This document shows, one piece after another, positions 1-64,000 of a stretch of DNA of 64,000 bases. How positions within the stretch are numbered: position 1 is the first letter of the stretch; every line of letters starts with the position of its first letter. Location of the stretch: positions 1 to 64,000 of the forward strand of contig JAFRSW010000018.1 in NCBI GenBank assembly GCA_017427385.1, written 5' to 3'. The stretch is from Bacteroidales bacterium (GTDB lineage: Bacteria > Bacteroidota > Bacteroidia > Bacteroidales > UBA932). The position numbers were made by a program, and so were the translations under genes. The notes under the pieces are model-generated. The model searched no databases, was not told where the DNA came from, and saw nothing but the letters and a program-made list of their open reading frames with translations.

Positions 1-70
1 AAGTAGCGCAGTTGGTAGCGCACTACGTTCGGGACGTAGGGGTCGGGCGTTCGAGTCGCCTCTTCTCGAC
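1..70 (+). tRNA. tRNA-Pro (anticodon CGG), 5' end truncated
   Basis: A cloverleaf is readable from the first base. The D arm (GCGC-AGTTGGTA-GCGC), the anticodon stem CTACG/CGTAG around loop TTCGGGA (anticodon CGG, proline) and the T arm GGGCG-TTCGAGT-CGCCT are all intact. The 3' acceptor strand CTTCTCG needs a 5' partner CGAGAAG, of which only AAG is inside the window, so four bases are missing. The 3' CCA is not encoded (A then CGA follows), as is common in this phylum. Confidence 0.95.
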
Positions 71-115
71 GAAAAAGTCCGGTTCTGCCGGACTTTTTCT
101 TTGAGAAGAGGCGAC
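55..115 (+). repeat. Inverted repeat of the tRNA-Pro 3' end spanning the terminator
   Basis: The tRNA 3' segment GTCGCCTCTTCTC (55-67) is matched by its perfect reverse complement GAGAAGAGGCGAC at 103-115, just past the terminator. In a read-through transcript the copy could pair with the T-arm and acceptor 3' strand. The match is seen directly; any function is inference. Confidence 0.8.
72..98 (+). terminator. Rho-independent terminator of tRNA-Pro
   Basis: A perfect 11-bp stem, AAAAAGTCCGG with CCGGACTTTTT, encloses a 5-nt loop and ends in a T-run, directly after the tRNA. It should end the tRNA transcript. Confidence 0.9.
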
Positions 116-126
116 AAGCGCCTTTG

Positions 127-154
127 TTTAGGGGCGCTGCCCCTAAAGTACCCC
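127..154 (-). repeat. GGGGTAC-TTAGGGGC palindromic repeat, copy A
   Basis: TTTAGGGGC-GCT-GCCCCTAAA forms a 9-bp hairpin followed by GTACCCC. Read on the minus strand it matches position for position, with a few changes, the sequence at 20802-20829. The two copies lie in opposite orientation about 20 kb apart. Confidence 0.7.
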
Positions 155-237
155 GCGGCTCCCGGCCTTAGTCCTTCGGACCGGCCTCCGCCGTTCGCGC
201 TAGTGCGCTCATTTCAGTTTCTGGTGAATCCTCTGGG

Positions 238-376
238 ACCTGTAGAGAAAAACCGCATTTTCTATACAGGTACCCCCTTTTTACCCCCTACCCGTACAGA
301 AAACCTGGCAAAACCTCTACAGGTCGACCGTTTTTTGCCCTACCTGTCGAGGAAAACCCACGAAACCTCTACGGGT
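238..376 (-). repeat. Three-hairpin composite repeat, copy 1
   Basis: Three consecutive imperfect palindromes of 34-35 nt, at 238-271, 290-324 and 342-376, each start with ACCTGTAGAG-like and end with CTCTACAGGT-like arms. The spacer between the first two is ACCCCCTTTTTACCCCCT. Read on the minus strand, the order, arm sequences and spacers match the element at 38994-39133, including GGGGGTAAAAAGGGGG. Arm changes are sometimes compensated by G-T pairing. No coding potential is evident, so it looks like a non-autonomous intergenic repeat. Confidence 0.85.
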
Positions 377-491
377 CATGGGGTTCGCGAGTGGCTGGCC
401 GCCGGAAGGGCTCTCCTCGCCGGCGACCATGCCAGCGGGGGCCACGGGAAGCGAAAGGTGTGGCGGAGGCGGGGTGCGAGAGGGGCGGGGC

Positions 492-1571
492 TTACTTGTT
501 CTGTTCGGCGACGGAGGCGTCGTGGATGAGGTTGAAGATGCGCCTGATGAAGTCGGGGTCGAGGCCGTAGCCTTCGGCGGAGGAGGAGACCTTCTCCAGA
601 ACCTCGTCCCAGCGCCCTGGCTGCACGATGGCAACGCAATTGTCCTTCTTCAGGGAACCTATCTTACGGCTGACTTTCATGCGGGAAGCCAGGGCAAAGA
701 TCAGATTCTCGTCCAGCACGTCAATCTGGGCGCGAAGTTCACGCAGACGGTCATTGAATTCCTCGTCGGCCGTAGCGGCGTCGCGAACCACCAGGCTCTC
801 AAGCAATTCGATCACCGCAGAGGGTGTAAGCTGCTGGGCGGCATCGCTCAACGCGCAGGAAGGATCGCAGTGCGACTCTATCATCAGGCCGTCCAGGCCC
901 AGGTCCATCGCACGCTGCGATAATTCATAAAGATACTCCCTCTTCCCACCCATGTGGCTGGGATCCGCGAACAACGGCAGGTCGGGATAGCGATACCTGA
1001 GGTCCACCGCCATCTCCCACTGGGGAGCGTTGCGATACTTGATCTTGGAGGCGGAGGACACGCCGCGGTGGATGGCACCCAACTTCTTGATTCCCTGGGC
1101 GTTAAGACGCTCGAAAGCGCCAATCCACAGGTCCAGGTCAGGATTCACCGGATTCTTCACCAGCACGGGGATGTCGGTGTCGCGCAGGGCCTCGGCTATC
1201 TCCTGAACCAGGAAAGGATTCGCAGTGGTGCGGGCACCCAGCCAGACCATGTCCACGCCGTGCTTCAGGCACTCGAAAACATGCTTCTCGCTGGCCACCT
1301 CGGTGCAGATTTTCATGCCCAGTTCCTTCTGAACGCGGCTCATCCACTTGAGCCCGGGCACGCCAACTCCCTCGAAGCATCCCGGATGGGTGCGAGGCTT
1401 CCATATTCCGGCACGGAACACATTGATTCCTATAGCCTTGAGCCCTCGGGCGGTTTCCATTACCTGCTCTTCACTCTCCGCACTGCACGGGCCCGCAACC
1501 ACACAGGGGCGGGGCGGCAGATGGAAGAATCCCCAGTCGTTCAGGGGCACCAGTTCCAGTTTCGCAGCCAT
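492..1571 (-). CDS. Bifunctional DAHP synthase / chorismate mutase
   Basis: The enzyme condenses phosphoenolpyruvate with erythrose 4-phosphate to DAHP, the first shikimate-pathway step, and its second domain converts chorismate to prephenate. Of 359 residues, about 1-260 form the KdsA-like DAHP synthase, with GPCSAES near residue 28, KNPVNPD near 139 and DPSHMGGKR near 204. Residues about 270-359 form a helical chorismate mutase (LRAQIDVLDENLIFALASRM). This fusion order is known in Bacteroidales. The start overlaps the tyrA stop by one base (TAATG), and it is the last gene of a minus-strand operon with pheA, an aminotransferase and tyrA. Supply of chorismate and its committed conversion are therefore co-expressed with the phenylalanine and tyrosine branches. 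Confidence 0.95.
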   Translation of the reverse strand: MAAKLELVPLNDWGFFHLPPRPCVVAGPCSAESEEQVMETARGLKAIGINVFRAGIWKPRTHPGCFEGVGVPGLKWMSRVQKELGMKICTEVASEKHVFECLKHGVDMVWLGARTTANPFLVQEIAEALRDTDIPVLVKNPVNPDLDLWIGAFERLNAQGIKKLGAIHRGVSSASKIKYRNAPQWEMAVDLRYRYPDLPLFADPSHMGGKREYLYELSQRAMDLGLDGLMIESHCDPSCALSDAAQQLTPSAVIELLESLVVRDAATADEEFNDRLRELRAQIDVLDENLIFALASRMKVSRKIGSLKKDNCVAIVQPGRWDEVLEKVSSSAEGYGLDPDFIRRIFNLIHDASVAEQNK

Positions 1572-2416
1572 TATCTTATTATCCTTTTAATCTTGTTACC
1601 TTCCTCTATCAGTTCCCGGATGCGTGCCTCGTCGAAACCGTCGATCGCCCCGCGGAACTCCTTCATCTTATCTATATAAGTATCTATCACGCGCAGCACG
1701 TTCTCGCGGTTCTGGGCCAGGATCGGCACCCACATGTCCGCGCTGCTCTTCGCGAGGCGCACGGTAGAGGAAAAACCACCCGATGCCAGGTCGAAGATGT
1801 GCTTCTCGTCCTTCTCCTTGTCCAGCACCGTAAGTGCCAGCGCGAAGGACGTAATATGCGAAATATGAGACACATACGCCACGTGCATGTCGTGGGCGTC
1901 GCTGCGCATGCATATGGTGCGCATATTCAGCGTATCGTAGAGGCTCTCAATCAGTTTCACCGCCTTCGGCGAGGATTCCTCCACGTCGCAGAAGATGCAG
2001 GCGCGGCCGTCGAAAAGCCCGGGCATCGCGGCCCAGGGGCCGGAATACTCGGTGCCGGCCATGGGATGGGTAGCCACGTACTGCCTGCGGGCGCGATGCC
2101 CGGAAGCGACCTTGCACATGGCCTCCTTCACGGAGCACACGTCGATAACCACCTTCTCCGTGCCGGCCATCATATCCAGCACACGGGGCAGGAGCCGCGT
2201 TGCGGCATCCACCGGAACAGCCAGCACAACCACGTCCGAACCGGCCACGCAGTCTTCCAGCGGAACGATCTCGTCCGCCAGGCCTATCTTGAGGGCGGCC
2301 TCCGCGTTCAGCCTGTCGCTCTCCACGCCGAGCACCTTCTCCGCAAAACCGCGCTTGCGGAGGTCCACGGCCATCGAGCCGCCTATCAGGCCCAGTCCTA
2401 TAACACCTATAATCAT
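1571..2416 (-). CDS. tyrA: Prephenate dehydrogenase
   Basis: It oxidatively decarboxylates prephenate to 4-hydroxyphenylpyruvate in tyrosine synthesis. The N-terminus carries a Rossmann dinucleotide-binding motif (GLGLIGGS, residues 7-14), and the helical C-terminal dimer domain of this family follows. Residues THPMAGTEYSG near 136 form the prephenate-binding region. At 281 aa it is the usual single-domain length, with no ACT domain. Its start overlaps the aminotransferase stop by four bases (ATGA) and its stop overlaps the DAHP synthase start, indicating translational coupling. Confidence 0.93.
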   Translation of the reverse strand: MIIGVIGLGLIGGSMAVDLRKRGFAEKVLGVESDRLNAEAALKIGLADEIVPLEDCVAGSDVVVLAVPVDAATRLLPRVLDMMAGTEKVVIDVCSVKEAMCKVASGHRARRQYVATHPMAGTEYSGPWAAMPGLFDGRACIFCDVEESSPKAVKLIESLYDTLNMRTICMRSDAHDMHVAYVSHISHITSFALALTVLDKEKDEKHIFDLASGGFSSTVRLAKSSADMWVPILAQNRENVLRVIDTYIDKMKEFRGAIDGFDEARIRELIEEGNKIKRIIR

Positions 2417-3576
2417 ATCACAGCTTTTATCTTTTCCAGCGCCCGCCCGAACACCTCGACGGTGGCACAGAGCGATATGCGCAGGTAGTTTTCTCCATTA
2501 TGTCCGAAGATGAATCCGGGGGTGATGAACACGCCCGCCTCATGCAGGAGCTTATCCGAAAGCCCTATAGGATCGACGCCGGAAGGCACCCTACCCCAAA
2601 GAAAAAGTCCCTGGGAATCAGGATTATAGCGCACTCCAAGGGCGTCGAACAGTTTCCCTGCCGCAACCCTCCGGCGTTCGTACTCGGCATTCAGCGCAGC
2701 GAACCACTCCGGCCCCTGCCTCAACGCCTCCACGGCCGCCAGCTGCAGCGGCCGGAATATGCCGGAATCCAGCTGGCTCTTCACCTTCAGTATCTCGTAA
2801 ATCACATCGGCCGACGAAGCCACCATACCCATGCGCCAGCCGGCCATGTTGTGGGCCTTGCTGAGGGAATTCAACTCCAGGCAGCAGTCCTTCGCCCCTG
2901 GCACCGCCAGAATCGAATAATGCTCGGAAGACAGGATGAAACTGTAGGGGTTGTCGTTGCAGATGAGTATCCCATGCCTGCGCCCGAAGTCCACAAGTCT
3001 CTCATACAGAGCAGGATCCGCCGGTGCACCGGTAGGCATGTTGGGGTAGTTTGTCCACATCATCTTCACACCGCTCAGGTCCATCGCCTCAAGCGCCTCC
3101 AGATCCGGCTGCCAGCCCAGGGACTCCACCAGGTCGTAGGTCACGATCTCCGCCTCGCAAAGGCGCGCGGAAGAGCTGTAGGTAGGATATCCGGGATCCG
3201 GCACCAGCACCTTGTCGCCCTTGTTCAAGAAGGCCAGCGAGGTTATCAGGATACCCTCCTTCGAGCCCGTCAGGGGCTGGATTTCGGAAGATGGATCCAG
3301 CGTCACCCCATACCAGCGGGCGTACCAGTCGGCATAGGCCTTGCGCAGTTCCGGAATGCCCACATAGGGCTGATAGGCGTGAACGCCGTTCTTCACGGCC
3401 ACCTCGCAGAGGCGGTCGATGGCAGGCTGCGGAGGGCGTCCGTCCGGAGAGCCGATACCCAGATTTATGACGGGCTCGGTGCGTCCGTCCGCGTTCATCG
3501 CGGCGATCTCACGGTTCTTCTTCGAGAAGTAGTATTCCTTCACACTCGCAGTGCGGTCGGCAGGCTGGATTATCAT
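2413..3576 (-). CDS. PLP-dependent class I/II aminotransferase (probably aromatic)
   Basis: A fold-type I aminotransferase of 387 aa. Visible features are the substrate-side segment INLGIGSPDGRPP near residue 35, a cofactor region NYPNMPTG, and the Schiff-base lysine in SLSKAHNMAGWRMG. I chose the start MIIQPADR at 3576, because it overlaps the pheA stop by ATGA; the frame stays open upstream only inside pheA. Sitting between prephenate dehydratase and prephenate dehydrogenase, it probably makes phenylalanine and tyrosine from their keto acids. Sequence alone does not exclude LL-diaminopimelate or aspartate aminotransferase-like activity. Confidence 0.88.
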   Translation of the reverse strand: MIIQPADRTASVKEYYFSKKNREIAAMNADGRTEPVINLGIGSPDGRPPQPAIDRLCEVAVKNGVHAYQPYVGIPELRKAYADWYARWYGVTLDPSSEIQPLTGSKEGILITSLAFLNKGDKVLVPDPGYPTYSSSARLCEAEIVTYDLVESLGWQPDLEALEAMDLSGVKMMWTNYPNMPTGAPADPALYERLVDFGRRHGILICNDNPYSFILSSEHYSILAVPGAKDCCLELNSLSKAHNMAGWRMGMVASSADVIYEILKVKSQLDSGIFRPLQLAAVEALRQGPEWFAALNAEYERRRVAAGKLFDALGVRYNPDSQGLFLWGRVPSGVDPIGLSDKLLHEAGVFITPGFIFGHNGENYLRISLCATVEVFGRALEKIKAVI

Positions 3577-4403
3577 AGGGCGGCAGTGTATTCTCCAAGT
3601 ATCTGGAATTCTTCGATCAGGGGCCGCACGGCCGAGATGGCCTGCTGGTACCTGGCATAGGAGCCGAACTTGATGTCGACGTAGAAGAAGTACTGCCATT
3701 CCTTGCCCGGGATGGGCAGGGACTGGATTCGGGTGAGGTTCATCTCGTAGAACGAGAGTATGGTGAGTATGTGTGCAAGCGATCCGGGGGTATGCGGAAG
3801 GGTGAAGCAGAGGGAGGCCTTGTCTATCCTTTCTTCCGGTACCGACAGGGAGTCGTCCATGATGAGGAAGCGGGTGAAGTTCTGCTTGTAGGTCTCTATG
3901 CCGGGGGCGATGATCTCGAGCCCGTAGAGTTCGGCGGCAAGCCGGGATGCCACCGCGCCCACGCCCATCAGGCCTTCCCTGGCCACGTCCGCGGCCGATT
4001 TGGCCGTATCCTCCGACTCCACCAGCCTTATCTGCGGCCAGCCCTTGAAGAACTCGCGGGTCTGGTTGATGGCCATGTAGTGGGTGCGCACCTCGCGGAT
4101 GTCCTCCATCTTCTGCCCGGGCAGGGCCATGAGGTTCTGCTCGATGCGGAGGAACACCTCTCCCTTAATCTTCTGAGGGTTCTTTCGGAGGAGGTCGAAG
4201 TTGGGGATGAGGCCGCCGGAAACCGTGTTCTCGATGGCCATCACCGCCGCATCCGCCTCTCCCCGGCCGATGGCCTCGTACAGGCCGTCGAAGGTATCGC
4301 ACTCCACGATGCGCAGCGCCCCCTCCCCTACGGAGGAGTAGAACCTCCGCGCAGCCTCCTCGTGGAAACAGCCGGAGTATCCCTGGATAGCAACTTTTCT
4401 CAT
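3573..4403 (-). CDS. pheA: Prephenate dehydratase with ACT domain
   Basis: It converts prephenate to phenylpyruvate. The first ~180 of 276 residues match the dehydratase fold (AIQGYSGCFHEEAA at the N-terminus, AIENTVSGG near 76, NFTRFLIM near 167 containing the catalytic TRF). The C-terminal ~80 residues are an ACT domain (PGSLAHILTILSFYEMNLTRIQS), which in this family binds phenylalanine for feedback inhibition. There is no fused chorismate mutase; that activity lies in the last gene of the operon. The start overlaps the rfbC stop by one base (TGATG). Confidence 0.95.
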   Translation of the reverse strand: MRKVAIQGYSGCFHEEAARRFYSSVGEGALRIVECDTFDGLYEAIGRGEADAAVMAIENTVSGGLIPNFDLLRKNPQKIKGEVFLRIEQNLMALPGQKMEDIREVRTHYMAINQTREFFKGWPQIRLVESEDTAKSAADVAREGLMGVGAVASRLAAELYGLEIIAPGIETYKQNFTRFLIMDDSLSVPEERIDKASLCFTLPHTPGSLAHILTILSFYEMNLTRIQSLPIPGKEWQYFFYVDIKFGSYARYQQAISAVRPLIEEFQILGEYTAAL

Positions 4404-4978
4404 CAGTATAAACTGCTGCCGTAGATGAAGAGGTCCTCCGCCGGAACGTCCTTCAGGCGCGGGTGGCGCTTGTCTTTCTCGCTGAGCAGCACCTCCGCCG
4501 CCGGAATCCCCCAGTCTATCCCGAGGTCGGGATCATCCCATGCGACCGCCCCTTCCGCAGACGGATTGTAGAAGCTGTCGCACTTGTACTGGAAGACCGC
4601 CTCGTCGCTGAGCACGCTGAACCCGTGGGCAAAACCGCGGGGGATGAATAGCTGGGAGGCATTTTCGCCGGAGAGTTCCGCGGCCGCCCATTTGCCGAAG
4701 GTGGGGCTTCCCACCCGGATGTCGACCGCGATGTCGAGGACTCTTCCTCTGATTACACGTACTAACTTTGCCTGAGCGGCATCCCCCTTCTGGTAGTGCA
4801 GGCCACGCACGACTCCGCGCACGGACTTGCTTTCGTTATCCTGCACGAAATGCACGGGGTACACCAGTTCCGCGAAGGCCTTCTCGTTGAAAGATTCGAA
4901 GAAATAGCCCCGCGCATCCCGGAAAATATCGGGATGAACTACGATTACCTCGGGTATGGATGTATGCTCAATTTTCAT
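4403..4978 (-). CDS. rfbC: dTDP-4-dehydrorhamnose 3,5-epimerase
   Basis: It epimerises dTDP-4-keto-6-deoxyglucose at C3 and C5 in dTDP-L-rhamnose synthesis. The 191 residues show RDARGYFFESFN near 16, QDNESKS and GVVRGLHYQ near 47-63 (the catalytic His is in RGLHYQ), and PRGFAHGFSVLSD near 119. The gene overlaps rfbD by 11 bases. The synthase and dehydratase partners (rfbA, rfbB) are not in the window. Confidence 0.95.
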   Translation of the reverse strand: MKIEHTSIPEVIVVHPDIFRDARGYFFESFNEKAFAELVYPVHFVQDNESKSVRGVVRGLHYQKGDAAQAKLVRVIRGRVLDIAVDIRVGSPTFGKWAAAELSGENASQLFIPRGFAHGFSVLSDEAVFQYKCDSFYNPSAEGAVAWDDPDLGIDWGIPAAEVLLSEKDKRHPRLKDVPAEDLFIYGSSLY

Positions 4979-5867
4979 TCTTCAGTAATTCTATGCACTC
5001 CTTCAGGGACTCGGTCCAGTAAGGGATCGTGACCCCGAAAGTAGCTTTTACAAGGCTCTTGTCCAGCACGGAATAGTGCGGGCGCTTTGCCTTGGTGGGA
5101 TAGTCGGATGTCTTGCAGGGGTTAACCTTGCAATTGTGCCCGGCCAGCGAGCAAATCTCGCTTGCGAAATCGTACCAGCTGCACACGCCCTCGTCCGTAA
5201 AGTTGTAGGTTCCCGTTTTGTTCAGCATGCCGCCGTCGATTATGCCCACGATGAAACGGGCCAGGTCTGGGCCGTAGGTAGGCGTGCCGGTCTGGTCGTT
5301 CACCACCTTCACCTGGGGATGGTTCGCGGTGAGGTTGAACATGGTCCTTGCGAAGTTGCGGCCGTATTGCGAATACAGCCAGGCGGTACGGATGATTATG
5401 TGCTTGCAGGCGGATGCCTTCACCGACCTCTCCCCCGCCAGTTTCGTGGCCCCGTAGACGCCCAGGGGCGAAGGGTCCGCATCTTCCGGAATAGGAGTGG
5501 CGGTGTTGCCGCCGAAGATGTAGTCGGTGGAAATATGTATCAGCACGGCCCCGCGGCGCTTGGCCGTTGATGCCAGATTGGCTGCCGCAACGTGGTTCAG
5601 CTGGTCGGCGAAATCGGTTTCGTCTTCGGCCTTGTCTACGTTCGTGTAGCCCGCGCAGTTTATTATCACATCTATGTCTTCTGAATCCGCCACTATGTCG
5701 ACGGCAGCCGGATTGCAGATGTCCAGGCGCACCGTTTCCAGGTCCGGAAGGTCGCTGACGTCGGAAAAGACATAGCGGTTGCGGCTGCCTCTGCTCGCAT
5801 CCCGCAGGCATCGGCCAAGCTGTCCGTTGCCCCCTGTTACGAGAATATTGAGCTTTTTATCTTTCAT
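4968..5867 (-). CDS. rfbD: dTDP-4-dehydrorhamnose reductase
   Basis: An NADPH-dependent extended SDR for the last step to dTDP-L-rhamnose. TGGNGQLG near residue 10 is the cofactor loop and YGATKLAGE carries the YxxxK catalytic pair. I chose MKDKKLNIL at 5867 (299 aa), because an upstream extension would run through the promoter. It is the first gene of the minus-strand operon and diverges from rnhA across a palindromic promoter region. Confidence 0.93.
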   Translation of the reverse strand: MKDKKLNILVTGGNGQLGRCLRDASRGSRNRYVFSDVSDLPDLETVRLDICNPAAVDIVADSEDIDVIINCAGYTNVDKAEDETDFADQLNHVAAANLASTAKRRGAVLIHISTDYIFGGNTATPIPEDADPSPLGVYGATKLAGERSVKASACKHIIIRTAWLYSQYGRNFARTMFNLTANHPQVKVVNDQTGTPTYGPDLARFIVGIIDGGMLNKTGTYNFTDEGVCSWYDFASEICSLAGHNCKVNPCKTSDYPTKAKRPHYSVLDKSLVKATFGVTIPYWTESLKECIELLKNEN

Positions 5868-5874
5868 TATCTTA

Positions 5875-5892
5875 CAAAAATAATTATTTTTG
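5875..5892. promoter_or_regulatory. Palindromic divergent promoter of rfbD and rnhA
   Basis: CAAAAATAATTATTTTTG is a perfect 18-bp palindrome made of two back-to-back TAnnTTTG elements. The plus-strand TATTTTTG (5885-5892) lies 6 nt before the rnhA ATG; its mirror (5882-5875) lies 7 nt before the rfbD ATG. Because transcription in this phylum starts a few bases after this element, both mRNAs would have almost no leader. Confidence 0.7.
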
Positions 5893-5898
5893 TTGAAA

Positions 5899-6384
5899 AT
5901 GGAACGAAAACAGACCATATACCTCTACACGGACGGAGCCGCCAGCGGCAATCCGGGCCCAGGCGGATGGGGTGCGGTGCTGGTATGCGGGGATCTTCGC
6001 AAAGAGATGTCCGGGGGGTTCGCCCTCACCACCAACAACCGCATGGAACTCCTGGCCGTCATAATGGGCCTCGAGGCCATCAAGTGGGAAAACGCCACTG
6101 TAGAGGTTTGGAGCGACTCTTCCTATGTGGTGAAGGCCGTGGAGGAAAAGTGGCTGGACAAGTGGGTCGCAACGGGGTTCAAGAAGAAAAAGAACATGGA
6201 CCTCTGGCTGCGGTTTTTGCCTCTGTATAAGAAGCATTCCGTGACGTTCCACTGGCTCAAGGGCCATGCCGGGCATCCAGAGAACGAGCGCTGCGACCGC
6301 CTCGCGGTGGCAGCCTACGGGCAGCCCGGGCTCCCTCAGGACGAGGGTTATGTTAACGACGAAGACAATACTCTAGGATTATGA
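5899..6384 (+). CDS. rnhA: Ribonuclease HI
   Basis: It cleaves the RNA strand of RNA-DNA hybrids. The family's acidic residues are all visible in the 161 aa: YTDGAASGNPGPGGWG near 9, RMELLAVI near 47, WSDSSYVV near 68 and ERCDRLAV near 132, with the WLKGHAGH loop before the last. I preferred ATG 5899 over in-frame TTG codons upstream, which sit inside the promoter. The last bases overlap the pdxA start (ATGA), so the two genes are coupled. Confidence 0.95.
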   Translation: MERKQTIYLYTDGAASGNPGPGGWGAVLVCGDLRKEMSGGFALTTNNRMELLAVIMGLEAIKWENATVEVWSDSSYVVKAVEEKWLDKWVATGFKKKKNMDLWLRFLPLYKKHSVTFHWLKGHAGHPENERCDRLAVAAYGQPGLPQDEGYVNDEDNTLGL

Positions 6385-7472
6385 AAGATAATAAACTCAT
6401 AGTTGGAATCACGCAGGGCGACAGCAACGGCATCGGATACGAAGTGATAATCAAGGCGCTGAGCGATCCCCGCATCCTCGATATGCTCACCCCGGTCGTA
6501 TACGGATCGAGCAAGATATTCAGCTTCTACCGTAAGTCCATCCCCGAAATCGAGCAGATGGACACCAACGCCATATCATCGGCCGCCGAGGCCCACACCA
6601 AGCGTGTGAACATAGTCAACTGCCTGCCGGACAACGTGTTCGCCGAGCCCGGCGGAGCCACTGCGGATTCCGCCAAGGCCGCAATTACCGCGTTGGACTG
6701 GGCCGTGAAGGATTTGAAAGCCGGCAAGATAGACGTACTGGTGACGGGGCCGATCAACAAGAAGGCCATCGTTGCCGAAGGCTTCGGCTTCCCCGGCCAC
6801 ACCGAGTTCCTGCAGGAAGCCTTCGGCGTGAAGGATGTGACCATGCTGATGATAAGCGAGCGCCTGAAGGTGGGCGTGGTCACCGGCCATATTCCGCTTA
6901 AGGACGTTCCCGGAGCCATCACCGAAGAGAAGATCCTGAGCAAGCTCCGCCTGATGAAGGCCAGCCTGGAGCAGGACTTCGGCATCGCGAACCCGCGGAT
7001 TGGTGTTCTTAGTTTGAATCCTCACAGCGGCGACAGCGGCCTGCTTGGAACCGAAGAGCAGAACATAATCATCCCCGCCATTCGCAAGGCCGTGGAAGAA
7101 GGCATCATGGCCTTCGGACCTTTCTCGCCGGACGGCTACTTCGGCATGGGCCACTATGAGCAGTTCGATGCCACCCTCGCGATGTATCACGATCAGGGCC
7201 TGGCACCGTTCAAGGCAATTGCGTTCGAGGATGGAGTGAACTATTCCGCCGGCCTGCCTGTCGTGCGCACATCCCCCGACCACGGCACCGCATTCGAGCT
7301 CGCCGGGCGGGACGAAGCCGATCCCCGCTCGATGCGTGCCGCCATCTTCGCAGCTATAGATATCTGGAAACACCGTCAGGCCTGGAAGGCCCTGCAGGAG
7401 GGCAAGATGCCCGAAATCGCAGTCCCCGAAGACGAACATCCCAACAAGCCCGGCCGGCCGCAGATAGCGTAA
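6381..7472 (+). CDS. pdxA: 4-hydroxythreonine-4-phosphate dehydrogenase
   Basis: It is an NAD-dependent, metal-binding enzyme of the DXP-dependent pyridoxal phosphate route. Family landmarks in the 363 aa are GITQGDSNGIGYEV at the N-terminus, TGPINKKAI near 119, FPGHTEFL, LNPHSGDSGL near 212 and MYHDQGLAPFK near 268. It is translationally coupled to rnhA. Its stop TAA abuts the TTA (reverse stop) of the convergent DUF1232 gene with no spacer. Confidence 0.95.
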   Translation: MKDNKLIVGITQGDSNGIGYEVIIKALSDPRILDMLTPVVYGSSKIFSFYRKSIPEIEQMDTNAISSAAEAHTKRVNIVNCLPDNVFAEPGGATADSAKAAITALDWAVKDLKAGKIDVLVTGPINKKAIVAEGFGFPGHTEFLQEAFGVKDVTMLMISERLKVGVVTGHIPLKDVPGAITEEKILSKLRLMKASLEQDFGIANPRIGVLSLNPHSGDSGLLGTEEQNIIIPAIRKAVEEGIMAFGPFSPDGYFGMGHYEQFDATLAMYHDQGLAPFKAIAFEDGVNYSAGLPVVRTSPDHGTAFELAGRDEADPRSMRAAIFAAIDIWKHRQAWKALQEGKMPEIAVPEDEHPNKPGRPQIA

Positions 7473-7907
7473 TTATTCCGGTTTAGAGACCCTGACATCA
7501 TACCCGAACCAGTCGTTCAGGGTATCGTTTACCTTTTGCTCCACGGCCGGAGTCATGCAGCCGGACACCTTCTTCCAGACCCAGCTGATAACCGCCGCAT
7601 CGTCCACCAGACCCAGCAGGCCGAGGGTTTTCTTGGGCAGGAGGTCGTGAGGAACCACGATGTAGATAATCCCCGCATACACCAACGCCTTGTCTTTAGG
7701 CGAAAGGTCGCCGTCGGTCAGCGCATAATAAAAGCGCAGCACGATGCGCGTTGCCTCCCTCCCCGCACGCTTGGAATAGTCTGCGATTTTGTTCCACGCA
7801 TTCCTGGCCGGCCGTTTCCAGTCCGCGTCCTTGATCTTTGCGACCAGCGACGCCACCGGTTTCTTGAGCATTGAGTAAATGAGTATGAGAAGACAGATGG
7901 TAAGCAT
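7473..7907 (-). CDS. DUF1232 (YkvA-like) membrane protein
   Basis: The 144-aa protein has a short hydrophobic N-terminus (LTICLLILIY) and a second hydrophobic stretch within KALVYAGIIYIVVPHDLLP...LGLLGLVDDAAVI near 85-120, the hallmark of the DUF1232/YkvA family. Its function is unknown. A start at MLKKPVAS, 12 codons later, is possible. It follows a small lipoprotein gene by 5 bases and probably shares its transcript. Confidence 0.85.
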   Translation of the reverse strand: MLTICLLILIYSMLKKPVASLVAKIKDADWKRPARNAWNKIADYSKRAGREATRIVLRFYYALTDGDLSPKDKALVYAGIIYIVVPHDLLPKKTLGLLGLVDDAAVISWVWKKVSGCMTPAVEQKVNDTLNDWFGYDVRVSKPE

Positions 7908-7912
7908 GGTAT

Positions 7913-8338
7913 TTATTTGAATGTATACTGTTTGGTGGCGCCCATGGAGCCGTCGTCGTTGTAACGATTGAAATCTATTATAATCTTCCCGTCCTTAAGT
8001 CTACCATTCTTAAATAAGTACTTCTCATCTTTTCCACTGGCCGATTTATCGGCGGGAATCTCAAAAGGAAAACCAAACTTGTATTTCAAATTGGAGAATG
8101 AATATCTATGTTTTATCGCACAGTAGCCTTTTGAGGTATCGGCTATGAACTCACACTGAGAATCGTTTATGAAAAGAAGCCTCCATTTAATACCATTCTC
8201 ATTATCAGAGCAACTATAGATCTTTGAAGTCGCACCTACGATGGGTTCCTCTTCCTCCACCGCTCCCTGTTTTTCGCAAGCCACCGCACCCAGAAGCACG
8301 ACCAACAGGCTGAAAGCTATTATGAGATATTTTTTCAT
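7913..8338 (-). CDS. Small lipoprotein of unknown function
   Basis: About 141 aa. The N-terminus MKKYLIIAFSLLVVLLGAVACEK is a type II signal peptide with a lipobox ending at Cys21. An acidic stretch (EEEEP) follows, then a beta-rich region with KHRYSFSNLKYKF. I recognise no domain. An alternative start lies two codons upstream (8344). It is co-oriented with the DUF1232 gene. Confidence 0.75.
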   Translation of the reverse strand: MKKYLIIAFSLLVVLLGAVACEKQGAVEEEEPIVGATSKIYSCSDNENGIKWRLLFINDSQCEFIADTSKGYCAIKHRYSFSNLKYKFGFPFEIPADKSASGKDEKYLFKNGRLKDGKIIIDFNRYNDDGSMGATKQYTFK

Positions 8339-8387
8339 GTCCAAAAAGAATCCTTTCCGAACGCAAAGATAATAATTCTTTTTTGCT

Positions 8388-8395
8388 TAAATTTG
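8388..8395 (+). promoter_or_regulatory. Promoter -7 element of the SDR gene
   Basis: TAAATTTG matches TAnnTTTG and lies 23 nt before the ATG at 8419. Confidence 0.55.
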
Positions 8396-8418
8396 TCCAA
8401 CATCTAACCGAACACATC

Positions 8419-9144
8419 ATGGTAGCACTCATCACAGGGGCCTCCCGGGGAATTGGGGAGACCATCGCGTTGGAACTTGGCGGTCTGGGATTCGACCTGG
8501 CGCTCGTGGGGCGGGACAGGGAGAGTCTGGAGGCGATCGCGGGGATGGCTGAAGGCGCAGGCTCTGCGGCCGGCGAAGGCATTAAGACCCACTGCATCGT
8601 GGCGGATCTTTCCAAGGTGGAAGCCGCCAAGGGCATTGTGGAAGAAACAGCAAAGGCTATGGGAGGCATTGACATTCTGGTGAACTGTGCCGGAGTGCCG
8701 CAGAATGGGCCTTTTACGGATGTGACGCCGGAGGAGTGGGACCGGGTGTTCGCGGTGAACGCCAGGGCGCCGTTCTTCATCTGCCAGGCCGCCCTCCCCT
8801 ACCTGAAGGCCTCGCAGAAGCCTACGGTCATCAACATATCTTCCGTGGTGGGATTCAAGGGATACGCCAACCAAAGCGTGTATTCATCGTCCAAGCATGC
8901 GCTGGCAGGATTCACTCAGGTATTTGCCAAGGAGGTTCAGCCCTTCGGCATCCGAGTTCACCTCATCAGCCCCGGCGCCGTGGCCACGGAGATGGTGCGG
9001 AAGATGCGTCCGGACATCAATCCTTCCGAGTTGATCCAGCCGGAGGAAATCGCGGAAATCGTCCGCTTCCTCGTCACCCGCAAAGGCACCGGCACCATCG
9101 ACGAGTTCTACATCCGCCGCTACTCCGGCCTGGCCTTTGACTAG
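8419..9144 (+). CDS. SDR-family oxidoreductase (3-oxoacyl-ACP reductase-like)
   Basis: A classical short-chain dehydrogenase of 241 aa. It has TGASRGIG near residue 6 (NAD(P) loop), VNCAGVPQNG near 92, the active serine in ISSVVGF near 142, and YSSSKHALAGF with the YxxxK pair near 155. The start MVALITGASRG fits the family and the promoter; the open frame upstream is not needed. It is FabG-like, but many SDRs of this type act on sugars or alcohols and no neighbour settles the substrate. Its stop shares the CTAG at 9141-9144 with the convergent GH3 gene. Confidence 0.88.
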   Translation: MVALITGASRGIGETIALELGGLGFDLALVGRDRESLEAIAGMAEGAGSAAGEGIKTHCIVADLSKVEAAKGIVEETAKAMGGIDILVNCAGVPQNGPFTDVTPEEWDRVFAVNARAPFFICQAALPYLKASQKPTVINISSVVGFKGYANQSVYSSSKHALAGFTQVFAKEVQPFGIRVHLISPGAVATEMVRKMRPDINPSELIQPEEIAEIVRFLVTRKGTGTIDEFYIRRYSGLAFD

Positions 9145-11909
9145 TAAATCACCGTCAACTTATCGGCGGCCAAACGACCCGAGGCGACGAGCAGGCGCAG
9201 TTCGGAGGCGCGGACGGGGGTTTTGAAGAGGCGTTCAAAGGAGTTGCCGGTGCGCACGTTGGCACGGTCGACCGTAGTGTAGAGGCCGCCGCCGAAGGTG
9301 GTCTGAATGTCGATCACAGCATCGGAATCGGGGCCCCATTCGAGCAAGATACCCTTAATTTCACGTTCCTGGTCTACGGGAACCGTCACGAAATCGCCAC
9401 GCCCGAGCGAGACCGGGAACGGGCCAGATCCAGAAGCAACGGCACAACCGGCAGGCACGCTTCCATCGGGGTTCAGCATCAGTAGGCGCTGCTGCAGACC
9501 CAGATCCTCGGAAGAAGCACGCACCATCACATTGTACTCCCCGGGCTCATACACAAACTTGAACCCCGCATCCAGAATACGGAACGCCTCGGGCCCAAGC
9601 GTAAACTTAACGGTCTTTGTCTCCCCCGGCTCGAGCGACACGCGCTCGAAACCGCGGAGCAGCTTCTCGTAAACCGTAATCGAAGAAACGCGGTCATGCA
9701 GATATAGTTGCACGATCTCATCTCCCGCGCGGTCACCGGTATTGGTGACATCCACCGAAACCTCTACGCTCTCCCCCGGCTTGATGGCCGTCGAGGAAAG
9801 CTTCAGCCCAGAATATTTAAAGGTAGTATAGCTCAAGCCATAACCGAAGTTATATAGCGCCCCGTTCACGCGGGCCTGCGTGCCGTCCACACCCGGTTTG
9901 TTATCTGCATCTATCTGGGAATTAGGCTTATAGGGGAAGTTGAACGGAATCTGCCCGACTGTCTTGGGGAAGGTCACGGTGAGCTTTCCGCCCGGATTGT
10001 AATCCCCCAGCAGAGCCATGGCCACGGCGGTGCCGCCATACTGGCCGGGATACCAGGCTTCCAGGATTGCATTGGCATTACGGTCAGCCCAGTTGATGGA
10101 TAGCGGACGGCCGTTCACCAGCACCACCACCAGCGGCTTGCCGGTCTTCTTCAGCTCCATAAGGAGCCTGTTCTGATGCCCCGGGAGTTCCAGCGAGCTG
10201 CGGCTGCGGTTCTCGCCGCAGGTGCGGCGGTTTCCGCCAACCACGGCAACGATCAGGTCTGAACCGCGGGCAGCGGCGATAGCCTCATCTATCTGCGCCT
10301 GCTCCTCAGCATCCGGCTCCACCGGAATCAGCTCCGAATCCGGCCAGCTCTTGTCCACAACCTCGCAGCCCTTCACATAGCGCACCTCAGCCTTGCCTTC
10401 AAGGGCAGTCGCCAATCCGCCATAGACCGAAACGTTCTCGGTATGGCGGGGGCCATAATGCAGGTTGGCATAGGCGGTGTCATCCGCATTCGGACCCACC
10501 ACCAGCACGCGGCCATACTTGGAGGCATCCAGCGGCAGCACACCATCGTTCTTCAGCAGCACGAGGCTCTCCAGTGATGCACGGAGGGCTACCTTGGCAT
10601 TCTCGGGGCCGGCCACAACGGCATCGGCCGTCTTGAAATCTTCCTGGTACGGATGATCGAAAATGCCTACCGTGAACTTCACCCTCAAAATATCCCTCAC
10701 GCGCTCGTCGATCACCGACATGGCCACAGAGCCTTCTTCCACCAGTTCCCGCAGAGGCAGCACGTAGCTATCCGGACTGCGGAAGGTGCAGCGCACGTTC
10801 AGGCCCGCCTCAACGCTCTGGCGCACAGCCTCCTTCATGTCGGCGGCGGTGCGATGCTTCATGTAGAGATACTCCACCGCATCGCTGTCCGAAACCACGT
10901 ATCCGCGGAAGCCAAAATCCCCGCGCAGACGTTCATAGAGCCAGTAACGACTCCCCTGCACGGGCGAGCCGTCATAGTCGTTGTAGCAGCTCATGGCGCC
11001 CATCAGGCCGGCACGCCCAATGACCTCCCTCCAGGGATAGACGTGGATGTTTTCCATCTCGTGACGGGACATCTGCGGATCTGTGCGGGCCATCCCTTCG
11101 CGGGCACCCTTGTTATTGGAATAACCGAGATAATGCTTTCCGGTTGCGGCCACGCCGCCATCTTCCTGAAGGCCCTTTACCATCTGCACGCCAAGTTCGG
11201 CCACCAGATAAGGATCCTCCCCGTAAACCTCTTCGTAGCGGCCCCAGCGCTGGTCGCGGCCAACGTCCAAAATAGGCGCATAGACGTTGGTGTAGCCGAG
11301 CAGCCGGGCTTCCTGGCCGGTGATGCGGCCCACCTCGCGAATCAGCTCACGGTCCCAGGTGTGCCCAAGGCCAAGCTGGGTGGGGAAATTGGTGGCATTG
11401 TATGCCTCAACCCCGCGTATGCCCTCGTCGGTAAAATCCACCGGGATGCCCAGGCGGGTCTCCTCGATAAAGAACTTCTGCACCATGTTCAGGGCCTTAG
11501 CGTGGTTCGAAGCCGGCCACACGCCGGGATTCTCCTCCGGGGTGAGGACTTTCTTCGAATTGACGTATGAGTTCAGGTGCTCGTCGATGGCACCCATGCC
11601 GTCCTTCCATATCTTGTTCTTCCATTCCGGGGTTGGAAGGTCGTCGGCAAGAACGCGCCTGTAGCCATAGAGGGTTACCATCTGGCATGTCTTCTCTTCC
11701 AGGGTCATCTGCCCCAGAAGGTCCTCTATGCGGGCATCGATGGGCGCGGAAGGGTCTTCATAGACGTCCATGCGGCCGTTCTTGTTCAGGTCGATCCAGC
11801 CTTTGTGGTAGATCTTGGAAGGCTTGACCGGCTTGGCGGGGTCCTTCGCTTCGCTCAGGATGACAGGAAAAGCCAGGAGGATGCAGGCGAGGAGGAGGCG
11901 GTATTTCAT
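9141..11909 (-). CDS. Glycoside hydrolase family 3 enzyme (beta-glucosidase/xylosidase type)
   Basis: An exported, probably periplasmic, exo-glycosidase of 922 aa. It has a signal peptide (MKYRLLLACILLAFPVIL), then the GH3 TIM barrel and alpha/beta sandwich; the nucleophile is the Asp in YVVSDSDAVEY near residue 340. A fibronectin-III-like domain (about 720-800) and a further beta-rich C-terminal ~110 residues follow. The start at 11909 overlaps the recX stop (ATGA). Right after the signal peptide core the residues ILSEAKDP come from an inserted repeat (11839-11866). Exact sugar specificity cannot be read from sequence. Confidence 0.92.
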   Translation of the reverse strand: MKYRLLLACILLAFPVILSEAKDPAKPVKPSKIYHKGWIDLNKNGRMDVYEDPSAPIDARIEDLLGQMTLEEKTCQMVTLYGYRRVLADDLPTPEWKNKIWKDGMGAIDEHLNSYVNSKKVLTPEENPGVWPASNHAKALNMVQKFFIEETRLGIPVDFTDEGIRGVEAYNATNFPTQLGLGHTWDRELIREVGRITGQEARLLGYTNVYAPILDVGRDQRWGRYEEVYGEDPYLVAELGVQMVKGLQEDGGVAATGKHYLGYSNNKGAREGMARTDPQMSRHEMENIHVYPWREVIGRAGLMGAMSCYNDYDGSPVQGSRYWLYERLRGDFGFRGYVVSDSDAVEYLYMKHRTAADMKEAVRQSVEAGLNVRCTFRSPDSYVLPLRELVEEGSVAMSVIDERVRDILRVKFTVGIFDHPYQEDFKTADAVVAGPENAKVALRASLESLVLLKNDGVLPLDASKYGRVLVVGPNADDTAYANLHYGPRHTENVSVYGGLATALEGKAEVRYVKGCEVVDKSWPDSELIPVEPDAEEQAQIDEAIAAARGSDLIVAVVGGNRRTCGENRSRSSLELPGHQNRLLMELKKTGKPLVVVLVNGRPLSINWADRNANAILEAWYPGQYGGTAVAMALLGDYNPGGKLTVTFPKTVGQIPFNFPYKPNSQIDADNKPGVDGTQARVNGALYNFGYGLSYTTFKYSGLKLSSTAIKPGESVEVSVDVTNTGDRAGDEIVQLYLHDRVSSITVYEKLLRGFERVSLEPGETKTVKFTLGPEAFRILDAGFKFVYEPGEYNVMVRASSEDLGLQQRLLMLNPDGSVPAGCAVASGSGPFPVSLGRGDFVTVPVDQEREIKGILLEWGPDSDAVIDIQTTFGGGLYTTVDRANVRTGNSFERLFKTPVRASELRLLVASGRLAADKLTVIY
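11839..11866 (-). repeat. SEAKDP-type repeat inside the GH3 signal peptide region
   Basis: On the plus strand this reads GGTCCTTCGCTTCGCTCAGGATGACA. It differs from the reverse complement of the polA copy (44388-44414) at about two positions. Translated in the GH3 frame it gives VILSEAKDP. This sequence class is, from general knowledge, a recurrent repeat in many bacterial genomes. Confidence 0.75.
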
Positions 11910-12367
11910 TTCGGAGATGTTATCTGTCTTACAAGAGGGTCTATTTCTTCGTATTCGTAGCCCCGGGTGAGGGCGAATTTGAACAGTTTGAGACGCCCCT
12001 GCGGGTCGTCCTGTAGGGTATGCCATTTGTTCTCCAGCAGCTTCTGCAGGCGGGCGGAGGCCTTGTCGGCATCTATCTCTTCCAGCGCCCCGGAAATCAC
12101 CGTATCGGAGATGCCTTTGGCGCGGAGCTGGAAGCGTATCTTGATGGGGCCCCAACCCTGCAGGGAGGCCTTTTCGCGAGCGAAGGCGGATGCATAGCGG
12201 GCATCGTCCACGAACTTGTCGGCAATCAGCGACGCCACCAGTTCATCGGCCTTCTCCCTGTCCCCCTCGAGCCTGTCCAGCGCCTTCCGGCGGATGTCGG
12301 AGACGCAGTATTCCCGCTTGGCGCACAAGCCCTCGAGAAAACTCTTTATGGCTTTGTAATCATCCAT
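11906..12367 (-). CDS. recX: Regulatory protein RecX
   Basis: RecX modulates RecA filaments. The 153-aa protein is helical throughout and carries the family pattern: LCAKREYCVSDIRRKA near 14, VASLIADKFVDDARYASAFAREKA near 43, and WGPIKIRFQLRAKGIS near 73. It is transcribed away from recA, with patatin and rlmN genes between. The start codon is 2 nt after the patatin stop and its end overlaps the GH3 start. Confidence 0.9.
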   Translation of the reverse strand: MDDYKAIKSFLEGLCAKREYCVSDIRRKALDRLEGDREKADELVASLIADKFVDDARYASAFAREKASLQGWGPIKIRFQLRAKGISDTVISGALEEIDADKASARLQKLLENKWHTLQDDPQGRLKLFKFALTRGYEYEEIDPLVRQITSPK

Positions 12368-12369
12368 AG

Positions 12370-14808
12370 CTAAAAATCGAATCCAATGCCAACGTAAGCA
12401 CTCCAGCCGCGGAAATCAGACCATTGCAGGCGGGCACGGACGGGGCCGATCAATGAGTCGTATGCCAGCTCTCCGCAGAGGCCGAGGTAGGTGGGACCAA
12501 GCTCACGGAAAGATGTAGGAAGCCCGTTGTTATCCATAAAGTAACCGGCCATCAGGCTGCTGTAGAAGTTCTTGGCAAGCCTGGCGCGGAAATCCAGGTT
12601 GAGCACGGCCACGAAACTCTTGGCCGGAGTCACCTGATTGAAGCCGACGAAAGGCACCTGGGTGTCGAGATAGCGCCCGCGGAAGGTGCCGCCCACATAG
12701 TTGGCATAGAAGAGGTTCTCTTCCTCAGGGCTGATTATGGTGCGGGTATAGAACTCCGGGAGGATGGAGAACCAGTCGTTCACATTGAAAACCGAGCGCA
12801 CATCCATGCTCAGCATCTTTGTCCTCGTGTTGAAGGGAACCTTGATATCCACCCCTACGTTGATTCCCTTGCTGGGGAAGTAGAGATCGTCCAGGGTGTA
12901 GTGGCGGAAGGAGCCGTAAAGGGAAGTGAAGTGCTTGCTGAGGAGCTGCATCTGGTCTTTCGGCACAGCGTTGCCCGAATCGGTTAGCCAGGACTCCACG
13001 CCATAGTGTTCATACTTGATGCCGGTGCGGAAATCGAAAGTGTCGTATTTGATTCCCGAAAGATAGGCATCCAGGGTGGCAGTGCGGAAACCTGTCTGAT
13101 AGTTGTAGTAGCTCTGGCGTATCTTGGCGTTGGTGAATCCCAACCGGCCCTCCACGTTGATGGCAGGCAGGCGCGGATCCACATAGGTGTATCTCAGCTG
13201 GCCATACCAGCGGGAACCGAGGCGCCCTTCGAAGTCCAGGCGAGGGCCACGCAATTTATTGACATTCAGGCCTATGTTAAGCATGGCGGCCACCAGTTCC
13301 TCCGTGTCTGCACGGCCCGCAGCTCCTATGCGGTGCACCGGGCCCTTGGTGCAGTTGAAATTGAGGATATAGCCGTCTTCCCTCTTGGAAAGGGTGTAGT
13401 TCACCGATTCCAGGGCATCCAGGGCGAAGAGGGCAGACACAGCCTCGTTTATCTGGGGAGCCATCACCTCATCTCCAGCCTTGATACTGACATAACGCTT
13501 GAGGTAGACGGCATCCTCATCGTCCACTCCGTTGAAACGTATGTCGGAGATGCGCACCGCCTGGCGGGTGATATCCACTGCCTTGGGGGCCTGAAGTTTG
13601 ATGCCGGCGGAATGCGTCCTGGCCTTTATCTCTGCTAACTTCTCCGCATTTTCCAGCGCCGACTGATAGCCTCTGGCGAGGATGGTGTCCACGGCCTCCG
13701 TGTTGAAACTCATCATGCTGTAGCCGGTCATGTCCGGATGGAGGGTGACGTCGGTGTGGCGGTAGTTGCCTACGTAGGCCTCACGGCCGAGCATTTCCGT
13801 CACCTGCATCACCAGGTCCATGATGTTGTTGATCTGGGCGTAGGAAAGGTCGGCATCGGCCAGCACCACTCCTATTATTATGTCCGCTCCCATGGAACGG
13901 GCCAGGTCGGTGGGATAGTTGTTGCGGGTGCCTCCGTCGATCAGGATCATGTCTTTGTAGCGCACGGGCTCGAACAGCACCGGGATCGACATGGTGGAGC
14001 GCATGGCGGTGTTGAACGGGCCGGAGGTCCAGTTCTTCGCCTTGCACGAAACCACGTCCGAAGCCACGCAGAAGAAGGGTATGGGCAGGGTGGTGAAGTC
14101 GGTGGAATCCTGGTAACCCACTGTCTTGGAGGCAATTATGTTATTCACATTGAAGCCATAGGCATAGCCTGCGGGCAGGCTGTTAAGGGTAGTGGTGGCA
14201 GCAGCGCCGTTCACCAGGTCCTCTTCCTGAGCCGCGCTCAGATGCACGCCTTTCTTGCGGGCGGCAGCCAGCACCCCCTCCTCCACCTTAGCCGCGAAAT
14301 CCTCCTTGGAATAGTGGAATGGGAGGGAAATCAGATAGCGCTGCTGGCGCATCTTCTTATTGTAGGATACGAAGTCCTGGCTGATCTTGTCCGACAGGGC
14401 GAGGCTCCAGTCCATCCCCCGCACCAGGGTATCCAGTTCGTCGCCTGTGTATCCGAGGGCGAAGAGGCCTCCGATCAGGCCCCCCATGCTGGTGCCGAGC
14501 ACCATGTCCACAGGGATCTGCTGCTCTTCAATGTATTTGATGACGCTGACGTGCGCCGCGCCCTTTGCACCGCCTCCGCTGAGCACGAGGGCCACGGTAG
14601 GGCGCTTCTGCTCCTTGCGTATCTTGTCCATCTTCGCCCGCATCTTAAGGAACACCAGGGAATCCTCTTCAGGATTGGTGCTGGTGGCGGCAAGGCGGAC
14701 CTCCACAGGCGGCCGTTTCTGTCTGGGCCGGCGGGAGGAGCGCTGGGCACCGGCGCCCACACAGCAGAAGATAAGGATGAGGGCGAGTACGTACCGAAGC
14801 TTAATCAT
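12370..14808 (-). CDS. Patatin-like phospholipase with beta-barrel (PlpD-like, type Vd)
   Basis: An 812-aa exported protein with a signal peptide (residues 1-21, ending GAGAQ). A patatin lipase domain spans about 70-330, with oxyanion loop GGGAKG (78-83), nucleophile GTSMG (105-109) and catalytic DGG in LIDGGTRNNYP near 290. A POTRA-like segment follows at about 385-470. The C-terminal ~330 residues are rich in alternating aromatic strands and end in a final aromatic residue (YVGIGFDF), as in Omp85-type barrels. This fits a single-polypeptide outer-membrane esterase. It overlaps rlmN by 8 bases. Confidence 0.9.
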   Translation of the reverse strand: MIKLRYVLALILIFCCVGAGAQRSSRRPRQKRPPVEVRLAATSTNPEEDSLVFLKMRAKMDKIRKEQKRPTVALVLSGGGAKGAAHVSVIKYIEEQQIPVDMVLGTSMGGLIGGLFALGYTGDELDTLVRGMDWSLALSDKISQDFVSYNKKMRQQRYLISLPFHYSKEDFAAKVEEGVLAAARKKGVHLSAAQEEDLVNGAAATTTLNSLPAGYAYGFNVNNIIASKTVGYQDSTDFTTLPIPFFCVASDVVSCKAKNWTSGPFNTAMRSTMSIPVLFEPVRYKDMILIDGGTRNNYPTDLARSMGADIIIGVVLADADLSYAQINNIMDLVMQVTEMLGREAYVGNYRHTDVTLHPDMTGYSMMSFNTEAVDTILARGYQSALENAEKLAEIKARTHSAGIKLQAPKAVDITRQAVRISDIRFNGVDDEDAVYLKRYVSIKAGDEVMAPQINEAVSALFALDALESVNYTLSKREDGYILNFNCTKGPVHRIGAAGRADTEELVAAMLNIGLNVNKLRGPRLDFEGRLGSRWYGQLRYTYVDPRLPAINVEGRLGFTNAKIRQSYYNYQTGFRTATLDAYLSGIKYDTFDFRTGIKYEHYGVESWLTDSGNAVPKDQMQLLSKHFTSLYGSFRHYTLDDLYFPSKGINVGVDIKVPFNTRTKMLSMDVRSVFNVNDWFSILPEFYTRTIISPEEENLFYANYVGGTFRGRYLDTQVPFVGFNQVTPAKSFVAVLNLDFRARLAKNFYSSLMAGYFMDNNGLPTSFRELGPTYLGLCGELAYDSLIGPVRARLQWSDFRGWSAYVGIGFDF

Positions 14809-15886
14809 AGTAGTGGCTGTTTTCTATATTGTGGAGGTAGTTGACCTCGGTCTTCCGAACCTGGCCCGCCAGCAGTCCGCAGGCGGCGTAGATGTCTTCC
14901 CCGCGCGAGGCGCGTATGGTGCAGGTGATGCCATTGGCGTTCAAGCGATCCCGGAAGGCTTCCATCACGTTCTGGGGGGATGTGGTGTAGGGGAAGTCCG
15001 GAATCTGGTGGAAGCGGATGAGATTCACCCGGCATTCCAGGCCCTTCAGCAGGCGGATGAGGGCGTCGGCGTGACGCTTGGTGTCGTTCCATCCTGCGAA
15101 CATAGTGTATTCGAAGCTCACCCGGCGCTGGCCGCTCCAATCGTACTGGCGGATGAGAGAGACCACATCCTTTATGGGCCAGGCCTTCTCTACCGGCATC
15201 ATCTTCACTCGCTCCTCGCCGAAAGGGTTGTGGAGGCTGACGGCCAGGTGGGTCTTGTGCTCGTCGAGATAGCGTTTGAGCTGGGGCAGCACGCCGATGG
15301 TGGATACCGTGATGCGCTTGGGGCTCCAACCGAATCCCCAGTCGGCAGTGAGGGCCTCGATGGCCTTGGAAACGGCGTCGTAGTTGTTCAGCGGCTCGCC
15401 CATCCCCATGAAGACGGCGTTGGTGAGGGAGTCGGCTTCGTCGATGGAAACGAACTGGTTTAGGATGTCCGCGGGCTGGATCTGCCCGTGGAAGCCCCCG
15501 CGGCCGGTCATGCAGAACGCGCAGTTCATGGCGCAGCCGGCCTGGGAAGACACGCACAAGGTGCGGCGGTCTCCGTCCGGGATGACCACGGATTCTATGG
15601 CGGAAGTCTCCACCAGGCTGGCGCCGAGCGGGGTCTCCACCTTGAACAGGTACTTGACGGTGCCGTCGGTGCTGACCGCCTTCCCTATGGGCGCCTCGGT
15701 GCCAAGCTGGAAACGGTGTTTCAGGGTATCGCGGTTTCCCTTGGAGATATTGGTCATCTCTTCGAAGGAACGGACCTTCGAAACATACACCCAGCGGGCT
15801 ATCTGTTTGGCGACGAACGGCTTGAAGTCGCATCTTGCAGCAACCGATTCGAGTTCTTCCGGATTAAGGCCAAGTATCTTTTCCAT
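14801..15886 (-). CDS. rlmN: 23S rRNA (adenine2503-C2)-methyltransferase
   Basis: A radical-SAM enzyme that methylates A2503 of 23S rRNA (and A37 of some tRNAs). The cluster-binding CxxxCxxC is C118/C122/C125 in AGCAMNCAFCMTG, and GMGEPLNNY follows near 183. Near the C-terminus, ASRGEDIYAACGLL contains the methyl-carrying cysteine. The length, 361 aa, is normal. It is the first gene of the minus-strand rlmN-patatin-recX-GH3 operon, divergent from recA. Confidence 0.95.
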   Translation of the reverse strand: MEKILGLNPEELESVAARCDFKPFVAKQIARWVYVSKVRSFEEMTNISKGNRDTLKHRFQLGTEAPIGKAVSTDGTVKYLFKVETPLGASLVETSAIESVVIPDGDRRTLCVSSQAGCAMNCAFCMTGRGGFHGQIQPADILNQFVSIDEADSLTNAVFMGMGEPLNNYDAVSKAIEALTADWGFGWSPKRITVSTIGVLPQLKRYLDEHKTHLAVSLHNPFGEERVKMMPVEKAWPIKDVVSLIRQYDWSGQRRVSFEYTMFAGWNDTKRHADALIRLLKGLECRVNLIRFHQIPDFPYTTSPQNVMEAFRDRLNANGITCTIRASRGEDIYAACGLLAGQVRKTEVNYLHNIENSHYYD

Positions 15887-15893
15887 ACGTTAG

Positions 15894-15922
15894 CAAAGTT
15901 AATCATTTTTTGACTATATTTG
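15894..15922. promoter_or_regulatory. Divergent promoters of rlmN and recA
   Basis: Minus strand: TAACTTTG (15901-15894), 7 nt before the rlmN ATG. Plus strand: TATATTTG (15915-15922), 40 nt before the recA ATG. I see no clear LexA-type operator. Confidence 0.6.
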
Positions 15923-15962
15923 CCTTCGGGCATATGCCTCTTAATTATTAAATTATTTCATT

Positions 15963-18711
<2,749 letters not shown>

Positions 18712-18717
18712 TTTGGT

Positions 18718-18749
18718 TAAATTTGTCGTCGACTTGTTGTGCAAAGATA
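18718..18749. promoter_or_regulatory. Overlapping divergent promoters of rsmI and tdk
   Basis: Plus: TAAATTTG (18718-18725) with TTG 20 nt upstream (18695-18697), leading to rsmI. Minus: TATCTTTG (18749-18742), leading to tdk. The two transcripts would overlap at their 5' ends. Confidence 0.55.
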
Positions 18750-18766
18750 ACAATAAGTCCTGTTAT

Positions 18767-19477
18767 ATGAAAGGAAAACTTTACATTGTGCCTACCCCGG
18801 TGGGAAACCTTGAAGACATGACCTTCAGGGCGGTGGAGATATTGAAGGAAGCGGACCTGATCCTGGCGGAGGATACGCGCACCAGTTCAGTTCTCCTTGG
18901 CCATTATGGCATCCACCGTCCCCTTCAATCCCATCATAAGTTCAACGAGCACCAGACCGCCCAGCGCATAAAGGAAATCATCCTCACCGGGCGCAACGTC
19001 GCCCTCATCAGCGATGCCGGCACTCCCGGCATCTCCGATCCCGGTTTCCTGCTTGCCCGCACCTGTGCAGCGGAAGGCATAGAAGTGCAGACGCTTCCAG
19101 GCGCCACCGCGTGCATCCCGGCTTTGGTATCGTCCGGTCTGCCCTGCGACCGTTTCTGCTTCGAGGGATTCCTCCCGCAGAAAAAGGGCCGCCAGACCCT
19201 GCTCCAGGCCCTGGCTTCCGAGCCCAGGACCATGGTTTTCTATGAATCCCCCCGCCGCCTTGTGAAGACCCTCGAGCAGTTCGCCGAGGTCTTCGGACCG
19301 GACCGCCCCTGCAGTGTTGCACGGGAGATTTCCAAGCTCCACGAGGAGCATGTCCGCGGCACCCTCGCCGAGGTGCTGGAGCATTTCAGCGCCGAGGAGC
19401 CCAAGGGCGAAATCGTTATCGTCGTGGGCGGCGCGGTGGTCGAAAAGGGGGAACACCGCAATAAATACAAGGAATAG
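18767..19477 (+). CDS. rsmI: 16S rRNA 2'-O-ribose C1402 methyltransferase
   Basis: A tetrapyrrole-methylase-fold enzyme of 236 aa. The start MKGKLYIVPTPVGNLEDMT is the family signature, followed by AEDTRTSSVLL near 38, ALISDAGTPGISDPG near 80 and PGATACIPALVSSGLP near 110. It methylates C1402 in the decoding centre. The next gene starts 12 nt downstream. Confidence 0.95.
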   Translation: MKGKLYIVPTPVGNLEDMTFRAVEILKEADLILAEDTRTSSVLLGHYGIHRPLQSHHKFNEHQTAQRIKEIILTGRNVALISDAGTPGISDPGFLLARTCAAEGIEVQTLPGATACIPALVSSGLPCDRFCFEGFLPQKKGRQTLLQALASEPRTMVFYESPRRLVKTLEQFAEVFGPDRPCSVAREISKLHEEHVRGTLAEVLEHFSAEEPKGEIVIVVGGAVVEKGEHRNKYKE

Positions 19478-19489
19478 GAGGGATCCGGC

Positions 19490-20485
19490 ATGAAATCTTA
19501 TTTCAAGACGGGGGCGATAGCTCTCGCTTTTCTCGTTCTCGGCTTCGAGCTGGCGATGTTCGTGCATCGGGCTGCTGTCGAACGCGTTGTCGCCAACCGC
19601 GACAGGCCGGATACGGTGTACGTAGTGCGGGGGGCTCGGGAGGATGTACCCTCACCGACCGTCTCGCCTTCCTCCCCTCAAAACTCTCGCTCGCTCGACC
19701 CCACCGCTGACGCGGTCCCCCCTCTAAGCCGAGGGTGGCGTAGGTCCTATGAGGGTACATCCTCCCGCTCCACCACAAACAAGACCTCCAGCCTGTCGCA
19801 GTTGGCCGGGGAGGGAGAATCGGTGGTCGTGGAAAGAAGAGGCAGCCATGGGACGGCGGCGAGGGCGATGTATGAGAAGGCGCCGGGGCGGAGGGTGGAG
19901 ACCTTCCGCTTCAATCCGAACACCGTGACGCTGGAGGAGCTGTGCCGCCTCGGATTCACCGAAAAGCAGGCGCAGTCCATCCTGAACTACCGCGAAAAGG
20001 GCGGCAAGTTCCGGAGGAAGGCAGATTTTGCAAAGAGCTATGTGGTGGCGGATTCGGTCTTCAAGCGCCTCGAGCCGTTCATCGACATCCCTCTGCTGGA
20101 TATCAACAAGGCGGATTCGGCTGCGTTCGATGCCCTGCCGGGGATTGGCGGATGGTTCGCGCACAAGATGGTGGAGTACCGGGAGCAGCTCCACGGCTAC
20201 AGCTGCCCGGAGCAGCTGATGGAGATATGGAATTTCGACCAGAAAAAGTACGACGGCCTGAAAGATCTCATAAAATGCTCGCCTGCAGAGCCTTATCCCT
20301 TCTGGACCGGCAGCGTGGAGGACATCCGCAACCACCCCCATATTCGCAATTGGCAGACCGCCCGGGACATCGTTTTCTATCGCGATCACAATCCGCCGGA
20401 AAACCTCACCCCAAACGGCTTGCTCAAAGCCGGCATCATCACCGAACAGCAGGCCGCCCGCCTGAATCGCTGCCGGCTGAAATAA
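19490..20485 (+). CDS. Membrane-anchored helix-hairpin-helix (ComEA-like) protein with an inserted repeat
   Basis: A 331-aa protein: one N-terminal transmembrane segment (residues 7-25), a low-complexity linker, then two or three helix-hairpin-helix units. These include NPNTVTLEELCRLGFTEKQAQSILNYREKGG near 143 and DINKADSAAFDALPGIGGWFAHKMVEYRE near 203. Such proteins bind DNA at the membrane or periplasm. Linker residues about 50-93 are encoded by a palindromic insertion (19637-19767) that keeps the frame. The partner is unknown; it is probably co-transcribed with rsmI. Confidence 0.8.
   Translation: MKSYFKTGAIALAFLVLGFELAMFVHRAAVERVVANRDRPDTVYVVRGAREDVPSPTVSPSSPQNSRSLDPTADAVPPLSRGWRRSYEGTSSRSTTNKTSSLSQLAGEGESVVVERRGSHGTAARAMYEKAPGRRVETFRFNPNTVTLEELCRLGFTEKQAQSILNYREKGGKFRRKADFAKSYVVADSVFKRLEPFIDIPLLDINKADSAAFDALPGIGGWFAHKMVEYREQLHGYSCPEQLMEIWNFDQKKYDGLKDLIKCSPAEPYPFWTGSVEDIRNHPHIRNWQTARDIVFYRDHNPPENLTPNGLLKAGIITEQQAARLNRCRLK
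19637..19767 (+). repeat. In-frame palindromic insertion element in the HhH gene
   Basis: A perfect 18-bp inverted repeat (19637-19654 with 19750-19767; arms CGGGAGGATGTACCCTCA) flanks a core with CGGTCCCCCCTCTAAG and CCGAGGGTGGCG. The same core and closely related arms (GAGGGTAnnnCCTCC) occur in polA at 44250-44369. The insert encodes a proline/serine-rich linker. Confidence 0.8.
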
Positions 20486-20553
20486 CCGTTCCTATCGGTC
20501 CGCAGCGGGTAAGGTCCGAAGACCTTCACCAAAAAGAAGGAAGCAATGTTAGT

Positions 20554-20590
20554 GACCTGTAGAGTTTTTCGGCCATTTTCTCTACAGGTC
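20554..20590. repeat. Solo ACCTGTAGAG palindrome
   Basis: GACCTGTAGAG and CTCTACAGGTC form a perfect 11-bp stem around TTTTTCGGCCATTTT. The arms are the same as in the three-hairpin composites at 238-376 and 38994-39133, so this is a single-unit copy of that family. Confidence 0.85.
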
Positions 20591-20760
20591 AAGCCGAAAC
20601 ATCTGAGTAAAGGTCAATGAGCCGCCAGGCGAACCGCCAGTCCCAGTGGGAGTGCGGCATTCAGGCGCGAAGCGACGAAGTCGGCAGCAGCCGACCGGCC
20701 GGGCCGGGTATTTGCGGCAGCAAATACGGAAAGGCGTAAAGGCCGTAGGGGTTCTGGGGA

Positions 20761-20848
20761 CAGGGCCCCTGATAGACATCCGAGCATCATCCCCGCGTCC
20801 CGGGGTACATTAGGGGCAGGGCCCCTGATAGACATCCGAGCATCATCC
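20761..20848. repeat. 32-bp direct repeat, second copy overlapping the xer gene 3' end
   Basis: The 32-bp unit starting CAGGGCCCCTGATAGACATC occurs at 20761-20792 and identically at 20817-20848, with 24 bp between. The second copy includes the last six bases of the minus-strand recombinase gene, stop codon included. With only two units it is not a CRISPR. Confidence 0.85.
20802..20829 (+). repeat. GGGGTAC-TTAGGGGC palindromic repeat, copy B
   Basis: GGGGTACATTAGGGGCAGGG followed by CCCCT matches the minus strand of 127-154. A diverged third copy (GGGGTTCTGGGGACAGGGCC) starts at 20748. Confidence 0.65.
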
Positions 20849-21724
20849 GCGAGGATGGTGCTCCAACACCGCCTTCTGCCAGGTGGCGGTATCGATGTGC
20901 GTGTAGATTTCGGTGGTGAGGATACTCTCGTGGCCCAGCATTTCCTGAACGACACGAAGGTCAGCGCCGTTCTCTATCAGGTGTGTGGCGAAACTGTGGC
21001 GGAAAGTGTGAGGAGATATTTCTTTGGTAATCCCGGCATGCATGGCTGCATCCTTCACCATGTTGAAGACAGAAATGCGGCTTAAAGGCTTGCCGAAACG
21101 GTTGATGAAGACATGATCGTCGTACGCTGGAGATGCGCTGTCCGGCCTCTGGGCCTTCCATTCCAAATACGCCTCCACGGCGGCACCACCCATAGGCACC
21201 AGACGCTCTTTATCTCCCTTGCCGACCACCCGCAGGAAACCTTCTGTCTCGTAGACGTTAGAAATCTTCAACGCGCAGACTTCAGAAACACGCAGGCCGC
21301 AGCCATAAAGGATCTCCAGGATTGCACGGTTCCGCACGCCTTGCCAGCTGCTCGTATCCACACCTTCGATAATATTCGTAACTTCCTCTACAGAAAGCAC
21401 TTCCGGAAGATATCTGCCAAGTTTCGGGTGATCTACCGCATCGCAGGGATTGTCGCTGCGCTCCCCTTCCAGCACCAGCCAGTCGAAAAAAGACCGGAGC
21501 GAACTCAACTGCCTGGACTGGCTGCGTTTGGATACCTCATCCGCACGGGACGCCAGATATTCCGCGACATCGGAGCTGCCCACCTTCAACGGATCACAGC
21601 CGGACTTTTCCAGGAATGCCGCCACATCCGAACAATAAGACGACGTGGTATTGGGCGACATCTTTCGTTCCATCCGCAGGTAATAGCGGTACGTTTTTAG
21701 CATTTTGTCTGACTGTGCTGCCAT
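20843..21724 (-). CDS. Tyrosine recombinase XerC/XerD
   Basis: A 293-aa site-specific recombinase with the SAM-like N-terminal core-binding domain and a complete catalytic set: R145 (GCGLRVSEV), K169 (VGKGDKER), H239 and R242 (HTFRHSFATHL), H265 (LGHESI) and nucleophile Y274 (EIYTHID). The size and conservation suit the housekeeping Xer enzyme for chromosome dimer resolution. No integrase-specific domain or adjacent phage genes are seen. XerC versus XerD cannot be settled. The start MAAQSDKM lies 7 nt from a TATATTTG promoter. Confidence 0.9.
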   Translation of the reverse strand: MAAQSDKMLKTYRYYLRMERKMSPNTTSSYCSDVAAFLEKSGCDPLKVGSSDVAEYLASRADEVSKRSQSRQLSSLRSFFDWLVLEGERSDNPCDAVDHPKLGRYLPEVLSVEEVTNIIEGVDTSSWQGVRNRAILEILYGCGLRVSEVCALKISNVYETEGFLRVVGKGDKERLVPMGGAAVEAYLEWKAQRPDSASPAYDDHVFINRFGKPLSRISVFNMVKDAAMHAGITKEISPHTFRHSFATHLIENGADLRVVQEMLGHESILTTEIYTHIDTATWQKAVLEHHPRG

Positions 21725-21731
21725 ATCTCCA

Positions 21732-21759
21732 CAAATATAAATAAAAAAGAGTATCTTTG
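21732..21759. promoter_or_regulatory. Divergent promoters of xer and the clostripain-like gene
   Basis: Minus TATATTTG (21739-21732), 7 nt from the xer ATG; plus TATCTTTG (21752-21759), 6 nt from the ATG at 21766. Both imply leaderless or nearly leaderless transcripts. Confidence 0.6.
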
Positions 21760-21765
21760 TAGGCT

Positions 21766-23013
21766 ATGCGTAATAATAAAGCAGTCATATTGCTTTGCAT
21801 CTTCCTGGCAGCTATGCTTTGTGGATGCACCAAGGAATCCGACCGGAGTTCATACCCCCGGAAGGATTTCGTCATGGTTTATTATTGCGCCGGCTTCAAC
21901 GACCTGTCTTCCAGCATCAAGGGCAATCTGGAAGTGATGAAAGGAGGCAATCTGCCGGTAAAGGATTCCAAGCACAAACTGCTGGTTTATACCCATTTCT
22001 CCCGGACAGACAGCGATTTCAAGACACTCACACCGTCTCATCTGGTGGAACTGTCAAAAAACTACGGCACACTCCGGGCGGACACCCTTCTCACTATCGA
22101 TGAGACCCGCTACGCAACCGATCCTGCCGTGATGCGCGAAGTGCTGGAGAAAGTGCAGGCACTCTATCCCGACTCCCACTACGGCCTTGTGGTTTCGTCC
22201 CACGCCACGGGATGGCTTCCTGCAGGCAAATACAGCAGCGGCAACGTCGTACAGTTCACTTCCAGAAAGCATACCAATGCACTTCCCCTATACCGCTACA
22301 ACGATAATCCCGATGAACCAAGGGTCAAGACTTTCGGAGCAGAGGTAAAGATCATCGACGAGAAGAAGTATTCCCAGGAGATGAGCATACAGAGCATGGC
22401 CGCAGCGATCCCCATGCATCTCGACTATCTTCTATTCGACGCCTGCCTGATGGGCGGAATAGAGGTGGCATACGAGTTCAAGGACATAGCGGACAAAGTG
22501 GCATTCTCCCCCACCGAGGTGCTTGCAGACGGGTTTGACTACTCGGACATAAGCACTCTTCTTGGCGACACCCCCAACATAGAAGGGTTCTGCAAATTGT
22601 ATTTCGACCACTACGACAAACTTGGCAGCCATGCTACCATAAGTGTGACCGAATCCGCCGCATTGCCCGCTCTTGCGCAGACATGCAAGACACTGTTCGA
22701 CAAGTATCGCAGCGGCATCGCAGCGCTCAACACATACAGCGGAGTCCAGCCTTATTTCCGCTCCGGGCATCATTGGTTCTACGACCTGCAGGATGTTATC
22801 GCCAAGGCTGGAGCATCCTCCGAAGATATGACCCTGCTGCAAAACGCCCTCGATGCCTGCATCAGTTATAAAGCCGCCACTCCCCAGTTCCTGGGCATCC
22901 AGATCAATACCTACAGCGGCCTCAGCATGTATCTCCCCGGAGCCGGAGACTCCGGTCTCGACACTTTCTATAAGACACTGGCGTGGAATAAAGCCACAAA
23001 TTTGGTAGAATAA
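21766..23013 (+). CDS. Clostripain-family (C11) cysteine peptidase lipoprotein
   Basis: A 415-aa protein with a lipoprotein signal (MRNNKAVILLCIFLAAMLCGC, lipid Cys21). The caspase-like C11 dyad is visible as His146 in SSHATGW and Cys227 in DACLMGG. YYCAGFNDLSS near 40 is the family's first strand region. It is probably an outer-membrane or periplasmic endopeptidase for Arg/Lys sites. The gene stands alone between its own promoter and that of rplY. Confidence 0.88.
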   Translation: MRNNKAVILLCIFLAAMLCGCTKESDRSSYPRKDFVMVYYCAGFNDLSSSIKGNLEVMKGGNLPVKDSKHKLLVYTHFSRTDSDFKTLTPSHLVELSKNYGTLRADTLLTIDETRYATDPAVMREVLEKVQALYPDSHYGLVVSSHATGWLPAGKYSSGNVVQFTSRKHTNALPLYRYNDNPDEPRVKTFGAEVKIIDEKKYSQEMSIQSMAAAIPMHLDYLLFDACLMGGIEVAYEFKDIADKVAFSPTEVLADGFDYSDISTLLGDTPNIEGFCKLYFDHYDKLGSHATISVTESAALPALAQTCKTLFDKYRSGIAALNTYSGVQPYFRSGHHWFYDLQDVIAKAGASSEDMTLLQNALDACISYKAATPQFLGIQINTYSGLSMYLPGAGDSGLDTFYKTLAWNKATNLVE

Positions 23014-23032
23014 TCAAAAATTCATATATTTG
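23001..23032 (+). promoter_or_regulatory. rplY promoter
   Basis: TTTG (23001-23004), a 20-nt spacer, then TATATTTG (23025-23032): a textbook Bacteroidota promoter. Confidence 0.8.
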
Positions 23033-23037
23033 CGGCC

Positions 23038-23127
23038 GCATTTCGTAAAACCCCTTAAGGGGCTTTGGTGCAATGGGATCCGGACCCGGTTTTCCGGATT
23101 GAGTAACACATTTTAACAATAAAAGAA
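23038..23127 (+). promoter_or_regulatory. Structured 5' leader of rplY
   Basis: About 90 nt between promoter and ATG hold two hairpins: CCCC-TTAA-GGGG (23051-23062) and ATCCGGA-cccggttt-TCCGGAT (23078-23099). Most neighbouring genes have short leaders, so this could be an autoregulatory L25 site; that is inference. Confidence 0.45.
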
Positions 23128-23715
23128 ATGAAGCATTTCGCACTTAACGGCCAGACCCGTGAGGTTGGCAACAAAGCCGTCATCAAGGCATTCCGCAAGC
23201 AGGGCCTCGTCCCTTGCAATCTCTATGGCAACGGAATCGAGAATGTTCTCTTCACAGTTGAGGAAAAGGATCTCAAGGGACTCCTCGGCACTCCTTATTC
23301 CTTCATCATCGACCTCACCCTCGATGGCAAGAAGAACTACTCTGTGATTCTCCATCAGCTCCAGTTCCATCCGGTAAAGGACAATTGCCTTCACATCGAC
23401 TTCCTCGCAGTAGACGAGAAGAAGCCCATCGCCATCAACGTTCCTATCAAGTTCGAAGGTCACGCAGTCGGCGTTCAGAAAGGTGGTAAGTTCGTATCCG
23501 GTGCCAGGAAGCTGCGCATCAGCGCACAGATGGAGAACCTGCCGGACGATATCACCATCGACATCACCAAACTCGACCTCGACAAGAAGATCAAGGCCGG
23601 TGACGTGAAGATCGAGAAGGTTTCCGTCCTTACCGACAAGGATGCCATCCTCTGCTACGTTAAGACCACCCGCAACGTGGACACCAGCGCAGCAGCCACC
23701 GAGGCTGAGGCATAA
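23128..23715 (+). CDS. rplY: Ribosomal protein bL25 (Ctc form)
   Basis: A 5S rRNA-binding ribosomal protein of 195 aa in the long Ctc/TL5 form. The N-terminal RNA-binding domain (LNGQTREVGNKAVIKAFRKQG, NGIENVLFTVEEKDLKGLL) is followed by a C-terminal beta domain (AINVPIKFEGHAVGVQKGG near 110). An Ala/Glu-rich tail ends it. pth follows 11 nt downstream, the usual rplY-pth pairing. Confidence 0.95.
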   Translation: MKHFALNGQTREVGNKAVIKAFRKQGLVPCNLYGNGIENVLFTVEEKDLKGLLGTPYSFIIDLTLDGKKNYSVILHQLQFHPVKDNCLHIDFLAVDEKKPIAINVPIKFEGHAVGVQKGGKFVSGARKLRISAQMENLPDDITIDITKLDLDKKIKAGDVKIEKVSVLTDKDAILCYVKTTRNVDTSAAATEAEA

Positions 23716-23726
23716 ATCCCCCGGCT

Positions 23727-24305
23727 ATGGCAGGCGAGAGCTATCTGGTGGCAGGACTGGGCAATATAGGCCCGGAATACGCCGGAACCCGCCACAATAT
23801 GGGTTTTATGGTATTGGATGCGTGGGCTCACGCGTCCAATATCTCTTTTGAGACCCACCGCTACGGCGATGTGGCAGTTCTCAGCCTGAAGGGACGCAAC
23901 ATCTACCTGCTCAAACCGTCTACTTATATGAACCTCAGCGGCAACGCCATCCGCTACTATCTGAGCAAATTGCCCGTGACTACCGAACAACTGCTGGTGA
24001 TCTGCGACGATATCAATCTCCCATTCGGCACCATAAGGATGCGCAAGAGCGGGAGCGACGGTGGCCACAATGGCCTGAAGAACATAGAGGAGACTATCGA
24101 GACCAGGGACTATACCCGTATCCGGCTCGGGGTCGGACACGAGTTCGAAGAAGGAGCACAGATAGACTATGTGCTCGGCACGCTTTCAGAAGAAGAACGG
24201 GCGCAAATGCCCGATATTTGTGAGAGGGTCATTCAGGGTGTAAAAGACTGGATTTTCGTGGGTGCAGACCGCGCAATGAACGTTTTAAACACCAAAAAAG
24301 GATAA
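23727..24305 (+). CDS. pth: Peptidyl-tRNA hydrolase
   Basis: It recycles tRNA from prematurely released peptidyl-tRNAs. Visible in the 192 aa are VAGLGNIGPEYAGTRHNMGF near 8 (Asn and catalytic His), LLKPSTYMNLSGNA near 70 and ICDDINLPFGTIRMRKSGSDGGHNGLKN near 92. Co-transcribed with rplY. Confidence 0.96.
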   Translation: MAGESYLVAGLGNIGPEYAGTRHNMGFMVLDAWAHASNISFETHRYGDVAVLSLKGRNIYLLKPSTYMNLSGNAIRYYLSKLPVTTEQLLVICDDINLPFGTIRMRKSGSDGGHNGLKNIEETIETRDYTRIRLGVGHEFEEGAQIDYVLGTLSEEERAQMPDICERVIQGVKDWIFVGADRAMNVLNTKKG

Positions 24306-24340
24306 AAAAAGGTTAAAAAGTAAATTTTTTTGAGAAATTT

Positions 24341-24372
24341 TTTGCAATTCTTTAACTTATTGATTATCTTGC
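24341..24372 (+). promoter_or_regulatory. Promoter of the Hc1-like gene
   Basis: TTTG (24341-24344), a 20-nt gap, then TATCTTGC (24365-24372), a one-base variant of TAnnTTTG. About 60 nt of AT-rich leader follow. Confidence 0.55.
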
Positions 24373-24434
24373 CACTCGCTAATTGAAAGCAACATAACAC
24401 AGTACTATTTTATAAACCATTAAATCAAAACAAA

Positions 24435-24611
24435 ATGAAAAAGCTTGTTGAAAAAATCAATGCTGAAATCGCTGATTTCCAGGTGAACGCAGAAGCTCAG
24501 CTCGTTAAGGGAAACAAGGCTGCCGGTGCACGTGCACGTAAGGCCGCTCTCGCACTCATGAAGGACCTCAAGGAGTTCCGTGCTGTTTCCGTTGCTGAGG
24601 CAAAGAAATAA
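24435..24611 (+). CDS. Histone H1-like protein (Hc1 family)
   Basis: A 58-aa lysine/alanine-rich protein beginning MKKLVEKINAEIADFQVNA, with NKAAGARARKAALALMKDL in the middle and a basic end. This matches the short Hc1-type protein conserved in Bacteroidales, thought to bind nucleic acid non-specifically. It has its own promoter and a strong terminator, suggesting high independent expression. Confidence 0.88.
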   Translation: MKKLVEKINAEIADFQVNAEAQLVKGNKAAGARARKAALALMKDLKEFRAVSVAEAKK

Positions 24612-24701
24612 TTTGCAAAATTTGAAAAAATTCTTGCAACGTTCCTAAAACCAACTGCATCTATATTGCAGGTTTAGGTTTTAGTACACGTCTAAGGGTC
24701 G

Positions 24702-24733
24702 AGGGCCGTGAGGCTGGCGGCCCTTTGCTTTTT
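24702..24733 (+). terminator. Terminator after the Hc1-like gene
   Basis: AGGGCCG (24702-24708) pairs with CGGCCCT (24718-24724), followed by TTGCTTTTTT. Confidence 0.85.
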
Positions 24734-24754
24734 TATCCTTCTTTTATTATATTT

Positions 24755-26470
24755 ATGGCGATGAAACGTGTACTTGCTATTCTGATCGCCTTCCTGCTTC
24801 CGCTTTCCGGAGAGCCGGTTGCATATGCGCAGAAAGAGCATAAGGCACTTATCATCCCTGTCACATTCAACGACCTGCAGATATCCACTCCCTCCGAGAC
24901 CCTCGACAGCCTGGCTGCAGAACTTTCCAAATACTACAACGCCCAGTTCCGGGACAGCGTAAGCTTCGTATTCGACGTGGCAAAGGAAGTCCTTGTCAGC
25001 GGATCCTATGCCACATATGGCACCAATCAGTCCTTCCGGAGGGATGCCCTGGCCCATAAGATGGCCCTCACGGTTTACAAATCCCTGTACGACCAGATAG
25101 ACTTCTCCATCTACGACAACGATAAAGATGGATTCGTCAACGACATCCTCTTCCTTACCCCGGGCATCCCTGAATCCGCCGGCGGCGGAGAAACCCAGTT
25201 CTGGCCACAGTACATCGACCTTGAAAGCAAGGATATCCCATATTCCCTCCGATACCGGCTCAAAGGCTTTGCCATCGTGCCGGAGATGAACGCTGAAGGG
25301 AAAACCACCGGCATCAGCATCATTGCTCATGAATTCGGGCACATACTCGGCCTGAAAGACATGTACGACACGGACGATGAATCCAGCGGAGGTCTCTGCC
25401 CGGGGCTCGGCATTACCAGCCTGATGGATCACGGCCTCGAAAATGACTCGGGAAATACTCCCCCGAACCTCAATGCCATTGAACGCGAGATACTGGGCGC
25501 CGGGCTCTGCGAAGTGCTGGATGCGGGCGGATCGTACACCCTCGAACCCATAAACCTGAGTGGGCACTATTTCAAACTGCCCACCCAGGAAGACAACAGG
25601 TACTACCTGATAGAAAACCGCGTTGCCCAGGGCTACGATGCCTATATCGGCGGCAGCGGCATGTTGATCTACAAGGTGGACCGATCCGAATCCGATGCAG
25701 GCTATTCCAGCTACTATCAGCGCACGCTGACTGCATTGGAGAGATGGAAATACAACCAGGTGAACAACAATCCAGAATTCCCTTGTGCATCGATTGTGCC
25801 TGCGAAGGTCGACTCCCTGGACTCTTCGGCTGCTTTCTGGCCAAAAGAGGGCCGGACGGTCTTCAGCCCGGGCCGCATGGCCCTCACGGACATACGCAAA
25901 GAAGCAAACGGCAACATCTCCTTCAAGGCGCTCGAGCCGGTCAGCCTGATAAAGAAGATGGTGTACCAGACCAGCGCTACCATAGTATGGGCCATTTCCG
26001 ACGAACTGGGGCCTATAGACAGCTGCAAATTTGAATGGTCCGCCCTTAACTCCCCCGCAAAAAGGGAAGACGGAATTCTTTCGCCGGATGGAACCTATTC
26101 TTTCACCATCAGGAACCTGATTCCGCGTACCATATATAACTATAGGGCCTACGTCTACTACTCCGACGGCTCCTCGTATTCCTCTGGTGGCAATTTCACC
26201 ACCAGGATCCATCGCAGCGATATCTTCCGCTTCATTTATCTGGGCGATGCGGAAAGGAACAGGGACGGGAGTTTCCATCCCGGCACAGCCATACCGCTGG
26301 TGGTTTACAACAACATCGACGAAGAAGTGCGCTGGACTTTCAACGGCACGGTCATAAGCCCTGGGCCCGATAGTATGTGGAAGATTCCCGGAGATGGCAC
26401 CCTCAGGGCGGAGATTACCAACACCGACGGGAGTATTGATGTGATAATGAAAGAGATACGCGTTAAATGA
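24755..26470 (+). CDS. M6-family secreted metalloprotease
   Basis: A 571-aa protein with a signal peptide cleaved near AYA-Q (residues 24-26). The M6 zinc site is AHEFGHILGLKD (His192, Glu193, His196). DNDKDGFVNDILF near 121 is an acidic loop that could bind calcium. The last ~170 residues contain a fibronectin-III-like segment (TIYNYRAYVYYSDGSSY) and another beta region. ATG 24755 is chosen; ATG 24761 is equally possible. It is the first of six overlapping genes ending in an ABC exporter, so it may process material handled by that operon. Confidence 0.88.
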   Translation: MAMKRVLAILIAFLLPLSGEPVAYAQKEHKALIIPVTFNDLQISTPSETLDSLAAELSKYYNAQFRDSVSFVFDVAKEVLVSGSYATYGTNQSFRRDALAHKMALTVYKSLYDQIDFSIYDNDKDGFVNDILFLTPGIPESAGGGETQFWPQYIDLESKDIPYSLRYRLKGFAIVPEMNAEGKTTGISIIAHEFGHILGLKDMYDTDDESSGGLCPGLGITSLMDHGLENDSGNTPPNLNAIEREILGAGLCEVLDAGGSYTLEPINLSGHYFKLPTQEDNRYYLIENRVAQGYDAYIGGSGMLIYKVDRSESDAGYSSYYQRTLTALERWKYNQVNNNPEFPCASIVPAKVDSLDSSAAFWPKEGRTVFSPGRMALTDIRKEANGNISFKALEPVSLIKKMVYQTSATIVWAISDELGPIDSCKFEWSALNSPAKREDGILSPDGTYSFTIRNLIPRTIYNYRAYVYYSDGSSYSSGGNFTTRIHRSDIFRFIYLGDAERNRDGSFHPGTAIPLVVYNNIDEEVRWTFNGTVISPGPDSMWKIPGDGTLRAEITNTDGSIDVIMKEIRVK

Positions 26471-26871
26471 AACGATTGTTCGCCATACTCGCCCTGCTCG
26501 TTGCAGCCCTCACCCAGGGATGCCGCGAGGCGGACCTGTCGGAAGATTTCCAGTTGAACGACCAACTGCGCATGGAGATCAAGGGCTACGTTACCTTCAG
26601 CTACGATCCTCTTAACTGCCAGATAGGTTTCAACCGCAGCAACTGCGAGTTCCGTGTCCACTCCGACAACATGTCGGACTTCTTCTCCATCAAACTGGAT
26701 GAGATGCCGGCTCACATCGACCAGAGAATCAACGGCGCCGCCTCCTGGACTACAGGCGACGACCTCCACAATAAAAAAACTACCTTCGAGGTCGTCAGGA
26801 TCGAAAACGGTAAAATCTGGCTCTGGTCCCCCGACACCCGCATAGCCGCGGTAGTGCAAGAGTTGTATTGA
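26467..26871 (+). CDS. Small lipoprotein in the export operon
   Basis: 134 aa with a lipoprotein signal (LLVAALTQGC, lipid Cys19). The mature part has no domain I recognise; it is polar with scattered aromatics (NCQIGFNRSNCEFRVHSDN). It overlaps the M6 gene by ATGA and is followed 1 nt later by the kinase-like gene, so it belongs to the same operon. Confidence 0.75.
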   Translation: MKRLFAILALLVAALTQGCREADLSEDFQLNDQLRMEIKGYVTFSYDPLNCQIGFNRSNCEFRVHSDNMSDFFSIKLDEMPAHIDQRINGAASWTTGDDLHNKKTTFEVVRIENGKIWLWSPDTRIAAVVQELY

Positions 26872-26872
26872 G

Positions 26873-27745
26873 ATGATGACTAAAAGATATCATGTTGCAG
26901 GTTTTGTGTTCGGCATAAGCGTGCCGGAAGGCATATCTTTTGGAATGACCAACCTGAAGCCGTTCGAAGTGACAGGGAACGCAGATGGTGAGATTTTCCA
27001 TCTGACCGTGGTGGATGATCTGGAAGGCCTTCCCGCGAAGCCCATCTACCGCACGGATGACGGGCCGGGCTTCCCGGAAATCGCCCTGTTCGAATCCGAA
27101 GGCGGATGGATTGCAAGGGTGAAGCCACTTCCGAATCTGCCGGAGGCATCCATCATGTGGATGAGCAGGGACTTCTCCGTAATCCGCCTCCAGTTCCTGG
27201 ACTCACGTGAGCGGGAGTTCGCCCTCAACAACGCACTGATGCTTGCATTTGCCTTTTCCACCGCCCGCAGGGGCGCTCTGGAGATGCATTCTTCGGTGGT
27301 GATGAACGGCGGAAAGGGATATTTGTTCCTTGGCAAGAGCGGCACGGGAAAAAGCACCCACAGCAACCTGTGGATCAAGCATATACCCGGCACGGAACTC
27401 CTAAACGACGACAATCCCATCCTCCGCCTGATGCCGGATGGCAGCGTGCGGGTGTTCGGATCGCCCTGGAGCGGAAAAACCCCATGCTACAAAGCCAAGG
27501 ACGTGCCTGCCGGAGCGATAGTAAGCCTCAAACAGGCGCCATACAATAAGATAGAACGCCTTTCCGGCATACATGCATATGCAACCCTGATGTCTTCGGC
27601 CTCCGCCTTCCGTCCGTTCAGCGAACTGGCAGACGGATGGCACCGGACCATTGAGGGGATCGTGGGCAGGATTCCCTGCTATCAGCTTGAATGCCTGCCG
27701 GATAAAGATGCCGCAGAACTTTGTTACAGAACGGTAAATGGATAA
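26873..27745 (+). CDS. HPr kinase-like P-loop ATPase (peptide-cluster type)
   Basis: 290 aa. A C-terminal P-loop domain has GKSGTGKST (154-162), an acidic LLNDDNPIL near 177 and GSPWSGKTP near 196. This is the HPrK/PEP-carboxykinase-like fold often found beside PqqD proteins and ABC exporters in peptide gene clusters. The N-terminal ~130 residues are an unassigned beta-rich domain. It lacks the HPrK tyrosine-signature context of carbon-control HPr kinases, so a role in the operon rather than in sugar control is inferred. It overlaps the next gene by 8 bases. Confidence 0.78.
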   Translation: MMTKRYHVAGFVFGISVPEGISFGMTNLKPFEVTGNADGEIFHLTVVDDLEGLPAKPIYRTDDGPGFPEIALFESEGGWIARVKPLPNLPEASIMWMSRDFSVIRLQFLDSREREFALNNALMLAFAFSTARRGALEMHSSVVMNGGKGYLFLGKSGTGKSTHSNLWIKHIPGTELLNDDNPILRLMPDGSVRVFGSPWSGKTPCYKAKDVPAGAIVSLKQAPYNKIERLSGIHAYATLMSSASAFRPFSELADGWHRTIEGIVGRIPCYQLECLPDKDAAELCYRTVNG

Positions 27746-28163
27746 ACGCGTAGTTGCAAACGAACTTCTGCTGGAAGAAGCCGCCAGCCTGATGGAAGAA
27801 GGACGCGAAGTGAATTTCACGCCTCTCGGGGGCAGCATGCTACCCTTCATCAAGGGCGGCAAAGACAGCGTGCGCCTGCAGAAGAAGGCATCCGTGGAGG
27901 TGGGAGACATAGTGCTGGTGCGCCTTCCCGGTCCGCGTTACGTACTTCACCGGGTAATCGCGAGGGATGGTGACGCTCTCACCCTGATGGGAGACGGCAA
28001 CATCGCCGGCACGGAGTCCTGCACCAAGGGTGACGTGCTGGGCACTGTGGTTGCAATAGAAAAGGGGAAACGCACCGTCGTCCCGGGCAAGGCCCGCCTG
28101 TGGCGCGCCCTTAAACCGATAAGACGTTATATATTAGGAATATACAGAAGAATAGCTATATGA
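27738..28163 (+). CDS. S24/S26-like serine peptidase
   Basis: 141 aa. The signal-peptidase-type nucleophile motif is GGSMLPFI (Ser33), and RYVLHRVIARDGD around His72 resembles the ER/SipW-type Ser-His arrangement rather than Ser-Lys. TLMGDGNIAGTE follows. No transmembrane segment is evident at the N-terminus; a basic tail (KARLWRALKPIRRYILGIYRRIAI) could touch the membrane. Placed between the kinase-like and PqqD genes, it is a candidate leader peptidase or maturation protease. Confidence 0.8.
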   Translation: MDKRVVANELLLEEAASLMEEGREVNFTPLGGSMLPFIKGGKDSVRLQKKASVEVGDIVLVRLPGPRYVLHRVIARDGDALTLMGDGNIAGTESCTKGDVLGTVVAIEKGKRTVVPGKARLWRALKPIRRYILGIYRRIAI

Positions 28164-28429
28164 AAATCAAAGACGGATTCACTCTTCGCACGATGCTCGG
28201 CGAGAATATCGTGGTAGGAGAAGGCCTGGCACAGGTCAACTTCAATAAACTCATCACCCTCAACGAAACCGCCGCCTTCCTCTGGAAGGAGGTTTCGGGA
28301 AAGGAATTCACCAAGGAAGACCTCGTGCAACTGCTGCTCGATAATTATGAAGTGGAAGAGGAGCGTGCCTCGGCAGACGTAGACAAACTCCTCGACACCT
28401 GGCGTCAGGAAGGAATAGTAGAAGGATGA
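28160..28429 (+). CDS. PqqD-family peptide-binding protein
   Basis: An 89-aa RRE-like protein. GFTLRTMLGENIVVGEG forms the first beta strands, NFNKLITLNETAAFLWKEVSG the middle, and EDLVQLLLDNYEVEEERASADVDKLLDTWRQEGIVE the C-terminal helices. PqqD-like domains bind leader peptides of ribosomal natural products and present them to modifying enzymes. It overlaps both neighbours by 4 bases. No radical-SAM partner is present. Confidence 0.85.
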   Translation: MKIKDGFTLRTMLGENIVVGEGLAQVNFNKLITLNETAAFLWKEVSGKEFTKEDLVQLLLDNYEVEEERASADVDKLLDTWRQEGIVEG

Positions 28430-30048
28430 AAAGCTTCCGCACTTGCATGAAGGCCATTTACGGGATGTCCGCGCCGGTAAGGTGGCGGATGCTCGTAAGC
28501 GTGCTCATCGGCATAGCCCGCATTGCCGCATCACTGGCATTCGTGTGGGCGAGCAAGCATCTGGTAGACATCGCAACCAAGGTCAGCGCCGACCCCCTCA
28601 AAGACGGCATCATCATATTCGTATGCGTACTGTTCTTCCAGCTGGGAGTGGTCGTGCTTGCCAACTGGTGGGACGGATACTGCGAGGTGAAGGCACGCAA
28701 CCTCCTGCGTCTCGACACTTTCGCTCACGTGATGCGCAGCCGCTGGGACGGGCGCGAGCGTTTCCTTTCCGGCGATACTGTGAACCGTCTCGAAGAGGAT
28801 ATTCGCGTGGTTTCCGAACTGCTCGTCGGCCGCATCCCGGGTATGATTATCACTTTCCTGCAACTCATCGCAGCCTCCATTTATCTGCTGTTCATTGCTC
28901 CCAATCTGCTCTGGGTGCTGCTCATACTCATGTTCTCGGCCGTTTTCGGGTCCAAGATGTTCTTCCGCCAGCTGCGCAAGCTGATGGCCCGCATCCGTGC
29001 CCGCGAGAGCGAACTCCAGCAGCACATGCAGGAGAGCCTGCAACACCGTGTGCTCGTGCTCACTCTGACCAACCTCGAACGCGTGCTCAGCAAATTCGGA
29101 TGGATGCAGGACGACATCGAAGACAACACCCGGAAGCGCCTGAACTACAATGCAGTAGCGCGCGGGTTGATGTTCCTCGGCTTCCAGGCCGGTCATGCCG
29201 CCGCCTTCATCTGGGGAGTGGTGGGCATCATCCATGGAACCGTTACCTACGGTATGATGACCGCCTTCCTGCAGCTGGTTGGGCAGGTACAACGCCCCAT
29301 CGCCGAGTTCGGCAGGCAGGTGCCGGCGTTCATCCTTGCGCTGACCTCGGTCGAACGCATCATGGAACTTCAGGAACTGGAACCGGAACCGACCGCAGAG
29401 GCAATAATGCTTCCGGGAGCACCGGATGTGGATATTTCTCACGTCAGCTATTCCTACCCCGATTCGAGCGAGAAGGTGCTGGAAGATTTCTCCTGCGGCT
29501 TCCCGGCAGGATCCTTCACCGTGGTGGCCGGGCCGACCGGTGCCGGAAAGAGTACCCTCATCCGCCTGATACTCGGCCTTCTGACGCCCTCGGAGGGCGA
29601 TATACGGGTAGGAGGGAACAAGGCGGGAGCGGCCCTGCGTGGCAACTTCATGTATATCCCCCAGGGAAATTCGCTGCTCAGCGGCACCATTCGCTCCAAC
29701 CTCCAGCTCGCTGCTCCTTCGGCTACGGAAGAGCAGATGCAGGATGCGCTGGAAACAGCCACGGCGGGATTCGTGTTCGAGCTGCCTAAAGGGCTCGACA
29801 CTCCATGCGGCGAGGTGGGCAGCGGGCTCAGCGAAGGCCAGTGCCAGCGCATAGCCATCGCCCGCGGGCTCCTGCGCCCCGGCGGCATCCTGATCCTGGA
29901 CGAATCCACCTCCGCCCTCGACGATGCCACAGAAGAAAAGCTGCTGCAGAATCTCTGCAACAGCTATCACGGTCGTAAGACCATCATCTTTATTTCCCAC
30001 CGCCAGGCCGCGATGAAATATGCGGATGGAGTGGTGAAGCTTGGTTAA
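28426..30048 (+). CDS. ABC transporter, fused permease and ATPase
   Basis: A 540-aa half-transporter. The N-terminal ~320 residues hold about six transmembrane helices of the type I exporter fold. The ATPase domain has Walker A GPTGAGKST near 371, a Q-loop in YIPQGNSLLSG, signature LSEGQCQRIAIARG near 466 and Walker B ILILDESTSALDD. There is no C39 peptidase domain, which fits with a separate protease encoded two genes upstream. It is the end of the operon; its stop TAA directly abuts the tpiA stop. Confidence 0.92.
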   Translation: MKSFRTCMKAIYGMSAPVRWRMLVSVLIGIARIAASLAFVWASKHLVDIATKVSADPLKDGIIIFVCVLFFQLGVVVLANWWDGYCEVKARNLLRLDTFAHVMRSRWDGRERFLSGDTVNRLEEDIRVVSELLVGRIPGMIITFLQLIAASIYLLFIAPNLLWVLLILMFSAVFGSKMFFRQLRKLMARIRARESELQQHMQESLQHRVLVLTLTNLERVLSKFGWMQDDIEDNTRKRLNYNAVARGLMFLGFQAGHAAAFIWGVVGIIHGTVTYGMMTAFLQLVGQVQRPIAEFGRQVPAFILALTSVERIMELQELEPEPTAEAIMLPGAPDVDISHVSYSYPDSSEKVLEDFSCGFPAGSFTVVAGPTGAGKSTLIRLILGLLTPSEGDIRVGGNKAGAALRGNFMYIPQGNSLLSGTIRSNLQLAAPSATEEQMQDALETATAGFVFELPKGLDTPCGEVGSGLSEGQCQRIAIARGLLRPGGILILDESTSALDDATEEKLLQNLCNSYHGRKTIIFISHRQAAMKYADGVVKLG

Positions 30049-30804
30049 TTAGAAGGAAACTGCAATTCCAATAAAGTCTTCGGCTTTAAGCGCCGCACCA
30101 CCGATAAGACCACCGTCGATATCGGGCTGGGCGAAGAGTTCCTTTGCGTTTGAAGGCTTGCAGCTGCCGCCATAGAGGATGGTGGTGTCGTCTGCAACCT
30201 TGGCGCCGAACTTGCCGGCAAGGACCTTGCGGATGCAGGCATGGATTTCCTGGGCCTGCTCTGCGGTCGCAGTCTTGCCAGTGCCAATTGCCCAGACGGG
30301 TTCGTAGGCTATCACGATGTTCTTCATATCTTCTGCGGTGAAGTGGAAGAGCACGTTCTCGGTCTGGGTCTTCACAACATCGAAGTGCTTGCCTGCCTCA
30401 CGCTCGTCGAGATTCTCACCGACGCAGAGGATGACCTTCAGGCCAGCTGCAAGTGCAAGCTGCACCTTGTCTACGAGCTTGGCATCGGTCTCGCCGTAGT
30501 ACTGACGGCGCTCGGAGTGGCCGAGGATGGTCCAGCCGGCACCGGTGGACTTGATCATGCCGACGGAGATCTCGCCGGTGTAGGCGCCTTTCTCCTTGTC
30601 TGCGCAATTCTGAGCGGAGAGCTCCACGCGGGTGCCCTTTACGACTTCTGCGACGGGGCAGAGGTGGGTGAAGGGGGTGGCTACGATGAGGCCGACCTCG
30701 GCGGGAACCTCTTTACTCTTTTCAACAACTTCTTTTGCGAGCTGGATGCCCTCAGGAACCGTGGTGTTCATTTTCCAGTTTCCTGCAACAATATTCTTTC
30801 TCAT
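30049..30804 (-). CDS. tpiA: Triosephosphate isomerase
   Basis: A glycolytic TIM-barrel enzyme of 251 aa. NWKMNTT near 7 contains the catalytic Lys, [11 protein letters not shown] near 96 the His, and [15 protein letters not shown] near 166 the Glu and loop 6. Normal length and complete. Confidence 0.97.
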
Positions 30805-30887
30805 ATCTTAAATGTTAATTGTTTGCTTTGTCCGTTGCAAATTTAGCAATAAATAGCCAAATTTGTAGGTTATTAGATAATGATTCG

Positions 30888-32177
30888 ATGAAGAATTTTG
30901 TAGAAGAACTGAAATGGCGCGGGATGATTCACGACATCACCCCCGGAACCGAAGAAGAACTGGCCAAAGGGCCCATGTCTGCATATGTAGGAATCGACCC
31001 CACCGGTGATTCACTCCACATCGGGCACCTTGTCAGCATAATGATACTCAAGCACTTCCAGGCCTGCGGCAACAAGCCCTTCGCACTGGTAGGCGGAGCC
31101 ACCGGCATGATTGGCGATCCTTCCATGAAGAGCGCTGAGCGCAACCTCCTGGACGAGGCCACCCTGGCCCACAACGTGGCCTGCATCAAGGCCCAGCTCG
31201 GCAAGTTCCTCGACTTCGAGTCCGACGCGCCCAACAAGGCGGAACTGGTGAACAACTACGACTGGATGAAGGACTACACTTTCATCAACTTCACCCGCGA
31301 TATCGGCAAGCTCATCACCGTCAACTACATGATGAGCAAGGATTCCGTAAAGAAGCGCCTGGAGCGCAACTCCAGCGAAGGCATGTCCTTCACCGAATTC
31401 ACCTACCAGCTCCTCCAGGGCTACGATTTCCTCTATCTCTACCAGCATAGGAACGTGCGCATGCAGCTCGGTGGTGCCGACCAGTGGGGCAACATCACCA
31501 CCGGCACGGAGCTCATCCGCCGCGTGCTCGGCAAAGAATCCTACGCCCTCACCTGCCCCCTCATCACCAAGGCGGATGGCGGCAAGTTCGGCAAGACCGA
31601 GAAAGGCAACATCTGGCTCGATGCAGAGCGCACCACCCCCTACCAGTTCTACCAGTTCTGGCTGAACGTGAGCGATGCCGATGCCGAGCGCTACATTAAG
31701 ATCTTCACCATGCTCGAGCGCCCCGTGATCGAGGCTGCAATCGAGGAGCACCGCGCCGACCCCGGCCGCAGGACTCTGCAAAAGCTTCTGGCAAAGGAAG
31801 TTACCATCATGGTGCACGGCGAGAAGGAATACGAGAACGCTGTGGCGGCTTCGCAGATGCTCTTCGGCAAGAGCACCTCGGAAGACCTGCGCAAGCTCGA
31901 CGAGCGCACCTTCCTCGCAGTGTTCGACGGAGTGCCCACCTTCGAAATCTCCAAAGACAAACTCCCCTGCCCCGTGCAGGATTTCCTGGCTGTGGAGACC
32001 GCCGTATTCCCGTCCAAGGGCGAAGCCCGCAAGATGATCCAGGGGAACGGCGTCAGCATCAACAAGGATAAGTTCACCGACCCTGCCGGGCAGATCACCG
32101 AGGCCGACATCATCGACGGCAAGTATATCCTCGCGCAGAAAGGCAAGAAAGACTACTACATCATCATAGTTAAATAA
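30888..32177 (+). CDS. tyrS: Tyrosyl-tRNA synthetase
   Basis: A class I synthetase of 429 aa with [16 protein letters not shown] (HIGH motif) and KFGKTEKGN (the KMSKS equivalent). Near 177 is [14 protein letters not shown], and a C-terminal S4 domain ([27 protein letters not shown]) follows. The start [12 protein letters not shown] is conserved in the family. It leads an operon with rbfA and the permease gene. Confidence 0.95.
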
Positions 32178-32178
32178 T

Positions 32179-32526
32179 ATGGAAAAGGCTCCCTCCACAA
32201 GGCAGCTCAAGGTTGCCCGTGAAATACAGAAAGACCTCGCGGAAATCATCCGCGGGAAGGGAATGGCCGCCTTCGGCGGAGCCATGGTCACCGTGAGCGA
32301 GGTGCGTATCAGCCCCGACCTCTCGGTCGCAAAGGTATACGTGAGCATCTTCCCCTCCGAGAAGCAGGCGGAAGTCATGTTCTCTCTCCAGGACCAGAAC
32401 CGCGCCCTGCGCGGAGAGCTTGGCCGCAAGATAGGCAAGCAGATCCGCATAGTGCCCGAACTGGCCTTCTATCTCGACACTTCCATCGACTACGCCGAGC
32501 ACATCGACGAGCTCCTGAAGAAGTGA
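32179..32526 (+). CDS. rbfA: Ribosome-binding factor A
   Basis: A 115-aa KH-like protein for 30S maturation. RQLKVAREIQKDLAEIIRG at the start and VSEVRISPDLSVAKVYVSIFP near 37 match the family, as does the ending RIVPELAFYLDTSIDYAEHIDELL. It starts one base after tyrS, and its stop overlaps the GTG of the next gene. Confidence 0.95.
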   Translation: MEKAPSTRQLKVAREIQKDLAEIIRGKGMAAFGGAMVTVSEVRISPDLSVAKVYVSIFPSEKQAEVMFSLQDQNRALRGELGRKIGKQIRIVPELAFYLDTSIDYAEHIDELLKK

Positions 32527-33707
32527 GACTGCCCCTCTACATAGCTGGCCGCTATCTTTTCGCGAAGAAATCCCACGGAGTGATAAACATCATCTCCGGC
32601 ATCAGCGCAGCCGGCATGGCCCTGGGCACCGCGGCACTCATCCTGGTACTGTCGGTGTTCAACGGGTTCAACGGTATCATCGAGAAGAATCTTTCCGCCG
32701 TGGAGGCGGACCTTCGCATCGTTCCGGCGGAGGGCAAGGTTTTCACACCCGAAGGGCCGGTGTTCGACTGGCTCTACGACGCCCCGGAGGCCGCGAGCCT
32801 CTCGAGCGTGATCGCCGACAAGGTTTTCATCTCCTACGACGGCAAGCAGAGCGTTGTGAACGCCAAGGGCGTGGATGAAATCTACACAGAGGAGACCGGC
32901 GCCGAACTGACCCGTGGAGACCTGCAGCTGGCCGTCGTCAGCAGCGACCTGGCCTGGAGGCTGGGCATCAACCCCAAGTTCCTCTCCCCCCTGGAGATCT
33001 GGTATCCGGACCGCACCGGGCACATATCCCCCTCGAACCCCGCAGCATCCCTGCATACCGCCGAACTCTATCCTTCGAAGGTGATGGATATCCCCCACAC
33101 TTCGGACGCCGGAGCGGAGGGCACCATGATCATCCCCATCGGGGTGATGCGCTCGCTTACAGGCTATTCCAGCGAGGTTTCGGCAGTGGAGATCCGTTAC
33201 GCAGACGGCCTCACGGCCAGGCAGCAGCGGCGCTTCGTGAAGGCCCTGCGCTCGCAGCTCGGGGCGGATTTCACTGTGCAGGACCGCTACATGCAGGACG
33301 AAGCGCTATATAAGATGATGCGTTACGAGAAGGCGGCCATCTTCCTGATCCTGCTGTTCATAGTGATAATCGTGGCGCTTAACATCTTCGGCTCCCTTTC
33401 GATGCTTATAATCGAGAAGCAGGAGGATATGGAGACGCTGCGCGCGATGGGCGCATCAGACCAGCTGATACGCAAGGTTTTCGTGCTGGAAGGCTGGCTG
33501 ATCTCCCTTCTGGGCATGGCCGTTGGAGTCGTGCTCGGAGTAGGACTGGCTCTTCTGCAGCAGCATTTCGGGCTCGTAAAGATGCCCGGCAACTTCGTAG
33601 TGGACGCCTATCCCGTGGTGCTGCGCTTCACCGACGTGCTGCTTTCCGCAGCCGGCGTGGCGCTCATCGGCCTGGTGGTGGCCCTGGCACCGCTTCGTTC
33701 CCGTTAG
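32523..33707 (+). CDS. FtsX-like permease (LolC/LolE-type ABC transporter subunit)
   Basis: 394 aa with four transmembrane segments: one near 25-45, then after a periplasmic domain three in the C-terminal ~130 residues (KAAIFLILLFIVIIVALNIF, LISLLGMAVGVVLGVGLALL, VALIGLVVALAPL). The FtsX signature LIIEKQEDMETLRAMGAS is present. It begins with GTG overlapping the rbfA stop. In this family such proteins move lipoproteins or other substrates out of the inner membrane. No ATPase subunit is encoded nearby. Confidence 0.9.
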   Translation: MRLPLYIAGRYLFAKKSHGVINIISGISAAGMALGTAALILVLSVFNGFNGIIEKNLSAVEADLRIVPAEGKVFTPEGPVFDWLYDAPEAASLSSVIADKVFISYDGKQSVVNAKGVDEIYTEETGAELTRGDLQLAVVSSDLAWRLGINPKFLSPLEIWYPDRTGHISPSNPAASLHTAELYPSKVMDIPHTSDAGAEGTMIIPIGVMRSLTGYSSEVSAVEIRYADGLTARQQRRFVKALRSQLGADFTVQDRYMQDEALYKMMRYEKAAIFLILLFIVIIVALNIFGSLSMLIIEKQEDMETLRAMGASDQLIRKVFVLEGWLISLLGMAVGVVLGVGLALLQQHFGLVKMPGNFVVDAYPVVLRFTDVLLSAAGVALIGLVVALAPLRSR

Positions 33708-33716
33708 TTTTTTTTG

Positions 33717-33724
33717 TATATTTG
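33717..33724 (+). promoter_or_regulatory. rmuC promoter -7 element
   Basis: TATATTTG lies 5 nt before the ATG, again implying a nearly leaderless mRNA. Confidence 0.55.
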
Positions 33725-33729
33725 GTGAT

Positions 33730-35043
33730 ATGGACACTTTGACTATCATACTCAGCATATTGCTTGCCCTGGCGGTCGTAGCCATCATAGTGCTGGTGGC
33801 GAAGAAAGCCGGGCTGGAAGCGAAACTGGCGGCTCAGGAGGAAGCGCAGAAGCAGATGCTTGCGCAGAGGGAGGCGGCGGCAAAGGAGCAGCGGGAGATG
33901 CAGGAGGCCATTCTGAAAGCCGACCGGGAGCAGGCGGCAAAGTCGCTGGAAGAGATGCGCAATGCGTTCAAGGCCCTGAGTGCCGAGAACAGCGAGCATT
34001 TCCGCAAGACCAGCGCGGAGAGCGTGGGAGAACTCCTGAAACCCATCCAGGAAAAGTTCAAGGAATTCAGCGAGAGCGTAAAGAATTCCGACGAGAAGAA
34101 CGCCGAACGCAGCGGCTCGATGGAGAAGATGATACATCTGCTTTCCGAGCAGAGCAAGAACGTCGGCAATCAGGCCCAGGCCCTTGCAGATGCCATCACC
34201 GGCCAGAGCAAGACTCAGGGAGACTTCGGAGAGATGCTTCTCGTAGACCTGCTCCGCGAGAGCGGCTTGCAGGAAGGCGTGAACTTCGACGTGCAGGGAG
34301 TCATACGCGATGAATTCGGCCACGAGATCAAGAGCGACGACGGCCGCACCATGATTCCGGACGTGATAGTTCACTACCCCGACGGCGGCGAGGTGATAGT
34401 GGATTCCAAGGTCAGCCTCAAAGCCTTCGTGGAGTGGAATCAGGCGATTACGCCCGAAGACCGCAGCCGCCTGGCCAAAGCCCACATCGCCAGCATACGC
34501 AGCCACGTGGACGAACTCCGCGGGAAAGATTATGCATCCTACATCCCCGAAGGGCGCAAGAAGATAGATTACAACCTGATGTTCATCCCCATAGAGAACG
34601 CCTTCCGGCTGATGCAGGAGGAGGAACCCCTGCTCTGGCAGCAGGCCAAGAACCAGGGGGTGCTGATTGTGAGCCAGATGTCGCTGGCGATAGTGCTCAA
34701 CATGATCCTGGTTGCCTGGAGGCAGTTCGACCAGCAGCGCAACATCCAGGAGGTCTACAAGACCGCATCCGAACTCATGAGCGTGCTGGAGAACTGGATG
34801 GCGGAGTATGTTAAGGTTGGAGAGAAACTGAAGGATCTTGGCAGGAGCTACGGAGAATCCACCCGTCTGCTCACCGAATCGAACCAGAGCGTGGTCAAGA
34901 AGATTGCCAAGCTCGAGAAGCTGGGTGCCACCCGCAAACGTTCCAACGCCGGCCTGAAGTCCGGTGGAAGGATGATCGGGGGCCGCAGTTCGGTCATTCC
35001 CTCCGAACTTGCTGCGAATTTAGATGAAGAAGATAATAACTAA
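33730..35043 (+). CDS. rmuC: RmuC-family protein
   Basis: 437 aa: an N-terminal transmembrane helix (residues 4-24), a long coiled coil (about 25-140), then the RmuC endonuclease-like domain. That domain includes GDFGEMLLVDLLRESGLQEGVNF near 160, VIVDSKVSLKAFVEW near 217 and YNLMFIPIENAF. RmuC limits recombination-driven inversions; its mechanism is not settled. Confidence 0.92.
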   Translation: MDTLTIILSILLALAVVAIIVLVAKKAGLEAKLAAQEEAQKQMLAQREAAAKEQREMQEAILKADREQAAKSLEEMRNAFKALSAENSEHFRKTSAESVGELLKPIQEKFKEFSESVKNSDEKNAERSGSMEKMIHLLSEQSKNVGNQAQALADAITGQSKTQGDFGEMLLVDLLRESGLQEGVNFDVQGVIRDEFGHEIKSDDGRTMIPDVIVHYPDGGEVIVDSKVSLKAFVEWNQAITPEDRSRLAKAHIASIRSHVDELRGKDYASYIPEGRKKIDYNLMFIPIENAFRLMQEEEPLLWQQAKNQGVLIVSQMSLAIVLNMILVAWRQFDQQRNIQEVYKTASELMSVLENWMAEYVKVGEKLKDLGRSYGESTRLLTESNQSVVKKIAKLEKLGATRKRSNAGLKSGGRMIGGRSSVIPSELAANLDEEDNN

Positions 35044-35049
35044 CTGAAT

Positions 35050-36420
35050 ATGAAGAAGATACTAGTAATTGCAATGGCACTCCTCAGCGTGAGCGCCTAC
35101 GCACAGAAGGGCGGCCTCGACGAAGGAACCCTGGGTGAAATCCGAAAAGGCTACGAAGGAAGCGCCACCGACAAGGCTCTCCGCAACGCCATGAACACCA
35201 CTCCCCTCGCCACACTCGCGAAGAACGCGGACAGGGCCGTGATGATCGACACCCACTTCTCCGACATGGTGAAGACCAAGGGCCGTACCAACCAGAAGTC
35301 CTCCGGACGCTGCTGGCTCTTCACCGGCCTCAACGTGCTGCGCGCATCCGCCATCGAGCGCTTCGACCTTGGCGAGTTCCAGTTCAGCCAGAACTACTGC
35401 TTCTTCTACGACCAGCTGGAGAAGGCGAACCTCTTCCTCCAGGCAGTCATCGACACCCGCAACAAGCCTCTTGACGATCGCACCGTCGACTGGCTCTTCG
35501 CACATCCCCTCAGTGACGGCGGCACCTTCACGGGCGTTGCTGACCTCGTGAGCAAGTACGGCGTGGTGCCCGCGGAAATCTTCCCCGAAAGCCTCACCGC
35601 CAACAGCACTTCCGCCGTCCGCGGACAACTTTCCACCCTGCTCCGCCAGGATGGCCTTGCGCTACGTGATGCCGGCAAGAAGGCGGATCTTCAGAAGATG
35701 AAGGTGGATATGCTGAAGGAGGTCTACCGCATCCTCGCCCTCACCCTGGGCGTACCTCCCACCGAGTTCGAGTGGACTCGCCGCGACAGCAAGGGCAATG
35801 TGGTGAGCACCAAGACCTACACCCCCATCGAGTTCTATAACGAGTTCGTGGGCTACGACCTGCAGAACAACTATATAATGTTCATGAACGATCCTGCGCG
35901 CGAGTACGGAAAGGTCTACGAGATCGAATACGACCGCCACACCTACGACGGACACAACTGGCTTTATGTGAATCTCCCCCTGGACGATATCAAGAAGATG
36001 GCCATCGCTTCCATCAAGGGCGGCGACGCCATGTACTTCTCCTGCGACGTGGGCAAGTTCCTGGACAGGGATCGTGGCATCTGCGACATTGCCAACTTCG
36101 ATTATGAAAGCCTGCTTGGAGTGAAGTACACCATGGACAAGAAGCAGCGCGTGCTCACCCATGCCAGCGGCTCCAGCCACGCCATGACGCTTATCGGCGT
36201 GGACCTGAAGGACGGTGTGGCCCAGAAGTGGCTTGTGGAGAACAGCTGGGGCGACACCGGCTGGAAGGGCAACATCATCATGACCGACGAGTGGTTCAAC
36301 GAATATATGTTCCGCCTCGTGGTCGAAAAGAAATACGTGCCCGCAGACATCCAGGCCCTGCTCAAGCAAAAGCCCGTCATGCTCCCCGCCTGGGACCCGA
36401 TGTTCCTTGGGGAAGAATAA
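35050..36420 (+). CDS. C1-family aminopeptidase (bleomycin hydrolase/PepC type)
   Basis: 456 aa with a signal peptide (MKKILVIAMALLSVSAYA, then Q19), so the enzyme is exported, unlike cytosolic PepC. The papain-type triad is visible: Cys88 in NQKSSGRCWLFTG, His in ASGSSHAMTLIG near 377 and Asn in VENSWGDTG near 397. The end PAWDPMFLGEE is slightly longer than the usual PepC C-terminus, which sits in the active site. It is probably co-transcribed with rmuC (6-nt gap). Confidence 0.9.
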   Translation: MKKILVIAMALLSVSAYAQKGGLDEGTLGEIRKGYEGSATDKALRNAMNTTPLATLAKNADRAVMIDTHFSDMVKTKGRTNQKSSGRCWLFTGLNVLRASAIERFDLGEFQFSQNYCFFYDQLEKANLFLQAVIDTRNKPLDDRTVDWLFAHPLSDGGTFTGVADLVSKYGVVPAEIFPESLTANSTSAVRGQLSTLLRQDGLALRDAGKKADLQKMKVDMLKEVYRILALTLGVPPTEFEWTRRDSKGNVVSTKTYTPIEFYNEFVGYDLQNNYIMFMNDPAREYGKVYEIEYDRHTYDGHNWLYVNLPLDDIKKMAIASIKGGDAMYFSCDVGKFLDRDRGICDIANFDYESLLGVKYTMDKKQRVLTHASGSSHAMTLIGVDLKDGVAQKWLVENSWGDTGWKGNIIMTDEWFNEYMFRLVVEKKYVPADIQALLKQKPVMLPAWDPMFLGEE

Positions 36421-36443
36421 AAATCGAATATTTTGCAGAAAAA

Positions 36444-36475
36444 TTTGTAATTGAGATTGGAAAAAACTACCTTTG
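36444..36475 (+). promoter_or_regulatory. rpmH promoter
   Basis: TTTG (36444-36447), 20 nt, then TACCTTTG (36468-36475), 35 nt before the rpmH ATG. Confidence 0.7.
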
Positions 36476-36510
36476 CACTCCCTAACGCGAAAATTAAAAA
36501 AAGTTAAGAT

Positions 36511-36663
36511 ATGAAAAGGACATTTCAACCTTCAAACCGCAAGCGCGTCAACAAGCACGGCTTCCGCGAGCGCATGAGCACTCCCAACGGCCGTCGCGTT
36601 CTTGCAGCCCGCCGTGCACACGGTCGCAAGAAGCTTACCGTGTCTTCTGAAGACAGGTGGTAG
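36511..36663 (+). CDS. rpmH: Ribosomal protein bL34
   Basis: A 50-aa, very basic protein beginning [20 protein letters not shown], with [20 protein letters not shown], the invariant L34 pattern. It has its own promoter and terminator. rnpA and dnaA do not follow, so the classical rpmH neighbourhood is absent here. Confidence 0.97.
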
Positions 36664-36684
36664 TATTCGAATCTCATTCGATAC

Positions 36685-36716
36685 GACTGAGCCGGCCCGA
36701 AAAGGTCGGCTCAGTC
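36685..36716 (+). terminator. rpmH terminator hairpin
   Basis: GACTGAGCCG pairs with CGGCTCAGTC around a 12-nt loop, 22 nt after the stop. The T-tract is weak. Confidence 0.7.
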
Positions 36717-36722
36717 ATTATA

Positions 36723-36815
36723 GGTGTTCCCGGTGTCCCGGTTTTACGGACACCGGCAACAAAAACCCCCTATTTTCGTTCCCGGTCCCCCTATTTTCGG
36801 GACACCGGGAACACC
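36723..36815. repeat. Palindromic intergenic element with internal direct repeats
   Basis: A perfect 18-bp inverted repeat (36723-36740 with 36798-36815; arms GGTGTTCCCGGTGTCCCG) bounds 93 bp. Inside, CCGGTGTCC/GGACACCGG (36730-36756) makes a second 9-bp hairpin, and CCCCCTATTTTCG occurs twice in direct order (36766-36778, 36787-36799). It is unlike the ACCTGTAGAG family and is present once. Confidence 0.8.
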
Positions 36816-36842
36816 GCGATTACAGACTACTGAAATTATTCG

Positions 36843-36850
36843 TATATTGC
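36843..36850 (+). promoter_or_regulatory. Prolyl oligopeptidase promoter -7 element
   Basis: TATATTGC, one base from TAnnTTTG, lies 4 nt before the ATG. Confidence 0.45.
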
Positions 36851-36854
36851 AACC

Positions 36855-38948
36855 ATGAAAACAAAGTATATATTGATTTTGACAGCATTGATCGCAGGTG
36901 CATGTGCACCCAAACTTCCGCAGACGCGGAAAGACGCTACCGTAGACAATTATTTCGGCACCGAGGTCGCCGACCCTTACCGCTGGCTGGAGGATGACGC
37001 ATCCGACGAAACCGCGGCATGGGTGAAGGCCGAGAACAAGGTGACGAATGCATATCTCCGCAAACTCCCGGCCCGTGCGAAGCTTCTCTCGCGCCTCAAG
37101 GAAGTGAGCAACTACGAGAAGGTGGGCATTCCCGGCCACAAAAAGAATGGAAAGTGGTATTTCTACAAGAATGACGGCCTGCAGAATCAGAGCGTGCTTT
37201 ACGAAATGGATTCCCTCGACGGCGAACCCAGCGTGTTCCTCGATCCCAACACCCTCAGCGAAGACGGCACCGTGGCGCTCAAGGGCACGTATTTCTCGAA
37301 TGACTGCAAGTACATGGCATACGTGATCTCCCGCAGCGGAAGCGATTGGGAAGAGATCTTCGTGATGGATGTGGAGAGCGGACAACTGTTGGAAGACCAT
37401 ATAGTCTGGGCCAAGTTCACCGGCGCATCCTGGCGAGGCGAGGGCTTCTACTACAGCGCCTACGATGCCCCCGAGGGGGACGGCCACGAGTTCAGCGGCA
37501 AGAACGAGGTACACAAGATATACTACCACAAAATCGGCACTCCGCAGAGCGAGGATGAGCTTTTCTTCAGCAATCCTGCTGAGCCCCTGCGCTTCTACCG
37601 AGTTGAGGTGAACGACGAAGAGACCATCGCTTTCCTCTATGAGGATGGCGCCGACGTGGGCAACAACCTCTACGTGATGGATCTCCGCAAACCGGATGCC
37701 GAGTGGATCCAGATGACCGCGGACATGAAGAATTCCTGCATGCCCCTGGAGACCATCGGTGACAAGATATACATCTTCACCAACCGCGGAGCCCAGCTCA
37801 ACAAGGTGGTGGTTGCAGACCTCGAATATCCTACCTACAAGCACTGGACTGACGTGATTCCGGAGAGCGACTGCGTGCTGGAAGGAGCCACTTTCGTAGA
37901 TGGAAAGATAATCGCCAGCTACCTGAAAGATGCCTCCACGCATGCGTGGGTTTACGATATCATCGGCAACTGCCTCCAGGAGATCGAACTTCCCGGAGTC
38001 GGCAGCGCCGGTTTCAGCGGCAAGAAGGACGAGCCTTGGTGCTTCTATTCCTATTCATCCTTCACCACCCCCGGCACCATCTACAGTTTCGACGTGCAGA
38101 CCGGGGAGAGCAAGCTCTTCCGCGAGCCCAAGACCGCGTTCGACCTTTCTGAACTCGTGAGCGAGCAGGTCTTCTTCCAAAGCAAGGACGGCACCCGCAT
38201 CCCTATGTTCCTCACCCACAAGAAGGACCTCAAACTGGATGGCAATAACCCTGTATATCTCTATGGCTACGGCGGATTCGACATCTCCCTTACTCCTGGC
38301 TTCTCTTCCACCAGGGTGCCTTTCCTCGAGGCGGGTGGCATCTATGCACAGGTGACGCTTCGCGGAGGCGGAGAGTACGGCGAGGCCTGGCATCTGGCCG
38401 GCACCAAGATGAACAAGCAGAACGTGTTCGACGACTTCATCGGCGCGGCCGAGTGGCTGATTGCCGAGGGATATACCAAGCCGGAGAAACTGGCGATCGT
38501 TGGCGGATCGAACGGCGGCCTCCTGGTGGGGGCATGCATGACGCAACGTCCTGAGCTCTATGCAGTTGCAATTCCTCAGGTGGGCGTTATGGATATGCTC
38601 CGCTACCACAAGTTCACCATCGGCTGGAACTGGGCGCCCGATTATGGCACCAGCGAAGACAGCGAGGAGATGTTCAAGTACCTCTATGGCTATTCACCTC
38701 TTCACAACCTGAAACCGGGCACCAGCTATCCTGCAACCCTTGTCACCACTGCCGATCACGACGACCGCGTGGTGCCCGCACATTCGTTCAAATTTGCTGC
38801 GACCCTCCAGGAATGCAACGCAGGCCCGAATCCCTGCCTGATCCGCATCGACTCCAAAGCCGGCCACGGCGGCGGCAAGCCTCTCGCCAAGGTGCTCGAG
38901 GAGCAGGCGGATATCTATGCATTCATCTTCAAGAATTTGGGAATGTAG
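36855..38948 (+). CDS. Prolyl oligopeptidase (S9A) lipoprotein
   Basis: 697 aa with a lipoprotein signal (ILTALIAGAC, lipid Cys17), then the S9A beta-propeller (about 60-420) and alpha/beta hydrolase domain. The catalytic Ser is in GGSNGGLLVG near 554, Asp in TADHDDRVVP near 636 and His in AGHGGGKP near 675. YGYGGFDISLTPGFS is the typical oxyanion region. It cleaves short proline-containing peptides, here at the cell envelope. Confidence 0.95.
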   Translation: MKTKYILILTALIAGACAPKLPQTRKDATVDNYFGTEVADPYRWLEDDASDETAAWVKAENKVTNAYLRKLPARAKLLSRLKEVSNYEKVGIPGHKKNGKWYFYKNDGLQNQSVLYEMDSLDGEPSVFLDPNTLSEDGTVALKGTYFSNDCKYMAYVISRSGSDWEEIFVMDVESGQLLEDHIVWAKFTGASWRGEGFYYSAYDAPEGDGHEFSGKNEVHKIYYHKIGTPQSEDELFFSNPAEPLRFYRVEVNDEETIAFLYEDGADVGNNLYVMDLRKPDAEWIQMTADMKNSCMPLETIGDKIYIFTNRGAQLNKVVVADLEYPTYKHWTDVIPESDCVLEGATFVDGKIIASYLKDASTHAWVYDIIGNCLQEIELPGVGSAGFSGKKDEPWCFYSYSSFTTPGTIYSFDVQTGESKLFREPKTAFDLSELVSEQVFFQSKDGTRIPMFLTHKKDLKLDGNNPVYLYGYGGFDISLTPGFSSTRVPFLEAGGIYAQVTLRGGGEYGEAWHLAGTKMNKQNVFDDFIGAAEWLIAEGYTKPEKLAIVGGSNGGLLVGACMTQRPELYAVAIPQVGVMDMLRYHKFTIGWNWAPDYGTSEDSEEMFKYLYGYSPLHNLKPGTSYPATLVTTADHDDRVVPAHSFKFAATLQECNAGPNPCLIRIDSKAGHGGGKPLAKVLEEQADIYAFIFKNLGM

Positions 38949-38954
38949 TTATCG

Positions 38955-38977
38955 ACAGGTCAAAACTTTTGACCTGT
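38955..38977. terminator. Palindrome after prolyl oligopeptidase
   Basis: ACAGGTCAAAA-C-TTTTGACCTGT is a perfect 11-bp palindrome 6 nt after the stop codon. It could terminate transcription, though no T-run follows. It also resembles the arms of the neighbouring repeat in reverse order. Confidence 0.5.
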
Positions 38978-38993
38978 TAACAATTGCCGGCAG

Positions 38994-39133
38994 ACCTGTA
39001 AAGGTTTTGCCGGTTTTTCTTTACAGGTAGGCCAAAAAACAGCCTACCTGTAGAGGTTTTGGATGGTTTTCTATACAGGTAGGGGGTAAAAAGGGGGTAC
39101 CTGTAGAGGTTTTGGGGCATTTCCTCTACAGGT
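38994..39133 (+). repeat. Three-hairpin composite repeat, copy 2
   Basis: Palindromes at 38994-39028, 39046-39080 and 39099-39133 share ACCTGTAGAGG/CTCTACAGGT arms. Spacers are AGGCCAAAAAACAGCCT (itself a small hairpin) and AGGGGGTAAAAAGGGGGT. The order and spacers match the minus strand of 238-376. The last arm contains the stop codon of the minus-strand rsmG gene. Confidence 0.87.
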
Positions 39134-39731
39134 CAGTGCGAGATATTTCAATCACGTATTTTTCTGCAAAATATTCGTCTTTTAGCCACGAATCTATCCT
39201 CCAGGTGCGTATGTTCGCGTCCGGAATGTGGAATTTGCGCTGCAGGGCGGCGATTTCGGAGTTGATGTCACCTCCTTTGAGGTAGAGGATGCTGTTACGG
39301 AAGCGCCCCTTTACCCAGGGGTAGAAGTTCTCGAGGCTGGTGACCGCACGGCTCACTATCCAGTCCCACTGCCCCTGCAGGCTTTCCACACGGGCGTTCA
39401 CGCACTCCACGTTTTTCAGCCCCAGGCCGTCTGCCACCGCCTGTGCTACACGAACTTTCTTTCCTATCGAATCGCACAGCGTGAATTTCGCTTCCGGCAT
39501 CACCATTGCCAGCGGAATTCCCGGAAATCCTCCGCCGCATCCGACGTCAAGGAAACTGCCCGTCGCGGATGGGTAGTACATTTCCAGGTACTGCGCTATC
39601 GCGAGGGAATGAAGGATGTGGTGGGCGAAGATATTGTCTTCGTCCTTGCGGGAAATGACGTTGATGCGCCCGTTCCACTCCCGCCACAGCGCAACCGCCT
39701 GCGCAAAATCCTGTTCCGAAGGTATCAGCAT
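39126..39731 (-). CDS. rsmG: 16S rRNA (guanine527-N7)-methyltransferase
   Basis: A SAM-dependent enzyme of 201 aa. NVISRKDEDNIFAHHILHSL near 29, FLDVGCGGGFPGIPLA near 60 (SAM loop) and VNARVES then SRAVTSLENFYPWV near 110-130 match RsmG/GidB. The last codons, GAC CTG TAG, lie inside the repeat at 38994-39133. The start MLIPSEQDF overlaps the HAD gene by 7 bases. Confidence 0.94.
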   Translation of the reverse strand: MLIPSEQDFAQAVALWREWNGRINVISRKDEDNIFAHHILHSLAIAQYLEMYYPSATGSFLDVGCGGGFPGIPLAMVMPEAKFTLCDSIGKKVRVAQAVADGLGLKNVECVNARVESLQGQWDWIVSRAVTSLENFYPWVKGRFRNSILYLKGGDINSEIAALQRKFHIPDANIRTWRIDSWLKDEYFAEKYVIEISRTDL

Positions 39732-40564
39732 AAGCCATGAGCCTCTTCCAGGAGGCATCCAAGTTCTTCAATGTCCCGGCAGATGAGCGACGGGGCGTGA
39801 GGCCAGGCCTTGGCCACCTCGAGGGTTGTCTCGCCGCTGAGCACCAGCACCCCGAAAGCTCCGGCATTGTATGCCATCTCCACATCGGTGTAGATGCGGT
39901 CCCCCACCATCGCGATCTGCGAAGGCTTCAGGCCGTATCGGCCTTCAATCCCCGCCAGCATGGCGGGATCCGGCTTGCCGATAGTCACATCCGGCTTGCG
40001 CCCGGTGGCATACTCGATGCACTTGCATAACGAGCCGCAGTCCACCAGGATGGTCGGCTGGTCGGTCGGGCAGACCTTGTCGGGATTCGTGGCAAGATAA
40101 GGCAGCCCCTGCGACACCCACCATGCGGCACGGCACAGGCGCGGATAGACCAGGGTGGTGTCGAATGCCACCACAACCGCATCCGGCACGTCGTCGGCCG
40201 ACTCGGAAGTGCTCACGAAGCCCGCCTCCTCGAACTGGCTAATCATCGAGGGTGTTCCCAGCAGGAACAGCCTTTTCACATCCGGCAGATGTGTCTTGAT
40301 ATAGTCTATCGTTGCAGGCACGGTGCTGTACATCTGCTCCCTGTCAGCCTCAATGCCCATGCGCGCCAACTTGGCCAGATAATCGTCCAGCGACTTGGTG
40401 GGATTGTTGGTGAGGAAGGAATAGGTGATGCCCATGCGCGTCAGCTTCGCGAGGAACTCCAGGGTGAAGGGAAAGATGTTGTTCTCCATATAGATGGTTC
40501 CATCCATATCGAGTGCTATGTGGCGCAGGGCCAGCAACTTATCTCGAAGATCACTGTTCATCAT
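39725..40564 (-). CDS. HAD-IIA (NagD-like) phosphatase
   Basis: About 279 aa. The nucleophile motif is LDMDGTIYMEN near 18, LTNNPTKS is motif II near 48, and KPDPAMLAG with GDRIYTDVEMAYNAG near 228 give motifs III and IV. The subfamily removes phosphate from small metabolites; the substrate is not readable. ATG 40564 overlaps the transporter end; ATG 40561 is adjacent. Confidence 0.87.
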   Translation of the reverse strand: MMNSDLRDKLLALRHIALDMDGTIYMENNIFPFTLEFLAKLTRMGITYSFLTNNPTKSLDDYLAKLARMGIEADREQMYSTVPATIDYIKTHLPDVKRLFLLGTPSMISQFEEAGFVSTSESADDVPDAVVVAFDTTLVYPRLCRAAWWVSQGLPYLATNPDKVCPTDQPTILVDCGSLCKCIEYATGRKPDVTIGKPDPAMLAGIEGRYGLKPSQIAMVGDRIYTDVEMAYNAGAFGVLVLSGETTLEVAKAWPHAPSLICRDIEELGCLLEEAHGLC

Positions 40565-42038
40565 CGGCGAGGAGTTTTTCGGTGAACTTGCGGGAACGCT
40601 CATAGCCGTCACGGGGGGCAGCCCACATGATCAGGAACACAATCGCACCCACCACGCCGACGCAGATGAATGTGATGAACACCGCACGCCAGCCGAAGTG
40701 GTCGGCAATCAGACCGACACCCAGGGCGGAGAGGGCGGAGCCCACATATCCGAGTATGCCGGTGAGGCCGTTGGCGGTGGCGGATGCCTCCTTGGTGGCC
40801 TGGTTGGCTGCGCCGATGCCGATCAGGGCCTGAGGGCCGTAGATGCAGAATCCGGCGAGAGCCAGCATGATGGTGGAAAGCAGCACGGGCATATCCACGA
40901 GGGCGAAGAGCCCGAGGAAGATGACCGATCCTATCATGGAGAAGAGGCACATGCGGTGCGCACGGCCCTTGAATATCTTATCCGTCGCCCATCCTGCGAA
41001 GAGGGTGCCAAACACGGCGGTCAGCTCGAACACGGCCACCGACCAGGCGGCGCTCTGGATGTTCATGCCGCGGTCCTCAGTGAGGAACTTGGGGCCCCAG
41101 TCGAGCACGCCCATGCGGAGTACGTAAACGAAGATGTTCGCGAGCGCGTAGAGGACGACCCACTTGTTGAAGAAGACCATGTGCTTGAGGAACTTGCCAT
41201 GAGCGCCCTTCTTGCCCTCAGTGGCTTCCTTGCCGGTGTGAGTCTCGGCGATTTCCGGAAGGCCGACGCTCTGGGGCGTATCCCGGAGGCCTGTGAAGCA
41301 GAGGAAGGCTCCGCCCAGGGCCACAATGGCGGGCACGATGAAGCACCAGCGCCAAGCTCCGTAATGGGATGCATAGGACATGATGCGTGTAGCCTGGTCG
41401 GCAGCGGGCAGGTTATCCCAGCCCTTGATGCTGGCGGCCAGGTTCTCGGTTATGCGTGCCACTATGCTGCTGTCGCCGGACATATCGGCGCCCAGGTTGG
41501 TCATCAGCAGGCCGCAGACAACCACGGCGCAGAAGGCTCCTACTGAGTGCGAGGTGTTCCAGATACTCATCTTGGTGGCAAGTTCGCCCGGGGCGATCCA
41601 CTGCGGCAGCATCCTGGCGCAGGGAGGGAATCCCATCCCCTGGAAATACTGGTTCAGCACTATGGTGATACCCATCACCAGCACCAGCATGTTCACGAAC
41701 TGCGGCCCCTCGTGCACACCGGTGATCCAATAGCTGAGGTCCACTCCGAAGCCAAAGCAGAGGTTGGCCGCGGCGCAGAGGATGAGGCCTATGCCCATGA
41801 AGGTCTTGGGGCTCACCCTTTCCACCACGAACCCGTTCAGGAAGCGGCTCAGGCCGTAGATCAGGGATCCGATGGCGATGACGATACCGAAGCTGGTGTT
41901 GGAGATGCCGTACTCGGCGGTGAGGCCGGGCATGGCAATCGAAAAGTTCTTTCTTACAAAATAATAGATGGCGTAGACGACCATCGACACTATGATGGTG
42001 CGCCACTGCCAGTACTTGAAAGATTTGTTGGTTGTCAT
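40551..42038 (-). CDS. OPA-family MFS transporter (phosphate ester antiporter type)
   Basis: 495 aa with about 12 membrane helices. Signatures include YYFVRKNFSIAMPGL at helix 1, QGMGFPPCARMLPQWI and SIWNTSHSVGAF. These are typical of organophosphate:phosphate antiporters (GlpT/UhpT). It overlaps the sigma-factor gene (ATGA) and the HAD phosphatase, suggesting transport and dephosphorylation of a sugar or glycerol phosphate. Confidence 0.9.
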   Translation of the reverse strand: MTTNKSFKYWQWRTIIVSMVVYAIYYFVRKNFSIAMPGLTAEYGISNTSFGIVIAIGSLIYGLSRFLNGFVVERVSPKTFMGIGLILCAAANLCFGFGVDLSYWITGVHEGPQFVNMLVLVMGITIVLNQYFQGMGFPPCARMLPQWIAPGELATKMSIWNTSHSVGAFCAVVVCGLLMTNLGADMSGDSSIVARITENLAASIKGWDNLPAADQATRIMSYASHYGAWRWCFIVPAIVALGGAFLCFTGLRDTPQSVGLPEIAETHTGKEATEGKKGAHGKFLKHMVFFNKWVVLYALANIFVYVLRMGVLDWGPKFLTEDRGMNIQSAAWSVAVFELTAVFGTLFAGWATDKIFKGRAHRMCLFSMIGSVIFLGLFALVDMPVLLSTIMLALAGFCIYGPQALIGIGAANQATKEASATANGLTGILGYVGSALSALGVGLIADHFGWRAVFITFICVGVVGAIVFLIMWAAPRDGYERSRKFTEKLLADDEQ

Positions 42039-42599
42039 ATGCTTTCTTCTGTTTTCATCTTGTCTATCTGGGCCTTCGCGCGACGGATGCGGGTGCGCAC
42101 CGTGTTCAGCGGCAGGCCGGTTTCTTCTGCTATCTCACTGTATTGCAGCCCGTCCACCAGGCGCATGCGCGCAATCCGGCGGTAGAGTTCGGGCAGGCCC
42201 TCGATGTATTTCTCGGTCTGCACCTGGTCCTCGTCCCGGATGATGGATTCCAGGGGTGTATCTTCCCCGCTGCCCAGGCTGCTGACCGCAGTACCGGCGG
42301 AGCGGTCCTGGTCAATGGATACGTAGCGTTTGTGCGAGCGGTTCTCCTGTTGCACAGTGTCCACCGCAGTATTGTGGGCAATGTTTGTGAGCCATGTGGA
42401 GAACTGGCTCTTGGAGGGGTCGTACGTGCGTATCTGGCGGAACGCCTTCTCGAAACTGCGGGAGCAGATGTCGTCTACGTAGAAATCGTCGAGGTTCTTC
42501 ATCCGGCTCTTGATGTAGGAGCGGATGGAGTCGATGTGCGTGTCCCAGAGTTCGGTGAAAGCGGCGCCGTCGCCTATGATGGCCAGACGTATCAGTTCG

Positions 42600-42628
<29 letters not shown>
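42035..42628 (-). CDS. Sigma-70 family RNA polymerase sigma factor (ECF-like)
   Basis: About 197 aa from MARPGSRPIDEL, which is inside the polA 3' end. Region 2 is visible as DDICSRSFEKAFRQIRTYDPSKSQFSTWLTNIAHNTAVD near 52-90 and region 4 as LPELYRRIARMRLVDGLQYSEIAEETGLPLNTVRTRIRRAK near 145-185. No anti-sigma gene is adjacent. Overlaps link it to polA upstream and the transporter downstream. Confidence 0.9.
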
Positions 42629-45311
<2,683 letters not shown>

Positions 45312-45370
45312 AAGCAACTACAAATTTGAAACTTTTTTCGGAAGTTTCAAAGAAGAATGTGCACTATTGT

Positions 45371-45400
45371 TTGCAGATCAAATAAAAAGAATTACCTTTG
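45371..45400 (+). promoter_or_regulatory. Promoter of the small RNA upstream of polA
   Basis: TTG (45371-45373), 19 nt, then TACCTTTG (45393-45400): a strong match to the Bacteroidota consensus, with no protein start downstream on this strand. Confidence 0.7.
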
Positions 45401-45404
45401 CATC

Positions 45405-45540
45405 GAGATAATAAACCGTGATACGGATGGACTCAGGGTAGTGCAAAGTCCCCGCCAGCTTAATCCTCGCTTTTGAAGCAATTCCGCCACGTAGTCTTGG
45501 GGCAAAGTTAACAGGAGGTCATTTGGCCTCCTGTTTCGTT
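45405..45540 (+). ncRNA. Unidentified structured small RNA (~130 nt)
   Basis: The gene is defined by a good promoter (45371-45400) and a terminator (45510-45540). No open frame of note lies between. Internal pairings visible are GGACT/AGTCC (45429-45451 region), GCTT-TTG-AAGC near 45469-45479 and CCCC/GGGG closing 45460-45502. It lies between the divergent polA start and a convergent hypothetical gene. The size and single-gene layout would suit a 6S-like RNA, but I cannot match it to a known family; it lacks the SRP GGAAGGAAGCAGCC motif. Confidence 0.55.
45510..45540 (+). terminator. Terminator of the small RNA
   Basis: AACAGGAGG (45510-45518) pairs with CCTCCTGTT (45527-45535), followed by TCGTTTT. 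One arm lies within the last codons of the convergent gene. Confidence 0.85.
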
Positions 45541-46016
45541 TTAAAAGCATCGATAGCTGTAATACAATATTGGACTTTCGTTTTGTCACTTTGCTTGACG
45601 CCTACCATCATTCTAACCAGCCCGATACCAGGGCAATTATATGACATTCGAAGCATACTGGTGAATCCTTTCTGGTTCTTTTTCTTTGGATTCGCCGGTT
45701 TTGTTTCTACCAATATGGCGTTTGTTAGAATTGCATCTAACTGTAGTACAGCCAGTGTAGACAGATACGTCATTGATGCCTGTCCTGCAGTCTCTTCAAG
45801 AGAAACGTATCGAATGTTGATATAATCTCTAAGATTAAGGTTGTATTTCCTGGCATCAGGATTTTTGTTTTTCCAATCGTGGTAGAATTCAAGAATGATT
45901 TTATGTCGCCTACGTCGATCTTCTGTCGTATTTCCTTTAGGAATAACGTCTTCAGTAATATCATATTGAATTGTCGCATTTTTTGCGACAGTTGGCGCAT
46001 CACTATTCTTTTTCAT
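45519..46016 (-). CDS. Hypothetical protein, AT-rich
   Basis: 165 aa, no family I can name. The N-terminus is charged (GNTTEDRRRRHKIILEFYHDWKNKNPDARKYN), the middle is DYINIRYVSLEETAGQASMTYLSTLAVLQLDAIL, and the end is VRMMVGVKQSDKTKVQYCITAI. I recall similar unnamed proteins in other Bacteroidales, but have no function for them. The gene is clearly richer in A/T than its neighbours, suggesting recent acquisition. The last codons form one arm of the small-RNA terminator. Confidence 0.7.
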   Translation of the reverse strand: MKKNSDAPTVAKNATIQYDITEDVIPKGNTTEDRRRRHKIILEFYHDWKNKNPDARKYNLNLRDYINIRYVSLEETAGQASMTYLSTLAVLQLDAILTNAILVETKPANPKKKNQKGFTSMLRMSYNCPGIGLVRMMVGVKQSDKTKVQYCITAIDAFKTKQEAK

Positions 46017-46028
46017 AACAACAAAGCC

Positions 46029-46047
46029 CGTAACCGTTAGGGTTACG
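46029..46047 (-). terminator. Terminator-like hairpin after the AraC-type regulator
   Basis: CGTAACC and GGTTACG form a 7-bp stem; on the minus strand GGGCTTTGTTGTT follows. A 16-bp perfect palindrome TTTTATTCGAATAAAA (46070-46085) lies just upstream. Confidence 0.55.
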
Positions 46048-46103
46048 AGCTCGCCGTAAAGTTACAGTATTTTATTCGAATAAAAAGGTTTTAAACGTTT
46101 AAG

Positions 46104-47756
46104 TTACATTTTTTTCCACTCCTGGGGAGTCATGCCGGTGAGGGCTTTGAAGTTTCGGAAGAAGGTGGTGCGGGAGGAGAAGCCGGATTCTTCGGCAACT
46201 TCGTCGAGAATCATGTCGGGGTGCTCGCGGAGGAGTTTCTGGGCATACTGCACGCGGTAGCGGGTAATCATCGAAGTGAAGCTTTCGCCGGACATGTTGT
46301 TCAGAAGGACGCTCACGTAGGTCTTGTTTGTGGCCAGTTCGGAAGCGACGTCGGTGATTCGCAGGTTCTTGCGGCGGTAGAGTTCTTTCTCTTCGATAAG
46401 GGCGGACATCTCTTCCATGAGATTGCGGGTGAGGCGCCCTTCTTCGGCCGACGCATCGGTCTTTCCGGTACGCCTGCTGCGAAGAACCACGATTAACGCG
46501 ATGCAGGTTAGGCCCAAGATAATCGCCAAAATGGCCCACAAGGGCATTCCGGACCGGGACGGCAACTCCGTATGCAGGATATATGCTGAAGAATAAGCCT
46601 TGAAATTATCTACCAGCACAGGAAACGTTCCCTCTTTCCAACCCCTGCCGCCGGCAAGGATAAATCTGCCCCCCGACATTAATCGCGCACATGCTGAAGG
46701 CGATCCGCCTGGAATATCTGCATAATAATAAGAAACCGATGCCCTGCCTCCATCGAAGGTGGCATCGTAGGCGATGCGAGCAAGGCAAAGACATCCTTTC
46801 GCCGAATCAAGCCCCTGCACCCAGGCAATACGGGAAGGGCGGTCGACCTGAAGCAGCGACCAGGTCACAGGGCCTCCTTCCGGACCTTTTCCCGCAAGAG
46901 AAGCTTCCATTTCGAGGATGGAAAACTTTCCGGAAGCGACTTTGACCACAACCTGTTCATCCGTAGAACGATTCTGTGCAGGAATGAGATATGTGTAATC
47001 CGCTATCTGCATATCCTCCGGAAAGGTGTCGTAATTGGCACACACGGCATAATCCTCGAACATGGGGACCTGTTCCGAGGAGCCGCCCAAATGATCCACA
47101 AGGCAACCGGTGTCGTCTCCGCGCGGATTCCATGGTCCGAATACAATGATATCATCTTCGGATGCGGGAAGGATGTAAGGTTCTGCCCAACCGGGCGAAA
47201 GCGCCTCTCCGGGCACAAAACCGGCTTCTGCAGTCCATGTTTCATAACTGTCTTCCGCGCGCCAGTTGCCGGCAATGACCACGCGGCCATCCAGCAGGCA
47301 AAGTGCGGAGGGCATGGCCCGTTTGACCGACATTATGCCGACCGGGGAAAAGCAGTGGGAAACCGGATCATATATCTCCGCGCCCCAGCTCTGGCCTATA
47401 CCGAAATCCGCTTCGCTGCCACCGCCGAGGAGAATCCTCCCGTCTGGAAGCGGTGTTGTAAAGCCGTTGATGTGAGCGTAGAGCATGGGGATCGTGTGCC
47501 AAGCGCCACCGGAGTAGTATTCAGCTGTTCCCAGAGGCTTGAACCCGTCGGTCTGGCCGCCCAGGAGCACTATTTCGTTGCCGGCAATAATGGTCCTGTG
47601 GCTACCGCGCGGAGTCGGAAGGTCCGGCAGACGCTCAACCGTCATCTGCTGCCACTCCGTACCGTCCGGAGCGGTAATGACATGCCCTCCGGGCTGAGCC
47701 GGAGAGCATGCTGCAAGAAAGAAGACTGCAGAAAGTATGAATAGTGATGATTTCAC
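46104..47756 (-). CDS. Periplasmic beta-propeller / transmembrane / AraC-type regulator
   Basis: 550 aa from a GTG at 47756. The N-terminus VKSSLFILSAVFFLAAC is a signal with a lipobox-like LAAC. A Kelch or galactose-oxidase-like propeller follows (about 45-400; repeats such as GNEIVLLGGQTDGFKPLGTAEYY, DGRILLGGGS, GGRFILAGGRG). One transmembrane helix lies near 410-432, then an AraC HTH domain (about 445-550; ITDVASELATNKTYVSVLLN, DEVAEESGFSSRTTFFRNFKALTGMTPQEW). This is a one-component membrane regulator without a kinase. It starts 17 nt after the first lipoprotein gene and may control the cassettes. Confidence 0.85.
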   Translation of the reverse strand: MKSSLFILSAVFFLAACSPAQPGGHVITAPDGTEWQQMTVERLPDLPTPRGSHRTIIAGNEIVLLGGQTDGFKPLGTAEYYSGGAWHTIPMLYAHINGFTTPLPDGRILLGGGSEADFGIGQSWGAEIYDPVSHCFSPVGIMSVKRAMPSALCLLDGRVVIAGNWRAEDSYETWTAEAGFVPGEALSPGWAEPYILPASEDDIIVFGPWNPRGDDTGCLVDHLGGSSEQVPMFEDYAVCANYDTFPEDMQIADYTYLIPAQNRSTDEQVVVKVASGKFSILEMEASLAGKGPEGGPVTWSLLQVDRPSRIAWVQGLDSAKGCLCLARIAYDATFDGGRASVSYYYADIPGGSPSACARLMSGGRFILAGGRGWKEGTFPVLVDNFKAYSSAYILHTELPSRSGMPLWAILAIILGLTCIALIVVLRSRRTGKTDASAEEGRLTRNLMEEMSALIEEKELYRRKNLRITDVASELATNKTYVSVLLNNMSGESFTSMITRYRVQYAQKLLREHPDMILDEVAEESGFSSRTTFFRNFKALTGMTPQEWKKM

Positions 47757-47773
47757 TCCGTAAATATACTCAT

Positions 47774-49309
47774 TTATTCCGTGACGGGGCGAACGGACAA
47801 ACCGGCAGTTATGCCATTGCCAGAACCACCACCCCACGTGAATGATGCATTCTGGATATAGATACAGTTCGCCTTGAAGTCTTCATACTCATGGAGGCGG
47901 CTTGCCCAGTAATCGCCATAACCAGCATGCCCTTCCCAATGATCGTAACAACGGCAGGCATAAGGGAAAAAGATGGTTGGGTCGACCCAATAAGTTCCTC
48001 CAGAAACAGTGACAGACCAGCCTTCGTAGCTGGCTTCTTTCGCTTTTTTCAGTGATAAAAGAGCCGACCATTCGGATTCTGTCGGCGTATGCCAATTCCT
48101 GCCGAGGTTTACCCTGGCCGCATCATCTTCTGGTTGTAAATCTCTATATCCGCCGTAATCCCAGTTGTACTTTGTATATTTGTATGGAGAAGCTCCTTCG
48201 TCATAATACTTGTAAGATGCCGGATAATATCCTGCACTCTTACCGGTTTTCCAGACAGGAGTTTTTATTGTTCCCGGTTCGTAGTAAGGCTCGGTATCAC
48301 CCCAAGCATAGTAATCCCCGTTTACAGCTATCACATCATCATCTCCGGTGCCGGCAGGAAAATCAACTGTGGCGCCCAGATTACGGGAGCTCCAGTAAAT
48401 GCGCTTACCACCAACATCGGTGCCTAAGTCTATGGGTTTGTAGTCGGTAACGGTAGTCCAATTGCTCAGTGCCGGCATCTTCAAAGCACGGCCTTCGGTA
48501 GCGCTGCGATACCAGGTCCTATCCTCAAAAGTCTTTTGATAGTATGTGCCTTGCCATCCTCCGACGACCAAAGTAAAGTGATATGTCGTTGAGGTATTCT
48601 GGGCACCTGCCGCAAGATAGCCACTGAAAAGGTAACCCTTTGATTCGCCTATTTCTTTGTTCGATTTATCATAGACATAACCCTTAAGTGGTGCACCATT
48701 CGCCTGGCTGGTCATGGTAATGCTTCCATCCGCGGAGATGGATGAAATCGCCCAAGGTCTCAGATGAGGTTCACGCAATTCAATATCGACGGAAGGATCT
48801 GCACTGACGTCATCTAAAAAGAACTGAATGTAGTTGGCCCAAGGCTGCATGTCAAATGCACCGGATACTTTTCCTTCGACGACTGTATAGCCAAGCGTAG
48901 CTGTCAGGAAATAAGAAAAACAGGTATTAGAAAAAACGAAACTGGAACCATCTGCAGATACTGTCTCACTATTGCCAAACGGGAGATATACTGCCCGCAT
49001 CGTCCCTGTCGCGTTTTCTGCAAGCCCCAGAGATTCCTCGACAGCGCCATTCATCTGAGTATAAGTCCAGCTTGAACCGTTGAAACTCATTTTCAGGTAT
49101 TTCGGTGCTGCGACATTGTTAAAAAACACGTACAGGACATCTCCGGACTCCCAACCCGTCTTAACTGCTTTGGCGTCCGGACCTCCCTGGTAACTTGCGG
49201 AAAGGTCAAAAATAATGTCGGTTGCTGTTGTCTCTATCCCACTGATTTCTTTCTTGCAGGATACGAAAGAAACAGCGGCGAAGAACAGGATAACAATAAA
49301 CTTTTTCAT
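47774..49309 (-). CDS. FISUMP-type lipoprotein 1
   Basis: 511 aa with a lipoprotein signal (VILFFAAVSFVSCKKE). The N-terminal half is a beta-rich fimbrillin-like region; the C-terminal half carries the FISUMP-type pattern (NLGATVDFPAG, DYYAWGDTEPY, LGRNWHTPTESEWSALL, GLSVRPVTE). It is paralogous to lipoprotein 3. An SD-like GGAGG precedes the start. It is the second gene of a cassette headed by a 40-aa peptide. The role is presumably cell-surface; the ligand is unknown. Confidence 0.85.
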   Translation of the reverse strand: MKKFIVILFFAAVSFVSCKKEISGIETTATDIIFDLSASYQGGPDAKAVKTGWESGDVLYVFFNNVAAPKYLKMSFNGSSWTYTQMNGAVEESLGLAENATGTMRAVYLPFGNSETVSADGSSFVFSNTCFSYFLTATLGYTVVEGKVSGAFDMQPWANYIQFFLDDVSADPSVDIELREPHLRPWAISSISADGSITMTSQANGAPLKGYVYDKSNKEIGESKGYLFSGYLAAGAQNTSTTYHFTLVVGGWQGTYYQKTFEDRTWYRSATEGRALKMPALSNWTTVTDYKPIDLGTDVGGKRIYWSSRNLGATVDFPAGTGDDDVIAVNGDYYAWGDTEPYYEPGTIKTPVWKTGKSAGYYPASYKYYDEGASPYKYTKYNWDYGGYRDLQPEDDAARVNLGRNWHTPTESEWSALLSLKKAKEASYEGWSVTVSGGTYWVDPTIFFPYACRCYDHWEGHAGYGDYWASRLHEYEDFKANCIYIQNASFTWGGGSGNGITAGLSVRPVTE

Positions 49310-49339
49310 ACTAAAATCCTCCATTTTTCATGACCCCTC

Positions 49340-49462
49340 TTACATATCCTCTTCGTCACCAAATCCGTGATACGCAGGGCTTGCACAAACTATAGCCCGG
49401 AACTCCACCTCGACCACCTTTGTCGAGGGCGCTTCATAAAAGAGCCTTTCATTGTTTTTCAT
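49340..49462 (-). CDS. Small peptide 1 of the lipoprotein cassettes
   Basis: 40 aa: MKNNERLFYEAPSTKVVEVE, then FRAIVCASPAYHGFGDEEDM. It shares YEAPSTKV-EV---VC-S and an acidic glycine-containing tail with two peptides at 54095-54220 and 52435-52575. The start at 49462 is supported by near-identity with peptide 3 from the same Met. There is no signal peptide. From memory, short peptides of this pattern are widespread but unnamed in Bacteroidales. Confidence 0.8.
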   Translation of the reverse strand: MKNNERLFYEAPSTKVVEVEFRAIVCASPAYHGFGDEEDM

Positions 49463-49595
49463 TTCTATTGACTGTATTGTATTCATTGTATTTATAATCA
49501 CAGACATACGACGAATACAAAAATAAACTCCCGCGCGCATACGGGAGTTTCATATCGGATAAACCAGAGTATCAAAAAAGAAAAAGAAATGGAAT
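49415..49595 (-). repeat. Duplicated cassette head, copy 1
   Basis: This stretch (peptide N-terminus, leader, promoter, hairpin and AAAAGAAAAAGAAATGGAAT end) is nearly identical to 54173-54350. The similarity stops abruptly at 49595, where the toxin gene side begins. Confidence 0.85.
49518..49550 (-). promoter_or_regulatory. Terminator hairpin and promoter of cassette 1
   Basis: On the minus strand AAACTCCCG/CGGGAGTTT (49550-49542 with 49533-49525) is followed by TATTTTTG (49525-49518), which can serve both as the T-tract ending the upstream transcript and as the -7 element of the cassette. Confidence 0.65.
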
Positions 49596-49596
49596 G

Positions 49597-50268
49597 CTAT
49601 CTTTCTATCACTTGTTTCACGTAGTCGCGGATTTCTTCGGCCGAGACATTGTATCTGGGGGACATCTTGAGGAAATCCTCTCCTTTTATGAATAATTGAG
49701 GGGAAAGCAGCCTTGAATACATAGTCTTGGAACGAATCGTATGCCGGGAAAGGTAGCTTGCATAACTGAGAGCCTCGTCAAGATTGCATCCCGTCTTCAA
49801 GAAGCAGTAAATATCGTAATAATCCCGGAATACAGTCCGCAAACAAATGGTATAAACCTTCATCCCCAGCAGTTCCTGCAATGTAGGTGTCTTGAGGTTG
49901 TTGTATTGCCAACCGGTTTTCATTGTTTTAACTGGGTTTTCCGGACGATAAAACGACAGTTTTACCTTCCCTTGGTTGATGAATACCAAGAAGTGGTCTT
50001 CTCCCAGGATTTCCTCTTTAGCATCAGTGAATACTTTCTTTAACTCTCCAAGAATCCCACTGAAATCCAATGCTGGCCGTTCCTTACGTAACCCGAGCAA
50101 TTCGAAATCCAAATCCTCGCTGAGCCTATGGTTCATTTGAAGGGACTGCCCAGTACCCTCGCAAAGGAACAGACTCTTAATGCACTCCAAATTGGAGACC
50201 TGATCGAATACTTCCCGTGTTGCCAGAGTCAATCCTTGTATTGCATTAATTTCTTTTTCAGTAGGCAT
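49597..50268 (-). CDS. AbiEii-type nucleotidyltransferase toxin
   Basis: 223 aa from MPTEKEINAIQG. The DUF1814/AbiEii core is visible: LCEGTGQSLQMNHRLSEDLDFELL near 37 (nucleotidyltransferase motif with DLDF), and KTPTLQELLGMKVYTICLRTVFRDYYDIYCFL near 130. The usual GGT becomes EGTG here. Toxins of this family transfer nucleotides to cellular targets. The gene overlaps the antitoxin gene by 11 bases and is AT-rich. No abortive-infection activity has been shown here. Confidence 0.85.
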   Translation of the reverse strand: MPTEKEINAIQGLTLATREVFDQVSNLECIKSLFLCEGTGQSLQMNHRLSEDLDFELLGLRKERPALDFSGILGELKKVFTDAKEEILGEDHFLVFINQGKVKLSFYRPENPVKTMKTGWQYNNLKTPTLQELLGMKVYTICLRTVFRDYYDIYCFLKTGCNLDEALSYASYLSRHTIRSKTMYSRLLSPQLFIKGEDFLKMSPRYNVSAEEIRDYVKQVIER

Positions 50269-50824
50269 AGCGTGACAAATAATTATCGGGTTTATTGACA
50301 TCGAATACTTTAACGGCAAGAATGTAATTCAGGATATTCATCCTCCGGCCTTGACTGACAAGGCGTTCTTTCCATACTTTTTTTATGTGGGCCCTGCTCC
50401 AGATTTGGAACAAAAGGGGCATTTCTTCCAACTCAAGATGGACAAGGGCGGCTTCTATGATAGAATCATCATCCAGATGCTCGGGTATACCCTGATAAGA
50501 CCACAGCCCTCCTGCAGCCTTGATCTTCTTGAGTATGTTCTTTTTTTTCTTTAGCATATCTGTCAGACGCATACTCTGCATCTCGTTTTCCACCATATCC
50601 CGGGTCTGCGCCTGAGCGATAGTTCCCGGAGGCAAGCCTAGAACCGCATCCAGCCTGATGCTCAGTGGGATAGGGATATCCCTTCTCCCGTGCAGGATGG
50701 CAGACAATGTTTGCAAATGCTCACCACACCGGATGGCTAGTTCCGACTGGTTGATGCCCAATTCAGAGATACGCTTCTGAATCAGTTCAATAGAAGTACG
50801 GGATTTATGAGTGTTCTTTTCCAT
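50258..50824 (-). CDS. XRE-family antitoxin with DUF6922-like C-terminus
   Basis: 188 aa. An N-terminal helix-turn-helix (IQKRISELGINQSELAIRCGEHLQTLSAILHGRRDIPI, about 14-50) is followed by WSYQGIPEHLDDDSIIEAALVHLELEE and IWSRAHIKKVWKERLVSQGRRMNILNYILA, which resembles a domain seen beside AbiEii toxins (DUF6922, from memory). The gene order antitoxin-toxin and the overlap support a toxin-antitoxin pair distinct from the classical AbiEi wHTH antitoxin. Confidence 0.8.
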   Translation of the reverse strand: MEKNTHKSRTSIELIQKRISELGINQSELAIRCGEHLQTLSAILHGRRDIPIPLSIRLDAVLGLPPGTIAQAQTRDMVENEMQSMRLTDMLKKKKNILKKIKAAGGLWSYQGIPEHLDDDSIIEAALVHLELEEMPLLFQIWSRAHIKKVWKERLVSQGRRMNILNYILAVKVFDVNKPDNYLSRYAY

Positions 50825-50831
50825 CTGTCTG

Positions 50832-50874
50832 CAAATATAGAAAAAGCAATAATATTTAACAAATTTGTTTAATA
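50832..50874 (-). promoter_or_regulatory. Promoter and likely operator of the XRE/AbiEii module
   Basis: Minus TTTG (50863-50860), 20 nt, TATATTTG (50839-50832), 7 nt before the ATG. The perfect palindrome AACAAATTTGTT (50858-50869), extended to 50853-50874 with one mismatch, covers the -33 element: a good autoregulatory operator. Confidence 0.65.
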
Positions 50875-50884
50875 ATTTTTAACA

Positions 50885-50916
50885 AGAAAGCTCGCGACAA
50901 ATGCCGCGAGCTTTCT
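50885..50916. terminator. Strong hairpin between the toxin-antitoxin module and the transporter relic
   Basis: AGAAAGCTCGCG and CGCGAGCTTTCT form a perfect 12-bp stem around an 8-nt loop; minus-strand continuation TTGTTAAAAATTATT suits termination of the upstream cassette 2 transcript. Confidence 0.8.
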
Positions 50917-50933
50917 AATAATCATTGTCAGGC

Positions 50934-50984
50934 CTACTGCATCGCCATCCGTTTTTCGCTGGGGATGAGCATGGCGCAGAGCTC
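50934..50984 (-). pseudogene. Relic of the OPA transporter 3' end
   Basis: 51 bp align with 54351-54401 with about seven mismatches. On the minus strand it reads LCAMLIPSEKRMAMQ-stop versus CAVLIPSEKRMAKQ-stop in the intact transporter. It begins 3 nt after the lipoprotein 2 stop, so it marks a recombination junction. Confidence 0.8.
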
Positions 50985-50987
50985 TGT

Positions 50988-52421
50988 TCACTCTGCGGTA
51001 TGCACTAAACGGACTGCGGTCATGGTCGTTTGATAACTGATATCATCCAATGACACGCTATTTGACAGGATATAGGGAGTATAATACTCATCGCCGTTTA
51101 CGGTAACAATGGGCGTGGAAGTGCCATAGCATACTGCGCTGCCGACATTCACCCATCCATCGACTACACTTTTGTATCCGGCTGCAGGCAAAAAGACGCA
51201 TCCTGCCGCTTCCATCTTTGCCCACCCTGATATGCTGACGGTAGAGGTGTAATCCGACGGGGCGTTATATGTTCCCCCCGTGAAATCCGTTCCATCGGGA
51301 TGAGAATAGTTGTCTGGGAATATAATTAGTCCTTTCGTGTCGCCAATCCTGGCCATTGTATATCGTGCATTGGCACTTAAAGAATTTGTAACGCTGCGGG
51401 TAGTCAAGAGATACTTCCACTGTTGCCACGATAGGTTCCACCATGATACAGGGGCCGTATAACCATTATACGCAAACATATCGCGCCCCCCGGTCTGGCT
51501 TTCTCCAAGATAGTCTTTCTGAGCATCGGCAAACTTCCAAGTGGACGTGGCATCAACATAATTCAAATTACCTTTTGAGAAATAGACCCTTACAGACGCT
51601 TCTACAGAGAACATCCCTGCGATGGCGCCGTCGGGGAGCAATCGCATCTTAACCGGAATCTCATTATAGCTGCCATTGGCGAAAGTTACGCCCGATTTCT
51701 CGTAGATGTACTTGTCACTTCCTACTGTTGCGACCAACTTGACAGGGCGGCTTGAAATGCCGGGAAGAGCCACAAACAGCACGCAGTTTCCATTGGCAGT
51801 GAAGGTCGCAGCAGGTATGCTTTCAAGGCTGATGATTCCTGTGCTATAAATGGTCAGGGATGTGGGATTGGAAGGGAGGGCTGAGCCATCACTCTGCTTC
51901 AAAGTAAACTTCACGATGGCCTGTTGGTTGGCGCCAAAACTGATTCCTCCCGGCACGTCTATCTCCTTGTTCACATCATCTACAGTGAAATTGCCGACAG
52001 TCACTGTGGCAGGAGCGCAAAAATCATAGGTCGAAGCAATTGTTGCTAACGTTCCATCCTGCCCCGCATAAGCCGGATCGGCATTGCTGTGGAAGTAAAA
52101 GGTAAGGTCAGCGCTCGAACTAGGGACAGATGCGAAAGATCCGGAAAGAGTAGTTGAAGTTGACGCGCTGGCTGCAGCCGTCAGTTCACCAATCTTTGCT
52201 CCGGACTGATAGACCTCAACTACTTCTCCTGCCACCCATGTGGCGTTCAGTTGATGAGGGCTTGTAGTCTCATCGAGTGCAAGGGCACGGGTGTTTAAAT
52301 CTCCAACTTCTCCCTTGACAGCGTTTACTGTCATTGTATAAACTCCGGGAACATCTATTTTATTTGTACAGGCGGCAAACACAAACGCCAGCGTAATAAA
52401 TGCAAAATAATTCTTCTTCAT
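50988..52421 (-). CDS. Fimbrillin/FISUMP-like lipoprotein 2
   Basis: 477 aa with a lipoprotein signal (FITLAFVFAACTNKID). The N-terminal ~280 residues are beta-rich and Ser/Thr-rich, fimbrillin-like (FYFHSNADPAYAGQDG). The C-terminal part has FSKGNLNYVDATSTWKFADAQ, MARIGDTKGLIIFPDN and VFLPAAGYKS, a FISUMP-related fold. It is more diverged than lipoproteins 1 and 3. A strong AAGGAGG lies 9 nt before the start, directly after the stop of small peptide 2. Confidence 0.82.
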   Translation of the reverse strand: MKKNYFAFITLAFVFAACTNKIDVPGVYTMTVNAVKGEVGDLNTRALALDETTSPHQLNATWVAGEVVEVYQSGAKIGELTAAASASTSTTLSGSFASVPSSSADLTFYFHSNADPAYAGQDGTLATIASTYDFCAPATVTVGNFTVDDVNKEIDVPGGISFGANQQAIVKFTLKQSDGSALPSNPTSLTIYSTGIISLESIPAATFTANGNCVLFVALPGISSRPVKLVATVGSDKYIYEKSGVTFANGSYNEIPVKMRLLPDGAIAGMFSVEASVRVYFSKGNLNYVDATSTWKFADAQKDYLGESQTGGRDMFAYNGYTAPVSWWNLSWQQWKYLLTTRSVTNSLSANARYTMARIGDTKGLIIFPDNYSHPDGTDFTGGTYNAPSDYTSTVSISGWAKMEAAGCVFLPAAGYKSVVDGWVNVGSAVCYGTSTPIVTVNGDEYYTPYILSNSVSLDDISYQTTMTAVRLVHTAE

Positions 52422-52434
52422 CTTAGTGTCCTCC

Positions 52435-52575
52435 TTAATTCCATTCGTCTTCAATTGCATTACCATAGTTATCACGCCTTCCGCTAGCACATACCACACC
52501 CTCTTGCACCAATTCGATAATTTGAACCATAGGAGATTCATACTTGTATTTTCCCTTTGATAGCATCATATCCAT
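52435..52575 (-). CDS. Small peptide 2 of the lipoprotein cassettes
   Basis: 46 aa: MDMMLSKGKYKYESPMVQII, then ELVQEGVVCASGRRDNYGNAIEDEWN. It shares KYESP-V-I-E----VVCAS and the acidic tail with peptides 1 and 3 and sits in the same place, between a TATTTTTG promoter and the lipoprotein. Starts two or three codons later are possible. The overlapping longer frame here is only an upstream extension of lipoprotein 2. Confidence 0.75.
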   Translation of the reverse strand: MDMMLSKGKYKYESPMVQIIELVQEGVVCASGRRDNYGNAIEDEWN

Positions 52576-52606
52576 TGCGTTGATTATCATTAACGTACGT
52601 CGAATA

Positions 52607-52614
52607 CAAAAATA
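52607..52614 (-). promoter_or_regulatory. Promoter of cassette 2
   Basis: Minus TATTTTTG followed by TATTCGACGTACGTTAATGA, matching the other two cassette promoters (TATTTTTGTATTCGTCGTATGT and TATTTTTGTGTTTATCGTATGT). Confidence 0.65.
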
Positions 52615-52633
52615 AAATTTTAAATATACTTAT

Positions 52634-54082
52634 TTATTCTGTGACAGCACGGACAGTATAACCATAGGAGCGGAGATCGTAACGCCAGGCGAAATTGTCA
52701 TTGTCGAACCAAACGTGGTATGCGCGGCCCGAGTTGCTAGTCTCGAGGGAAGATGACCAATAGTAGCCGTAGGGACCAGCGTTGATGAAGTCGGCATTGC
52801 GCCGGAAACCGGCCGCAGGAAGGAAGATGAAGTTGCCGCTGACATTGCTGGTCACCGTCCGGCCCGCTACTCCAGTTCCGTTGTAATCACTCGTCCACGT
52901 CCAGGTGAAGTTGGTGGAGTTCAGTAGCGCCTTCCACTCAGCAAGGGTGGGGATGCGCCAGGTGTCGCCCCATGTCTTGTTTGCAGCGTCGTCCTCAAGG
53001 CCAAGAACAGTCTTGCCTCCGGAGATATTGTACTTTGTGAAAGTGGAACCGCCGTCTGTCGTGTCGAAGTAATTGCTCCAGTTCTCCTTGTATTCTGTTT
53101 TCGTGACGGTTTCGCCCCATGCGTAGTAGTTACCATAATCCCAGGAGTTGTCGGCGCCCACGTTGCAAGCAGCCCAGTAAACCCTTTTTCCATCCACATC
53201 CATCCCCATGTCAATGGGTTTGTGGTCATTGACTTCTGTCCAGTTGGCCGCTACCGGAAGTTTGATGGCGCGACCGTCAGAAACACCCCGATAGAAAGTC
53301 TTTCCAGTATATGATTTCGAGTAGTAGTTGCCGTAGAAGCCACCGCTCACCAGTGTGAAATTGTAATCGGTGGAGACATTGCGGGCTCCGCTTGCAAGAA
53401 TACCGCTGAAAAGATAACCCTTAGAATCGCTACCGGTCTTCACCTCTTTGTCATAAACATAACCGGGAAGCGGAGCGCCATGAGCAAGGGTGGATTCGAC
53501 AACGGCACCGGCGGCAGAAACTGAAGCAATGCAGACAGGAGTCAGATGGGGCTCACGAAGTTCAATAACATCACTTGACGAGGCGCTGGCATTGTCCACG
53601 AAGAACTGCACGAAACCAGCCGGAATCTGCATATCGAATGTCCCCTCGACAACTCCCCCTGTAACGGTATATGCTAGGGATGCGGTCAGATAATAACTGT
53701 AGGGATTCTTGCTGAACACATAGCTGGTACCTGATGCGGAAACGGTGGCATCGCTGCCGAAGGGAAGGAAGACTGCCGTCATCGTACCGGATTCACTTTC
53801 GGCAAGGCTGAGACCGTGCTCAGTATTGACCCAGGACGAGCCGTTCCACTTCATTTCCAAATATGCCGGAGCCGTCTGGTTTGAGAAGAACACGAAGACC
53901 ACATCGTCGGTTTCCCAACCAGTTTTGACTGCCTTGGTGGCTACATCGGGATGAGTAACATTGAGGTTGAAAGTGATAGCAACCGGCTCAGTCACATCTT
54001 GAGGCACAGGAGTATCAATCTCTTTGTTGCAGGCAACCATCGCAACGAGCGTGGCGCAGAGAATAACCAATGACTTTTTCAT
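52634..54082 (-). CDS. FISUMP-type lipoprotein 3
   Basis: 482 aa with a lipoprotein signal (VILCATLVAMVACNKE). The domain order is as in lipoprotein 1, with clearly matching segments: KAVKTGWETDDVVFVFF versus KAVKTGWESGDVLYVFF, YLFSGILASGARNVSTDYNFTLV, and the FISUMP end (NYYAWGETVTKTEY, WGDTWRIPTLAEWKALL, GYTVRAVTE). AGGAGG precedes the start. Paired with small peptide 3, 12 nt upstream. Confidence 0.85.
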   Translation of the reverse strand: MKKSLVILCATLVAMVACNKEIDTPVPQDVTEPVAITFNLNVTHPDVATKAVKTGWETDDVVFVFFSNQTAPAYLEMKWNGSSWVNTEHGLSLAESESGTMTAVFLPFGSDATVSASGTSYVFSKNPYSYYLTASLAYTVTGGVVEGTFDMQIPAGFVQFFVDNASASSSDVIELREPHLTPVCIASVSAAGAVVESTLAHGAPLPGYVYDKEVKTGSDSKGYLFSGILASGARNVSTDYNFTLVSGGFYGNYYSKSYTGKTFYRGVSDGRAIKLPVAANWTEVNDHKPIDMGMDVDGKRVYWAACNVGADNSWDYGNYYAWGETVTKTEYKENWSNYFDTTDGGSTFTKYNISGGKTVLGLEDDAANKTWGDTWRIPTLAEWKALLNSTNFTWTWTSDYNGTGVAGRTVTSNVSGNFIFLPAAGFRRNADFINAGPYGYYWSSSLETSNSGRAYHVWFDNDNFAWRYDLRSYGYTVRAVTE

Positions 54083-54094
54083 ACCTGTTTCCTC

Positions 54095-54220
54095 CTATGA
54101 CAAATCATCTTCGTTCCCGAAGCCGTTGTAGCGGTTGCTGGTACATACCATTCCTTCAAACCTAACCTCAAACACCTTTGTCGAGGGCGCTTCATAAAAG
54201 AGCCTTTCATTGTTTTTCAT
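54095..54220 (-). CDS. Small peptide 3 of the lipoprotein cassettes
   Basis: 41 aa: MKNNERLFYEAPSTKVFEVR, then FEGMVCTSNRYNGFGNEDDLS. The first 16 residues are identical to peptide 1; the C-terminal half diverges, but VC-S and the GFG-[ND]E-D tail are kept. That pattern of conserved front and variable tail is reminiscent of leader/core peptides, which is only a suggestion. Confidence 0.8.
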   Translation of the reverse strand: MKNNERLFYEAPSTKVFEVRFEGMVCTSNRYNGFGNEDDLS

Positions 54221-54350
54221 TTCCATTGATCGCGCTATATTGTATTTATAATCATTGACATACGATAAACACAAAAATAAAACTCCCGCGCGCATACGGG
54301 AGTTTCATATCGGATAAACCGGAGTATCAAAAAAGAAAAAGAAATGGAAT
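54173..54350 (-). repeat. Duplicated cassette head, copy 3
   Basis: The counterpart of 49415-49595. It abuts the stop codon of the intact transporter (54351), showing the original junction. Confidence 0.85.
54272..54305 (-). promoter_or_regulatory. Terminator hairpin and promoter of cassette 3
   Basis: AAACTCCCG (54280-54288) and CGGGAGTTT (54297-54305) form the hairpin; on the minus strand TATTTTTG (54279-54272) follows. It ends the transporter transcript and starts that of the cassette. Confidence 0.65.
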
Positions 54351-55745
54351 CTACTGCTTCGCCATCCGTTTTTCGCTAGGGATAAGGACTGCGCAGAGGA
54401 CTACGCCGATGATTGCGCCGATGGCGACGGAAAGCATTGCAGCGTCCCAAGAGGAGCCGTTTGCAATGCCGCCGACAACGATCTTGGAGCAGACTGCGTC
54501 GCCGATCAGGTAGCCGAAGAGTCCCACGAATCCGGCAGCCGTGCCAGCGGCGTTCTTCGGCACCAGGTTAAGTGCCTGCACACCGGTGAGAGCCACGGGG
54601 CCGTAGATGAAGAATCCGATCAAGCAGAGTGCGACATACACGAGCACCTTCTGTGCGGAAGGACTGACCTCGATGATGCCGGCGCCGACCATCCAGTAGA
54701 GCAGCACGCCGATGCCGCAGAGGAACATACAGATGACGTTCATAGGGGCGCAGCGGCCCTTGAAGAACTTGGATGTTGCCCAGCCGCAGGCGATGGTACC
54801 CACGGCACCCACTATATTATGTACGGAGAACGCAACCTTGCTTTCAGCGGCCGACATGATGCCCTTGGCCTGCAGATAGGTGGGAGCCCAGTCGCCTATG
54901 CCGTAACGGACCATATAGACGGCCACGTTGGAGATGGCGACCACCCACAGGAGTTTGTTCTTGAGCACGTAGTCCACGAAGAGCACCTTGAAGGGGAGCT
55001 TCTCGCCGGCAGCGCCTTTGCTCTTCACTCCGCTGTGGTCGTTCCTCCAGTCGCCTACGGACGGAAGGCCGCAGGACTCAGGCGTATCGCGGATCGCCCA
55101 CCAGCAGAAGAGGGAAATCACCAGGGCGATGATGGCCGGGAAAACGAAGTTACCCTTCCAGGTCTGCACCACGCCGAGGTCAGCCGCGAGGGCCACGCCG
55201 GCAATGGCAAGGAAGCCGAGGGAGAAGGAACCGATGGTGTGGGAGACGTTCCAGATACTCATCTTGAAACTTCGTTCGTTCTGGCTGAACCAGTGTGCCA
55301 TTATTCGCCCGCATGGCGGCCATCCGAATCCGCTCAGCCATCCTACTATGAGCATGAGGATGAAGATGACGACGGTGTTGACAGCGGTGTTGGTGCCGAA
55401 CGGAATCAGGCCTACGGACATCATCACCATAGCGGAGAGGATGAGGCCGACTACCAGGAACTTACGGGCGTCCGAACGGTCGGAGACGCTGCCCATCACG
55501 AACTTGCTGAATGCATATGCGATGGAGACAGCCGACATGGCAAGTCCCACCTTTCCCGCATCCAGGATCCCGTCATTGATCATGTCGGGGGCTGCGAGGG
55601 AGAGGTTTTTCCTAACTAAATAATATGCGGCATAACCAAGGAAAGCCCCGAGGAAAACCTTGAGGCGCATCGCCTTGTATTCTTTGTCGACTTTTTCTGC
55701 CGGGATTTGTGCCTTCGGCTTGGGCGGATCAAGAAAACGGGCCAT
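54351..55745 (-). CDS. OPA-family MFS transporter (GlpT-like)
   Basis: 464 aa, about 12 membrane helices. YYLVRKNLSLAAPDM (helix 1), SDRSDARKFLVVGL (loop 2-3), GFGWPPCGRIMAHWF and SIWNVSHTIGSFSLGF fit organophosphate:phosphate antiporters, closest in look to glycerol-3-phosphate carriers. It differs from the one at 40551-42038. Its 3' end is duplicated as a relic at 50934-50984. Confidence 0.9.
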   Translation of the reverse strand: MARFLDPPKPKAQIPAEKVDKEYKAMRLKVFLGAFLGYAAYYLVRKNLSLAAPDMINDGILDAGKVGLAMSAVSIAYAFSKFVMGSVSDRSDARKFLVVGLILSAMVMMSVGLIPFGTNTAVNTVVIFILMLIVGWLSGFGWPPCGRIMAHWFSQNERSFKMSIWNVSHTIGSFSLGFLAIAGVALAADLGVVQTWKGNFVFPAIIALVISLFCWWAIRDTPESCGLPSVGDWRNDHSGVKSKGAAGEKLPFKVLFVDYVLKNKLLWVVAISNVAVYMVRYGIGDWAPTYLQAKGIMSAAESKVAFSVHNIVGAVGTIACGWATSKFFKGRCAPMNVICMFLCGIGVLLYWMVGAGIIEVSPSAQKVLVYVALCLIGFFIYGPVALTGVQALNLVPKNAAGTAAGFVGLFGYLIGDAVCSKIVVGGIANGSSWDAAMLSVAIGAIIGVVLCAVLIPSEKRMAKQ

Positions 55746-55794
55746 TGATGCTTTAGTTTTAGTTCAACTGTACAAATATAAGAACTTTTTCCTC

Positions 55795-55802
55795 TATATT
55801 TG
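55795..55802 (+). promoter_or_regulatory. tadA promoter -7 element
   Basis: TATATTTG, 12 nt before the ATG at 55815. Confidence 0.55.
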
Positions 55803-55814
55803 CGCTTGATAAGT

Positions 55815-56249
55815 ATGGAACTTGACGAAAAATTCATGCGCGAGGCGCTGGCCGAGGCCAGGGCCGCAGCGGCCGAGGAAGAGATTCCCATCGGCGCGGT
55901 GATCGTGTGCAAAGGGCGCATCATCGGCAAGGGGCACAACATGGTGGAGCGCCTGCACGATGCCACGGCCCATGCCGAGATGATAGCAATAACGGCAGCC
56001 ACCGAGGCGCTTGGAGGCAAGTACCTGCAGGACTGCACGTTATATGTTACCGTTGAGCCGTGCCCCATGTGCGCGGCCGCGCTGAACTGGAGCCAGATCA
56101 GCCGCATCGTCTATGCGGCTCCGGATCCCCGCCGTGGCTACAGCCTCTACTCCCCTTCCCTCCTCCACCCCCGCACGGAAGTCCTTTCCGGCGTGCTGGC
56201 AGAAGAGTGCGGAAGCCTGGTCAGCGACTACTTCAAGACCAAAAGATAG
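55815..56249 (+). CDS. tadA: tRNA-adenosine deaminase (TadA-type)
   Basis: 144 aa. The zinc site is ATAHAEMIAI (His, catalytic Glu) near 53 and EPCPMCAAAL near 82. It would make inosine at the wobble position of tRNA-Arg. The start MELDEKFMREAL is chosen over an upstream TTG that overlaps the promoter. A guanine-deaminase-like role is less likely given the motif context. Confidence 0.88.
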   Translation: MELDEKFMREALAEARAAAAEEEIPIGAVIVCKGRIIGKGHNMVERLHDATAHAEMIAITAATEALGGKYLQDCTLYVTVEPCPMCAAALNWSQISRIVYAAPDPRRGYSLYSPSLLHPRTEVLSGVLAEECGSLVSDYFKTKR

Positions 56250-56252
56250 CCT

Positions 56253-56456
56253 TTACTGATTACTGAGGATTTCCGGTTCGACGGGAACGATGATCATTGC
56301 CAGGATATAGGCGATGATTCCGCCTCCGGCGCAGAATGCCGCGATTACCCATGCAAGACGGATGATGGTGGGATCGATGTCGAAATACTTTCCTAATCCT
56401 CCGCAGACACCGGCAAGCTGCTTGTCAGTCCTGCTCCTGTAAAGCCTTTTATTCAT
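56253..56456 (-). CDS. PspC-domain membrane protein
   Basis: 67 aa: RLYRSRTDKQLAGVCGGLGKYFDIDPTIIRLAWV is the PspC signature, followed by a transmembrane helix (AAFCAGGGIIAYILAMIIVPV). Small stand-alone PspC proteins respond to or signal envelope stress in some bacteria; here nothing around it shows a partner. Confidence 0.92.
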   Translation of the reverse strand: MNKRLYRSRTDKQLAGVCGGLGKYFDIDPTIIRLAWVIAAFCAGGGIIAYILAMIIVPVEPEILSNQ

Positions 56457-56505
56457 ATTATTGGTGTATTAGTATCATAGTACACTGCAAATATAGATAT
56501 AATTC

Positions 56506-56534
56506 TTGAACTTGCAAATTATTTTTTAACTTTG
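56506..56534 (+). promoter_or_regulatory. tRNA-Gln promoter
   Basis: TTG (56506-56508), 18 nt, TAACTTTG (56527-56534), 11 nt before the mature tRNA 5' end. Confidence 0.6.
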
Positions 56535-56545
56535 CAGCCCGGAAT

Positions 56546-56619
56546 TGAGATATGGTGTAATGGCAGCACTAGAGTTTTTGGCACTCTCAGTTGAGGTTCG
56601 AATCCTCATATCTCAACCA
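56546..56619 (+). tRNA. tRNA-Gln (anticodon TTG)
   Basis: Acceptor TGAGATA/TATCTCA, anticodon stem AGAGT/ACTCT around TTTTGGC (anticodon TTG), T arm TGAGG-TTCGAAT-CCTCA and an encoded CCA. The CCA is present here although tRNA-Pro lacks it. Confidence 0.95.
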
Positions 56620-56628
56620 TTTCCTCTT

Positions 56629-57663
56629 TTAGTTGAGTTTTGCTGATTTTTCCATTTCGGTGGAAACGATTTGCAGTAATTCATCTTTCGGAATCAGGTA
56701 TTGGTATTCCGCAACGCCTATCGGCTTTCCAATATCCTGAAGTGCTACTTCAACCTCCAAATGGTCCTTCTCAGCACATAGTATAATGCCTATCGATGCT
56801 TCTTCGTCAGGAGATTTCTCCAATCGGTCCAACAATGTCAGATAGAAATTCATCTTTCCTATGTATTCCGGTTTGAAGTCACCCACCTTAAGATCTATGG
56901 CAATCATCCTATGCAAGCCACGGTGAAAGAATAGCATATCAACTTTATATTCTTTTGCGTTGAAATGAAGGACATGTTGATTACCTATAAATGTAAAGCC
57001 TTTACCAAGTTCCAAAATAAAACGAGTGACTTTTGCTACTAAGCGGCTTTCTAATTTCAATTCCTTCATTGGTCCCTGAGCATCCAAAAAACCGAGATTG
57101 TATTTACTGCGAAATACTTCTTTGGCATAGTCGGCCACCGGGGCGGGTAGCGTTTGTGCAAAGTTGTTGGATTGCGGCGTGGACTGCAAGTTGCCATAGT
57201 AATTACCTTTTATTGCATGCAGCAACATATTTCTGGACCACCCCTTTGAAATCACTTCTTTCGCATAAAACAAGATTTGTTCATCAGACAATTCCTTGTT
57301 CAGTATCAATAGGTTATGGCCCCATGGCAAAACTGCGACAGCCTGTCGCAGTTTTGCTTCTGCGTTGAAATAACGTTCGAAGAAACGTTTCATGTCCCAC
57401 AGATTTCTGGGAGAAACACCGATATCAGGGTATCGTTGCTTTAGATCTAAAGACAATCGCCTAATCACACCACTCCCATGCTCGCTTTCTATTTTTCGTT
57501 CATATAGCAATTTCCCCAGATTCCAATGAATACCGGAAATCGTGGATGCCACTTGACGCGCAAGAGTTTGCCGAGCATACTCGATTTCTGCGACAGCCTG
57601 TCGCAGTAATTCGTTGTAGTCGAATTCGCAGATAGGTGTTATCATCTTTTTTGTCATAAGCAT
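56629..57663 (-). CDS. DUF1016 / YhcG-family PDDEXK nuclease-like protein
   Basis: About 344 aa. The N-terminal DUF1016_N region (LARQVASTISGIHWNLGKLLYERK, SPRNLWDMKRFFERYF) and the C-terminal PDDEXK-like domain (YKVDMLFFHRGLHRMIAIDLKVGDFKPEYIGKMNFYL near 245) match YhcG proteins, which are linked to mobile elements and defence loci. It is AT-rich and ends 10 nt from the tRNA-Gln 3' end. The motif LRQAVA occurs twice, each encoded by a perfect DNA palindrome. Confidence 0.88.
   Translation of the reverse strand: MLMTKKMITPICEFDYNELLRQAVAEIEYARQTLARQVASTISGIHWNLGKLLYERKIESEHGSGVIRRLSLDLKQRYPDIGVSPRNLWDMKRFFERYFNAEAKLRQAVAVLPWGHNLLILNKELSDEQILFYAKEVISKGWSRNMLLHAIKGNYYGNLQSTPQSNNFAQTLPAPVADYAKEVFRSKYNLGFLDAQGPMKELKLESRLVAKVTRFILELGKGFTFIGNQHVLHFNAKEYKVDMLFFHRGLHRMIAIDLKVGDFKPEYIGKMNFYLTLLDRLEKSPDEEASIGIILCAEKDHLEVEVALQDIGKPIGVAEYQYLIPKDELLQIVSTEMEKSAKLN
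57327..57357. repeat. 31-bp perfect palindrome in the YhcG gene
   Basis: GCAAAACTGCGACAG-C-CTGTCGCAGTTTTGC. Its central 19 bp recur at 57588-57606. It encodes KLRQAVA. Confidence 0.9.
57588..57606. repeat. 19-bp perfect palindrome in the YhcG gene
   Basis: CTGCGACAGCCTGTCGCAG, identical to the centre of 57327-57357, in the same reading frame (LRQAVA). Confidence 0.9.
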
Positions 57664-57737
57664 ATACCAGTACCAATGGACCGGTTTACAAAGATAAAAA
57701 TATTATATAACATTTTTGAATTTTGTTATATATTTTC

Positions 57738-57745
57738 TATATTTG
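57738..57745 (+). promoter_or_regulatory. Promoter of the RHH/PIN pair
   Basis: TATATTTG, 24 nt before the antitoxin ATG; surrounding sequence is strongly AT-rich. Confidence 0.6.
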
Positions 57746-57769
57746 CAGAGAATCAATCCCATTAGAGTT

Positions 57770-58054
57770 ATGCGAACCTCTACCAAAGTTCAGACGGCAT
57801 TCAGGCTGGAGACAGATTTGCTGAACAGGCTGAAGAGAAAGGCGAGGGCCAGGGGCCAGAGCCTCAACAGCTATGTGGAGAATGTGCTTATGAAAGATTC
57901 TCCGCTGGAACCGGAGCTTCCTAAGATAGAAATACCCGACGGGCCGTGCCCGCTGGTGGAAGCCCTCAGATTCCCGGAAGGAACATGGTTTACCGAAGAA
58001 GAGATCGCGGCGGACTGGAAGTTGCAACGTATATTGAAAATTGACTGTGATTAA
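57770..58054 (+). CDS. Ribbon-helix-helix-type antitoxin
   Basis: 94 aa. TKVQTAFRLETDLLNRLKRKARARGQSLNSYVENVL (4-40) fits an Arc/MetJ-like strand-helix-helix, and the acidic C-terminal half (DSPLEPELPKIEIPDGPCPLVEALRFP) is a typical toxin-binding tail. It precedes a PIN-domain gene with overlapping ends. The start MRTSTKV fits the promoter. Confidence 0.8.
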   Translation: MRTSTKVQTAFRLETDLLNRLKRKARARGQSLNSYVENVLMKDSPLEPELPKIEIPDGPCPLVEALRFPEGTWFTEEEIAADWKLQRILKIDCD

Positions 58055-58490
58055 GCTGTTCATAGACACGAATGTCGTGATCGATACCATGGATCACGCG
58101 AGGACCCCGGAGTGGAAAAGCTCTGAGGACGTCATCAACCTATCCGCATTCAAGGATTACTTCCGGCTCTGTATTTCCATGAAAAGCATTTCAGACATCT
58201 CTTATCTGGGCTGCAAACTTGTGGGGAAAGAGCGCATCATACCTGTATTGAAACAACTGATGAACGACTGCAAGATCATTCCCCTCGAGGAAATCATGCT
58301 TTACGAAGGCCTGAAATCAGCCTGTCCGGATTTCGAAGATGCCATGCAGATATCCTGCGCCGAATCCGTGGACTGCAATTACATAATTACCCGTAATAAA
58401 AAAGATTTCGGCGCATACACCGACATCCCGGTATACACGCCGAAGGAATTCCTGAAGAAGATCACTACTCCATCAGTTTCTTGTACTTGA
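58047..58490 (+). CDS. PIN-domain toxin (VapC-like)
   Basis: About 147 aa from GTG 58047, overlapping the antitoxin stop; a TTG two codons earlier is also possible. PIN residues are visible: FIDTNVVID (first Asp) at the start, CPDFEDAMQISCAE near 107 and YIITRNKKDF near 125. Such toxins are RNases. The 3' end overlaps the convergent ettA gene by 26 bases. Confidence 0.85.
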   Translation: MIKLFIDTNVVIDTMDHARTPEWKSSEDVINLSAFKDYFRLCISMKSISDISYLGCKLVGKERIIPVLKQLMNDCKIIPLEEIMLYEGLKSACPDFEDAMQISCAESVDCNYIITRNKKDFGAYTDIPVYTPKEFLKKITTPSVSCT

Positions 58491-60141
58491 AGCGCTTGGG
58501 CTCGGTGTCGCCAAGGCGGGCCTTGCGGTTCTCTTCGTATTCGGAGTAGCTTCCCTCAAAGAAATACACGCTCGAATCGCCCTCGAAGGCGAGGATGTGC
58601 GTAGCTATGCGGTCCAGGAACCAGCGGTCGTGGGAGATTACTACGGCGCAGCCGGCGAAGTTCTCGAGGCCTTCTTCCAGTGCGCGTATGGTGTTCACGT
58701 CCACATCGTTAGTAGGCTCGTCGAGCAACAACACATTGCCCTCGTCCTTCAGCGTCAGGGCCAGGTGCAGGCGGTTCCTTTCGCCCCCGGAAAGCACTCC
58801 GCAGAGCTTCTCCTGGTCGGCGCCGGAGAAGTTGAAACGCGAGACCCATGAACGGGCGTTGATGTCCCGTCCGCCCAGCCTCACCCACTCGGAGTTGCCG
58901 GCGATGGTCTCGAACACGGTCTTGTCGGGATTGATGCTCTTGTGCTGCTGGTCCACGTAGGAAATCTTCACCGTCTCCCCTATCTCTATCGTGCCGGCAT
59001 CGGCCTTCTCCAGGCCCATGATCAGGCGGAAGAGTGTGGTCTTGCCTGCGCCGTTGGGGCCAATTACGCCCACTATGCCCGCAGGCGGCAGTACGAAGGA
59101 CAGGTTCTCGAACAGGAGCTTGTCCCCATACGCCTTGGTAACTCCCTTGAAATCAATGACTTTATTGCCGAGGCGGGGGCCGTTCGGGATGTAGATTTCC
59201 AGATTCTGCTCACGCTCCTTGGTATCGGCGGAAGCCAGCTTCTCGTAGGCACCCAGACGCGCCTTGCTCTTGGCATGGCGGGCCTTGGGGGCCATCCGCG
59301 CCCACTCGAGCTCGTGCTCCAGGGTCTTCCGGCGCTTGCTCTCCTGCTTCTCTTCCATCGCCAGGCGCATGGTCTTCTGCTCCAGCCAGGATGAGTAATT
59401 CCCCTTCCAGGGAATTCCCTCTCCGCGGTCCAGCTCCAGGATCCATCCGGCAACGTTATCGAGGAAGTAACGGTCATGCGTGACGGCGATGACGGTGCCC
59501 TTGTACTGCTGCAGATGGGCTTCCAGCCACTGTATACTCTCGGTATCGAGATGGTTGGTGGGCTCGTCGAGGAGCAGCACGTCCGGCTCCTGAAGGAGCA
59601 GGCGGCACAGGGCTACGCGGCGGCGTTCGCCTCCGGACAGGTTCTTTATCAGGGCATCGGCCGGAGGGCACTGCAGGGCATCCATGGCCCGGTTAAGCTT
59701 GGATTCTATCTCCCAGCCGTTGCAGGCGTCGATCTTCTCGGTGAGCTCGGCCTGCTGCTCAAAGAGTGAATACATCACCGTGTCGTCGATAATGTCGCCA
59801 AGATGGCGGCACACCTCGTTGTAGCGCGTGAGCAGGCTCATCACATCGGCCACGCCCTCCTCCACGACCTCCTGCACGGTCTTGTTCGGATCCATCTGCG
59901 GTTCCTGCTCCAGATAGCCTACGGAGTAGCCCGGAGCCCACACGACCTCGCCGCGGTAGCTCTTCTCCACCCCGGCTATGATCTTCAGGAGCGTAGATTT
60001 ACCGGAGCCGTTCAGGCCGATGATGCCTATCTTGGCGCCGTAGAAGAAGGACAGGTAGATGTCCTTGAGGATGACCTTGTTGTTGTGAGGCAGGACCTTG
60101 CCCACCCCGTTCATCGAGAATATTATCTTTTCGTCTGCCAT
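58465..60141 (-). CDS. ettA: Energy-dependent translational throttle protein (ABC-F)
   Basis: 558 aa, two ABC ATPase domains and no membrane part. Walker A GLNGSGKST near 42 and GPNGAGKTT near 358; signatures LSGGERRRVALCRLL near 165 and LSGGERNRLHLALTL near 467. The EttA-specific arm and linker (about 240-310) are present, and the length matches EttA rather than antibiotic-resistance ABC-F proteins. It gates the ribosome at the first elongation steps. Confidence 0.93.
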   Translation of the reverse strand: MADEKIIFSMNGVGKVLPHNNKVILKDIYLSFFYGAKIGIIGLNGSGKSTLLKIIAGVEKSYRGEVVWAPGYSVGYLEQEPQMDPNKTVQEVVEEGVADVMSLLTRYNEVCRHLGDIIDDTVMYSLFEQQAELTEKIDACNGWEIESKLNRAMDALQCPPADALIKNLSGGERRRVALCRLLLQEPDVLLLDEPTNHLDTESIQWLEAHLQQYKGTVIAVTHDRYFLDNVAGWILELDRGEGIPWKGNYSSWLEQKTMRLAMEEKQESKRRKTLEHELEWARMAPKARHAKSKARLGAYEKLASADTKEREQNLEIYIPNGPRLGNKVIDFKGVTKAYGDKLLFENLSFVLPPAGIVGVIGPNGAGKTTLFRLIMGLEKADAGTIEIGETVKISYVDQQHKSINPDKTVFETIAGNSEWVRLGGRDINARSWVSRFNFSGADQEKLCGVLSGGERNRLHLALTLKDEGNVLLLDEPTNDVDVNTIRALEEGLENFAGCAVVISHDRWFLDRIATHILAFEGDSSVYFFEGSYSEYEENRKARLGDTEPKRFKYKKLME

Positions 60142-60153
60142 ACAGGGGGCGCT

Positions 60154-62829
60154 TTACAGTGTCCTCTTGATTTCGACGATCTTGAACGCTTCGATGAAGT
60201 CGCCTTCCTTGATGTCGTTGAATCCGGCGATGCTCATACCGCACTCCTTGCCGGCGGCAACCTCCTTCACATCGTCCTTTCCAATCTTCAGCGAACCAAG
60301 TTCGCCGGTGTAGACCACGATGCCGTCGCGGATGAGGCGTACGCTCACCTTCGGGACCATCTTGCCTTCGCGCATGATACATCCGGCGATGGTGCCGACC
60401 TTGCTGATGTGGAAGGTCTGCTTGATCTCGGCGGTAGCGATGACTTCTTCCTTCTTTTCAGGCTCGAGCATGCCTTCCATACCGTCCTTCACCTCGTTGA
60501 TGGCGTCGTAGATGACGGAGTAGAGGCGGATTTCGATGCCTTCCTTCTCCGCAGCCTTGCGGGCCTCGACAGTCGGACGCACCTGGAAGCCGATGATGAC
60601 GGCGTCGGATGCCTCCGCAAGGAGGATATCGCTCTCGGAGATGGCACCCACGGCCTTGTGGATCACGTTCACGCGGATGCTCTCGGTGCTGAGCTTGATG
60701 AGGGAGTCGGACAGGGCCTCCACGGAGCCGTCCACATCACCCTTGACGATGATGTTGAGTTCCTTGAAGTTGCCTATGCTGATGCGGCGGCCGATCTCCT
60801 CGAGGGTCATGTGCTTCTGGGTCTTGATACCCTGGATGCGGATGAGCTGCTCGCGCTTTGCAGCGATGCTCTTGGCCTCCTTCTCGTCGGTCATCACGTT
60901 GAATTTCTCACCTGCGGCGGGAGCGCCGTTCAGGCCGAGGACGGACACAGGCGTGGAAGGACCTGCCTCCATCACGCGCTGACCACGCTCGTTGAACATG
61001 CTGCGCACGCGGCCGAAGTAGCTGCCGCTCAGCATGATATCGCCCTGATGCAGGGTTCCGTTCTGCACGAGGATGGTGGCCAGGTAGCCGCGGCCCTTGT
61101 CCAGCGAAGACTCGATGACGGCGCCGGAAGCGAGCCTTTTGGGATTTGCCTTGAGGTTAAGGAGGTCCGCCTCGAGCAGCACCTTTTCGAGGAGCTTATC
61201 CACGTTGATGCCGTGCTTGGCGGAAATCTCCTGGCACTGATACTTACCTCCCCAGGCCTCGGTGAGGATGTTCATCTGGGAGAGCTGCTGGTAGATCTTG
61301 TCGGCGGATGCCCCGGGCTTATCTATCTTATTGATAGCGAACACCATAGGCACGCCTGCGGCCTGCGCATGGTTGATGGCCTCAACCGTCTGCGGCATCA
61401 CGGCGTCGTCAGCCGCGATGATGATGGCGAGGTCGGTCATCTGGGCACCGCGGGCACGCATGGCCGTGAAGGCTTCGTGACCAGGGGTATCAAGGAAGGT
61501 GATATGACGGCCGTCTTCCAACTGCACGTTGTACGCGCCGATGTGCTGGGTGATTCCACCCGCCTCACCGGCGATGACGTTGGTCTTGCGGATGTAGTCC
61601 AGCAGGGAGGTCTTACCGTGGTCGACGTGACCCATGACGGTAATGACCGGAGGACGGGAGACGAGGTCTTCCTCCTTGTCTGCCTGCTCAGCGGACTCGA
61701 TCTCGTTTGTCAGTTCAGCACCCACGAATTCAACTTTGTAGCCGAACTCTTCAGCTACCAGCACGAGGGCTTCGGCGTCGAGACGCTGGTTGATGGACAC
61801 CATCAGGCCAAGGCTCATGCACGCTCCGATAACGTTGTTCACCGGGGTGTTGTTCATGAGGGTGGCGAGGTCGTTCACCGTTACGAACTCGGTGACCTTC
61901 AGCACTTTGCCTTCGGCGGATGCCTGCTCGCGCTCTTCCTGGCTGCGCTGGGCGGCAAGCTCGCGTTTCTCCTTACGGTACTTCGCGCCGAAGTTGTTCT
62001 TCTTGCCCTCGTTCATCTTGGCGTAGGTCTCTTTGACCTGCTTCTGGATCTCTTTCTGCATCTCTTCCAGCTCGGCCTCGGTCATGGCGGGCTTGAAGCG
62101 GTCGCGCTTGCGACCCTTGCCGCCGGCCTGCTGGGATGCGGGCTTGTTGTCTTTCTTGGCGCTGCGCTCGATGTTCGCACCGGCCTTCGCCACATCCACC
62201 TTCTGGGTGCCCTTGGCGATGCGCTCGCGCTTCTTGGCAGGTTTCTTGTCGAACTGGGACAGGTCTATCTTGCCCACCACCTTAAAACCATCATCGGTCT
62301 TGGCCGCAGGGGTCGGTTCGGCCTTGACGGGTTCGGGTTCAGGTTCGGGGGCGGGCTCGGGTTCCGGTTCGGGTTCGACAACCGGCTCCGGCTCGGGTGC
62401 AGGTGCGGGTTCGACAACCGGTTCCGGTTCCGGCTCAGGTTCGGGTACAGGTTCGGGTTCGGGAATGGCCTCCGGTTCCGGCTCGGGCTCAGGAACCGGC
62501 TTCGGTTCCGGCTTAGGCTCCGCCTTCTTGCGGGAAAGGGTGTTGGTGCGAACGATCACACGCTCCTCTTCCTCCTCCTCTACCACATCCTCCTTCTTCT
62601 TCCCGGAATTCTCCAGGATATCCGACATCTTGATGGCCCTCTCATTAGCCTCCTCCGCAGCTTTCAGGTCTGCCCCGAACTGCTTCTGGATAGCGGGCAT
62701 GTACTCGTCGGAGACCTTTGCATTAGGGTTCTCCTCAACGTCCGCGCCCTGGGTCTTGAGAAAGTCAACGATGTCCTGCAGTCCGATGTTGAACTGCCGC
62801 ATTATTTTGTTCAGTCTGATTTCTGCCAT
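60154..62829 (-). CDS. infB: Translation initiation factor IF-2
   Basis: 891 aa. The N-terminal IF2_N domain ([24 protein letters not shown]) is followed by a proline/glutamate-rich linker (about 100-180, runs of EPEPEP), a basic region, and the GTPase core: [12 protein letters not shown] (G1) near 404, DTPGHEAF (G3) and NKIDKPGA (G4). The linker is encoded by an imperfect repeat of GGTTCCGGTTCGGG-like units (62326-62520). It lies 22 nt after nusA. Confidence 0.96.
62326..62520 (-). repeat. Imperfect tandem repeat encoding the EP-rich IF-2 linker
   Basis: Hexamer-like units (GGTTCC, GGCTCG, GGTTCG on the plus strand) encode alternating Glu-Pro with occasional Val, Ala and Ile. Low-complexity coding sequence, prone to length variation. 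Confidence 0.8.
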
Positions 62830-62851
62830 ATTTTAACCCCTGTATTCTTGA

Positions 62852-64000
62852 TTAGTCTTCAAATTCTGCGGAAAGGATGCTGCGCACGTCTTCCACGGTC
62901 TCCATGTCGAGATCGGCCCTCTTGGCGAGGTCTTCAGGATCGATGGCGAGAACGCTGCGGGCGGTGTCGCATCCGATGCTCTTGAGCTTGTCGATGACCC
63001 AGCCGTCGATGGTGCGGCCATATTCGGGATCGGTGAACTCTTCGAGTGCTACATCATCCTCTTCCTCCGCTGCGACCTCTCCCTTGGGAGTCTCGCGCCA
63101 GACCTCGATCTCGCGGCCTACCAGCATTCCAGCCAGCTGCACGTTGACGCCGCCGCGGCCGATGCCCTTCTGCACCTCCTCGGGAAGCATGTAAACCTTT
63201 ACCTTGTCTTCGGGAGACTCGCCCATGTCGATGGAACTCACGCGGGCGGGAGTGAGGGCGCGCTGGATGAGGAGCTTGGGATTGCTGCTCCACTGCAGCA
63301 CGTCGATGTTCTCGTTGCGGAGCTCACGGACTATGCCGATTACGCGACCGCCCTTGACGCCGATGCAGGCACCGATGGGATCGATGCGCTCGTCGTAAGA
63401 CTCGACCGCCACCTTTGCACGCTCACCGGGCACACGGACCACCTTCTTGATGGTGATGAGGCCGTCTGCGATCTCGGGAACCTCCATCTCAAAGAGCCTG
63501 GCCAGGAAGTCAGGGTCTACACGGGACAGAGTGATGTAGGGAGTGGTATTGTTGCGCATCTCCACCTTCTTGATGATGGCGCGCACGGTGTCGTTCTTCT
63601 TGAAACGCTCGCCGGGAATCTGCTCTTCCTTGGGGATGTGGAGCTCGTTGCCGTCCTCGTCGAGAAGCTGCACCTCGCGTGACCATGTCTGGTAGATTTC
63701 GCCGGTGAACACCTCGCCGACCTTCTCGGAATACTTCTTATAGACGTTGGCCTTCTCGATGTCCATGATACGGCCCTGCAGGTTCTGACGGATGTTCAGG
63801 ATGCCGCGGCGTCCGAAAGCGGAAAGCGGGAGCTTCTTCGCATAGGTGTCGCCCACCTCATAGTCGTCGTCCCCGCTGTCCTTGCGCACATCCTCTAGGG
63901 TCATCTCGGCGGCAGGATTCTCCACCTCTTCCACGATCTCGAAGTTCTGGTAGATTTCGCAGGTACCCTTGTCGACGTTCACGATTACGTCGAAGTTGTC
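62852..64000 (-). CDS. nusA: Transcription termination/antitermination factor NusA (5' end outside window)
   Basis: 382 codons are inside the window, the reading frame continuing past base 64000 (DNFDVIVNVDKG at the edge). Visible are the end of the NTD, the S1 domain (GEVFTGEIYQTW), KH1 and KH2 (RIDPIGACIGVKGGRVIGIVREL; GKGRGGVN-like GIGRGGVNVQLAG), and an acidic C-terminal helix-hairpin-helix region (LKSIGCDTARSVL). It is followed by infB, the usual nusA-infB order. Confidence 0.95.
   Translation of the reverse strand, partial: DNFDVIVNVDKGTCEIYQNFEIVEEVENPAAEMTLEDVRKDSGDDDYEVGDTYAKKLPLSAFGRRGILNIRQNLQGRIMDIEKANVYKKYSEKVGEVFTGEIYQTWSREVQLLDEDGNELHIPKEEQIPGERFKKNDTVRAIIKKVEMRNNTTPYITLSRVDPDFLARLFEMEVPEIADGLITIKKVVRVPGERAKVAVESYDERIDPIGACIGVKGGRVIGIVRELRNENIDVLQWSSNPKLLIQRALTPARVSSIDMGESPEDKVKVYMLPEEVQKGIGRGGVNVQLAGMLVGREIEVWRETPKGEVAAEEEDDVALEEFTDPEYGRTIDGWVIDKLKSIGCDTARSVLAIDPEDLAKRADLDMETVEDVRSILSAEFED

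Follow-up and report, generated by a model that had tools for sequence, protein, structure and literature searches.

Tiny two-part proteins adjoin surface protein genes in Bacteroidales

The surface of Bacteroidia carries numerous lipoproteins and type IX cargo proteins, and little is understood of how an individual one is selected, folded and switched. Among Bacteroidales of the gut and rumen, many surface protein genes directly adjoin the gene for a tiny two-part protein of no named family, and three such genes lie close together in the window (the whole stretch of 64,000 nucleotides that we analysed). What does the tiny protein do for its neighbour? The repeated pairing described here suggests that it helps to make, export or switch it.

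On the minus strand of the window, the same order occurs three times: TATTTTTG, a peptide of 40-43 aa, a gap of 12-30 nt and a lipoprotein preceded by AGGAGG or GGAGG. In cassette 1 the string (49518-49525) stands 55 nt 5' of the ATG of a 40-aa peptide (49340-49462), followed by a 511-aa lipoprotein (47774-49309). Cassette 2 has the string at 52607-52614, 40 nt 5' of the peptide ATG, a peptide of 43 aa counted from the nearest ATG (52435-52566) and a 477-aa lipoprotein (50988-52421), while cassette 3 has it at 54272-54279, as a -7-like element 51 nt 5' of the ATG, with a 41-aa peptide (54095-54220) and a 482-aa lipoprotein (52634-54082). Every part of the architecture read by the earlier note (promoter string, peptide, SD and a lipoprotein of 477-511 aa) is in place, with peptides of 40-43 aa where the note gave 40-46 aa. 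Since a fourth copy of TATTTTTG sits within lipoprotein gene 1, the string by itself is weak evidence; the copy of cassette 3 overlaps the T-run of a terminator-like hairpin, and TAnnTTTG is enriched family-wide at the peptide loci.

Cassettes 1 and 3 are closely related. A block of upstream region plus peptide in cassette 3 (54094-54350, minus strand) matches its counterpart in cassette 1 (49336-49595, minus strand) at 82% over 262 columns, and the two have in common a 189-nt block (89%) spanning the upstream region and the peptide start. Over their first 48 nt the two peptide genes are identical, and divergence begins inside the peptide, in keeping with the earlier description of near-identical fronts and variable tails. 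Between lipoproteins 1 and 3, which are paralogues, identity is 44%; the latter has a weakly FISUMP-like C-terminus. Lipoprotein 2 differs from both (a single 63-residue C-terminal match, E 0.02), a correction to the earlier note, which gave all three one description.

The pairing reaches well beyond the window. In the same genome, a lipoprotein lies 11-30 nt downstream of 9/9 peptides found, and in relatives from the same family one follows 89/99 peptides at -10 to +60, so that the enrichment which the earlier note had made a condition of its reading was indeed found in other genomes. As controls in the window's genome, a lipoprotein follows 17/692 random ORFs of 35-65 aa and 29/252 ORFs of at least 200 aa. 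Overall, a rule-based SPII lipobox was found at the start just after the peptide in 98 of 110 cases (7/7 in the window's genome, 89/99 in its family, 2/4 in other families), these 110 being what remained of 130 matches after removal of 16 scoring under 20, 3 near a contig end and 1 duplicate (L095 = L153). The twelve misses are mixed: L053 and L125 look like lipoproteins overlooked by the rule, L112, L122 and L156 precede a signal-peptide protein without a lipobox, L082 and L086 are of the type IX-like kind discussed below, L137, L146 and L064 have a lipoprotein farther away, L114 runs into a hydrolase-like frame and L075 looks broken. In another order (f121), the lipoprotein is preceded by a peptide in 5/5. 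Short ORFs are easily over-read, but a pairing so far above the 17/692 control, together with the codon-position pattern and dN/dS given below, leaves next to no chance that the peptides are accidental or over-read frames.

The occurrence of the peptides is patchy, which suggests that they are dispensable: they were found in 134/250 genomes of the genus at E 1e-4, many of these genomes being incomplete, and in 4/395 of a phylum sample, including the window's own genome and one likely chance match (L272). The loci discussed here are the best-scoring matches of each search plus hand-picked regions. The A3 profile was built from 43 of 58 peptides, leaving out 10 without Cys-x-Ser, 2 near copies and 3 low-scoring ones; L049 and L075, for which no lipoprotein was found, had been dropped before the 58.

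These peptides belong, in our view, to a family of small Bacteroidia proteins (about 38-65 aa) that has no name. Scans against Pfam and NCBIfam gave nothing over cut-off, with single weak matches at E 0.009 or worse, and three peptides searched against PHROGs gave one match at E 0.09. No signal peptide was seen by eye. A search of the openly accessible literature listed no description of the family; parts of it may be catalogued as unknown families in subscription papers such as a human-microbiome survey of small proteins from 2019. When fronts are paired on DNA identity only, the counts of differences are 1682/1010/2684 at codon positions 1/2/3, and dN/dS is 0.26 for the front and 0.16 for the tail, on pairs selected for similar proteins, a choice that pulls the ratio down. 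By these codon changes, the peptide is translated and conserved as a protein, with selection on both halves.

The peptide has two modules. The front, up to Cys-x-Ser, is common to unrelated cassettes, and the tail, which is acidic and aromatic, goes together with the lipoprotein, with the point of exchange near the Cys-x-Ser codons. Pairs alike in tail but not in front have the same lipoprotein signal type in 16/23, against 1/19 for pairs alike in front but not in tail, a link that could be plain physical linkage. The tail is Lys-poor (1%) and rich in G, E, D and W; the filter imposed Pro and Ser (and mostly Cys too), whose counts are thus uninformative.

Could the peptide gene be mainly a 5' control element, ribosomes that end the peptide reinitiating on the lipoprotein? 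The arrangement resembles leader peptides and upstream ORFs with reinitiation (e.g. PMC4833913): a short ORF a few nucleotides before the main gene, a tight spacing (the median gap is 15 nt) and, in some pairs, an intervening SD. An SD of at least 6 nt precedes 30/114 linked lipoproteins, against 6/169 genes (p 2e-8) and 3/56 operon-internal genes (p 8e-4), a comparison that sets genus-wide pairs against genes of the window's genome; it precedes 0/114 peptide starts. SD use in Bacteroidia is reported as unusual (PMC9976891). However, 66/115 pairs lack an SD match of even 4 nt, and masking or freeing of the lipoprotein start by the peptide ORF, followed by structure prediction only at 70 loci against shuffled peptide ORFs, gave no signal (p 0.38). 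Compared with the start of the peptide itself, that of the lipoprotein is less open (0.47 vs 0.56 unpaired, p 9e-6). In addition, a leader's sequence should be largely free to change, whereas the codon-position counts and dN/dS above, the latter on similarity-picked pairs, describe a peptide under selection at the protein level, unlike such leaders, and with a tail that travels with its partner.

Gene order bears on the same question. At the loci found in the window's family the peptide gene comes first, 89/99 peptides from relatives lying upstream of a lipoprotein, as a leader would. Among 51 distinct peptides of a wider profile, the rule places a lipoprotein no more than 80 nt downstream of 23 (20 from outside the family), and reading by eye adds 1 more; the 26 rows called lipoprotein in this sample include 3 with gaps over 300 nt, which were uncounted, and 3 from the window's genus. 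In 19/51, from 7 genomes in 5 families, the peptide instead follows, at -4 to +57 nt, a protein whose C-terminus is type IX-like. The remaining 8 fit neither order: L252 has the peptide first and a type IX-like protein after it, and L230, L239, L242, L243, L245, L246 and the second peptide of L247 gave no clear pairing or are chance matches. That the partner can stand on either side speaks against a translational leader pure and simple, and in favour of a companion that acts as a protein. Translational coupling thus strikes us as improbable as the main role, and the leader-like regulator offered by the earlier note finds no support as a general rule, on the grounds of this reversed order and of protein-level selection that includes the tail.

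The type IX-like assignment is uneven in strength. Three of the 19 neighbours match TIGR04183 over cut-off, 2 fall just under and 14 carry the motif only, all of these in family f111 and 11 in one genome; the model also matches in 4/14 control genomes (over cut-off in 1). SprA was present in 5/5 searched genomes with type IX-like pairs (G116, G208, G152, G596 and G659, out of 7 that also include G542 and G689). It was not found in 4/4 genomes of the window's genus that were searched, although in the window's genome 3 proteins match TIGR04183 over cut-off. Type IX-like proteins are a partner type in several other Bacteroidales families, whereas partners within the window's own family are lipoproteins.

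A front that is conserved, a tail that varies and a sharp boundary of exchange also recall a secreted peptide, the other option raised by the earlier note. The front would then be the leader read by shared machinery for processing or export, the tail, acidic and aromatic, would be what is released, and the surface protein would act as its receptor, carrier or display partner. Up to 20 matches per genome at E 0.1 and the Lys-poor tail rich in G, E, D and W are in line with this, and the many paralogues with a conserved front and variable back resemble the Bacteroidales RiPP precursors with GG leaders and C39 exporters (PMC10352776). Unlike these precursors, however, the peptides are paired with a surface protein and come without a recurrent maturation gene upstream: among the matches listed for the upstream flanks, no family occurs in more than 4 of 83 ORFs scanned (142 listed). 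C39 peptidases are mostly absent, occurring in 7/134 peptide-positive genomes of the genus vs 10/116 others (p 0.32), which discounts C39 export as the common machine, and none was found in the window's genome. Moreover, no GG-type motif was seen by eye and homologous tails look conserved, so we hold a released peptide product to be unlikely.

Fronts and tails are chimeric, in pairs chosen because their proteins are similar, so that the DNA identities serve as illustration and not as a test. Might the front and promoter block be kept simply as a homologous stretch for swapping or phase-varying surface cassettes? In the sister genome G421, the cassette 2 peptide stands behind the promoter block that precedes cassettes 1 and 3 in the window. 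Poly-G/C runs of at least 8 occur upstream of 12/118 peptides vs 4/2039 control windows (at least 7, 15/118 vs 5/2039; at least 9, 5/118 vs 4/2039), a hint, read from sequence, of phase variation at some loci. Yet the front is conserved as a protein with free synonymous change (pS 0.48), not as DNA, so that cassette exchange looks like a consequence, and we consider an anchor for recombination a decidedly poor candidate for what maintains the peptide.

We therefore favour, at a probability of roughly 0.4, a dedicated adaptor: a peptide that serves in trans the production, export or assembly of its paired surface protein. Each peptide gene adjoins one gene for a surface-exported protein, with which it is probably co-transcribed, the partner being either a lipoprotein encoded immediately downstream or, elsewhere in Bacteroidales, a type IX-like protein encoded immediately upstream. 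Because this order can be reversed, the product would work in trans as a protein. The conserved front would dock on a component common to all cassettes, for export, folding or regulation, and the acidic, aromatic tail would fit the partner; docking and fit together would make the peptide an adaptor dedicated to that surface protein.

It is tempting to speculate further, and more tentatively, that the peptides belong to an unnamed companion system of Bacteroidia for more than one surface route (lipoproteins and type IX-like cargo), with a swappable front in a common hub, a partner-specific tail and, in places, a membrane AraC readout and switching by recombination or poly-G/C slippage. Such a system could be a secretion adaptor or a system of peptide-receptor recognition. 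A small recurrent protein that marks surface genes in either order would offer a handle on their selection, folding and switching, and a sequence tag by which uncultured rumen bacteria could be searched for candidate surface proteins that are switchable. The family would also explain a set of unnamed small ORFs.

The partners themselves are diverse. Among the 82 scanned of 98 listed, no Pfam family occurs in more than 4, a diversity that strains the idea of a specific adaptor. Mfa_like_1 was found in 2/82. The best fold matches of lipoprotein 3 are Bacteroides fimbrillin-like adhesins (PDB 3ufi, 5cag, 3t2l and 4qdg; E 2e-6 to 5e-4, TM 0.2-0.3), and are only suggestive because the AlphaFold model, made from four sequences, has low confidence (pLDDT 46). 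Domains of other kinds (LRR, CotH, lectin or beta-helix) set further partners apart from these adhesins.

The operon of cassette 1 ends in a gene on the minus strand (46104-47756, GTG start 17 nt after lipoprotein 1) for a 550-aa protein with a lipobox, a Kelch-like propeller, a transmembrane segment (46482-46538; residues 407-425, a hydrophobic stretch read by eye) and an AraC HTH (HTH_18 at 4.1e-17). The regulator with a lipobox and a propeller-like part that the earlier note placed here is present, with weak Kelch matches that stay below the Pfam cut-off (Kelch_6, 20.5 bits vs 25.3); a single-sequence AlphaFold model was uninformative (pLDDT 37). Membrane-bound AraC-type one-component regulators combine an envelope part, a transmembrane segment and a cytoplasmic HTH_18, and the window protein has this plan, with the difference that its envelope part is a Kelch-like propeller with a lipobox and that it recurs behind peptide-lipoprotein pairs. 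It may relay the state of the envelope and switch cassettes of this kind, although that the propeller part does the sensing we only infer. The gene recurs as the third gene in 8/24 full-length copies with context read, plus L119, in a sample where several regions (G394, G420 and G008) and L119 were chosen since a peptide was known nearby, 2 of the 8 peptides are weak matches without Cys (L201 and L217) and some of the operons nearly duplicate one another (L212, L213 and L216). Between cassettes 2 and 1, an HTH-AbiEii-like pair (49597-50824, minus strand) is probably a bystander, and a 48-bp remnant (50934-50981, minus strand) matches, at 87.5% identity, the 3' end of the transporter gene that neighbours cassette 3.

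Three cassettes, each made up of a promoter-like element, a small peptide gene and a lipoprotein gene, occupy 54350 to 47774 on the minus strand of the window. On the same strand stands the gene for a regulator with a lipobox, a Kelch-like propeller, a transmembrane segment and an AraC domain (47756-46104), and the whole array is flanked by genes for a transporter and for DNA polymerase I, both named by eye. Each cassette carries TATTTTTG, then after 40-55 nt a peptide of 40-43 aa (49340-49462, 52435-52566 and 54095-54220 in cassettes 1 to 3), and after 12-30 nt more the lipoprotein. All three peptides have an acidic tail and the motif Y-E-[AS]-P...[VI]-x-E-[VL]...V-C-[AT]-S. Identity between lipoproteins 1 and 3 is 44%, and lipoprotein 2 matches them only weakly, over 63 C-terminal residues.

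Using a profile built from these peptides, we recovered further copies in the same genome, giving nine (three in the window, two each on contigs C3 and C4, one each on C10 and C20), with a lipoprotein directly after the peptide in 9/9. Matches at E 1e-4 occur in 134 of 250 genus genomes, the richest holding 20 at E 0.1; the 11 named relatives are mostly MAGs of ruminant-gut Bacteroidales, one labelled Fibrobacter. Curated family models gave no credible match to the peptides. After one cassette counted twice was dropped, a lipobox protein started -10 to +60 nt past the peptide in 98 of 110 scored cassettes (own genome 7/7, own family 89/99, other families 2/4), against 17/692 random ORFs of 35-65 aa and 29/252 ORFs of at least 200 aa, both controls drawn from 264 kb of own-genome sequence. 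Among 269 pairs of peptide fronts (the N-terminal module up to Cys-x-Ser), matched on DNA identity alone and not independent of one another, differences at codon positions 1, 2 and 3 numbered 1682, 1010 and 2684. The dN/dS was 0.26 for fronts (53 pairs) and 0.16 for tails (39 pairs), both values being pushed low by the choice of pairs by similarity. Because the pairing exceeds its controls and the codon-position and dN/dS patterns are of this kind, it is highly probable that these peptides are translated and have a function.

The two modules behave differently. Over 100 cassettes, similarity at the mature start of the lipoprotein correlates with tail similarity (r 0.50) and more weakly with front similarity (r 0.18). 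Pairs with the same tail and different fronts shared the lipoprotein signal type in 16/23 cases, compared with 1/19 for the same front and different tails (p 2e-5, pairs not independent). In DNA alignments of 12 chosen pairs the joint lies at or before the Cys-x-Ser codons, some pairs sharing a front block bounded at both ends; the peptide genes of cassettes 1 and 3 are identical for 48 nt from the start and diverge thereafter. Tails have a mean net charge of -3.7, 1% Lys and 4.4% Trp, with an aromatic residue among the last six positions in 89/101. At one locus, L114, a front continues in frame into alpha/beta-hydrolase-like sequence (by eye), either a true recombination fusion or an assembly joint.

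A wider peptide profile, A7, matched 27/393 genomes of the order and 4/395 of a phylum sample, own genome counted in both. At the loci read there were 51 distinct peptides, 48 from outside the own family. A lipoprotein lies at most 80 nt downstream by rule in 23/51, and by eye in one more (L232); in another order (f121), the peptide is upstream of the lipoprotein in 5/5. Another 19/51, from seven genomes and five families, stand directly downstream of a protein with a type IX-like C-terminal motif, 18 at 3-57 nt and one with a 4-nt overlap, a single genome (G208) supplying 11 of the 19 pairs. The type IX sorting-domain model TIGR04183 placed three of these partners above its cut-off and two slightly below. 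A motif like YxLxGQRV...KGLYIVNGKKVxxK is common to the 14 partners from family f111, none of which matched the model at E 0.05. In G208 (L250-L259) many peptides have an R-[NS]-x-x-W-x-D-[DYF]-E-like end; these follow proteins ending KGLYIVNGKKVxxK or similar. The type IX translocon SprA was found in 5/5 searched genomes with such pairs and in none of four own-genus genomes searched, although three own-genome proteins (C3:19682, C13:162965, C20:23221) exceed the TIGR04183 cut-off.

With a lipoprotein downstream or a type IX-like protein upstream, the constant feature is therefore an adjoining exported protein and not a fixed position, and mainly for this reason we prefer a trans-acting protein over a leader. 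Our sequence comparisons establish pairing, protein-level conservation, modularity and independence of gene order across families. We tentatively propose, with a probability of about 0.4, that the peptide is a bipartite companion of a surface protein, most likely an adaptor for its export or assembly. Peptide and partner would be co-transcribed, and the peptide would act in trans, engaging a hub, while its tail would contact the partner; the regulator may act as a sensor. Matches to the regulator, some to the HTH part only, occur in 68/250 genus genomes. Of 24 full-length copies whose context was read, eight come after a peptide-lipoprotein pair, plus L119, a fraction biased by regions chosen for a known peptide; despite this bias, the arrangement is recurrent. 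Eight of the other 16 copies, one doubtful, come after a lipobox protein that lacks a recognised peptide.

TAnnTTTG is the Bacteroidetes -7 consensus. It occurs no more than 160 nt ahead of the peptide in 47/118 non-redundant cases, against 8.3 (maximum 15) in shuffles, so the peptide would often be the first gene of its transcript. Runs of 8-13 G or C, at most 220 nt upstream, precede 12/118 peptides (L091, L092, L101, L110, L027, L054, L057, L080, L133, L149, L083, L217) against 4/2039 control windows of the same loci, about 50-fold enrichment (p 6e-13), and hint at phase-variable expression, which makes the promoters there candidates for phase variation; runs of at least eight are absent upstream of all three window peptides. 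Shine-Dalgarno (SD) matches of at least 6 nt precede 0/114 peptide starts, 6/169 own-genome genes (one being lipoprotein 3) and 3/56 operon-internal genes. The linked lipoprotein has one in 30/114 loci, despite a report describing Bacteroidia ribosomes as not recognising SD sequences (PMC9976891). RNA-structure prediction did not indicate that the peptide ORF masks the lipoprotein start.

In the sister genome G421, two contigs carry pieces that indicate the same locus, with flanks about 91% identical to those in the window. In the one cassette read there, the cassette 2 peptide directly follows the promoter block that precedes cassettes 1 and 3 in the window, and a cassette 2-type lipoprotein (74%) stands immediately ahead of the regulator. 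A 48-bp remnant of the transporter gene 3' end (window 50934-50981), which matches the copy next to cassette 3 at 87.5% identity, marks an old duplication; the present array was therefore probably built by duplication and insertion. A toxin-antitoxin-like HTH-AbiEii pair (Pfam) adjoins a cassette promoter at window 49597-50824. At the same locus in G421, a small ORF and a GNAT-like gene, toxin-antitoxin-like and named by eye, lie beside the cassette promoter, and AbiE-like genes (by eye) diverge from the C4 cassette; the pairs outside the window lie at L104 722-1380 and L021 7563-9028.
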